From: Pelecanus crispus
Lineage: Eukaryota; Chordata; Aves; Pelecaniformes; Pelecanidae
NCBI RefSeq assembly: GCF_030463565.1
Contig: NC_134660.1
Span: forward strand, 911,001 to 975,000
Length of the DNA: 64,000 nt
Direction: 5' to 3'
How positions within the stretch are numbered: position 1 is the stretch's first letter; each line of letters opens with the position of its first letter. This document shows, piece by piece, positions 1-64,000 of the stretch. A model generated the notes under the pieces. It worked only from the letters and a program-made list of their open reading frames with translations, made no database searches and was not told the origin of the DNA. A program made the position numbers and the translations under genes.

Positions 1-1689
1 TAGCTCTTATTTCGGGTGGGTGTGTGAAATAACCCTCACTGACACAATCCAAGGCTGAGGATGCAGAGCAGCTTTGTCAGGAAAGGCCCCTGCAATCCCC
101 CAGAAGCCATTTCAGCATGCAGGGACCTCATGCTGCAGGCTCAGGGTACAGAAGCCAGGCTAGAAAACCACAGACTGCATCAGAGAAGAGGGAATAGCAG
201 AACAGCCTGGGAGACCAAATGCTCTCCTCACACACTGGAGAGAGAGCTCGTCAAGGCCCTGGCCTGCTCTTGTCCCACGGATGGGCACCAGCAGTGGCTT
301 CGCCTTTGTGGGTGTTGGAATAGTTGATGGCTTTACTCCTTTGGACAAGAGCACCCACTGTTTTCCAACGTCCCTCGATTGTCCCTCTGCTGAAATCCCA
401 CATTTGGAAGCGGGGCTATGTCACTGCTGTCTTGTTCATTCACCTTCCAAGAAAAAGGTCCCCAGCATTTTTCTCCCTGCCCTTTTCAAGGCAGGAAATT
501 CTACTACCTGGCATCCTTCGCACACACACAGTTAGCCAAGAGCGGCACCACATCCCCTGACATCCTCTCTCTATTTTTCTCAAGAAGCTGGACTGCACAA
601 GGGTGTTGGGCCGAGATGGAGCAGTGTCCGTGCTCCCAAAGCCCAGGGTCTCCCGTGGCTATCCCCCTTCACCCTCCAGTCCCAGCAGAGACTAGAACAG
701 TCTGGAGCCTGTTCTGAACTGGGCCAGCTAGTAACAGCTCCCATGGGACTGGTCAGAGCAAAGCTCTGCTCCTTTCCCATGCCCCCACAGCAGGGGTTGC
801 TGGGGCAAGGAAGAAAACTGGCAACATTGCTCTGGCCCCCCCATGGGGCTTCCCCAGCCTACGCTGCCCCTTTTATTTGACTGTGAACTTTGACTCCGAA
901 AGCCCCAATCCCTGCTCTGCACAGGGAGCTCAAATCTGGGTTGTATGTTCAATAACCAAGAGTAGGTCAAATACACTGGCATGGAACATTACATTTCAGG
1001 GGGGTGAAGACGTATAGATTTTCTGCAGAACCTCAAATCAAGTGCCCTACACTGTTGGGGGGGGGCATTTGCAGCAAAGAAAGCAGATGAGGAAACAAAC
1101 CACAGGTAGAGAAGGGATTGCGGACTAAAGGATTTAAAAAAGGGGACTACGGCAGAAACGCAAGCTTGAGAGTGGGCAAGAGGGAGCCAAAGCTACATGG
1201 CACAAGAGATACCTGACGTACGCTACCAACAGGGCTGCTGCCCTTCCCCCTTTTCCTGTTTCTGCTACTCTCGCTAATTCTTTTACCGCCGCCAAACCTA
1301 AACCACAGCAGTGCTCTTCCCTCCTACACAGCGCTCAGCAGTGGTTTTCAGGGCTATGGAGTAGGCTTCGCAGCTTCCTGGGAGAGGTGGGACCGCTGCA
1401 GCGTGCCGCGCCAGCCTGGAAAGCAGCAGCCCCGACCCTCCCCGCGTCCTTTGATGAGCCCCATACCCGCCGCCAACAGGGAGCTCTACCAGCAAAAATT
1501 TTTTTTTTTTTTTTTTTTTACTTCTTATCACACCTCCCTCATCCATCAGGCCTGGGCCCTGCAGGTGGGTATAATCAAGAAACCACAGGTCAGAGTTAAG
1601 TAGTTATTAGTATTTTAAGGGGAGAGGAAGGCTTGAACAAGTGGAGCTGGGGTTTGGCATAATAACGGAAGGGGCCGACTCCTCCGGCT
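1..1689. other. Upstream flank, no gene recognised
   Basis: No reading frame here resembles a known protein and none is bounded by convincing splice sites. A T-run of 21 occupies 1499-1519. By human synteny PHB1 should lie beyond the left edge in the same orientation as ZNF652, so its 3' flank could begin here, but nothing in the sequence proves that. Confidence 0.5.
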
Positions 1690-2181
1690 ACTGTAAGCCA
1701 CCGGGCCGCGCTGATGAGGCCTGGTTTTAGGGTCTTACCTGGCTCCCGGGGGGCGGCTCTGTCACCCCACACGGCCCTTCCAAGGCGCCTCCCATCCCGA
1801 AGCCGGCGCCGCTCCCTGAAGCGTTATCCCCGCTTCGCCGTGAGGAGCGGGGCCCCGGCCCGGCCCGGCCCGGCCCCCTGGCTACGGCCACCACCCCCGG
1901 GGCTGCGGGCGGCGGGGCTGCGACCGGGGCCTTCACCGGAGCGGCCGGAGGTGCCCGCGGAGCGAGGCAGGGCGTGGGCCGGGGTTAGCCGCAGCGCGGC
2001 GGGGACGCTCGCCGCAGCTTGCCCGGCTCAGCTGACTGCAATTAAGGCGGCCTCGCTAATTACCCCCGCGGAGTAACGGTCGGCCCGGCTGAGGGCAGCT
2101 CGCGCCCTCTCCCGCCTTGGCGCCGCGCACCGGGCCCCGCGCGCGCCGCCTCACCTGAGCCCCCGCGGGGCGCCGGCCCCC

Positions 2182-2191
2182 GCGCATGCGC
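2182..2191. promoter_or_regulatory. NRF1-type site
   Basis: The sequence GCGCATGCGC is the palindromic core recognised by NRF1, in the CpG island and about 0.6 kb upstream of the candidate first-exon donor. Binding is inferred from the motif alone. Confidence 0.55.
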
Positions 2192-2314
2192 GCCGCGCCC
2201 CCCCCCCCCCGCCCCGCGCGCCTCACCTGCGCCGCGCGCTCCGCTCCGGCCCCGCCGCAGCGCGAGGTGAGGCGCGCGGGGCGGGGAGGGGGGAATCGCG
2301 GCGCCCGCCCGACA

Positions 2315-2324
2315 GCGCATGCGC
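2315..2324. promoter_or_regulatory. NRF1-type site
   Basis: A second GCGCATGCGC palindrome, 133 bases from the first. Paired NRF1 sites are common in CpG-island promoters of broadly expressed genes. Confidence 0.55.
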
Positions 2325-2559
2325 CCCCCGCCGCCGCGCGCCGGCCCCGCCGCCCTCAGCCTATGGGTGTCCCGGGTGTCCGGTCCCCCGTCCCCCCCCC
2401 CCCCCCCCCCCCACGCCGCCCCGCGCGCGCTCCCCCGACTCGCGCACAGGCGCGCTCGCGCCCCCCCCCACCCCCCCGCGCGGCAACCACCTCCTCGGCG
2501 CGCGCCCCCGCAGCCGGCACGCGCGCGCGCGCGTGCGCGCGGCGGAGTCGCGAGACTGG

Positions 2560-2857
2560 CTGCGGCGGCCACGTAGCGCTGCGGCGGCGGCGGCTGAGGG
2601 GAGCGGGAGCCGGGGCCGCGTCCGCCGGCGGGGCCTGGGCCTGAGCCCGAGCCCGAGCCCGGGGCGGCGGCTACTCGAGCGCCGCGGCGGCGGCCGAGGG
2701 GGCCGAGCGCAGGGAGGGAGGGAGGGCCCCGGCCGCCCTGCCCTCCGCCCTCCCGCCTCGCCTCCTCCACCCGCCCTCCGCCGCCTCGCCTGTGCCCCCC
2801 TCCCCTCGCCGCCCGGCATGGAAGGCGGCGGGGGCGGCCCTGAGGGGATCGGCCTGG
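2560..2857 (+). other. ZNF652: Candidate first exon of ZNF652 (5'UTR)
   Basis: The donor is CTGG|GTGAGT, with the exon ending at 2857; the 5' boundary is not visible and 2560 is only a guess. It should join the acceptor TTTTATAG ending at 19029. An ATG at 2818 in good context opens a short upstream frame that would run across this junction and stop at about 19101. Additional untranslated exons cannot be excluded. Confidence 0.45.
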
Positions 2858-5800
2858 GTGAGTGCGGGCCGCCCGCTCGGCTGGGGATCCCTTCCCCCTG
2901 GTCGGGCCTGGCGGCAGCCGCCGAGCAGCGCTAGGCCCGGCCCGGGGTGGGTGAGGGAGGGAGCGGGGCAGAGCCGCCTCCCGGCCTGCAAGGGAGCGGG
3001 GCCGGGGGGCGGGCCGCGCCGGGGCCGGCCCGCCGCCCCCCCTCCCCGGGGAGCAGGGTGCGGGCAGGGCACCCCCCGGGCGGCGGGGGTGCGGGCCGGG
3101 GGCCCCCCCGCGGGAGGAGGGGGGCGGGCGGGGGAGGAGCGCTGCCGGCGGGCCGGGGGATCTGCCCCGGCTGCTGCACCCGCGGGGAGGGGGTGTGCCA
3201 CCTGCGGGGGGAGGGGAGTGGCACCAAGCGGGGGGGGGGGGGGGGCAGAAACCGTGCTGCCTTCGGCCGCGCCGGGCTGCCCGCCCGCACCTCTGCGCGG
3301 TGCAGCAGCCCCCTCCCGCGCAGCGGGGGCACGGCGGTGTGGGGGCCGCGGGCAGCCCCCGCCTCCCTCCTCGCCCCCCGGTGATTGTGCAGCCGGCGCG
3401 GGCCGCGGCTGGGGGGGGCACGGGTCTCGGACGCGCTGGCTGCTGGCACCGGAGTTGTCACTGGGTAGGTGAGGAAATGGAGCGGTGCCTTCTCCAGCAG
3501 CCGGCTCTGGGTCTAGGTGTGCGAAGGGGAGGGGAAAAAAAAAAAAAGAAAAAAAAAAATCAGATGTTTTCTCTCCTCCTCCGTCGTCTGCTTCGGTGTC
3601 TTCCCCTTCTCTTTGCTCCCAGGACAGATGTGGTATGCGCGTCCCAGGGTTTTGGTTTTTGTTTTGATTTTTAGCTGCCTTGCGTGCAACTTTCGGTCCT
3701 ATGGATGCCTTGGTGCAGGTATTGTTAGAATGAAAAGATATGCCTCAAGATAATGTATCTCTTTGGTCTTAGCAGTATTATGTAAGTATCTTTAATCACA
3801 ACTGAGTTGTGGCATCTTGCGAGGCACAAGTGATTTAAGTCAAAGCGAGGGAAGTACTGTAGACATAAAGGACGTGAGGAATGTGCATTTTTTATCTTTT
3901 CAGGGGCTGACCTGAGCTGTATTGTTCTGGGAATGGCAACTGGCACATGCTTTGTTGACAGTGGTGTATGCGCGGTGAATCAAGAGAATGATGGTGGGGT
4001 ATGTGTGTGTGTGCGCTGAATAAAGGAGATGTAATGCGTGAGCATTGATTTGTGAAGGATGGGCCGGTGCACCTTGATTTGCCACCGCGCTGATTGACTG
4101 CAGCTCCATTGCTCGCGTGTGGAAGTTGGGCGCTTTCTCTTGAGGTGTCTGCTGTGTGTTAGCGAATGCGTGCTACAGATGCAGGACTGTGGCCACTGGT
4201 GTGGTGAAAAGGCTGTGGAGCAGGAAAATCTCATATAAAAAGGTCCTAATATTTTACAGTAGCAGATAATTTGCATCCTTTACATGGGTCTAGTGTTCTC
4301 ATCGGTACCTATTTGAAACCCCTTTATCTGTCTTTCTACCTGCGTGTAAGATGCATTTTTTTTTCTGCTTTATAGAGATTAATCAAGCACTTGCAATGTG
4401 TTTTTTGTGCTGAAAGGATGAAAAGCCCCATCCCTGCCCCGGGCAACCAACACTTAAATTTAGATGTTGATAGTAAAGTTGAGGTATAGAGTAAACTCAG
4501 AGTGTGAATGTGTAGTTGAGGGATAGAAATTTTGAAAGCTTTTTCAGAGAGTGTTTGAAAGAGAAGTGCAAAATGAGGAAGGCTTTTTATTTTTCTAAGT
4601 GATTGCATGTAATAGGATGTCAGAGACTTAAGATTTTATTTATAATTTTATCTAGTACTTGCTGACTAGTGTTTATAGCTACTTCAGCGCTTATTTGCAG
4701 TCACTAAGATCAGTTGTATTTAGGAAGATCAGTTCAGCAAATGTGGCTTAGCATTTGCCACATTTTAAAAAAACCCTTTCAAATCTTTACATGCTCAAAA
4801 GAGACTTTGGCATTGTAGGCTATTGTTCATTTGTTTTAAAGGACTGAATTGATTATATTATTATTTCTTCTCACCTACTACTGATGGAGGAACTTCGATG
4901 TTTTCTGGAGAGTAAATTCTTCAGCAGTATTGTATGAATGGTTAGTTACCTAGAGGAGTTAAATTATAAAAGCAGTTTGTCAGGTTCTGTTGCAGGTGTA
5001 CGATATTGGGGTGTTCTGGTTTTATTCTCCTTGCCAGAATCATAGAATGTGGAAATTTCAGACTGAGGGGTGCAGTTTCATCTAAAGATGGAAAGTCTTT
5101 ATGTGTACAAGAAATTGCTTGTAGATCAAACCTACTTTGTCTGGTGTCATACCACCTGGAGTGTGAGACGTCGGTGTACAAATGACGTGGGAAGAGTCCT
5201 TTGAGTTCGTACAACTGTGTTAAATGGATACTTCCAGTAAACAAGATCCCATCTTCCAGTCTTGGTATCGCGTGCTGTATCAGTGCCTAATGGAAGAGTG
5301 GTGTACCGATGGCGTATCTGAGATAGACACAGGTATATTTAAGGTGATTACAAAACTACGTGTCATCAGTGGCCTATTTCTCTGTGGCACGCTAGAATAT
5401 GCCTTATCAAAGAATAAATTCCTTTCTAACACCACAAAAGAGAGAGACACAATTGGAGGCAAGTACCAACCAATTGAGAAGATTGATAAGTCCTCTAGCA
5501 ACCTGATTCTGTGGATTATTATTGTATGAAAATATTTTATAAGCACTCTCTTACTTTGTTAAATTCCTACAGCACAGAACAGCTGATCTCAATGTATTCT
5601 GCTGGGAAACAGCGCTCTCCCTACAAGATCCAGATCTTGGCTTCTAAATGGGAGATGAAGTAAATTTTAAAGAACGTAATTCTGTTTTTTAAAGCATTTT
5701 GCTAAATATGTGCTCTTTGTCTTTTCAGACTCTTACGATACCCAAGTTTGGGGTTTTTCCCCCACAATAGTGAGAAGAAATAGGGATTTTTATGTGGAGG

Positions 5801-8800
5801 TCATTTTATGATCATGAAATTATATGCTTTAAATATTAATGCAGTCAACGAGCAGATACTGTCTACAGTTGACATCACCCTATAATGTCTTGAGCTTCCT
5901 CAAGCTGCGGAAGCATGGCTGAGTTATTTCAGACAGTGTTTTCCAGTAAGAATCTGTATTTTTTAACCTGTTCTTTCTGTGGATCCAAATGCCTAACTTC
6001 CAGCTGTTTCCACCGTAAATACTAGGCTAACATATTTTAAAAACTTTGCAATAACTCATTCGTTGTATCAAAAGTCTAAATAACTAAGGATGTTTTGCCT
6101 AGAAGTGACAAATTTTATGCCTTTAAGAACATTTTAATAAAAATACAGTTTGTCCCTGAAGTTGCAAACTCTGTTTAAACAGATACTCTCCTAAGTGAGT
6201 AAGTGTGAGTAAAATTATATAGCATTTTGGGTCTTTGCAGGATCTTCATTTTCAGTATTTTGGAAAGTGGGTGGGGTTTGCTTATAACTCTCAAGTAGAA
6301 TTCATGTAGGTCTCCTAACTAGTGAAAACATAACAGACAGGCTTTCCTAGTTCACTTGAAACATTCATTATAACCTAAACTTCTAGTATCTTAATTTCCA
6401 AATTACCTTCGCAAATGCTTAGTTTTCCAAGTGATCTTAAATTGGCGATTTTTAGGTTGCTCCTCCCTCCTGAAAAACAATTGCATAGGGAGTGAAACTC
6501 TGGCGGTAGCTCTGGTGCCAGCAGCTTAAACTCATTAACACAAGCAGCTTGCATTAGTTTCCTTGACACTTTCAGACACCCTTCCCTGAGGAGGTTTCAG
6601 ACTAGTATTTTTCACTCAAGAGAAACATTTAGCTATGCTAAGCAACTACCAGCACTTTATGCTGTAGTGCTCTCTCGTTTGTGCATTTTTAAGTTTTGAA
6701 ACTTGACTCTTTCAGTGGAAAAGTGATTTTAGGAATGTAGTAAGAAAGGCAAGTGGGCCTGCTTGAAGATAGGTTGCTGGAATTAGGATCCATATTAACA
6801 TTTGAGACAAAACCTGTTAAGCCAATTTCATTCTGTTCCAGGTACTAAATACAAGTGAACAGAAAGTTTTTCAGCTGGAATTTTGGAGGAATATTGTGGT
6901 ACCACTGCAAAGACAGATGGCTTGGTAGGATAAGGTAGTAGAGCTTTTCTTTTTTTACAAGCAGAAAGTTTTATAGTTGAAAATTTACAGACAAGCATCC
7001 ATTGATCCACATACTTTCTTTTATGGGAATGTTGTACACAACAAGTCGCAAATATTTGAGTTGGAGCATAGCTGAATCTTGCAGGTGCAGAAAGCTTGCT
7101 AGAACTTTGCTTTTCCTATGGCTGACTAGTCTCGTGGAAGACAGTAAAAATCTGTTCTGGACTCCACAGTTGCTTGCAGGTCATGCTTATTTAAGCCTTT
7201 TTAGTGCTTATGTGATGAAAAGGGAATTATGGAATGTGTCTTAATAGTGCTGTCTGAAGACAAATTACATACGGTGACAACTGTGAATTTTAATGGTAGA
7301 AGGCAGATTATTTCTAACGAAAAGCCTGATTGCTCTTAGTGTCCAGTACCCTGACATGTAGCCAGTATTGTCAACTAGCTGTGTCACTCATATCTTTGGA
7401 CATTTGCTGAACAGGAGTATTTATGTTTTCCGATTGATGCAGATATTTTTTGTTAGATATGTTTTAAAGAAGCTCTTCCTGCTCACACTTCTGTAAGTTT
7501 TCTGGTTCTACCCTTTCTAAAAAATTACAGTGTTTCGTACAATGATGGGAGCTCTGTCCTTAATTCCAGTAGCTTTCCCTGGTTTTCTTTTCTTTTTCAG
7601 GCTAGCAAATTTGCGGTGTTTCTCACATAAATGTTGGGGTCAGGTGCATTGCCGTTCCTCAGTATATTTTGTATGCTTTCTCGCTGTAGTAAATTCTCAA
7701 AGTTCCCTATTAAGTGACATGCACTGTGCTTAGATTTCCCGTGTTTTAACTGCATGTCACTTTATGAGGGACTTATGCTGGGATACGTGTTTAATACGCT
7801 GTGACACTAGTAGGCTTGACATTATGAAAATACAAGTTGTGGTGTATATGTGTGACTTCAGAAGTCTTTAGCAGGGATGGAAACATACCCTAATATATCT
7901 TCGTCGCCTATGTCATAGTAAAAATGGCTGCTGAGAATCTCTAGTTTGCTTTATTGTAATGTGCATGTCTTGAATCATTCATTTCACACTTACTAGCTGC
8001 AGGACAAAACCTATTAGTCAGAGTGAAATGCCATGATGACTGCACTTTAAAGGTCTGAGAAAAATTATGTCCTGAATTTAATTGCAACTTTTTGCCAGGC
8101 AGTTTTGTTTTAACACATATGTTGTTGCACGTTTCTTCTTCCACTTGTACCTTTCTAAACTCATTTTAATTCTTGTGTTTTCCTGTTTCCTGTCCCCTCA
8201 CCTTTCTCTTTCTTTATTACACGGGGTTTTTTTACTGCATTTTTAAACTTGTTTCCTAAATCAGTCTGTTTTCTTTTCCCTCTTTTTGGTTTTCATAGCT
8301 TTTCCTCTAACCTGCAGATTTCTTGATGAAGGATCCCGCCTTCTACTTATCTTTGATAAATTACCTAGCCTACTTACAGTGCTATAAAATCATTTAACAT
8401 AATCTGTCTTGTGCACAACCGACTTCTATTATCCCACACTCCAAGCACTTCAAATTCAGACAATAAGATGAAGTTAATTATGCCTGCTGTCAGTGGACGC
8501 TCTTCTTCCCTTCTCACCCTCCCTTTGCACAAATAACCCCAATCTTACTGAGATTCTTACTGAGAAGCTATTCCCTGTCTTGCTTTGGAACCTAAGTAAC
8601 TGTTGTTCCTTTTTGCCAAGAGGGAAAAGTTTTAGGGTTGGTGTCCATCCATCTGTCCATCCCCAAGTGTTCTCTCTCTCACCCTGAAACGGTCTCGTTG
8701 CTGAGATTTGGAATTCGTGTGCCACTGAGTAGCTCCTGAGGTGGTTTCTGTGATCGTTCGTTCAGACCTTTGCCAGGATGTGGATTTGTCTTGAAGCCTA

Positions 8801-11800
8801 CAACTCTGATCCTGCTGTTCTTAAAGATGAATCTGTGGGTTTAGATTATAACATGTCAGGAAGGAGAGAGAACGAATATCTAAGAATATTTTGGTAATCA
8901 TTAGGAACTTATTTTTAAATGAAAGCATGAGCTGTGCAAAGGCTGAAATCATTTGAGAAAAAATCCTATTTGCTACAGGTTCTTGAAAATACATTATTTT
9001 TTCAACCTCAATTCTTAAGCATAATCCTCAGATGTTTTCCACAAATTTGTTATTGTGCTTCTGGTTCTCTTACCTTGGTATGTTATGGAAGGTGAAAGCC
9101 AGATTGCACCTATAGAGCAAATTGATTATTTCAGGAAGCAAAATCTTGAAATGGATGGTGGTATTCATGAAGTTGCACAGTGAGCTGGTTCAGAGAATTG
9201 ATCCAGCTGAATATTTATCCCAAGGAATGGTTATTTTCCAGGCAGACCGATTTCCCAAGGCATCTCGCCTTGCAACCATAAGAATGCCGGCATTGGCATA
9301 TAAATAGGGAAAGAGTGTACTGCCTCCTTTGGCAGCCACACAGACTTAGGTCAGATTAAAATGAACCAGTAACTTTGGCCTTAGCTGATAATTGTCCTCA
9401 CTTTGCCCAGAAGGAAATTGAAATACAAAGCGGAGATAAGATGTCCATAGCTGCATAATGAATTAGCAGGAAAACTGGGAATAAAATCCACTGTATCAGT
9501 GGGAAGAGTATTTATGCTTGAGAACTGCCACAGTAAAACATGTGGAGGTTGAAATGAACTGCTGCTTTGATCACGCGTAGGCTTGCTAACAGCTTTATAT
9601 CTCCACGTCTAACTCTGGTAACTTCAGGGAGAGCGCTGAAATGCAGTTTCCACTTGCAGAGGTAGAGTGTGTGCAAATAGGAGTTCTGTTGCAGTATTGT
9701 TACTTGGTTAGCATTTCTTGGAAGCTGATAAATCTGTGTGTTGTTAAATGTGCTTTGTTAAATTATGTAAATATTATAAAAGCAAGACGGTCTGTTTTTC
9801 CAAAAGTTTACATTGTGCATCTAAAACAAACTCCGTGTGTAATGTTTCGGAAGATTCAGTAGCTCAAAACAAGACAGTAATTGGTAGTGGAAGATAACCA
9901 TACCGAATGGTGATTCAGGGTTTACAGGAGCGTTGTGACATTGTGCAAGGAGAAACGCTTACAATAGTATAGTTTGGGTATTGGCACATTTAGACTTTGT
10001 CAACACTGGATTACTTAAACTTCTCGACAATCATTCCAGGCCAGCAGTTGTGCTGGCGGTGTGTGCTTGCATGAACACACGTATCATCTTTGTATTAACC
10101 ACAAGGTTAGCTGGGCTCGATCTGAGTCGTGTTTGGCGATCCGGTAGTTAAATTCTGCTAGAAGTTATAAAGCTGAAACCCTGCGGGCCAATGCAGGTGT
10201 GGTTTTGTGGGCAGTTTGAAAGGAGGAGATGCTAGGAGAAGCCCAGGTAGCGAACAGAAGGGAAGGCTCCTTGTGCTAATTCCCCATCAGCACAGCATTT
10301 ACCAGCGCGAGGGAGTGGGAGTCGTGCTCCCAGCTAGTGCATCTGCCGCCGTGCAGAGGACGGTTGGGCAGCTGCTGCAAGCTTTTTTGTTGCTATGGAG
10401 GTTTTTACAAACTTGTTGCTGGCTTCACAGTCAAAATTATCTAGTGTGTAAAGAGCTCTAAATGAAAAATGGAGAGGATTTTAAACCTATCCATAAGCAC
10501 ATTCCAATGATGTGAGAAGAACAAACTTTATTTTAGAGAGATCAAATTCACACTTCGTGAAGCCAAAGAAGATTTTGCTACTTAAATCTTCTTTTTCTAC
10601 TACATACCACTCTCAGCAAAGTTCCAAAATATTTAGCAGGTTTTTTTTAAGGTAAACTGGTAGACTGGAAATGAATCAAAATGTTTTTTAAAGACTACAT
10701 TAAACTGTGACTGAGGGATTCTGTAAAGTGCGTGTGTAACATCACGCTCTCAGCTCAGATGAGATTATTTTAAACGTTCCATTATTACAGGGTAAAAGAT
10801 AAACGATACAGGAGCACATTACGTGCTGTGATGTGTGGTACAGGCTGGTCAACGAAAAGCTGTAAGCACGTAAGTGAGCCTGTCTGTGAGTTTTCTTAAA
10901 CTGAACCCTTCCGTAAAAAATACAAATCTTGATTGTTACCTCCGTTCTACATACTGCAAAGGTCTCCTTTAGGGCTTGCTAGGAGAGGAGGTACGTCTGT
11001 TCTGGATATAAAAATTTATTATTTCTTGCCAAGTTAGTGCTGTCAGCTTAAACCACGGAAAAACACCTTTCCTCCAGAATAAAGGTCCAGGTGGAAGTCA
11101 CACCTGTCAGCTTTACTTTGTGGACAGACCCTTTACATTTTTTTTTGAGCTCTCTCAACTGATCCCCATCTACATATTCAAAGACACAGATACACATCTA
11201 GTGCCTCTTTCTCCACTCTTCCTCTCTGGAAGGAAAAATGCTAACTTTGGGAAACAGAAGTACAGATCTTGATGCTAGATTTCCTTTTTGTTTTCATACG
11301 GCTTTGTGTGTAGCCGATGGTGGTGGTGGAATAATTTGTAACATTAGAATAAGTTAGTGATGTTTAATAAGAAGTGCCATCACTGGTATCTATGCATATG
11401 AATAGATGGTTGAAATCTTAGTGCAATTTTTACTAGTCTTCAAGATAACGTGAGCAGATAATAATGAAAGCAAGAGTTTTTAGAGCAATAAGGAATCTTG
11501 CCACTGAACAAGAAGAAAACTAAGCAATAAAAAGTGGTTTGGAACAAAGAGTAGGCTAATGGGTGAAACAATTGCCCTTCAGTATCGTAGCAGTGGGTAG
11601 TTCTGAACTTCTGGCACATATTTTGATGAGTATACACATTTGAAGGGACAGATAATCTGTTAATGTGGTCATATAAAGCTTTTTTGCTTCGTATATGTGT
11701 CTTCAAGTTACCAAACAATTACAGAAAAGTAATAAAGGTGAAAGCTAGGAGTATACACGTGAATGACTACTGTTGGGTGGTAACTACCTGGTTTTCTTTT

Positions 11801-14800
11801 AATCTTGCTTTCAGTTTTTTCATTGAAAGATATCGATGAGACACAGCAATAGGTTTGAATACAAGGAAGTTCCTAATTCAGTCACAGGTGTTTAACTTTT
11901 GTATATTTAAGGTAGTAGGAAGGGCTTAGACTTTTGAGTGTATATGGTGGTGTACTAGAACTTTCAAGATGGTTTTGCCTAGTAAAAGAAAAATGTTGAG
12001 GTTTATGGCTGTCGTATATAAAGCTAGTTCATAGCCAATAGAAAGCCTTCAGCTTACTGCAAAAGCTGAGGGATTATAATGCTGCTGAATTCTGAAATGG
12101 CAACCTCTTAAACTATTTTCTGTGGAGATAATGCTTGAAAAAATTCCAGATTCACAGTTCTGGAAATCACTGGTTTGAAAGCCTTTGTCCCTCAAACCAG
12201 ATTTCTACATACAGCCAAATAATTCATCTTAAGACATGGAAAAAGCCTGAAGGTTTTTTATCGTAGTTTTTGTGTTTTAGCTGCAGGATATTATATAAGG
12301 CATTTTTCTGGAGTTGGAAATATGGTCTGCTTCATTTTCCATTAGACTGTTAAATACTTACAGGCAAATAGCCAGCTCCATACAGTGAAAATATGTTGCC
12401 TGCTGAGTTAGCGAGATACCTATGATAGATTATTTTAGGAACGGTCAAAAAAAAAAAAAAAACCTGGAAGATGGGACAGTCTAGAGGCTGTACTGCATCT
12501 TCAGGCATTCATATACCACCCCGTCGAAGGTACTGCTGCCCGGACCTTTACTTTGAGAATTGGACAGCATTTATTCACGCTCCAGTCTTTTGTTTCCCTG
12601 CCAAGACTCCCTGCAATACTTTCAGTTACTGCCAATGTTGTTGGTTTTTTATGATGTGCGTGTCAGTTTGCTTAGTTGTACCAAGACTAATCCATTTGAG
12701 ACAGAGATGCCCAAATACGTGGCATAGCTTTAATTTCACCAAAATACAAGCCACAGTGCCACGCACCATTTTATGTCTGATCTTTTATATGAGCGGATGA
12801 CAAAGTGTGTTTCAAGTGAACGTTGAGCTCACAGTGCAGAGAGTTAGGACGGGTTTTTTTTCTGGTTTTCACAGAACAGTTCCAGGAATTGTGTCGTGAA
12901 GGCTGTCCCTGCGTATCCTCTTGCCATGTTACACCATATTTGCAAGGTCTGTGTCAGCTGCACAGAATTGTCCTTCTGATACAGTAGATAGGATTACTCT
13001 TCTTCCTTTGTAGCTCTACTCAGCGTGAACCTATTGCAGATACCATCTCTTGGGTGGGTGTTACAAGCTGTCCCTCGACGTCTAGCAGGTGACAGAATAG
13101 ATCGTTAGTCGCAGTCAGTCTTTTTATTTTGCATTTACATGGGCAAAGGCAGGCTTGAGTACTTACCCATAGAAATGCAAAAACTGTGAGGATGTGCTGA
13201 CTGCGGCTCTGTCTTGAGATAAAACTTACCACTTAAGAACATATTTTCAGTTTTTTGCATATAAAGCAGCTGAGATGCACAAGAAAGGAGTGATTGTACG
13301 ATGGTATAAATAATTCCCTCTTGTGTTATAGTCCTGATTACTATCCGCTGACATGATGTAACTTGTACCAGATGTGTTTTCCCACTAACTGGGAATTGCT
13401 GTGCCTGCGCGCTATTCTGTTTCGTGCACCTGTTCTTCAAACTGTGCAAGTATATTGAAACTTTTCCTTTTCTTGTGCTCTGAAATATTGCTAATGTATC
13501 GCAATGTAGGCGACTGGACCATTTTAATCAAACACTTTGTATTTTCACATTGCAGTCTCTAGTCATTTCTTGCTAACATGCTATTCAGAATTCACATTAC
13601 CTAAGGATTTCAGAGAGCAGAGTTGTAGTGAGAAAGCATTAATGTTTTGTTATTTTTAGGAAATACACTGCATAACTTTGTGCTGGGCAGTATACTTAAA
13701 GCTAAGCTGTATCTGTGCAATGACCATTATATTTTTCTGATGCATTTTCTTGTATTTCTCTGCTGTCTGCTGACTTGAAATTGATTAATGGATAACACTG
13801 ATTAATATTAACAGAAGCTAAGTGAAAAATCACACTCTTATTTACCTCTATGTTTATACTTGCCAGAATGAGACATTCGCTTATCAGCCTTTCAAATACA
13901 TGTGCCAGTTTATCACAGTTCTAATACTTCCTCTGTATCCAAATAATGTGACTAACAGTGTGAAAGCATTAAGGTATAATGGTGCTGCTCTTTTGAAAGG
14001 GTTGAGCTGTGCTGTTGCATTCTGAATTGACATGGGGTTCGGCTGTACTAGAAATTTCTACCTGATGAGTTAACTTTGACCCAGCTTCGGGAAGCAGGCG
14101 CTCCAGTTTTGGCTAGCAATCCGAGTGGTGGCTGGACTGTAGCGCGTCCCAGGTTTGGCATAACGTTGGAGCTGTCTTTAATCAAGCCCCCCAAGCTGCA
14201 GCCGCTGCCTTAGTCCTGTTGCAAGTGTAGTTTCTTCAACAACTACTTGACTACTTTGAAATTGGCGCATTACCTTAAATAATGTAAATTATTTATTTAT
14301 GCACATGGTTGTTTCACCGCTTGTAAACTGCGTGCAATTCTGGTTGCCCCAGGACTTAATGGAGCTGCTGGATTGTAGCTTCCAACCAAAAGAGGTTCAG
14401 GATCCTGAACAACTTCAGATTGTTAATGCATATGCAAAATGGCATTGCCTTTAACTATAACACAGTTATAATTTTTTCTTAACTTCTAGTTTCTCTAACT
14501 GTAGTTTGAGAGAAGTCTTGTTTTATGGAAAAGAAAATTTCAAATTTCAAGGTACTCAAACTTTCTCATTGAACTTGTTTTTTTATATACAGTGGTTTAT
14601 ATACCCTAACGGCAGAGTGGAAAATCTATTCATGCCCTGCAATGCCTCTTGATTGTATCCATTAAAAAGCTGCTGTTAAACTGAGACCTGTCTGCTCTTA
14701 GACTGAAGAATGGAAGAAAAAGAAGTTTTGGGGGTTTCCTTGTGTGAAGTTACAGGTCTTGTGTTGTAAGGGAAGTGTGCAAATTATTTGTGATGCTTGT

Positions 14801-17800
14801 ATAAGGTGTGTGGTGCTTTGGTGCTGCAGTGTTAGCAGTGGCTCAGGTTCCCCCACGTATTAGGTGCTGTGTACTTTTGGAGAAATAATTTTGTCTTGGT
14901 GTCTTGTGAGCTATATTAAGGTTGCGAGCACTACTTACTCTACCAAGTTGGAAGTGAAATCTAGTACAAGTGGCTCATAAACAGAAACAAAGAATATCTC
15001 CTGTGCCGGTCTTGGAAAGGCTGTGTTATAACAAAGAAAGAAAATAATGGATGGCTAATAAATTAATGCGTGTTTAATGTTGGACATTGACTATTGCAAT
15101 CTCTTTTTTCATAGTACTCACTTTTCATGCAAGAAGTAGGTGAGCTGCAGGAAGGACCCAAGGTCTTACCCTTCCCCCTCTTTTTCCTTAGGGTGTGTGC
15201 AGAACTTCTGGGGCAAATGTCGCTGATTTTTGAATTGAGGCACGGGTCTTTTTCTAAAGGAATTTTCTGGTCCTTATGGCTATCTGGGAAGAGTGGGGGG
15301 AACTTCCAGATGTTAACTAAGTAATAAATCGATACAGTGCCGTCTTTGTGTCAGGAGACAAATCACCCTTGTGCTTGCAGTCCTTCTAGACTTGCCAACC
15401 TACAGCAAAGTGAATTAGACCAGCGTCTGTCAATTTTCAGAGCTAATATTGATAACTTTTCTATGGGCAGCAATTAAACCGGTTTTAAAAAAAAAAAAAA
15501 AAAATTAGGCCAGTGTCAGATTGGCCAGGAGCGGCCGGGTCATCGCTGGCTGTGGAGTGCCCTGAAATGCCTCTTGCGTGCTTTTATGGGAGCCACCAGA
15601 AACGTCCAGGCAGGAGGAACGAGCAGCAGCGTACCTCTGTGGCGCTGGCAGCCCGGCGGCGCTAGCAGGCAAACAGCTGTAGGCCACGCCGGGTCAGCAG
15701 CCCACGGGGAGCCTGGATGTGCAGAAATGACTGTGCAACCACCTCACTTACTGCAGAAGCTGGAAGCAGCGGTGTTTTTCTTTGCATCGGTGTCTGCTTC
15801 TGGCGGATCCTTGCCAGAAGTCAAGTCGTACGTCCTTGGCACAGGTCACACGAAAATGTGAGATAGCCAGACTGTGGGGCTGGTCCCTCTCTGAGGGCAA
15901 GCTAAGGACACGTAACGCAAAGTCGTCAGTCTCTGCCCGTGCTGCGCTTGGTCTGTGCTGATTTTGGGGCATCTGTTGAGCCAGAGTTGGGACAGGTAAT
16001 TGTGCTGGCGCGCTCTGCTAGAAGTTGTTCTATTTTTAGTACAGATAATGCGAAGAAATGCGGTTTTTCTTTAGAAGTAGTGAAAGCATTGTACGAAGTG
16101 CTGCTCCCACATACACATGCTTCCTCCACCTACACATTTGTCTGCAAGTTGTTTGTACCTTTTTCTGGGTTTGAGCCTTTAAAATTCATAGGCTTGCAAA
16201 CCTTTCTTGTACGATCTTTGATTGCTAAGCATTGCACGCGCCTCATACGTTCACGCTACGCTTGTAATACAGTTATTCCTCAGTTTTATAGGCTTCTTCA
16301 AAAATTGCTTTGAAACTGTGTATCCTTTTTACATTTTAATCAGAACCTGTATTGCTCCCTTTCGTAGTATGGCTGAAATTCATTCTGCAAGCCCAAGCTG
16401 TTTAGCAGCTTTGAAAAAAAAGTGGATTCACCTTTTAAAAATAAAGGGAAAGATAAAATCACCCAAGTGCTGCTTTCTTACATTTAGAAACTTAAAGAAA
16501 AAAATCTTCTATTGAAATATTTCGGGCAGTATTTAAACTACTGTTGCTCAGAACTGTCAGTAGTCTAGTAGCGTGTTGATGGTATTAAGTGTGTAAGGAG
16601 CGTTTTGCTTTACCAGCTGTTTGACTGTTAAATAGTGTTGTTCGAAAGTTGCGGGTCCCTTGAGGGTAGCAGGCAGTGTATTCAAAGCGAAAGTGGGTTG
16701 CTGATTCTGCAGAGTGAAGTGGTTTTAAGACCAAATAGCTTTGATAACTCAGAATAAGCCCCTTTGTTGTTTTTATTTGAAGTGGTACTGTGTTCATACA
16801 AAGTGGTTTATTATACAGAATATTCCTTAAATGAGCAGGGGTGAACTGATGGCAGGATGTGCAAAGATAGTATTTCGACACTCGGTAGATGGGGGGGTGG
16901 AGGTAAAGCTGCTTTTTCGTGACAAGCTTTTTGCTTTTGCTGGCTATCTAGCAGCAGCATTCTGATAGCCTTCCTGATTTACTCGTGCGACTTGAGAGAT
17001 GCTTAATATGCTGAGGAAATAATCGGGTATCATTTTCTACATGACATAGTGATTTTCTCAGCTTCTGAATAATTCATTAAACTTTGTTAAAGGAAAAGCT
17101 AAACAGTGGGTTTCATCATGCCCGCTGCTTTCCAAGGGCCTTCCCGGGTATAGGGTTGTTAATTTTGGCTCGCAACCACAACCAGTTTATTTCATTATTT
17201 ACTAGTTTTTCCATCTGAATATTGCTTGTGATCACGAGCCGGTGTTAACAGCTCATCTCCACGCGTTCCCTGGCCCGGCTGGGTCTCGGCATTCGTCTTG
17301 GTGCCTCACCGCTGGGGCTGGGAAGCTGGGACCCGGGACCCTGCTGCGGACGGAGCGGGTGTGCAGCAGCCGGGGCAGACCCCACTGCTGCAGTGCTGTG
17401 AGTCTGCCTGCAGGCCGCTCTGTCAGGCATCCTCAGGGTGCTTTTTGAGTGCATTTGGAAATATTGGAGACCTGTTCAAGAATCTTCTTAATTAGCTTCA
17501 AGCTGGTAATCAGACGACTGGTTATTGGTCGGACACTTTCCCCAGCGTGTCACTTCACAAAGATTGCGGGGCAAGGTTTGGTCTTTTTTATTATTCAAAC
17601 CACCGAGACCATTGGTAGGTTCCTCTGTTGAAAGGGGGAAATTTTTGGTGGAAGAGTAAAATAGAAACTGTAGTCTATAAATTGTATCAAAACATGTTCT
17701 GATACAAGTTACTGCATTTGTAGCGTGGAGAGTATTTTAACTCGGTACAATGTGGAAGGAAATTTATCATGGAAATCCATGTCTGTAATACTGCTTTAGG

Positions 17801-19029
17801 TTGGCTGCTTTTTATTGTTGCTCCAAGAATACTACTAATAAAAATGGCCCTGTGGTTCTGCGAAATCCAAGTGTTTTATACCTGTCTGCTGGACTTAGCC
17901 CAAGCTTATAGCCCCGAGGAAATTTTCAGACTCTGGTAGTAAGAATCCGGTTTTCTTCACACTTAGCTGCTCGATCCATCCATTTTCTGTTAGGGCCTTT
18001 CTCTGGCCTCTAGTCATGGGATGTCGCTTAGGCTCTGTCATTAATTCTCCTCGTCTGCACCCTCTAGTTGCAGGCTTAGTTCAGAGTACACTGTTTGGTC
18101 AGGAGTTACAGTGGTATTTCTGACTTGATCTGCACAGCCAAAAATCTTGGCTTGATGTTGCAATACTGTGCTACCAAAATGTAATTGTCCTGGTGAAAAT
18201 AGATGTGAGAGCTTGATTACTTGTATTCATTAGGGATCACGTGGCATTTTTTGCAAGAGGAAGTAACAGTGTCCTGGTCAAATTCCAACTTGGATAACTG
18301 CAAGTGAAATTTAGATGGACAAATGTAATATTGTTTGGCTACTGCATTGGGGAATAAGTAGCTGGGGGAAGGGAGAATGAAACAAAAGAATAAGTGCCTT
18401 AAATCAAGAGGCTGTATGAGGGATCTCTGAGGTGGAAACAAGCAGGGGACACAGTGTTCTTAATCTGATTTAGTGCTGCAAGTCGAAAATGTCTCCATTG
18501 AAATTCTTCATGCATATCTGCATTAATGTAATGTTGTTGGGTATAATGTGTCCTCTTTCTGGGTAAGGATGGGCTCCCTTTGGGAGATACAGAAGGAGAA
18601 GAGGTATTTCTGTGTAGGTATGCACCTTCTTTGATGGAGAGGCGTACGGGAGCAGAGCAGAGTCTCGGGGCCATCAGTGCTCCCGAGAGTCCAGGAGCAA
18701 AACACAGATCAGCATCTTGGCCTAGCGTTGAGGCAGGTGGCGGCGATCTTTGGCGGGTGGAGAATATTCATCTTGAAATGGATAGCATGCCTTGATTTCC
18801 GTATCTCAGGAGTCTAGCCCCAGTTCTGATCCCCACAAAAGGTGCACGTATTTGTACCTAACTGCCAGTTTTGCTTGAGATTGTGCTGTAGGACAGTCCA
18901 CCCCCAGCGGATACAGCTCATAGATAAGATACCCTGTGCTTTACCCCAGCTGTACAAACTCAAAAGAATTTGCGAAGATTTTAGTGGGTTTTTTTTAATT
19001 GACTTTGTTTTCTCTGTTGTCTTTTATAG
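2858..19029 (+). other. ZNF652: ZNF652 intron 1 (about 16 kb), nothing else recognised
   Basis: After about 3.5 kb the composition drops to ordinary AT-richer intronic sequence. It contains A-runs at about 12447-12462 and near 15488-15505, and no reading frame with protein-like features. No tRNA, snRNA or complete transposable element was recognised. A TCATAGAAT tag at about 5039 could be the reversed tail of a very old CR1 copy but is too short to annotate. Confidence 0.5.
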
Positions 19030-19268
19030 GTAAAATGTTCAACGGTTTGTTGGCAACTTTCTTCAGAAGAATAATTACTACTGCTCTGCTCTTGCCGTAA
19101 TACCAGAATTCTGTGACCTACGCATCAGTGCTAAACACCAGCAGAGAATCATATTTTGTTCATTCTGTGTAGATGGAACAGGCATCGGTCTTGAGAGTCC
19201 ATCCTGATGTACAGCTGCTCGCTTGGTTTTCTGGGATTAAAGGTGCTCAATGAATCAGGGCCCCCCAA

Positions 19269-26551
<7,283 letters not shown>

Positions 26552-28997
26552 CATCTTTGCTTCCTGCCAGCTATCTTCCCATTTTATGCACATGGAAACA
26601 TGCCCTCATGGAAGTACAGAGGGTTAATTGGTGAGGATTTTTGTCTTTCTCTTAGACCCAGCAGATGGTCCTAATTTTTCCTTCGAATCAGTTAACAAAC
26701 AAGGAAATCCTGTTTTGGATCAGCAGTGCTCATTTGAACCTGGGAACCGACAGGACTTAAACCCAATTTGCTTGAGTTTTACTGGTGACTTTTATAAATT
26801 TCAGATACTGAGACTTGTGGAATTTTATAATTTCATATCAGCTGATGAGGTATGCTTGCTTTTATATCCTGGACTTCTCCTCAAAGAGGAGATAGGCCTG
26901 GTTTTCTTTGTACTAATCGGAAAGGCTGTGAGATTAATACAGAGCATTAATTGTATCACTGTGTATCGTAATGGATTCTTTTCAGCTTTTGGTGCCGGCT
27001 ATGGAGTGAGCCAGCCACGTATCACAGTATATTTGAGCATTATAAAGAAAGACAAAAAAATTTCTTGTTTGTGTAGCTCTCCTAACACACTCTTTATTTT
27101 ACTACAGAAATTATTTTAGAGTTTTTTGTATAGACCTATTTAGTAGTCTGTTTCTAAAATGAAATGTATTTCAATAAGCGGTGTAATTTTTTCAGTGTAG
27201 CTGGACCTATGTTGTATAATAGATAAATTTTTATAATCATCAAAATGTGATTCTTAAAAGATGCATATAGCTTCTATAGTTAAAGTTATTCTTACAACCA
27301 TACAACTTAAAAGGTGCTTCAGAGAAGAAAGGAACCCAAGAGGTCTCTGGAAAGGTTGCCTCAAAAGTGATGTTGATTTCAGAACTTTACGTAATTTATT
27401 TTAGTAGGGCTTTTTTTTTTTTCCTGCTTTTTTTTTTTTTTTTTAACCTTATGTTTCCCTTTTCACAGTTTCTCTTAAGCTTTTTGGACAAGGACGTTGG
27501 GATGCCATATTCCTGCTCCACAGGTTTTCTTTAGCTCAGCTGGAGTGAGGTATGAGGTGGCTTAGAAAGGGAGCCCCGTACACGTAGGGACCCGCTGGTT
27601 TGGGAATAGAGATTCACAAGAGAATGAGAGAGCGGACAGCCGAGAGGAAATCAAGTATCTCGAGTCAGCAAAGCATCTTTTCTCTTTATGTAGGAGAGCC
27701 GGTTTTAATGGCTTTTCATGGTATGATTTTTAAGTCGGGGATCGTATCAAATGCTGCTCTTCAGATTGCTTTTTGGAATTCCTGGAGTTGTTAGGAGAGG
27801 GGAATTAAGCGAGATCATAAATGTTGTGTTTCTGACTGGTTGACTGTAAGAGTGAGAAGAGAAGTTTGAATGAGACAATGGTGTTTCAGTTGCATTGTTA
27901 AGAAAATGCTGATAGCACTGTATGTACCATGTGAAGCTCTATCCCATAAATGTAATGTGCATAAAATTATGGGATGATTTCTAGGGGTTGTAGTCATACT
28001 TTTGGCAACTCTAAGTTTTACAGTTGTAGGATAGGAAACTTTGAATTGTAGGCATGTCACTGTTTCATAATCCTGGGAGGCAATGAGGGGGAAATGACAA
28101 GTTAGTGCAGGGATGGTGGGCTGGAATGCCAAATGTATCTGTTTTAACCAGTGAGTAGCTGTTATTTTTTCAGGTTTGTATTTCTCTTCAACTAAAACTA
28201 AATATAGCAGCATTATGCAATCTAGGAACTTGTTGCCACCTTCAGTGAGGACAGAGGCCCAAGGCAATGTACTGTAAGTCCTCTTTTCCTTAGAATTCCT
28301 ACTCTTCTGTGCTGCTTTTCAATTTAAATCCCACCAAACTGTACATCCAGAGATCCTCAGAGGCAGATGTCGAACTTACTGTTCTGCTTGGTAATGGACT
28401 GGGGTTTTGTGGCTAATGGGATTACTTTTTTTTTCCAAGATAGCAGAAATGGTGGAAATTCTTCCTAGCATTACTTCCTCAAGGTTAATGCTGTTAAGCA
28501 CTGTGTTTTGAAACACCATGTCCTCTGTCTGTTGAGAATTAGCTCCTTAGTTGATGTTTTTCACCATTTTCTACCACCTAAGCATTAATGTTGGGTTTTT
28601 TTCATGACAAGCATAGGAAACTTTAGGAACCAGAAAGGGCAGTTTTGGCCCAACAAACCTACTCATTTTTGACTGAGCTGCAACCCCTTCCAGCATTTCT
28701 GAAAAATAAAACTGTTTTTTAAATGCTTTCTCTATAATATTTATATACACCCTCTTACCTTCTAGAAGAAAAAGCCAGTTATGAAAGTGAATTTACACTC
28801 ATGATTATGACTGTTGTATTTACTGTGGCTGGTCCGCCCCGGAGGTTCTATGCATTCCATGTCACATTTGCAACCTACGTTTCTGTTGTGCCACTATTTT
28901 ATGGTCAGGCCTGTTATTAAATGATTTTTAAATGCTAAAAAATTCTTGGTAAATCAATTGTATTCCAGTTTTGCAAAATGATTTTCTTCTCAATAAA
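26552..28997 (+). other. ZNF652: Probable ZNF652 3'UTR
   Basis: This follows the stop codon without coding signal. It is AT-rich and holds T-runs near 27410-27444. Candidate AATAAA signals lie at 28705-28710 and 28992-28997, with a further one at 30811-30816, so the true end is uncertain. Mammalian ZNF652 also has a multi-kilobase 3'UTR. Confidence 0.5.
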
Positions 28998-31900
28998 TTT
29001 ACAGTATTAGGCTGCTATTCAGAATCCTAAAATCTGGGACAGTTTTTTTCTATTATTTAGTTCAATAGCAATGATACACCTTGTATTTTTTTCCTTCTGA
29101 GACTTATGAACTTACTTTCTGTGGAAGAAGATTAAACTATCTAACCTGCTTAACAGTCTGTCATAAAGTGACGTGATGTCAACAGATTGTCCTCGTTATC
29201 TGGGATAAGCATATCGAAAGCTGACGTACTGGTCTAAAAGTGTTGCAATGTGATATAAAGTACGAACTTCAGCAAGAAGGGGAAAATGGGTGTTACAAAA
29301 GGCAGGAAATTCAAGGTTGAGATTTGCTGTGGCTTCTCACTTCTGCTTAAATTTGCATTGGCATGCACACCTTTACAGAGTTTGTGCAACCTAAGGAATG
29401 TATTCAAGCGTGTTTACTACTTTCTGCTTATGTTGACAAACTAAGCATAATGTTTTGTATCAGCTTTACTGTATTTAGTAAGTTAAGGGGTTGGTTTGTG
29501 TTGCTAAAATGCTTCCTTCAAGAAGAGCAAAGACAAATTATACCAACTCTGGGTTTGGTTTGAATGTTTCTGGAAAGTGGGACTGAATTCTCCTCTCCCC
29601 CCGCCCCCCTTTGCCTAAGGCAAAGTTTTACTGAATTTTTAACATTGCATTTTTAAGGTGGGGAATTCAACAGAATTAACACACAGTGGGGAGGTCAGCA
29701 TTCTAAGATGGGCAGTTTAAAAGACAGCAGCTTTTCTGGAGAAGTTTAAACTGCTAGTGCACCGGACAGTGCCTTATCCATACTAAAGGCGTTAGCTGTG
29801 TGAGCTTGTTTGTTCAGTGTATTATCTCAGACTAACTTATCTTTCTGGATAAAGGTGTGGTGATTATTTGTTTCGTATTGTCATGCCTGCCTGCCTTATT
29901 GACTCTCCTATTACAAAGCTCAGATACTTTTTTAGATGGCCTAATGTGTATCGCTGCGCAGATCAAAAGTTACTGTCACCTACCTTGTATTCCCAACCAA
30001 ATCTTAAATTATGGACTTCTGAAAGAGTCCTTTAAGCTGAATTTAGGCTTTTATCACTGCAGAATTAGTTCATATCTCAACAGTGCAGTCCATCTGCATT
30101 GTTTTTGTCTTTGCCCTGTTCTGTCTCTTGCACATGTAATAGCTATTTTCAGTTTATTGGAGAGGAGGAGGTAGTGCTCAGGGTATGCAGTTTAAAAGAT
30201 AGTGCTTCCCTTTGACAGTTTTAGTCAGTTTTAGCCAAGTGAGTGACAGACCAAGTTTACCTCTGAGCTGAAAAGATTAGTATTTTTGTAATTTATTTAA
30301 TTTGTTGCCTATTTCTTTGCATTATAATGACCAATGGTGTGACCGTCAGTGGGGTCGAGTACCTTTTTTTTTTTTTAGGACTTTGAGAGAGACGCCATTG
30401 TGCAGGGCTGTTTCTATCCGTGCAAAGATAGTGTTGTGTTGAAACTTTTTGGTTTGATTATTACTTGCAGAGTATGTAGGTAACGTGCCTTTGAGAGTAT
30501 GATAAAACAATATGCAACCTACAGTGAGGCACTCAAGAACACTAATAATGTCAAACTTTTTTCACTCTTGGGACTTGAGCTCAGGGTTGTAAAATGTTTA
30601 AATGGTTATTTTATGGTTTCATATTTTTATTGACTAACAGTATTTTAAAAAAAACCAACATAATGTATAGCTCAACAAGACTTTTTTTACCCACTAGTAA
30701 GGAACATCTCACTTATAAATAGAAGATGGATCAATTTTCTGGTTTTAGTGCTGGTTTTGGTCTTTAAACCTGGGACACGTGGCTACCTGAGAGATGATGG
30801 AGGTGAATTAAATAAACGCTTGCCCATTTTCATGACAAAATGAACTGGCAGTTTTTGCAGCCTATTATGTACTACACTATGATTAAGATATCATAGAATA
30901 TCTCAAGTTGGAAGGGACCCATAAGGATCGTGGAGTCCAACTCCCTACTCCTCGCAGGACCACCTAAAACTGAACCATACGACTAAAAGCGTCGTCCAGA
31001 TGCTCCTTGCACTCTGACAGGCTTGGTGCCGTGACCGCTTCCCTGGGAGCCTGTTCCAGTGACCGACCACCCTCGGTGAAGAACCTTTTCCTAACGTCCA
31101 ATGTGAGTGATCCTTCATGAAAAACATGACTTTATTCTTCTATCTTACCTGCTTCTGAACTTTGAGCTCTACTGTTTTTCAGGAGTGACTATAAAAGTTC
31201 TTCAGATCTCTGTCCTTAGTCTGATGATATTTTTTTAATGGGCATAATTTTTTGGGGGGAGGGGGGGGGCGTTGGTTGGCAGAATACATACTGCTGAGCA
31301 GAAGACTCATGTAGAGTTTGAGCTTGGATGTGATCTTCTGCATCCTGGTTAGAAAAGTGTAGAACAGAGATATGTGTACTTGTTAGAACCAATAGCCACA
31401 TGTCTTTGAAGGTTGGTATTTTTATGTTAAAGACAGTGAGACTGGCAGTGCACATTCTACTGAGTAATTATAGATAACCTTATCATGCACTACTTTAACA
31501 GTTTGGAATTGCCATTTGACTTTTCAGAAATGAACATCATTAGCTACAACCTCATCAGGTCGGAACTGATAAATACCATACCTCTCTAGACTGTATAGTA
31601 AATCCTCAAGTATTTCAAAAGTAGAAGAAAGGTACATTGAAAATTAATGACTATAAGATGGTTTCACTCTTTTACAGTTTAAATTTGAAAGCAGAAGTGT
31701 CACTGTGCAAGTTTTGACGTGGGCATTAAGATTTAAACAGCGTTTCATAGCGCATCACTTGCCAGCTTCATCAAATGAATTTGCTTTGTACCATAATAGT
31801 TATTTTATTCGTATCTTGAAAACATTTTTGTAATATTTCACCATTTGTTTTCTTTTGTAGAATCCTCTTTCCTATGAATTCACAGGGAGTGTTCTCTTCA

Positions 31901-34900
31901 AAGGGTACGGGGTGGGGAAGAAGGAACACTCATTTTCCCAGGGCTTGTGTGCACATGAATGAAACTTGGTAATTTTTTGTGGAGATTTAAGGGTGTTCAA
32001 AACTGGAATTAGACTCAAATTAGTAACTCTCGCTGTTTCCGCAGACAGAAGGCAGTTTTTTAAGTTATCTGGCACTAGTAAGTGGTATTGTCTTGCTGGC
32101 TTTGAAAGGTATAAATTAATTAATTCTTGTATTGTTATTTTAGCATATTGATCGTGCTAAAAATAAATTGCATAATACATTGTACATATATCGGAGATAT
32201 GGCAGAAGAATTAAAAGCCACCCTTAAAGAGAGAAAAGTTCAAAAGAAAGGCAAGCATTTGCATTTCCTATGGACACTAGGAAAAAAGTTTACCTTAGGG
32301 TTCACAGATGTCCTTAATAAAGATTTTTATCCTGGCAGCAGCAAGATAATTTTGCAGGTTTTAAGCTTTGAATATAATTCTGAATAAGAAATGAGAATTA
32401 CATTAATTTCATTACTGCTTTCCGATCCACCAAGATAATTTCTGCCTGAGTTGACCTGTTCAAATTTATTCTGATGCCTAAGAAAAAGTTTGTCGTGGAT
32501 CGCAGGGGGTGCCCTCTGATCTCGGAGATAATCAGTGCTTTTTTTTTTTTTTGGACAATGCTGCATTCTTCTGTCTCGTTAGCCGTGCCTTTTTAAATGA
32601 GGATAAAGATTGGAGAGGGATTTAGTGGTTTGGGGGTTTGTGGTTGGTTTTGTTTTTTTTTTTTAATTATTCTCCATTTTTAAAATTGGCTGTCCCTGTA
32701 TTTTTTTGAAATAAATCCTCTTGCTTTTTTGATCTGTTGCTGCTTTTACAGATTGCAATTAGCAAATATCTTCTGATGAAATGTCTTTGAATATTTGGAA
32801 TAGCTGCCTTTGTACTGAGTCACGGCCTACATATATGTACAGAGTGGATATGTTTTGCAATGTAGGCCATCTCTTTGTGTACTGAGAACTTAGGTACACA
32901 AGCACTGTAGTCAAAGGAGGCTTCCCGAGAACAGCAGTTGGTCTAGATGTTTGCGGTCTTTTATTTCATCATATTGCTAAATATTTATTTCACCCATGTC
33001 TTACGGATTTACTCCCTCTAATTTAGCATGACAATGGGTATGTGTGATATGTGCTTGCATTTATAATTCTTACTCTGTTTTCCATGGTCTAAGGTTCTGC
33101 GCCATGTACTGCAGCGCAAGAGCCTTATAATGCACACTTTAAACACATCGGAAAGAATGAATCTTGTTTCTGCACAAAGGAGAAATTTGTAATAACACTG
33201 ACGCTGATCAGTTGAGGATGTCTTTCCAAGAAAGTACTCATCCAACTTTTCCTGAACTAGGTGTCTGGTTTCCCAAAGGGTCACTGCAGCCTTTTAAGCT
33301 GAACTGACCAGTTACAGAGGCTTGGCTTAAAGGTTAGTAGGGAAATACCCCGACCCTTTCAGGGACAGTAGGACTGATTGATTTTTCTGATATGCTGCCC
33401 AACTAATGCGCTTTCCTAGCATAAGAAGACGCATCGAGGGCAAGAATGAAAATCTAATGAGCAGTTTAAAGATACGCATGCACGTGGTCTCTTCAGAGTC
33501 ACTGCTGTTAAAATGATTACCCCTGAAGAGAAGGCAGCTATTGATCCTGCTGGACAGGTATACCAAGTTTGTTAGAAGTACAGGAATAAATCGTGGTATG
33601 TCACCGAGTAATACGGAAGGCTGCTGCTTTGGGGGGATTTTTTTGGTTCATGTATCACTTAAAAGCAGACAGAAGAAATATAAAGATTGTCTGGGAATTC
33701 TTGTCTGTAGGAAAGCAGGAGGTTCTTCAGGTGAGCTGCAAGAGAATTATGTTTTCTTCCTGGTTTAGCGTGGAAGGCATAGGAGTGAAACCATCGTAAG
33801 AGCCGAGGTTTTGTTTCTCCTTGCTGTGTACCATAGTCCGGCTGGAAAAAATGGCCAGCAGGCAGTGGTCAGAAAGCCACTTGGGTGTTTCCAGACAAAT
33901 GCAGGCTGTCTCAGGGTTTTTTCCCCTAACAACTGCAATTTGGAAAACAAACTTCATTTGTTAAAAAAAGATTTAAGGAGTGCTGCTTCACTCCAGCTGA
34001 CTTGCTGTTAATGTTGAGGTTACAGCCCTCGTGCCGAGCGGTGTTTGGTGATGCTGCACCTTTCATTCGTCAACCTGTAATTCCAAAATCAGTTGTCGAA
34101 AAATTTTGGAGATTTGTTGTGTGTGTGGTTTGGGGTTGGGGGGGGGGGGGGGGGGTTGGTTGGTTGTTTTTTAATGCAGCAACTAATCAGTACAATTTCT
34201 TGAGTAGCATAGGAAGATTATGAAAATGAGTTGTTGCGCCATTCAAAAGTCGTAACTTAGCATGTTTCTCAGAATGCAGAGTAATGATTTTTCTCTACGT
34301 GAGAAGTTACATAACATATTAAAAGAAGGGGGAAGGATGGGCATGTAGGGAGCTAAAATTTTCAGACTTTCCAGTTTTTCCCAAACCCCTGTTGGAGTTA
34401 ATGCATTTAGATTTCTATTGAGAGCTGATACTAGCAAAAAGTAAGAGGAATTAACAGAGTGAAGCGAGGAGAAGGCTGCAGCATAGACCTCAAGTAGCCA
34501 AACTGCTGACAGTCCCCTGCCACCAGTAACATTGAACTGAAAAAAAAATAGTGAGGATCTATAATTGTTGCTTGTATCGGACTTCTGGCTTATTTGATCT
34601 GAACAAAAGCGAGTGTGTTATGGCTAAGTGCTGTTTCTGTTTACAGTCTTAATTTTGCAATTTCATCTTCAGATTGCCTCACCTCTGTTTTGCCTGTAGT
34701 CTGGGAATAATAATCAAGGGGCAACTGATAGTGGAACGTAACTTTGTCCTTCTCAGTCATTCACGTGTGCTGCTTGCTACCATGTGCTGCACGTTTGAAG
34801 GGGATATGGGAGTTAAAAACTATGGGATGTTGTGTTCCCAGTGCCTGTGAATTGTGAGCTGCAAAATAATCCTGCAACTGTGCATTGGCACATCTGAGAG

Positions 34901-37900
34901 CTTGCAAAATGAAAGACACAGACAGCATATTACAAAATAGTTTCCAGTTTTGCTTTTCAAACAGGAATTCAGCCTTCTTCCCCGAGTAACTCGATGCAGG
35001 GCAATGAATTGAAGTGTTGTTTGCGTACTTTCCCTATAAAATACTGGTATGCTTTCATCTCCATGCTTAAAACTCTCAGCCTCCCTCCTGCATCCTGTGA
35101 GAATTACTTAATACCTTTACCAGGAAGACAACTTTCTCAATAAGCTTTGATAAATCTAGGAAGTTTATTAGAAAAGAACTGTTGTAAAAGAGAACTTACT
35201 ATTTAAGGGTTTCCAGTGGTGGTTACTTGTGTGTCTACTTGAGCAGCCTGTGTGATTAAATTTAGTGTATTACTGTCAGATGAGTAAATATCCCTGGTCT
35301 GCAGATGTGGAACTGAGAGACCTGCCTGACATGTAAGCGAGAGACAGCTGAGGTTAGAGCTCTGTGTTATTTCTGATCCAGACTACTGCCCTAGCCACAG
35401 GGTCACGATTTCCCTTTTCGGTTCTTTTTAGATTTTCTACATAATTTCCTCCCTAAGGTTTTTCAGACAGTGGATAGCGTATATTATAATAAAGGAGATA
35501 AGAATCAGTCGCCTCTTACTTTGTGGTTATATTGAAGCTGCTATGTACAGGCAAAAAGCCGTGAACGCAGAAAATAGCAATTGGGAAATCTTACTCATCT
35601 CACGATCTGTTTCGGATCGCTTAAGCTAAGCAGGGAACAGAACATAGCCAGTGTTTCAGCTGGAGATCTCTCAGAATAATGATACATAAAATTAGTTCAG
35701 ACTGAAAAATGATTCCTTCCAAGACAGCCCAAGCACGAAGGTATCAGCTTTCTGTTAAGCCTTGGATATCGTTAATAGTCCAAAGGTCTTATGACACTTA
35801 AAATTAAAGCCTGCGTCCTGTTCAGGCTCTGGTTTGGTAACTGATTCTTATGTAAACCCCTGTGTTTTCAGCAGGTTAAGGCATCCTGCACCTCCCTTTC
35901 ACAGAACAGTTTCTGGAGGGTGCTAAAAGAAAACGCACCGTATGTCAACGGAGGGGGTGACTTCGATATTAGCTGCACGATGACCTAGTTCCCAGGGGCT
36001 CGAAGGAGAGCCAGCGCGTTGAGAAATGAGAGCGTCGAGGCAGCGCGTTATCTAACTGCCCATTCTAGTTGCAGGTCTGTAATGGAAAATGATTCATCAG
36101 CCATCACCAAGGAAACCAGGGAGTGTGTCAGAATATACTACTTCACCCAGAGTTAGAGTTTGTGCCCCTTTTTTTCGAAATCATATAGCTGGTAATTTAG
36201 GGTTAATGCATAGGAAAATTCCTGCTTGGCCTGAAATGTTGTCTCATGTTCTGTGAAAATGTAAGCTTTTTGTTACTACCAGAAAACAACTGGATTTTAT
36301 TATACAGTGTCTCGTGGATTTTAATTTACTCATTTTAGGCATATATTTTCATTGATTATAGTAATCCATCCACTTTGCCTACTGTTTAAAAAAAATACAG
36401 AAATAATGTTAGATTGTCACCGAAGATAACTTCAGTGGTTTAAATTAATTTAAGCTCATGTAACTTGTGTACGTTATGTTGCTGTCATAGCTCTTGGCTT
36501 TTCCCATCCCACAGAGACCTCATTCCCCAGGGGGCTGCGATTTAATCTGTCCTTTCTGTCGAGGAGGAGACAGATCTGCAGGAGGAACAGTTTGTGGAGG
36601 ATTAGCCAGGAGATGGCAGTGGAGCGGATCACTGCCTGCTGCACGCTTCTCGAAGAAGCAAATGAAGTGGATGAAGGAAGGCAGCTCGCTCCTCTGACGG
36701 TATCGATGTTGGAATCTGTGCATGAAGTAACTTACCGAACTAGAAAACGTTTCCAGTTTGCAGCTTGTTTCTAATTAATTGCTAACATCCCGGGATCCCT
36801 CAAATTTTCACTTTGCTTAAGTTGTATTTCCCTAACTAGAGCCACCGAACGCTGTAAGTCCGTGTTGCAGCTGCAGTGACTCTTCGTTGTGGCTCTTGCC
36901 AGCAGAATTGTCTGAGCTCGTTTATGAATTGCACTGCGACAGAGCCCGGAGAGTTTTGTTCCTCCAGTATTTTCTAAATATGCTCAGCCACTTGAGGCTG
37001 CGGTGAGAGATTTGTCACCTCTGTCAGTCGCTTTAGAAACCGTTGAGATGATTGGTGTCAGTTGTTGTATTGGGTGACTGGCAAGGAGTAGGAGGATTTT
37101 TAGGCTTGGTTTATGAGAAAGCAGAGATTGAACTTGCTTCCATGTGAAAGAATAGGGTTTCCAGCTGAATGAGTGCAATGTGTTTTGCAAACTGGGCTGC
37201 AGTTGCCGAGAGCATCACCTCGCTCTGCTCGCCGGCTTGGTGGCGTGAGAGCCGCCGGAGCGGCCGATGCCACTGACCTGTAGTGTGTGCAGAGAGCCGG
37301 CGTTATCTCGGCGTCTCTTGTGCCACTTCAGCAGAAGCTTATCCATCTGATAAAGCGCCCTATCTTGTGGCCTGTGTTTCCTGATTCCTATGTGTTATAT
37401 AGAACAGAACGTATAAAATACTTTGACTCCTGATGGGCAGTGACCTAACCACTCCTCCGGCGAGTCCTTGTTTCTTCCTTAGTGCCTTTTAGCATTAAAT
37501 ACAAAACTGAAGCCCGTGTCAACAGGAGAAATTCGCGAGAGCTCAGCTCAGGCTGGCGTAGCCCGCGCCGGGCACAGCTGGCCACTTGCTTTGTTGGGTG
37601 GCCCGACTGCACTGGGGGGGCTCGCAGAAAGGTGCGTGGGAAGGCCACCCCACGTGGTGCAGTGAAATGAATGGAGTTTGCTGTCTTGTTGCTTGTTAGC
37701 TCTTGAGGTTTTTTGTGTTATTGACCATATAAATATTACTCGGCCACTGAAAATTTATTGCTATAAAAGAAATACTGTGTGTTAGAGACTACTGAGTTGG
37801 GGAGACGGCACGAGTAGCTGTAACTGAAGTTTCCTTATCCGTGCGCCTGGAAGACAGAGCTACAGGGATCAGCTCCCCCTGTGAGCGGAGGAAAGCTTCA

Positions 37901-39129
37901 GTTTTACTCTGAGCTTCCCCAAAATAGTATGGGAGAGCGTGGCCGCCAGTGCAAGGAGGCCTGACACAGGCGGCCAGATTGATCTCATGGGGGCTGCTGA
38001 ACTGCTCTTAACCCAGCTGCTTCTGCGTGCTGCAGGATGGAAATAAAGCAAGGTGGGGGGACGGGATGGACAGACAGACGGCTTCGTGGACATTGTGGGC
38101 TTAGGGATGCTTATGTGCTGATGCAGTGCACGTGTCGGTGAGAAAACAGGAGGACAGACGTGGAGAGAGGCGTGCACCGGTGTATTCCTTGTAGGGCCGG
38201 GATGTTGTGGCCGTCGTGGGGAAGCCGTGTGTTCGTGCGAGGGCTGCCTGTCTGTTCAGGGGTTGCCAGGAGCCAGGTCAGCCCCATGCAGAAAGCGCTG
38301 TCCTCGCTTGCTCTCCGGGGCTCTTAACAGTGGAAAATCACTGGGATACAGGAATCACCCTTGCCAAACTCCTCCATCTGTGATGTTTCTGGAATGATCT
38401 TTGCCCCACTGTCTTTCAGTGGGAAGGAGACAGAAGGCAGCGGAGAATTTGCCCTTTCGCGTTTCCCACTTGCCTTGCACCCACTGACAAATCGCCCGAT
38501 CGTGGTCCCCTGCGTCAGTCGGAGCTGGTGTTGACTCCAGAGGGGGTCACGCGAAAGGAGAAACAGCCAGAGCCACACTGTGCGGAGGAAAGGGGTGCGC
38601 TCTGCAGCCAACAGCCAGGATGTCTCAGACTAAATAATAGTAAATAAATAGACGATAAAATATTTCCTTGATAACCAGGGTTGTCTCTCAGAAGAGGCCG
38701 GTGACTGCAGGCAGCTGTCGGTACGTAAAGGTCGGTGTCCTTTAGTGCCTGGGAGCAGGGGCCGCTAAGAAAGGTCTCGGAATCGCCAACCCTTTGGCTG
38801 CAGAAGCGCTCCGAGCTCTGCTCCTGGCTGGAACTGAATTTTGACGAAATGGGGAAACTTCAGGGCATGGGGGGCTAAGGCTTGAGCGCTCCGACAACGT
38901 GGCGTTCCCCGGAGCGGCCGGCCCTCGTCCAGCCCACGTAGGGACCAGAAAACTGTGGGTTTTGCAGACCTTTTGAATTTTGTTTGCGTCCGGCCATTCT
39001 TAGACACTTTTAATTAAAAAGCAAGACAAACCCCAGCCTCTGGTGGTCTCCTAAGTACATGTTTTTCAGGCCGTGCGGCGGCGTCCCCTCCCTGCCCACA
39101 CCCTCTGCCTCCAGCCTTTGAACAAGCTG

Positions 39130-39130
<1 letters not shown>
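28998..39130. other. Intergenic region between ZNF652 and PHOSPHO1
   Basis: No protein-like reading frame or splice structure is visible. It holds a CR1 fragment (30885-31102) and a G-run near 34138-34155. Composition becomes more GC-rich towards the right end. Distal ZNF652 3'UTR or regulatory elements could lie here but cannot be seen. Confidence 0.5.
30885..31102 (-). mobile_element. CR1 LINE 3' fragment
   Basis: Read on the minus strand this has the hallmark phrases of the CR1 3' end: GGAAAAGGTTCTTCACC, then CACTGGAACAGGCTCCC, then GGGTCCCTTCCAACTTGAG and the terminal ATTCTATGAT. It is 5'-truncated, as nearly all CR1 copies are, and has lost coding capacity apart from a short remnant of the end of ORF2. 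It is the best single sign that the window is avian. Confidence 0.93.
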
Positions 39131-39132
<2 letters not shown>

Positions 39133-39163
<31 letters not shown>

Positions 39164-39170
39164 CGCAGGC
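39133..39170. repeat. T-homopolymer, 38 bases
   Basis: An uninterrupted T-run just upstream of the GC-rich PHOSPHO1 promoter region. A matching A-run of 26 lies on the far side of the island at 40893-40918. Lengths of such runs are often unreliable in assemblies. Confidence 0.9.
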
Positions 39171-39441
39171 GCCTCCCGTACAAATTAGACATCCTGGAAA
39201 ACCGAGGATACCGCTTAAACACCACCCAGCAGCGCAGGGGAGTATTTTGGGGTGTGGGCAGTGCTGGGGCTGCCCTGCGTGTGTGCCTGGCCGGGCACCC
39301 TGCAATTCCGTGTCCCGGGGCAGAGCCGGTGCCTAAAATTATCCCGGGCCGTGGGTTCGGGGGCCGCGGGGAGCGCGGGGTGCCCGTACGGCGCCTTTCC
39401 CCGGAGCGGGGACGGCGGAGCTGGCACCGGCCCCCGGGCTG

Positions 39442-39775
39442 CTTTGGGGGAGCATTTGTGCATTTTTGGGGGGAGCATTTGTGTATTTTGGGGGAACATT
39501 TGTGCATTTTTTGGGGGGAGCATTTGTATATTTTTGGGGGGAGCATTTGTATATTTTTGGGGGGAGCATTTGTCCATTTTTGGGGAGCATTTGTCCATTT
39601 TTGGGGGGAGCATTTGCATTTTGGGGGGGAGCATTTGCATTTTTGGGGGGAGCATTTGCATATTTTGGGGGAGCATTTGTGCATTTTTTGGGGAACATTT
39701 GTGCATTTTTTGGGGACCATTTGTCCATTTTTGGGGGGAGCATTTGTCCATTTTTGGGAGCATTTGTGCAATTTT
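39442..39775. repeat. Minisatellite, 15 copies of a 19-24 bp unit
   Basis: The core is GGGGGGAGCATTTG followed by a variable (T)(G/C/A)(C/T)ATTTTT. The segment CATTTG occurs 15 times. Copies differ in G-run and T-run length, so the unit drifts through all frames; this is why three overlapping plus-strand frames stay open across it. No protein is implied. It sits 0.2-0.3 kb upstream of the probable PHOSPHO1 promoter. Confidence 0.93.
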
Positions 39776-39879
39776 TTGCTCCCCCCCCCCCCGCTGCGCT
39801 CGCCCCTTGTTTTGGGGCAGAAGCCCCCCAGGTCCCAGACCCGCTCCAGGCGCTGGCCGGGGGGGGGGGAGCGCTCGTC

Positions 39880-40174
39880 TCCGCGCCCCCTCCCCGCGGG
39901 CTGTGGGCGTGGCCCCGGCGGGCCCCGCCCCCTGGGTGCGCGCCGGCGCGGCTGCCATTGGCTGCGCGGGCGGTGACGCGCGGGGACTGCGGTTGTTCGG
40001 CCGAGCCGCGCCGCGGCTCCGTTTGCGTCGCTTTAAAGGGGCCGCGCCCGCGGCAGCCCCGCCAGCGGCGCCGGCCCCGCCGCACCGCACCGCGCTCCGC
40101 AGCCGCCGCTGCCCGGCCCCGTTCGCGGCCGAGACGCCGGGCTGCCTGCGCACCCACCGGGAGGCTCCGACCCG
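39880..40174 (+). promoter_or_regulatory. PHOSPHO1: Probable PHOSPHO1 CpG-island promoter and 5'UTR exon
   Basis: In the CpG island that spans about 39780-40870 there is an inverted CCAAT box (ATTGG, 39957-39961), a CRE-like TGACG (39974-39978) and a TTTAAA element (40032-40037) in promoter-like order. A splice donor CCCG|GTAAGG follows, ending a candidate untranslated exon at 40174. PHOSPHO1 is the next gene on this strand, 4.5 kb downstream, and mammalian PHOSPHO1 also starts with a non-coding exon. The link is inferred, not shown. Confidence 0.5.
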
Positions 40175-43100
40175 GTAAGGGGGCCCCGGGGGCCGGTCAG
40201 GCGCGAGGCTGCAGCGGGGCGACCGGTACCGGGAGCTGCCGACCTGGCAGCAGCTCCGAGGAGCGGTGCCCTGGCTGTCGGCACCGGGAGCTGCCGATCC
40301 CGGAGGGCTGGCGGCGGGGCCGGGGGGTGCCCCCACCCCCCCCCGTGGGGGTCTCCGCCGGCCGGGGCGGCCGGCACCGATCCGGTAGGACCCTGCGGGG
40401 AGCGGGGCGGCTGGTGCCGGTACCGGCAGGTGCCAGGCGGGCAGCAGCCTCCGAGCGCCGGCGGTGCATGAGTCAGCCCCGTTGCGGCTGCCGCCGGTAC
40501 CGGGAGCACCCGAGGGGCGGCCGGGCGTGAGTCGGCACCGCTCGCCGGGCTGCAGCGCGCCGGTACCGGAGCAGCAGCCGCTGCGGGTCCCAGCAGCAGC
40601 GGCCGCGGGGAGCTGGCCCCGGTGCCGGGGGATGCTGCGGGACCGGCACCGACACCGGCACCGCGGCGGGGATCCGCGATCTGGGAGCCGCTTCTGGGCC
40701 CCCGCAAAGCCGCCGCCCGCCTGGCACCCGCCGCCCGCCAGCCCCAGCGCTTTGGGACCAAGCCCACCTCTTCGGGGATTTATTTTTTTTTGTTGCAGAG
40801 CAGAGAGCTCCGGCCCCGGCGGCCGCGGCGGGAGCCCGTGGCTGCGGTAACGCCGCGGCTTCCTGGCAGGCAGCAGGAAAAATAAACACCATAAAAAAAA
40901 AAAAAAAAAAAAAAAAAAGGAACATCCCCATAACCCGAGGTGACCGGTCACGGTGTCGCAGGGGAGGGTGTTCCCGTTCCTGTTCACCCCTGCCCGGCGG
41001 ATTTGGGGTGAAGCGGGAGCCGTGGGGCAGAAGAAGGGGCGAGGTGGCACCTCGGCGCGTGGAGGGGCTCGGGGACCCCTCCGAGCCCTGCCGTCCCGCA
41101 GCTTGGTCATTTGCTGCTGCTTCGGGAGCCGTGTAGCTGGCCAGCGATGGGAGCGGGTCGGGTTTTATTCCAGGAGCAGTGAAATTGTCTCACGATCCCG
41201 ATGACGTGCCTGATGGTGCCGAGGTCTGTGCCGGAGAGGGAGAGTTTCCCCTCCTTTGCTTTTGGGGCAGCAGGACCCTGTCCTCTTGTTTTGCCCTTAA
41301 TACTGCCCTAAGGGGTGGGAAACACGCGCCAAAGGTGAGTGGATGGGCTTTGAGTTAAACCCAAACACGCTGTACCCACCAGAAACATCAAATGGTTTTT
41401 TAAGGTTAAAAATGTTAAAAACAGACGAGGAGAGTACGCTGGGGGATTAAAACCAGCCCGGGAACTGCACCTGCAGTTGGGAAGTGCCCCCGTGGCCCCT
41501 CGCTTTTGCGGTTCCCAGCCCCTCGGCGGTTCCCAGCTCCGAAATCAGGCGCTGGTCCCCGTCCACGCTCGCTTGGATGCGCCGGGGGCTCACGCAGGGC
41601 CTGATCCTGTGGCAGAGGGCGGGTGCGTAGCGCAGCACTGCTCCTCTCCCTGCAGCGCGTCCTGCGCTGAACCCGTTACGGGATTAAGCCCGGAGTCGCG
41701 CGGCGGTGCAGAGATCCCCTGGGATGAGCAGCAGGAGCTGATCTGCAGAGATAAGGAGGGTGGCGAATATTGCCGGGCCCCAGCCTTTGCTCCCTGGGCC
41801 TCTTCGGGGCAGAAAGACCCCCAGGATGGCTGGGGGTATTGCCAGAGGGGGAGAAAACATCAAGATTTGGGGGATAAACTACCCTGGGAAATTATTCTTG
41901 AGGTGAGCCCAGCAGCTCACCGCGTTTGACCGGGCGTATTTTGACCCTCATCCCCAATTCAGTTTGTTTAACCCTTTATGTTTGACGCAATTAATAAGCA
42001 AATATCTGTCTTATTTTCTGTTTCAATATTCAGGCTTTGCATAATGTTAGGAAGTGCGGCTGCTTTGCTTTTAGTTTGGAGGGAGTCCCTTTTTTGCAGA
42101 AGGTGGACGGACGTGCTCCCGGGAAGCAGCCGCCGGGTGAGTCATCTCCGCACAGAAATAGCTCTGCTAGGAGCGGTGGCACGGTCCTGCAGGGATTTCG
42201 TTTCTCCCTACTCCGGATGGAGCCGGCAGCTCCAACCCACGCCGCAAGCAGTGTGCCCACGGGCACCGCCGGCTCCTGGCTGGATTTAACAGGGAAATTC
42301 AGGGCTGGGAGATTTGCTGAGAATTTTTTTTCCTCATCTCCGCTCCCCTCCTGCGCGGGGCAGAGTCAGGGTTTGCGGCAGCTGCTGCCAGACCCCGCAG
42401 CTCAGCCTGCTTGCCTTTAGCTGGGGGGGAGCAGCGCTGGCTGACCGCGTCGCTCCTAGCGCTGGTATCTCCCTTTTCGGTGTCGGAAGGGGAAACCAGC
42501 GCATGGGGGAAGGATGCGATTTGCCCAACAGCCCCCAGAGGCCGGTGGTGAGAAATCCCATCCCAGAGCTTTATTCATTAAATAAAGCTGGCTTAGATTT
42601 TAATTTCTCCTTTGCATAAAAACAATGCGCATTTTGATACAATTAGTAGCAGCGTTGGGGACGGCTGAGAGCAGAAGGCGGCTCTTGCAGAAGTGTGGCA
42701 GGGATGCTCCGATCTCCCGCCGGTAGATGGGGGCAGCAATTGTCCGAGCTGACTTCGTGGATTATCATTTTCCTTAGAAATCCCGTAGAAAATGGTCCGG
42801 TGGCCTCGCTTCTCCCCCACGGCGGGGAAGCTGCTGTCAGGGTGCTCGGCTCTGTGCAGCCGCGGTGGCAGTGCCGGCGACACCGGGGCAAGGAGCCTGC
42901 CAGAGCAACCAGTTTTGCTTTCCAGCTCTTGGGAGCGGCTGGATTTATCCCTGCTGGGGCTTTTGGCGTCCACGGTGCTTCAGGGAGAGCAAAGCGGTGC
43001 CGGGGAGGTGGGGAGGGGAGGCAGGAGCTCCCAGGGAGCTCCTCTGAGGACAAGTTAACGTGAGATCAGGGTGGCTGATGCCGCTTCCAACCTCGCGCTG

Positions 43101-44710
43101 GTCAGCTCTCGAAGGAGGCGAAACTAAAATAAGCCAAAAGAGCCCAAACTGGCTTTTCCCCAGCTCGTAGGTCAGTTTTTTTATGTGCATAACAAAACGT
43201 TAATTCAGGAGAGGTGGCTGGATGGAAGGTGTTTGGGGAACCTCAGCTGCAAAGCGCTGAAGGGACTCTGCATTGCGCAGAGGTTGCTGTTCAGGTCTGT
43301 GTTTGACCCAGTCTGCCCAAAATTCAAGATGCGTGCTGTTAGCCTTTCCAGGTTTGCAAAATGCAAAAATCTGAGGCCCAGAAGAGCTTTTTGAGGGGCG
43401 GGTTTGCTCCCCGTGTCCACGTCGTCCCTTACAGCTGCCCGCAATGGTGTCCACGGGGCTAAGCAGCTGTTCCAGGGCTCTTTCCCTGTGCGCTGCATCG
43501 GTGCCGCAACGTCTCCTTAAGGCTTAGACCCAAATTATTTTCTCACCGCTGGCAGCTCTTTAGAATATAACGACAAAAATTACAATTACATTTTCATGTT
43601 TAATCTTTTTTTCCTGTTTCTCTTGGTTTGGACCTGAAAATCGTGGTGGCTAATCCCACTCCCAGGCTGGCTGTGGCATTATTTGGCTTCAGATGCTGTC
43701 TGTAAATAAATATCAGCTTTTGATGGATGCTTCTACAAAGAAATAGCTAGCGTTTGGTTTGAAGGTTTTACAAAAAGTCGCTTTTACAAGATTTCAACCC
43801 AGGGTTTAATTCTGAGTGCCCGTTTCCCATTGCAGCGTGCCACCTTTGAGTTGCAGTTGTGGTTTATTATTTTAGCAGAGTCGTGAATCGCGTTTGTGCC
43901 CAAAATAGTTTGATGCTCAGCTTCAAACCAGACAAATCCCCCACAAACCACCTTCAGCTGAACAACTCTTCCTGCTGTCGTGCTGATGACAAAAAAACCC
44001 ATTGAAATCCTCTTAGCCCCAGCTAAGCCCAGCTGCCGGTGCCCAGTTAAAATTTCCCGTGTCCCAGTGTGTTATTCCTCCTGCCAGCAGCCGGCCGAGT
44101 TTCCAGCCGGGTTTGGCTGCGAGGTTGGTTTTTTTGAGGCTTCCCATCGCTCTGCTTTCATCGCTGTGGACCACAAGAGGTCGGCAAAATTCAGGAGACG
44201 TAACCTGGGCTCTGCCTTGGCTCCGGGGCGGCAGACTGGCACCTCCTCGCCGGGGCTGCCTGGGCACTCGGTGTCATGCCAGGATAATTATTCCATTACA
44301 AGAAACACCCTAAACTAATTATACTGGAAGAGAATCAGGGCAATTTTGGAACAGGGCATGTGTTGCTGGGGTTTATTGCCGAGCCGTTCTGCTGGCCGCT
44401 TTCATGTGCGGCAAAGCCTGGGTGCTCGGGGGAATTAAGAGGGATCAGAAGCATTAAACGGGCTCTGCCCGCTCACCGTACTCTCCGGAGACCCCTTAAT
44501 TCCTCCGCTCCTGGTGCAAAAGGTCCCGAGCTTGGGAGTTCGCTGCAGGACGTGGAGCCCAGCCGTGCCATGCCGTTTGGTGCTGTGCCCGAAGGTGGCA
44601 GCCGCGGAAAACCCGAGCCGTTAACCAAACTCCCCCTTCTTTGTGGTTTGCAGGCAGGAGAGCAGCCCAGCGAGCCCTAAGCGCTGCCTTCAGCACCGTG
44701 CTGCCTGCAG
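40175..44710 (+). other. PHOSPHO1: Probable PHOSPHO1 intron 1
   Basis: GC-rich sequence with no coding exon recognised. Near 40220-40570 the palindrome-like GGTACCGG or GGCACCGG followed by AGC recurs several times, making a loose dispersed repeat. Two acceptors could end the intron: TGGTTTGCAG (exon from 44654) and GTGCTGCCTGCAG (exon from 44711). Confidence 0.4.
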
Positions 44711-44725
44711 AGGGATGGTCTTAAA

Positions 44726-44770
44726 ATGAAAAGGTGCTGCGAGGGCGTCGGGCTGCCATGCCTGTTTAAG
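44726..44770 (+). CDS. PHOSPHO1: PHOSPHO1 first coding exon (15 codons)
   Basis: Only 45 coding bases, beginning ATGAAAAGG and ending AAG before GTCAGT. It is out of sight for simple ORF scans, because the frame runs on into the intron as an unrelated 127-codon frame. Conservation of length and of Cys4, Gly9, Leu10, Cys12 and Leu13 with human supports it. Confidence 0.85.
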
Positions 44771-46489
44771 GTCAGTGCCATTCTCACCCATCTTATCCTC
44801 TCTGCGCGGGGCTGTCCCCTCTCTTCCCAGGGTCAGGGAGCAGGATTTGGGTCCCCATCCTGCAAACCTCTGTCCGCAAGTGGCGCAGGAGCTGCCGGGA
44901 GGGGAGCAGGTGCTGCTGGGGCCGTCGTGGCTTTGGCCGAGGGGAGGGGGTGGGCACCGGGAGCCCGGGCTGGGGCTCACCGGCTTCGCACCGTGTTGGC
45001 AAAGCGGGTTTACTTTGGTTTTAGAGCAGGGCAGGAGGCGGCTCTGAGTTATCCCAGGCTTCTCAGGAGCCCGCGGAGCCCAACCCAGAGGGAAACTGCA
45101 TCCAGGTGATGGAGCAAAAATCAGCCTGCAAACTGGTTTCCTTTGTTGGGAAGAGCCAGACTTGTCCTGGCAGCAAGAGGGGTCTGCAGGGACACAGACC
45201 CCTTCTCAGGGGTGGGACAGGAGCAGGTTGGGGAGTAGACACCCCCTCCCCCCCAAGGACCCTCCCTGCGCAAGTCTAGTCTACCCTTGATTGGCTTAGA
45301 GTAGACTTGGTAGTGTAGGTTAATGGTTGGACTGGATGATCTTAAAGGTCTTTTCCAACCTAAACGATTCGATGATTCTATGAAAACACCCCGAGGCGCG
45401 TGCTCTCCCCGCGTCCCTTGGGAGGACGCGTGCGGCCCTAGCTCAGCACAGTGACCGCCATGACTGCAGGAACGGGATTAGCGGTGACAAAATGATCTCT
45501 TTATAGGCAGGATAAATGCCTTAGGGCCGGGGCTGAGGTATGTCAGCAGGGGATTAGCCCCCCGCAAGCCCAGCTGGGCTAGTAAGCTGCCTGTGGGCAA
45601 GGTAGCCAAGGAGCATTGCTCTGCGGGGCTGGCAGCCTCTTGCTGCTGTGGTTGCCACCATCACTGTGCCGGGGCCGAAGCACCGTGCCTTGAACTAATG
45701 GCTGGGTGTTACCCTTCCGCCTCACAGGGTGTTGGTATGGCCAGCCCCCGGCCTCCCAAATACCTCCTCGTCTTCGATTTCGACGAGACCATCATCAACG
45801 AGAACAGCGATGACTCCATCGTCCGAGCAGCGCCGGGGCAGGCGCTTCCGGAGCACATCCGACAGACCTTCCGCGAGGGCTTCTACAACGAGTACATGCA
45901 GCGCGTCCTGGCGTACATGGGGGACCAGGGAGTCAAGATGGGCGACTTCAAGACTGTCTACGAGAACATCCCCCTGTCCCCTGGCATGCCGGACCTCTTC
46001 CAGTTCCTCTCCAAGAACCATGAGCTCTTCGAGATCATCCTCATCTCCGACGCCAACATGTTCGGCATCGAGTGCAATCTGAGGGCAGCTGGTTTCTACT
46101 CCCTCTTCCGCAAGATCTTCAGCAACCCGTCCAGCTTTGACAAGAAGGGGTACTTCACCCTGGGGCCCTACCACAGCCACAAGTGCCTTGACTGCCCGGC
46201 CAACATGTGCAAACGCAAAATCCTGACGGAGTACCTGGCCGAGAGAGCCCAGGAGGAGGTGGAGTTCGAGAGGGTCTTCTACGTGGGAGATGGTGCCAAT
46301 GACTTCTGCCCTTCCGTGACTTTGACTTCCGCCGATGTGGCTTTCCCGCGGAAGGGCTACCCCATGCACCGCATGACGCAAGAGATGGAGAAGCAGCAGC
46401 CTGGAGCCTTCCAGGCCACTGTCGTCCCCTGGGAGTCGGCTGCAGAGGTCGCCCGCTATCTCCAGGAGGTCCTCAAGAAGAAGTGTTGA
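44726..46489 (+). CDS. PHOSPHO1: Phosphoethanolamine/phosphocholine phosphatase (two coding exons, 268 aa)
   Basis: A HAD-superfamily phosphatase that releases inorganic phosphate from phosphoethanolamine and phosphocholine inside matrix vesicles, starting mineralisation of cartilage and bone. Exons: 44726-44770 (15 codons, donor AAG|GTCAGT) and 45728-46489 (acceptor CGCCTCACAG, stop TGA), joined in phase 0. The short exon encodes [15 protein letters not shown], equal in length to the human MSGCFPVSGLRCLSR and sharing M, C4, G9-L10 and C12-L13. With it, the catalytic residues fall on the numbers known for the human enzyme: D32 and D34 in FDFDET, D43, D123 in LISDAN and D203 in GDGAND. Without it the protein would start at the internal Met (codon 19) or at the in-frame intronic ATG at 45698. 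Chicken PHOSPHO1 is, from memory, also 268 aa. Confidence 0.95.
45270..45383 (+). mobile_element. CR1 LINE 3' tail fragment in PHOSPHO1 intron 2
   Basis: The plus strand reads TTGGACTGGATGATCTTAAA, then GGTCTTTTCCAACC and a terminal GATTCGATGATTCTATGA, which is the diagnostic 3' end of CR1 with its ATTCTATGA tail. The left boundary is approximate. It lies 345 bases before the main coding exon of PHOSPHO1, in the same orientation as the gene. Confidence 0.9.
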
Positions 46490-48591
46490 GGATGGCACGG
46501 AAGAGACTTGCGTACTATAAGCGGCTGGGAAAGGAGAAGCCTGGGGGGATCACGCCCCGTGCCCCGCACTCATCGGCACTGCCCGCTCAGCCCCCGCTGC
46601 TGCATTGCTTTCCTGCCTTTCCTCTCCGAGCTCCTTTCTTCCCGGTGATTAAAGCACTTTCTCTAGGTCCCCCCTTCTCCTTCCCCTGCCGTGCTGAGAT
46701 GAAGCCTTCTCTATGCAGCTCGGACATCTGCCCAGCGTGGGTATTTGCCAACACTAATGGTGATCTTTTTTTTATTGAGGTTTTTGTTTGGTTTTTTGTT
46801 TTTTTTTTTTTTTTACCCTTTTGACTTCACAAGAGCAATTCCTAAAAGACCAGGCGCTGGCTCCCTGTGGGCTGGGCCCTGCACATGCTTCCTCCTGCCT
46901 TCATCCCCCTCACCTGCCCGGCCACACCAGGAGCCACGTGCTGTTGCCTTGAACCTGATGCTTGAGGGCTCCTTGCCTCTTCGTGAGGCCACTGGAAATT
47001 TAACCTTGGAAATTCGTGCTGCCCAGGCTCCCTGGCTTGCCCTCCGCAGGGCAGCCCCTGGCTTAGCTGCTGGGCTTTGCAATGGAGATAATTGTCCCTT
47101 GAGACTTTATTCTCTGAAAAAAACATGACACGAGGAACAGGAAACCATTTGGAAAGGTGGTACCTTGGGGGGGGGGGGGGGGGGGGAACACCCACAACAC
47201 ACTTCTCCCCCATCCCCACCCGCTTGCCCAGGGCATCCCGCTGCGGGGAGGAGGACCTGCCCCTGCCTTCCACGTCCATCCTCTGCTTCCAGGGCAAAGC
47301 GGCCCGGGGCGCGCAGGTTCCTCACCATTACTGGTGTCTCCTCGTGTTTGCTGGGTGGGGTGGGCTCCCCTCTTGCCCCAGAGAGGTGAATTTCCCTCCT
47401 GACCTGGTCGAGAGGTGCCGAACCTCCCCCGGGAGGTGTTGGTGCTGTAGCACTTCTGGCATCGGGTCCTGGATGCCGCCCCTCGCCCCGCTGCAGTATT
47501 AATTGCCCCCATCTAATTGCACTCTGCAGGGGGGACCTGCAGTAGTCGCTGCTCTCTGGTGTTGGCTTCTCCTGGATTTATCCACAGCCTTACCGGCCCC
47601 GAGGGTGGCTCGTAACTGCTCCAAAGCGTAGAAACCCTGACAGCAAACCTGAGCAGGAGGAATTAACCAAAGCAGCCCTGAGTTGTTCCTCCTCTGTTTC
47701 ATTTCCCCGCCCCCTTTGTTCTTCCTCCTCCGGAGCCTGTTCAACTGTGTGGAACTTAAAGCCATGGAATAGAGAGAAAAAAACAAAAAAAAAACAAAAA
47801 AAAAAAAACCAAAAAAAACAACCCACAAACCCAAAAAAAACCCAACCAACCATATATATGTGTGTATGTATATCTCTATCGCGCTCTCTCTATATATATA
47901 TTGGAGATACACAAGTTGTTTGTATCCAGGACATAAACCTGGGTGTGAAATGGCTCTTTGAGTGCCATGAACGTGTTGGTTCTCTTCCTTGGGCTGTTGC
48001 GGGGGCTGGGGGGGGGGGGGGGTGGGGTGGGGTGTCACAGCGTTGGAGGGGGAGCAGCAGAGCAGGGCCAGGCCACACGCGATGCTCTGTGGGGTCCCCT
48101 CTGCGTCCCAAGCTGATGGGGACGGCGGGCAGGTTCTGGGGCCGGGTGCTGCGCTCCTCCTCGTCCCTGTGGGCACCCAGCCCCATCGCCTCCATCTGCG
48201 CTTTAAGTCCTGCGCAGCGCTCGCTCTGCCCGCGAGCACGGCCGGGATCAGCCCGCGGGACCAACGCGCTGCCCGCCGCGTTTCCGTCGGCCGAGGGAGC
48301 TGCGGTGTCCCGGTGCTAAACCTTATCGGCACCAGCAGCAGCCAGTGCTGCTGTCATTAAAGCCAAAGAAAAGGAAGAGGGAAGAGGGGCCAGGCAGAGG
48401 GATGCGCTGGGTGCTGGAGGCTGCCAGGGTGCAGCGGCACCCAATCTGGCTGCCCACGCAGGGGCCGAGCTGTGCAAAACCCCAGCTGTGCAAAGCCAAA
48501 ATCCAAAAGCGAAGCGCAGCCCTGCCCAAGCAGGAGCAGGACGCGGCCGATCCGGGGCGGGGGGACGCTGGGGGCTGCCTGCCCTCCGTGC
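46490..48591. other. PHOSPHO1 3'UTR and convergent gap to ABI3
   Basis: PHOSPHO1 (plus) and ABI3 (minus) end facing each other 2.1 kb apart. ATTAAA at about 46646-46651 and 48355-48360 could serve PHOSPHO1; no clear AATAAA was found for ABI3. The gap holds a 20-base G-run (47167-47186), an A-rich tract (about 47779-47840), a TATA/CTCT dinucleotide patch (about 47850-47900) and a second G-run near 48010-48022. Reading frames here look like composition artefacts. Confidence 0.6.
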
Positions 48592-51500
48592 TCAGAAGGG
48601 CTCCACGTAATTGCCGGGGAAGAAACCGGCTTCCTCGCCCATGACGCCCTCGCACCAGCCGTCCGAGTACCGCCGCATGATGAAGAGGAGGGCGCCGGGC
48701 TGGAAGGAGAGCTCGTTGTCCTTCTGCCGCGTGTAGGGGTACAGGGCCACCACTGCCAGAGGAGGGAGAGGGGCCGTGGAGGCCAGCGCAGAGGACGGGC
48801 CGCCACCGGGAAGGGTGGGACCTGAGCAGAGCACGGCATCGCTCGCCGTCCCAGCCCTGGCCGGTGCCGGGGCAGAGTGGGGCCCTCGGTGCCATGGTCG
48901 CGGGCAGGGGCTCAACCCAAAGCACCACGGCGGAGAGATCGGGGGGACGTGGGGAGCCACCGTACCTTTCTCCAGGTAGTTCTCCGGGACCCAGGGGGGG
49001 TCCTCTGCGGCAGGCGGCAGCGGTGGGGCCAAATCCTCAAAGTTGGGCAAAGCTGGCGGTGATGGCGGTGGCAGCTCCAGGTCATCGGGGGCTGCAAAAC
49101 CCCGGCAAAATCGATGTGGGACGAAGGGCTCCATGGGGAGCGGAGGCCATGTGCAGCCCCCACCTCCCCACAGCCCCCCACGCTGAGCAGCCCCGGCCGC
49201 CGAGCGCTCACCTGGGGGCAGGAGGTCCAGCGGGGGCATGGCCAGGTCCCCTGGCAGTGGCAGGGGCAGGTCCCGGGGAGAGGCGGGGGCGGCGGGACGG
49301 CAGCCGCAGGCACTGGGGATGGTCCTGGCAGGGAGCTGAGCAGCGGGGGTGCGGGGATGCCTTCACCGGGGGCTGCGGGGGCTCCGCTGGAGCTGAGGGG
49401 GAGGAGTGGCGGTGGCTGGGGGCTGGCTCTGCCCCCCACTCTTGGAACACAGAGGCTTGCCCCATGCCAGGACGGGGTGCCACTTGCTGCGGCCACCGCA
49501 GGCAGGATACCCCAGCATCTGCGTGCATACCCATTCAAGCCCTTCCCCACTCTGTGCCTCAGTTTCCCCACTGGGGACCTTCTCTTGTACGGGATTTTGC
49601 TCTAGAAGTAAGCACTGCCCGGGGCAGCGAATCTCCCACTCCCAAACCCCGAATTTTTCACCAACCCCCTTTGCAGCAGAACCTTCCCCGAGCAGCGGGG
49701 TGACGGTGGCTGCCCCCGGGCCCTCCTGACCCCCCGGGCAGCGCCGGTACCTGATGGATGTCAGTGAGGAGGTGGAGGAGGCCGCAGAGAGCTTGTCCTC
49801 AGGAACCATGGGCGGCTGGATGGGCTCGGGGACGCGGGTGCTTCTCCTGCGGGCAGAGCGGCCGCTGAGCCCCCAGCCCGGCCGGCGGCTCGGCACGGGG
49901 ATGGGGATGGGACCCCGATGGCAGCAGCACCGGGCAAGCCCGTGGTGCACCTCGTGGCTCTGTCCCTGCCATCATCGCCCACTCGGTGACACAAAGGCAA
50001 AGCCCCCGACCCCGCAGCCTCACCCCAGGGTGCCTGCAGCCTGCGCCGCCGACTTGATCCCCTTCCGAGCCAGGGTGCCCGTGCGGGACAGCTGGGTGCT
50101 GTGGTCCTGTGGGCACAGGGAGACACGGAGAGGCGATGGGTGAGGGCCGCCGCAGCCCCCCCCCCAACTCATTGCACCCCAGAGGGCTGTGACCCCCCCG
50201 CCGTGGGCAGCAGCACCCCGAGCTCTCCACCGGCCCGCCCGCCGGGAGCAGCCGAGCGGAAGGAGCCGCCAGCGCTGCAGCGCGGAGGCGGCCGCCACCG
50301 TGGGAACCACGGCCCCAGTGCCACCACTTCCCCTCCGGCCCCACGGCGGCTTCGCCGGGGGCTCGCGCCTGCGAGGCTGCGAACCCCCCCCCCCGCCACG
50401 GGCGCCTTCCTGCGCGGGCGGTTTTGGTGCTGAGAAAGAAACCGTGGGGGTGAGAGCGTCACAGCTCAGCACCGGCCCCAGCGGCGCTGATGGCCTCTGC
50501 TGAGCAGCATGTGCCTCGGTTTCCCTTTCACCGTGTGCCCCCTCCCCACGCTGGCTCCACCGAGCCCCAGTGGGGTGAGTCCCGGGGTGGGCTGCGGGGC
50601 ACAGACAGACCCTGCTTCTCCACTGAGGAGGGTTTTGAGCCCACCTGTGCACCCACCAGTGCAACCCTGGGGGCAGCAGGGACCGAGGAAGCCCATCCAA
50701 GCCCCCTCGCCCCGTGGGACATCTTCCAAGCCCTGGGCTGACCTTTATGCCGTGGCCGATGTCATCCAGGACACTGAAGTTGAGGGGTTTCCTGTAGTAG
50801 GGCTCCAGGCAGGGCGGGCTGGCGGGGGGGATGATCTTCTGGTAGGACGGGAACCTCTTGCTGACGGTCAACGAGCCGATCTCCTGGCGAGCCACCTTCT
50901 CCTTGTGCACGTCAACCCTCTGCAGAGATAGCGCTGTCCCCACCGTCCCATCCCGGGCTCTCCTCACCTCCCGCTGCCACCTCCAAATCCCACCACCCTT
51001 CCCAGACCTGTCTCCCCGCCTGCAAGGGAAGGGGCCGTAGGGAAGGCTCAGGATTGAGCCTGAACCCCCCGGCCTGGCCACAGTCTCGGGGCAGGTCCTG
51101 CTCTGCTCCGTCACAGCAGGGCGAGCGATGCCCTCGATGCCACCACACTGGATCTGGCCCTTCGTAAAGCAGGGGACGGGGGGACAGGGCAGTGGCAGGG
51201 GGTGCACGAGCCTCAGCTGCCCGTAAGCTGTTTTCCTACTGCTTCCAGCATGACCATGGGGTCCTGTCTCCTCCCATGGCTGGAAAGGTTCCAGGCGGCT
51301 TCCAAGTGCTGGGAAGAGGGTGGGTGGCCACGGGACGCCGCATCAGTGTCCCTAAGCCCTGGGAGGACGAGGCCTTCAGCAAGAGCAGAGCATTGCAGCC
51401 AGGCCAACACGCCGAGCCCCATCACTCCACTTTGGCTCCTCTGAGGTTTCCTGGGCAGTTCCTATGGTCTGCTCCGCTGGGATTTGCGAGTGCCCAGACT

Positions 51501-53046
51501 GGGACAACAACCCAGAGCCCAGTTTCCCAGCCCCATGACATGTTGGGTGACGCCCATCAGCACCCAAGGAGATGGTCTTGCATTTCCACGGCAAAGTGAC
51601 GCTACAGGTGCTGACGGGCTCGTCAAGCCATGGGTAAGGAGGGTCTTCAGCCCCTTCGAGCTGCCCAAACCCCCTTTCCCAGAGCCCACACCCCTCTCAG
51701 GACCCAAACCCCAGTTGGAGGATGGTCCCACCTGGGCCACGCAGCGGACGTCGGCCTCCACCTTCCGCAGCTCGGCTGCCTGCAGGTCCAGCAGCCGGAC
51801 GAAGGCAGTGGCCAGGCTGCTGACCTGGTACGTCACGCTGGCCAGGGACTGCGTGCTCAGCGCCATCGTCTCCTCCAGCGCCTTCCGCTTGTCACTTGCC
51901 TGGAAGGGGAAACTCAGCGGGTGGGACAAGCCACCCCGTGCAGCCACCGTTGCCCTCCATCTTCACGCTGGAGTCACACGGTAGCAAAGATGCTTCCTTC
52001 TGCTTTCCAAATGCATCAAACTTCCCCTGGCTCCGCCGGCAGGACACACGGACACCCATTAGGCAGCGGTGCTCGGCTTTTCCAGCACTGGGGATTCACC
52101 ATGATTCCCCCCTGGGATGCTGCCGTTTCGGCAGGTGCCGGAGCCGAGCGCCTGGCTCAGCCTCCTGTCACCCCTGGGGACAGCCGGCCACGCCACAGCC
52201 GTGCTGGGGACGGCGTCTCAGTTCTTTGAATAGTTCAGCCCGTTTCCCCTTCAGCTCCGCGCCAGCGGGTCCAGCCCCTTGGGAGCAGTCTGGCTCGAGG
52301 CAGCGAGGCCACGGATGCGGGCTCTGCCGAGCGCCCAGGGACCCCTCTGGCCAAGACCCCCTCCCCAGCAAACAGGGCCAGAACAAGCCCTTCCCCTCCT
52401 ATTTCATCCCAAAAGCTCCTGCCCCCCTCTTCCCTCGGGGGGGGCAGGCAGGGACGAGGAGGAGGAGGGGAGCTGGCAGCAGCAGAGCTTCACGCTCGCT
52501 CTGCGTGCGCAGGCACCCGGCTCGCCTCTGCCCTGCCAGGAGGCACCTCCGAAACCCTGGGGACAGCCCCGGCAGGGCTGGCGTCCCTGGTCCCCTCCCA
52601 GGGCTTCTCCAGAGGCACCGAACTGCCGGAGGACCCTCCCTTCGCCCCAAACCCCACCCTGAGAGCTGAGCAGAAAAGCCGCTGTCGAGCAAGAGGGGAA
52701 AAGGAGGCACGAGAAAAAAAAAAATACGAACGGTGGTGTGCAATGCGCGGTAGGAAGCTAGCAGGGATGCTCAGGCTCCCGTCTCCGCGGGCAGAGCCTT
52801 CACCGTCACCCACCAGGACACCTCCGGGCCCACCGTCTCACCAGGGCTCCCCGCTGCCTCCAGCATCACGCCCAGCCCCAAAGCCGCAGCTCGCCCCGCG
52901 ATGTCCCCAGTCGTACCCGTCCCCCTCACCTGCAGGTAGTTGCTCTCGCAGTAGTCGGCGACGCGGTGGAGGTTGCTGTGGTGGTCGCGCAGGACCTGTC
53001 GGCCCGCCGGGATGTCGTGCTGCTGCAGCTGCTCCAGCTCCGACAT
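48592..53046 (-). CDS. ABI3: ABI family member 3 (eight coding exons)
   Basis: An adaptor of the WAVE regulatory complex that controls actin branching; in mammals it is prominent in microglia and other myeloid cells. Exons in transcript order: 53046-52930, 51899-51732, 50919-50743, 50106-50024, 49846-49751, 49392-49212, 49091-48966 and 48752-48592. Junctions are GT-AG. Exons 1-3 (residues 1-154) form the coiled-coil WAVE-binding part; exon 3 ends with the conserved PLNF.VLDDIGHGIK and exon 4 continues the homeo-domain homologous region with STQLSRTGTL.RK. A serine-rich linker and Pro-rich stretch follow, then a C-terminal SH3 domain (ALYPYTRQKDNELSF, RRYSDGWCEG, GFFPGNYVEP). The start is the only ATG upstream of the conserved N-terminus. 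Summed exons give 1109 bases, one short of a whole frame, because exon 6 does not keep phase; with one extra base the product would be 369 aa against 366 in human. Confidence 0.93.
49212..49392 (-). CDS. ABI3: ABI3 exon 6, reading-frame conflict
   Basis: The acceptor CTCCCCCTCAG and donor CCCAG|GTGAGC are good. Entered in phase from exon 5, the first part reads SSSGAPAAPGEGIPAPPLLS, then a PPPPP stretch, resembling the human Pro-rich linker. The last part only resembles human (DLPLPLPGDLAMPPLDLLPP) in a different frame, and that second frame is the one exon 7 needs. One more base in the C-runs at about 49267-49292 would reconcile them. Alternatively an internal acceptor (CTGCCAG, exon from 49324) keeps the frame and gives 346 aa, at the price of a poorly conserved segment. 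Confidence 0.7.
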
Positions 53047-54400
53047 GGTGCCGGGCTCGGTTCCCACTTCCTCCCCGGCCGCCTCGGCGCTGGGTTTTGA
53101 AGCTCGCGGCAGCGCTGACGCAGGGCCTGTGGGCGCTGCCGCGTCCCCGTCCCCCCCGAGGGACAGCCCGCAGGCGTGGAGGCTGCCCTGGCCGCCTTCA
53201 CATCGTGGCCCTCAAGAGAGCCGGGGGGCAGCAAGGGGAGGCGGGGGGCCAGCGGGGAGGGAGCCAGCGTGGCCCCAACCCCACGGGGGACGCGTTGGGG
53301 GGCAACCCCCCGCCGCAGCTGGTGGCCACCGCGCTGGGGCAGGGGATGAGAGGGGCGGCCGTGGTGAAGGACGTGAGTCACGGAGGAGCCGGCGGTGCAG
53401 GGTGTGGGTAAGCGACCGAAAAAATCCCGACCCCCATCTCTGCCACCCACGCTCCGTCAGCCGCTGCCGCCCTCCCCGAAGGTGCGGGGCTGAGCCTGGC
53501 TCGGTGGCATCCAGGGAGGGCGATTCCCTTCCCTTCGCCTTTATCAGCCCAGCAAAGAGACACAGGGCAGTGCTTCGACTGCCAGGACCTCCTCCCTGGA
53601 AAAGCCCCGTGCACCCCGCACGGCTTCGCCCCGGTCACCCGGAGCTCGCCCAGCTCGGGCACAGAGCGATGTGACAAGTGACCCCGCAGAGGCACCCGTC
53701 CTTCCCTCGCCCAGGACAGCGCGTCCTTCTCCGTGCTTTGCTAACGATGTTCACATCCCCACTGCTGAGGCTGTGTGGAGGGCAGGAAATTCCCACTTCC
53801 CCGGTGCTTGGAAATTCGCCTCCACCGTCTCCTCCTCCTCCTCCCACAGATGCTTCCCTGGGGCCTCCTGGGCTCCGTCCTCAGCCCCAGCGACTTTGCA
53901 CCGGCCAGACAGGAGCAAAACCCACATTAGGGCTTGGCTCTTCCTGAGCCCGTGGCCCCACAGCACAAGGACGAGGGAAATGATGAATTTCCTCCAGCAC
54001 CAGCCCAGCTCCTCACACCCTGAAGAGCCGAGAGCCGCCCGAGCTGCTCCTGGCCCCCAAAGAGGCTGTGCCAGCCCCCAAAAGCCCCCCCGGCCCCAGC
54101 TCCCCACCTCCCCATCCCCTCCTAAACTCCACGACAACTGCTTGGATTCCCAGAGGGGACCAGTCCCCCTGCCCCAGCCAGGGCAGGACCCAGACACCCG
54201 TGCCAAGGGCTCAAGGGCTTCCCGGTTGCCCCACAAAGCACCTCTCCGCCCCACCCTTCCTCCCTCATCCTCATCCTCCCCCTCCCTGCGGCCCCACCAC
54301 CGATTACCCCGGCGCTTTCAGGCTAATGCCCAACACCTGACCAGCTTATTCGCCTGAGTCTATTATCAGCTTAAGGACCAAAGACATCTGCTCCCCTCCC
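53047..54400. other. Head-to-head gap between ABI3 and GNGT2
   Basis: ABI3 is transcribed leftwards and GNGT2 rightwards, so this space probably holds both promoters. It is GC-rich and has no recognisable coding exon. Long frames here do not resemble proteins. Confidence 0.5.
53066..53073 (-). promoter_or_regulatory. PU.1/ETS-type site at ABI3 start
   Basis: On the minus strand GAGGAAGT (followed by GGGAACC) lies 20 bases before the ABI3 start codon. GAGGAAGT is the purine-rich core preferred by PU.1 and related ETS factors, and TATA-less myeloid promoters often carry it near the start site. No TATA box is visible. Function is inferred. Confidence 0.5.
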
Positions 54401-54518
54401 AGAGGTGAAGGAGTCTTCAAGCCTGGATCAGGAGAGCGAGGGTCCAGTCGACAGCATCTCCTCCGGCGGGAACGCCGAGCGTCTCCGCCGCTGAGGGGGC
54501 AGCCCCTCGTCCCCAGAG
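54400..54518 (+). other. GNGT2: Candidate 5'UTR exon of GNGT2
   Basis: A strong donor, CCCAGAG|GTAAGTGG, ends at 54518 on the plus strand, about 1 kb upstream of the GNGT2 coding acceptor, and no coding exon needs it. Mammalian GNGT2 has non-coding leader exons. The 5' boundary is a guess. Confidence 0.35.
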
Positions 54519-55551
54519 GTAAGTGGCTTCGCTCCCTCCAGGTACAAACGGTATCGTGGGGTCCCCACGGTTCGGGAGCCGCCCCCTCCGTGGGTTGGTA
54601 GCGGCTGCGCCGTGGCTTCTGGCTCCTTGTGCTCTGCCACGAGCATCTCCCGGGGCCGGTGCACCGAGGGCACGGATGGGAGCATCTGCATGGGAGCAGC
54701 TGCAGAAAACCAGCGGGAGCCCGGGCACACAAGCTTGATGCCTTCCAAAACAGGGCCAAGGCACACTTCAGCTTAATCACATTTACTTTTTTTATTTAAA
54801 AGGTTGTGGGCTTTCAAACCCAAATTTAAACATGGGAACAGGTCTCAGCAGCGCAGGCCAGCTGTGTGGAAATCTCACATAACCCTCGGATGGGCGTTTG
54901 TGGAAGAAGAGCTGGGCTTTCCCAACCCACATGGACCCAAAATCCTGCTGCTGCAGCAAGCACACACACCTCAATCCACGTTAGCACTTACCTGTGGGGT
55001 GGGCATAAGGAGGGGAGGGAAGAAAAAAAGAAAAAAAAAAAATTTAGTTCCTTAGCAAACCTGCAAAGATGCTCTTGCCCAGGCACAGGACACGGATCAG
55101 GAAGGGCGTTTGCAGACCTGGACATCCAGCTTCTCCGACGAGGCTGCTGCCCTGAGAGCCCCAAGGCAGCGGCTTTTCTCTGGACTCAGCCAGCCCCACT
55201 GAACCGGCCCCCTCATGTCCTGGGGAAACAGCCTCCACGGTAGCAGGGACTTCTTTAAGAACCAGGCTGGATCCCCCTCCTCAAACTGCATCCGTCGCTC
55301 GGCGTGCCTGCCGGGAACAAGCAAACGAAACTCTGGTTACAGCAGGTGCCACCAGAAGGGTTTCAAGAGGTGCCCGAAAGGTGCCTCCCGCCTCGTTTTT
55401 TCCTTCTTTTTAGCACCGGCCCATGTCTCGCCATGGGGGCATTAGCAATGTTTGCAATACCATTAGGGCCACAGCCATAGCCCTCCTGTGCTCTGGGAGA
55501 AGCCTATCTAGATACTCACCATGCGCCACTTCCCTGCGGTTACAGGGCAAA

Positions 55552-56157
55552 ATGGCTCAGGACATGACGGAGAAGGAGCTGCTGAAGATGGAGCTGGATC
55601 AGCTGAAGAAGGAGGTGAAGAACGAGAGGCAAATGGTGAGTTTTTCACCCAAAATGCAAAGGGGACATTCCCAGGGGTAACTCCCTGACCTGATCATGCT
55701 GCAAAGGAAAAAAACCCACAGCCCCTGAAATCACACCTCAAATACAGGCAGGAGCACGTGCACTCACACCTCTGCCCTCCAGGCAAACACACCGCTGGGG
55801 CTCAGCCCCACGTCCCAGAGCCCGGGAGCTGCAGCTCCGCCGGCAGCGAGGTGCCCACAGCACCCCGGGGATGCTCTCGGGGACACCCCGCGCTGGGTGG
55901 GATGCTCACGGCCATGGCTCCCCTCTCCCTGCTGCACGAGCGGGTTCATAGGCAGCCGACGGAGCGGGAGCGCAGCTCTGCAGGGAGAGTTCATTCCCGT
56001 AACCCACGCAGAGCATCTCCTTCCTTGGCAGGTCTCCAAGACCGGCAAAGAGATCAAGGAATACATTGAGTCCATGGCGGGTGAGGACCCGCTGCTGAAA
56101 GGAGTCCCCGAGGACAAGAACCCCTTCAAGGAGAAGGGCGGCTGTACGATAAGCTGA
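55552..56157 (+). CDS. GNGT2: Guanine nucleotide-binding protein gamma-T2 (two coding exons, 69 aa)
   Basis: The gamma subunit of cone-type transducin, which pairs with a beta subunit through an N-terminal coiled coil and tethers the complex to photoreceptor membranes. Exons: 55552-55635 (28 codons) and 56032-56157 (41 codons plus stop), phase 0, with donor ATG|GTGAGT and acceptor CCTTGGCAG. The exon begins at 55546 after GGTTACAG, six bases before the start codon. The protein begins MAQDMTEKELLKMELDQLKK and contains GKEIKEYIES and PEDKNPFKEKGG, then a C-terminal CTIS CAAX box; serine at the end predicts farnesylation. Human GNGT2 is also 69 aa and ends CLIS. The frame is open upstream of the ATG across the intron, but homology fixes the start. 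Confidence 0.97.
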
Positions 56158-58189
56158 CCCCCCGCTGCCATCACCTCCAGGCACAGGGATGTTCCCGGGT
56201 GCCAGCCAAGACTGTCAGAAACCTGCTTTTCCTGTAGCCTGACCTCAGCACTGGGGAGTCCAGAACCAAAGCGTAGCGCATCTAAAGGATGGCAGAATGG
56301 AAAAAAAAAAAAAAAAAAGAAAGTAAAAAAAAAAGACAAAAAAAAAAATTGCCCTACTGCCACCGGAGACAAGGTTCAGCAGGCAGTGCAGCCTGTGCTT
56401 TTGTGCTCTCACGGCTGATTTACATTTGGTTTCCTGCAAGCAAAACTTCTGCATTTTTAGCAGCCAGCAGCAAACTGGGCTTCAATGAAACTGCAGAGCT
56501 GTGTCTAGTCTCAGACATCTCCAAGCAGCCCAACCCCGGCACCGAGCCCCCCGCTCGCTGCAGATGAGCCTCCTAGCAGGACCTTGCTCGAGTCAGCTCC
56601 TCTCAGTGCCTCAGTTTCCCCATCTGGCACAGAGGGGCAATACCCACCCCGCTGCTCTGAGGCTTCCAGGGGTCTGAAGCTTTACTCTCTTTATTCCGAG
56701 ACATCCCCCCAGCCGGTGACCACCACTGCCCACCACTCCTACAGCCCACGGCTCGCACCCACCACGTGCCTTGCATCGAGAGCCAGGGGATGGCCAGAGC
56801 AGGGCTGGGTGGGCTTCACCCAACACGGGGTAGGGCATGGGAAGGAGCGAGGCTGCAGGCAGCTTGTCGAAACCCTTGCTCCACCTCTCGGTCTTGCTTC
56901 CTCCCCTGGAAACCCCCTGGCAGCTGTGGGAAAGCAAGCCCGGGGCTGTCGGGTCCTGCCTGCGACCGCGGTGGCTCCGAGCACTGCCCGCTCCGCCGGC
57001 AGCTTCGCTGGCAGCTCCCCTCGGCTGCTGCAGCCGGGCCCGTACGGGCAGCGGGGCTGCAAAGTCCCGTCCCATCGGTGACGGGGATGACTTGCACCAG
57101 GTGGTTTGGGGGGCAGCAGCTCCTTGGAGCAAGACAGGACTCGCCAAGCCCTAAGCTAGCAATGCCAGGCCGTGATCCTTCTGCTCCCAAGGGCTTTTTC
57201 CCAGGAAAAATTGTCATCCCCTGCTTGACAGAAAAAGCACGGCAGCTGGGGCACAGCCCGCTTCCAAGTTCGGCAGGGTGATACCTTGGGGAAGATTTGT
57301 GGGGTTTGTTGTTAGGGGAGGACGGTGTTGTTTGGGTGGGTTTTTTTCTAAGTCCATTACATCTACATACTATGTTTCAGCAAACTCCCCAAAACATCCC
57401 CAGATGATCAACCCCCAAACAGAAGCAGCAGCTCTTTTTATTTCTCAGAGTCCCTCAGGTCCCATCTCTGCCACAGTCTGTCCCCATCCTACTTCTGCTT
57501 CATGCCAGCCCGCCTCCGACACCGCGGCAGCCCTCGGGCCCACAGTGAAACGCTCCCCCGCGGCCTAGCCAGCCTCTGCTCAGAGGTTACACGCGTCCCA
57601 TGGCAGATTTAGACGCAGTGTAGACAGTGACTGCAAACTCAGGGCAGGACCAAACCTCTTCTACACCATGGGACAGGGTGTTTGGGAAGAGGCAATGGCA
57701 CGCTGGGTACCCGCTGCCTCTTGGGCGGGGTGTGGGGTCTGCTGCCGCGCTGGCGGCTGCTGCTGGGGCTGTGGGAGTGCCCGGGGGTAGTTTAAATGCT
57801 GCGTTTGTAGGACATTGCTTTCGATCCCACTTGGGAGCGGCATTTTCCTGCCTTCCAGGCCCCTGCTTGGTCTCACCGATGGGCCGGCCCTGCTCAGCAC
57901 CGAGTCTGCAGGGTCCCTCAGCACTTCGTCCCCAGAGACGCTCCAAGATGGGGGCTCGCCGCCTGAGGATGGGCACATGGAAGACGCTTTTCCTCAAGCG
58001 GCAGGTCTCCACCACTCCCCTGCAGCCAGCACCTCCACGCTGCTTACCTCCCTAGTCAAAAAAAGATAAAAATAAAGGTGGTTTTGTTCTTTCTCGCAGA
58101 TGCTAAATAAACCCACCAGCTCGACCGCAGCCTCTGTCTTTCTTGTGGCAGCGAGGGGCTGGGTTGCCGGCCTGGCGGCCTCTGCCTGG
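56158..58189 (+). other. GNGT2: GNGT2 3' flank, possible long 3'UTR
   Basis: No coding exon is recognised. An A-rich tract lies at about 56299-56349. Two AATAAA signals on the plus strand (58071-58076 and 58106-58111) sit just before the next CpG island and could end a long GNGT2 transcript or an unannotated one. None of the frames on either strand resembles B4GALNT2, the gene expected here from mammalian order. Confidence 0.45.
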
Positions 58190-58760
58190 GCCCGGCTCCT
58201 GGGCCAAAGCAGCGCGCCCGGGCCTAATCCGGGGCGATAACGGGGATGCAGCCGGGTTTCCTGCGCTCGGAGGGGATTGACCGCGTTAAGCGATGTTAAA
58301 CGGCTGGAAGCCTGCGTCAGAGCCGGCTAAGCCGCTGCTGAAGGGATTCGGGACGCTGCTGGCCCAAGGGCGGCTTAAGCCGGGGGTGGGCCCGTCTCCC
58401 CGAGGCCTCTCACACCGCCCACCCGTGTCCGCGAAGCCGCCGCGGCGAGGCCCTGAGCTCGGCAGGGCCGGTATGAGGCGGAGGCGTCGCTACGCCAATA
58501 AGGCGGTGGTAGGCGGAGCGGAGAGTGCTTCCAGCCAATAGCAGCGCAGGGAGGAGAGATTGTCACCCCCCGCGCCCAATCAACGCCGGCATCTAGGAGG
58601 GCGCCCACCGCCCTCTGCCCCCCTCCGCATGCGCAGTGAAGCGCCGGTGCCCCCGCACAAAATGGAGGCCGGCGGGGGCTGGGTGGGCGCCGGGGCGACG
58701 CCCGGTGCTGCTCGCCGCGCTCCGGTTTGCAGCCGCCTCCCGCCGCGTTACCGGAGCGGC
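58190..58760. promoter_or_regulatory. Orphan CpG island with three CCAAT boxes
   Basis: CpG-dense sequence with CCAAT at about 58495 (GCCAATAAG), 58535 (GCCAATAGC) and 58576 (CCCAATCAA), an NRF1-like GCATGCGCA at 58627-58635 and a YY1-like AAAATGGAGGC near 58660. The arrangement is that of a functional RNA polymerase II promoter reading rightwards, yet no gene with recognisable coding sequence follows; the tRNA gene on the opposite strand starts 140 bases beyond. It may serve an unannotated non-coding transcript or an open-chromatin domain shared with the tRNA. Confidence 0.55.
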
Positions 58761-58798
58761 GGCGGACGCCAAAAAAAAAAAAAAAAAAAGAAAAGGGG

Positions 58799-58820
58799 AA
58801 AAAAAAAAAAAAAAAAAAAA
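58799..58820 (-). terminator. RNA polymerase III poly-T terminator
   Basis: On the tRNA strand 22 T residues begin six bases after the tRNA 3' end; a further T-run follows (58771-58789). This exceeds the four Ts needed by RNA polymerase III. Confidence 0.9.
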
Positions 58821-58826
58821 GCTACG

Positions 58827-58898
58827 AGGTCCCACCGAGATTTGAACTCGGATCGCTGGATTCAAAGTCCAGAGTGCTAACCATTACACCATGGGACC
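58827..58898 (-). tRNA. tRNA-Gln, anticodon UUG
   Basis: The 72-base gene starts GGTCCCATGG at 58898 and ends GGTGGGACC plus discriminator T at 58827. The acceptor stem GGTCCCA pairs with TGGGACC. The anticodon loop is CTTTGAA with anticodon TTG at 58865-58863 (tRNA position 34-36). The T arm carries GAGTTCAAATCTC (B box) and the D arm TGTAATGGTTAGCAC (A box). There is no intron, and CCA is not encoded, as in all eukaryotic tRNA genes. From memory the sequence equals the human tRNA-Gln-TTG. An intact fold and terminator indicate an active gene. Confidence 0.98.
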
Positions 58899-58984
58899 GC
58901 TGGGTGCAGATTTGGCTGCCGCGCTCTTACTCTATCCTACCGCTGCCCACGGGGGACCGTCCCGTGTCCTCCCCCCTCGCCGTG

Positions 58985-59084
58985 GGCAGCCTCCGGACCC
59001 TCCCGGGGGGTTCAAGGGCACCGAGAGCGACCGGCCGGTCGCTCTCGGTGCCCTTGAACCCCCCGGGAGGGTCCGGAGGCTGCC
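58985..59084. repeat. Perfect 100-bp palindrome without spacer
   Basis: The left arm 58985-59034 (beginning GGCAGCCTCCGGACCC) and right arm 59035-59084 are exact reverse complements; I checked all 50 pairs and symmetry breaks at the next base on each side. The centre is GACCGGCCGGTC. A further 11-base partner of the left edge (GCTGCCCACGG, 58942-58952) lies just upstream. Because of the symmetry the two strands encode the same peptide, so frames here are mirror images and not genes. Confidence 0.97.
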
Positions 59085-59295
59085 GAGAGGTTGCGGAGCT
59101 GCATCCCCGAGGAGGGGTTTGCAAAGGACCCATCCCGCGGGCAAGAAAATGGCATTAATTCCTCCTACAAACCCCATTAAATCACGGCCCCGGCCCCGTT
59201 TGGGTGCTACCGGCACCCAGGACAGACCGTAGCAGCCTTTGGGATCACCCCGAGCTTCGCCGCTGCCAGCCCCGCTCCTCAATACCCCCCCCCCC

Positions 59296-60475
59296 CTTTA
59301 TTTCTCTATTTTTTCCTTATTTCCCCCTTTTATTTCTCTATTTTTCCCTATTCCCCTTTATTTCCCTATTTTTCCCTATTCCCCTTTTATCTCCCCTTTA
59401 TTTCCCTATTTTTCCCTAGTCCCCTTTTATTTCCCCTTTATTTCCCTATTTTTTCCCTATTCCCCTTTTATCTCCCCTTTATTTCCCTATTTTTCCCTAT
59501 TCCTCTTTTATCTCCCCTTTATTTCCCTATTTTTTCCCTATTCCCCTTTTATCTCCCCTTTATTTCCCTATTTTTCCCTATTCCTCTTTTATCTCCCCTT
59601 TATTTCCCTATTTTTCCCTATTCCCCTTTTATCTCCCCTTTATTTCCCTATTTTTCCCTATTCCCCTTTATTTCCCTATTTTTCCCTAGTCCCCTTTTAT
59701 TTCCCCTTTATTCCCCTATTTTTCCCTATTTCCCTTTTATCTCCCCTTTATTTCCCTATTTTTCCCTATTCCTCTTTTATCTCCCCTTTATTTCCCTATT
59801 TTTCCCTATTCCCCTTTTATCTCCCCTTTATTTCCCTATTTTTCCCTATTCCCCTTTATTTCCCTATTTTTCCCTAGTCCCCTTTTATTTCCCCTTTATT
59901 CCCCTATTTTTCCCTATTTCCCTTTTATCTCCCCTTTATTTCCCTATTTTTCCCTAGTCCCCTTTTATTTCCCCTTTATTTCCCTATTTTTCCCTAGTCC
60001 CCTTTTATTTCCCCTTTATTTCCCTATTTTTTCCCTATTCCCCTTTTATCTCCCCTTTATTTCCCTATTTTTCCCTATTCCCCTTTATTTCCCTATTTTT
60101 CCCTATTCCCCTTTATTTCCCTATTTTTCCCTAGTCCCCTTTATTTCCCTATTTTTCCCTATTCCCCTTTTATTTCCCCTTTATTCCCCTATTTTTCCCT
60201 ATTTCCCTTTTATTTCCCCTTTATTTCCCTATTTTTTCCCTATTCCCCTTTTGTTTCCCCTTTATTTCTCTATTTTTTCCCCTATTCCCCCCTTTATTTC
60301 TCTATTTTTCCCTATTCCCCCTTATTCCTCTATTTTTTCCTTATTAACCCCCTCTATTTTTTCCTCTATTTTTCCCCTATTTCTCCCTTTATTTCTCTAT
60401 TTTTTTCTCTATGTTTCCCTATCCCTCCCCTTTATTTCTCTCCTTTTTTTTCCTATTTCCCCTTTCTCTGTTCCC
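59296..60475. repeat. Polypyrimidine tandem repeat, about 1.2 kb
   Basis: Almost pure C/T with scattered A on the plus strand. Building blocks are TTTCCCTATTTTTCCCTATT and CCCCTTTTATCTCCCCTTTA; they combine into units of about 28 and 40 bases, with recurring TAGTCCCC variants that give higher-order structure. The array becomes irregular after about 60240. Long plus-strand frames of Pro/Ile/Phe/Ser repeats are by-products. The mirror-rich pyrimidine strand could form triplex (H-DNA). Confidence 0.95.
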
Positions 60476-60551
60476 ACCCCCCCACCCCCCCCGCAACTCC
60501 ACAAAAACACGCAACGCTTTTTTTTTTTTTGCTTGGGTTTTTTTTTTGCTC

Positions 60552-60557
60552 TTTATT
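60552..60557 (-). terminator. Candidate polyadenylation signal
   Basis: AATAAA on the minus strand within AAAAATAAAGAGC, followed by an A-run. It may be the distal end of the IGF2BP1 transcript. Confidence 0.4.
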
Positions 60558-60843
60558 TTTAAAAATGAAACAGTGGAGTAAAGCGGTTTGTGGCAAAAAA
60601 AAAAAAAAAAAAAACACACACAACCTCGCTGGAAGAGAAACGGAGCCCACGTCCATCCGTAATCCCAACTCCACATCCGAGCCAACAAACTGCCTCACGC
60701 GAGGGGACAAGGGAAGAACACGGATTAGAAGAGGCAAGGAGGAGAGGGAGGGGGAAAAGGCGAAAAGAAACAAATCAGCTGAAAAGAGGAAAAACAACAT
60801 CATTACAGGAAAGTACAATTTTTTTTTCTGAATAGCCTGGAAT

Positions 60844-60849
60844 TTTATT
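60844..60849 (-). terminator. Candidate polyadenylation signal
   Basis: AATAAA on the minus strand within CCAATAAAATTCC, about 0.3 kb before the other signal. It may give a slightly shorter transcript end. Confidence 0.4.
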
Positions 60850-61415
60850 GGAGCGGCTGCCGGGAGAAGCAGCACCCATGGGTGCACCCGTCCCGTGGAT
60901 GAGGAGGTGCCGGGTGCTCCCGGCGTCGGGGTGCATGTGGCACCCCAAATTCAGCTCAATCACCCCCTCGAGCTGCCACCAACCTGCTGCCGCCGTCCTG
61001 CCCCAAAAAAAGCCGCTGGGAAAAAAAAACCAAAACAAACCAAACAAAACATCAACTGCGATTCCCCCAGCAAAAAACGGGGTTCAGCCCCGCCGGGCCA
61101 GGGAAGCGAGGAGGATGGAGGTGTACTGCTGATGGAAGAAGTAAATATCAAAGTTTAAAAGGCAAAAATTTAAAAAAAAAAAGACATGGAAGTTTGAACT
61201 TGGAAAAAAAAAAAAAAATCAGTCACAACCAAACATTTCGGACTGCTGAGGTCTGGAGCTTTTACAACTAATGACCACTTTAAAGTGAAAAGAAAGCCCA
61301 TAAATTCTATTTTTAAAGAACATTTTTTCTTTGGAAAAAGAGAGTATTTTTTTTTTTCCCCTAAACTACAGCATGTGGAGTTGCCACTACCTAGTTTTTA
61401 ATCTATTGTCGCTAA

Positions 61416-61422
61416 GAGGTAG
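61416..61422 (-). promoter_or_regulatory. let-7 seed match (7mer-m8)
   Basis: The minus strand reads CTACCTC followed by T, complementary to let-7 positions 2-8. It lies in AU-rich sequence near the presumed transcript end, a favourable context for microRNA sites. Confidence 0.55.
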
Positions 61423-62163
61423 ATAAACAAAAATGAATTGGTTATATATAAGGTGGTGCCCCCGGTTTGACGCGCGGAAGCTGAGGGTCCCCACGGCACC
61501 GGCTGCGCGGGGCTCCGGGACGTCTCGAGCTTCACGGGGGGGTTGCCCCCTCTGGAGCCACCCCAAAATTTGCTGGGTTTCAACTCGGCCGCGGGAGCCA
61601 ACGGAGGTGGCAGTGGCATGGGGGGGGGGTCGCAGTTTAGGGCCAGATTTTCTCCTGAAGTCAAGGAATTTGATTCCGGGATGAATCCGGATGCGCTTCG
61701 AACAAACCGACGCAATTAACTGCTGGGTAACGAACGCTCACACCAGTTACGGACACGTTAAGGATTACTTTCTGCCCTGATTGCGGTCAATCCCACCGAT
61801 TTCCCAGGATGATCCGACAACAGCGATGGGAGAGCCCGGCACCGCTCCCCGCCTCCCGTCCCTGCCACGGGCAGCTCTGCCGGGGCCATGCTCCGGATCA
61901 GCCCTTCCCCGCCCCGAAACATCGGCAAACTCCTTCCCGCTGGGCTTAGCATTGCTTTGTAGAGACCATTTCCCAAACTGGTCCAAAAAAAAAAAATGGC
62001 TTCAGTTCTGTCGTACATCCCGATTCCTGGGGCTTAAATTATGAATTAAATCTTGTTTTTAAGCAAAAGCACTCTTCCGGTGTTAGCTTGTGCTGATCCG
62101 CAGCACCCAGACACTTTCCACAGTTCATAACCCACCGCTCCGCCGCGCCGGCGGGGCTGGGCT

Positions 62164-62745
62164 GCTGCCATGGTGCGGCAGAGCATCCCACCATACCCCG
62201 GCAGAGCATCCCACCGCATCCCACCATATCCCGGCAGAGCATCCCACCGTGGTGCGGCAGAGCATCCCACCATGCCCTGGCAGAGCATCCCACCGCGGTG
62301 CGGCAGAGCATCCCACCATGCCCTGGCAGAGCATCCCACCGCGGTGCGGCAGAGCATCCCACCATGCCCTGGCAGAGCATCCCACCATACCCCGGCTGAG
62401 CATCCCACCGCATCCCACCATATCCCGGCAGAGCATCCCACCGCGGTGGGGCAGAGCATCCCACCACGGTGGGGCAGAGCATCCCACCACGGCACAGCAG
62501 AGCATCCCACCATACCCTGGCAGAGTATCCCACCATGGTGCAGCAGAGCATCCCACCATACCCTGGCAGAGCATCCCACCGCGGTGCGGCAGAGCATCCC
62601 ACCATAACCTGGCAGAGCATCCCACCATGCCCCGGCAGAGCATCCCACCGCGGTGCGGCAGAGCATCCCACCATGCCCCAGCAGAGCATCCCACCGCGGT
62701 GCGGCAGAGCAGCCCACCGCGGTGCAGCAGAGCAGCCCGCCGCCA
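62164..62745. repeat. Minisatellite, about 25 copies of a 23-bp unit
   Basis: The unit is GGCAGAGCATCCCACCRYRSY with variable last bases (CCGCGGTGC, CCATGCCCT or CCATACCCC types). The compressed variant CATCCCACCGCATCCCACC occurs at 62207 and again at 62401, 194 bases apart, showing a higher-order duplication. The 23-base unit is not a multiple of three, so it keeps several frames open on both strands, giving apparent proteins of up to about 340 codons that are artefacts. Confidence 0.95.
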
Positions 62746-63106
62746 CCGCGCCCTGCCGCCGCGCAGAGAGGTATTCGTCTTCAACAAAAAAAAAATAAAC
62801 AATTCTGCAACGTACAGTAAAGCAGCAGAGATCAAAACGCACGCCCAAGTCAGCCCGGCGCTGACTTTCCAAGGGGTTGCTGCCCCATCCCATCCCACCA
62901 CCCTCCCAGCGCCCCGGGAGCCTTCCTCATCAGCTCTCCTCTTCCTCTTCCACCCCGCAGCTCTCCCTAACCGCCGGGCGGAAAGCCGGGACGCCAAAAC
63001 TGCCTCCCCACCAGCCGGGAGCGTCTCTGCTGAGCTCGGGGGCCAGATGGTGCCGCGGGGGCGGTGGGGGACCCCCCGTCCGTCCCTCGGGGCTCCCGGT
63101 CAGCTC

Positions 63107-63114
63107 TGAGGTAG
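63107..63114 (-). promoter_or_regulatory. let-7 seed match (8mer)
   Basis: The minus strand reads CTACCTCA, the strongest class of let-7 target site, within GCAAACTACCTCAGAGC. This is the main sequence evidence for assigning the stretch to the IGF2BP1 3'UTR. Confidence 0.65.
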
Positions 63115-64000
63115 TTTGCACGTGTACGCTTCCAGCTCGCAGCACCTGCACGGTCTCCAAAAAAATGAATGATTTAAGAGCCTCTGGCTGGTTTTGCTCT
63201 GCTCTGGATCTCATGCACAATCACAAACGAGTTAAAAAAAGAAATAAAGTTAAGGGAAAAAAAAAATCCAAAAATAAGAAGAAAGGCTGATTCGAGCGAA
63301 TGGGGAGGCATCTCCCTCCTCCCCGCGCACCGCCGATGCGGAGCCGCTGTCGGGCATCCCGAATTAATTCCGAGGCCGCTTCCCAAGAGCCAGGGACCCG
63401 GCCCGCGGCCGCCCGCCGAGCAGACCGAAGCCGCCCAAGCTCAAGCTCCGCTCGTTCCCGCTGCCCCATCGCCGCTCCCAGCTCCCAAAGCAAATCCAAA
63501 GCCACATCCTTCACCCTCCGGCTGGGAAAGCCCACAGCCGTACTCGGCACGGCACGACCCGAGCGGCTGCCGGGAGCCAGCGCCTTACGAGGATGCTTAA
63601 AAGATTTCCGCGCCCTCTCAGGAAAATACGTGTTTCACAGGATCACACCGATTTCATCCAAACAAAACAAAAGCTACAACGGAAAAAAGAAATTAAAAAC
63701 GACTGAAAAAAAATCAGACACCCCCCAAAAAAACCCCTTGGTTACTAAATTCTCCGAAAACAAGAAAGTTCCAAAAATATCAAAAGCCTATGTCGTGTGG
63801 ACCAGCAGGAGACAGGGAGGGAAGACCTACATCAATAAAAAGAAATTAAATTAAAGAAATGTCTTCAACTGTCTTATAGCAAGTCTGCGTTTCTGATCTT
63901 TTTTTCAGAGTCTAGAAAACACTCAAAGTAGTTGGAGCTAGAAATTTAGAAAGATTTTTTTTTTTTCTGGCACTGATTAACTATCTGACTAACTTGTACT

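Follow-up and report, generated by a model that had tools for sequence, protein, structure and literature searches.

How does a vertebrate genome come to hold 100 bp in which every base of one half is answered by its complement in the other, with nothing between the two, and is such a structure a recent mutation, a maintained element or an error of assembly? These questions are raised by positions 58985–59084 of the 64,000-base stretch of Pelecanus crispus DNA analysed here (referred to as the window).

Geometry, rarity and uniqueness of the palindrome

The left arm (58985–59034, plus strand) comprises 50 bp with a GC content of 76 % and five CpG dinucleotides, and the right arm (59035–59084, minus strand) is its exact reverse complement, such that all 50 of 50 pairs match, with 0 mismatches and a spacer of 0 nt. 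The full palindrome is therefore also 76 % GC and carries ten CpGs. Its axis, as read from the sequence and assigned to neither strand, lies in the motif GACCGG|CCGGTC (59029–59040). A search of the 64,000 bases for perfect spacerless palindromes with arms of at least 5 bp returned 73 with arms of 5 bp, 19 with arms of 6 bp and seven with arms of 7 bp, whilst arms of 8, 10 and 50 bp were each found once. Under the assumption of independent bases, a palindrome with 50-bp arms is expected ∼5e-26 times at the composition of the window and ∼3e-24 times at local composition, and an exact reverse-complement copy lying this close is thus far beyond chance. If loops of up to 40 bases are admitted, the runner-up among the perfect inverted repeats of the window is a GC-rich hairpin at 2207–2286, which has perfect 22-bp arms and a loop of 36 bp, and is situated within a stretch of 73 % GC.

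An earlier note on this DNA, made by inspection, had described a perfect 100-bp palindrome with no spacer in GC-rich, unique-looking sequence. The geometry proved to be exact, with the next longest spacerless arm reaching 10 bp, and the description of the sequence stands as well: using blastn, no second copy of the arm was found in the 64-kb window, where the second-best match covers 18 bp at 89 % (E-value 0.08). An origin from a prokaryote, virus or plasmid found no support: the 24-base core of the arm had 0 exact matches in a collection of viral contigs and 0 in one of genome contigs, and positions 58899–59284 had no match among plasmids at an E-value of 0.1. Bird genomes are not part of these collections, and the results are uninformative both on orthologues and on whether the palindrome is a mobile element.

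According to a catalogue of the human genome cited in a review, spacerless palindromes that are near-perfect, with up to four mismatches permitted, number ∼180,000 above a length of 40 bp and 718 above 200 bp (PMC7999016). By these counts, a perfect 100-bp palindrome is probably uncommon, yet of a known sort. It shares near-perfect symmetry with the palindromic AT-rich repeats (PATRRs) described in the same review; however, these are several hundred bp long and >90 % AT, as opposed to 100 bp and 76 % GC, and we do not assign the palindrome to that class. None of the titles listed by our literature search dealt with this locus, which we do not take to mean that it is absent from print.

Position relative to the tRNA gene and the polypyrimidine array

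The palindrome lies beside a tRNA-Gln gene with anticodon TTG (58826–58898, minus strand), recognized by ARAGORN and by Rfam (RF00005, 58827–58898, 70 bits). The 5′ end of the tRNA faces the palindrome across a gap of 86 bases (58899–58984), precisely the upstream distance given in the earlier note, which had also placed the palindrome between this gene and a polypyrimidine array. The latter placement is equally accurate, as the array begins ∼205–270 bp past the right arm; its start was put at 59289 by eye and at 59352 by Tandem Repeats Finder. The array itself is a pyrimidine-rich minisatellite of ∼1.1 kb (59289–60420), built from CCCCTTTATTTCCCTATTTTT-like units with a period of 40 and a higher-order period of 188.

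On the other side of the tRNA gene, at its 3′ end, is an A-rich tract (58771–58820, plus strand; T-rich on the strand of the tRNA), in which A runs of 19 and 22 flank GAAAAGGGG and thereby give the strand of the tRNA a long tract of T. We consider this a likely Pol III terminator. The tract is at least 214 bp from the axis of the palindrome, and both it and the tRNA gene are treated here as context rather than as demonstrated components of a mechanism. A causal link between the palindrome and the neighbouring tRNA gene is possible.

Edges of the palindrome and the source of its arms

Pairing halts sharply at both edges of the palindrome, and the left and right flanks differ. This bears directly on whether the structure is an artefact, in which the consensus would have acquired a mirrored copy of one arm through a fold-back chimera or a polishing error. 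Molecules of this kind do exist: fold-back artefact reads are reported to make up ∼0.55–0.6 % of Oxford Nanopore genomic reads and to recur at the same places, with others cited in that report putting them at 1–4 % and sometimes at 20–30 % of reads (PMC12870357), and inverted-repeat chimeras are described as forming at end repair in short-read libraries (PMC10908179). In a fold-back read, however, the second half aligns to the stretch already covered by the first, in the opposite direction, and pairing should extend into the flank, whereas the pairing seen here ends at 50 bp. Because different sequence then follows on both sides, an artefactual molecule would need two novel junctions. At the example site presented in PMC12870357, moreover, 27 other reads lacked the breakpoint, and PacBio HiFi data yielded virtually no fold-back reads in the same report, although only three PacBio samples were included. 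The window contains no N, and long homopolymers and arrays are spanned, which suggests a long-read assembly. As the geometry is unlike that of a simple fold-back read, we consider an artefact unlikely.

The flanks were then compared with the arm itself, in four alignments that used 60 bp of each flank and gave scores of 12–20. Against the right flank, the direct score was reached by 268 of 2000 shuffles and the inverted score by 46 of 2000; against the left flank, the corresponding numbers were 363 and 1871 of 2000. There was no long homology of the arms with the 60 bp on either side. Two further alignments addressed the tRNA gene as a source of the arm, an origin that we reject, with the best plus-strand match being 8 bp long (reached by 186 of 2000 shuffles) and the minus strand weaker still (1238 of 2000). 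With these six tests run together, none of the arm-to-flank similarities is convincing, and they do not pick out which arm is ancestral. Tandem Repeats Finder reported a tandem-like similarity over the right edge (59063–59102, period 20) with a score of 50, which equals the threshold of 50; this differs from the best direct alignment of arm to flank, i.e. the one reached by 268 of 2000 shuffles.

A further feature was noticed at the left edge, where an 11-bp inverted repeat is present. Its outer stem (58942–58952, plus strand) reads GCTGCCCACGG and contains GCTGCC, whilst its inner stem (58980–58990, minus strand) spans the edge, with 5 bp outside the palindrome and 6 bp inside. Only four of 2000 dinucleotide shuffles of the 86-bp flank reached a repeat of this length, compared with 1790 of 2000 for the best inverted repeat at the right edge, which is 3 bp long. 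This test was chosen post hoc, once the repeat had been seen. Furthermore, GCTGCC occurs four times within 58300–59500, and the match of the arm to the inverted left flank consists of GGCAGC alone, an ordinary six-base match that 1871 of 2000 shuffles equal. For these reasons the left-edge repeat is no more than suggestive, as a candidate landing microhomology. Microhomology at the points of a template switch is common but not required.

The edges also speak to the idea that a small mobile element of the foldback type (foldback/MITE) was inserted at the site. Beyond its palindromic shape nothing points in this direction; there is no target-site duplication other than 1 identical base, and the arm is single-copy in the 64-kb window. 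Taken together, the missing second copy and target-site duplication indicate that, as far as the window allows, the palindrome is not a dispersed or transposed element, and we reject this explanation as extremely unlikely.

Folding potential and function

As would be expected, the 100 bp have a pronounced capacity to fold, forming a hairpin of 48 pairs with a four-base loop at −121.5 kcal/mol (RNA parameters). Folded as DNA, the 151 nt at 58960–59110 reach −78.3 kcal/mol (z −13.6), and the 231 nt at 58930–59160 folded as RNA have a z-score of −13.4; in both cases 0 of 200 shuffles did as well. Such values might be read as the mark of a functional element, kept by selection or by repeated self-correction as a cruciform, as a palindrome that binds protein or as a hairpin RNA cut by Dicer. 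Consistent with open promoter DNA, and hence with that reading, CpG observed/expected is 0.93 over 58400–59284 compared with 0.58 for the whole window. The folding score, however, is a by-product that follows from the palindrome itself and is therefore no evidence of function. In addition, a scan of the whole window with Rfam returned nothing at gathering score except the tRNA, and the open frame at 58640–59158 (plus strand), which overlaps the palindrome, had no match in Pfam. The near-loopless 50-bp stem is also unlike a microRNA precursor. A role as a Dicer substrate, which had been raised in the earlier note, thus finds no support, and a functional element of any of these kinds appears to us very unlikely. 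Within the left arm a stretch reading GGTTCAAGGGC resembles, by eye, what we take to be the B-box motif of Pol III; no accompanying A-box was seen by eye.

Most likely, then, the palindrome is without function, and its consequences are expected to be mutational, namely the formation of a hairpin or cruciform, and instability.

Template switching as the probable origin

We consider it probable that the palindrome arose recently as an inverted duplication, generated by one short-range, reverse-oriented template switch. A polymerase copying a GC-rich, hairpin-prone stretch beside the tRNA gene, during either replication or repair, would have left its template at the axis and copied back ∼50 nt, from the newly made strand or from the opposite strand. 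It would then have returned, and a short stretch of homology (GGCAGC/GCTGCC) at the outer end may have served for its landing. Of the two arms, one would accordingly be ancestral and the other a templated copy. As a strand cannot fold back without a loop, the zero spacer calls for either an inter-strand switch at a fork or fold-back on an axis palindrome that already existed, and it makes simple self-priming, which would leave an open loop, less likely. A short palindrome at the axis (CCGGCCGG or similar) may have predated the event and so allowed fold-back; six short spacerless palindromes with arms of at least 4 bp are present in 783 bp of flank, such that potential axis seeds are common locally.

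Events of this kind have been catalogued in great apes. In the gold-standard set reported there, the copied fragment has a median length of 12 nt and a maximum of 128, 65.0 % of events lengthen the sequence, and perfect inverted repeats with the capacity to form hairpins are an implicit product near the switch (PMC7954356). The palindrome resembles these events in being a local reverse-complement copy, in its adjacent perfect inverted repeat and stable hairpin, and in the net lengthening that we presume; its 50 nt fall inside the reported 2->3 range. It differs in being longer than the median and GC-rich, and in its distance from runs of A or T. The same study reports poly(dA:dT) tracts to be enriched, as opposed to required, in the 150 nt around the first switch point, whereas the run of at least eight A or T closest to the axis of the palindrome lies at a distance of 214 bp, with none within 150 bp. 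Other points may likewise count against a template switch: a copy of 50 nt considerably exceeds the ape median, an inverted repeat comparable to that on the left is missing from the right edge, and the event is deduced from a single present-day sequence.

Template switching has also been proposed, by inference, as the origin of perfect stems at microRNA loci (PMC8794818). The likeness to the palindrome is that a perfect stem would arise in one step by reverse-complement copying; the differences are that the arms described here have no spacer and are known from DNA sequence alone. In yeast, the correction of a quasipalindrome to a palindrome ends in the same product, a perfect inverted repeat (PMC3820800), but at our locus there is no sign of an older, imperfect repeat.

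Alternatively, an older quasipalindrome might have been homogenized to perfection by a template switch, in which case the duplication itself may be old. The conversion of a near-perfect inverted repeat to a perfect one is described as a classical outcome of template switching (PMC7954356), and a weak inverted repeat of greater age could have left the core of the axis and the GGCAGC/GCTGCC ends behind as its remnants. Zero mismatches remain in the 50 pairs, however, and past the edges we saw, by eye and in an ungapped view, none of the weaker flank-to-flank pairing that a partly converted old repeat might show. We judge a converted quasipalindrome improbable and retain the single template switch as the better account of the locus. 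As such, the palindrome points to no new system but to a known kind of event.

Age of the proposed duplication

To put limits on when a single switch would have occurred, we used the absence of differences between the arms. The assumed rate of substitution is 2.3e-9 per site per year, at which the arms would be at most ∼13 My old (95 % bound) if all sites are treated uniformly and at most 4.7 My old if CpG sites change 10 times faster. At 1e-9 the bounds become 30 My and 10.7 My, and at 4.6e-9 they become 6.5 My and 2.3 My, respectively. Hence, with 0 of 50 pairs differing, the upper bound lies between 2.3 and 30 My when the assumed rate is varied from 1e-9 to 4.6e-9, although none of these bounds is valid if the arms correct each other. 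A value of 4.6e-9 is tabulated for the collared flycatcher, which, judging from the row for the herring in the same source, is apparently per generation (PMC5524536).

The earlier note had stated that a perfect copy is either very young, maintained or an artefact. Among these, youth is best supported, by the 0 mismatches in 50 pairs, and the artefact has been weighed above; maintenance finds no support. A version of the latter would have template switching recur where the tRNA gene and the GC-rich region upstream of it form a replication barrier, and thereby keep the palindrome perfect, making it self-repairing, much older than its zero mismatches suggest and perhaps transcribed as a long, perfect hairpin RNA. 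We regard this as highly improbable.

If real, the palindrome would represent a clean and datable inverted duplication, made in one step beside a tRNA gene and with arms that are still identical. Comparison with closely related species could then date a template switch, and the locus could serve to measure the rate at which the germ line of a vertebrate lets a perfect 50-bp palindrome decay or deletes it. It could also illustrate the way in which long and perfect hairpins, as raw material for hairpin RNAs, come into being.

Neighbouring genes and repeats

Six open frames of the window were scanned against Pfam, and four of the six were matched. The frame at 45488–46489 contains Put_Phosphatase (E-value 1.5e-100), that at 48592–49362 (minus strand) contains an SH3 domain (E-value 3.1e-11), and those at 19254–20336 and 25988–26551 contain C2H2 zinc fingers (E-value ∼2e-9 each); along with the frame that overlaps the palindrome, no Pfam match was obtained for that at 51462–51962 (minus strand). 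The matched neighbours presumably correspond to the vertebrate block ZNF652-PHOSPHO1-ABI3, near which a tRNA-Gln(TTG) is located on human 17q21.

Immediately downstream of the tRNA gene, positions 58400–58770 are CpG-rich, with a GC content of 74 % and a CpG observed/expected of 0.99. Motifs that we take by eye to be CCAAT-like and NRF1/YY1-like surround AAAATGGAGGC in this region, which is possibly a Pol II promoter.

Two further minisatellites were observed. One, at 62183–62738, has 23-bp units (GCATCCCACCATGCCCCGGCAGA) with higher-order periods of 46 and 69 bp, and several reading frames run open across the repeat on both strands. The other, at 39443–39776, is composed of 23/44-bp units (GGGGGAGCATTTGTGCATTTTTG), and here too long open frames cross the repeat on both strands.
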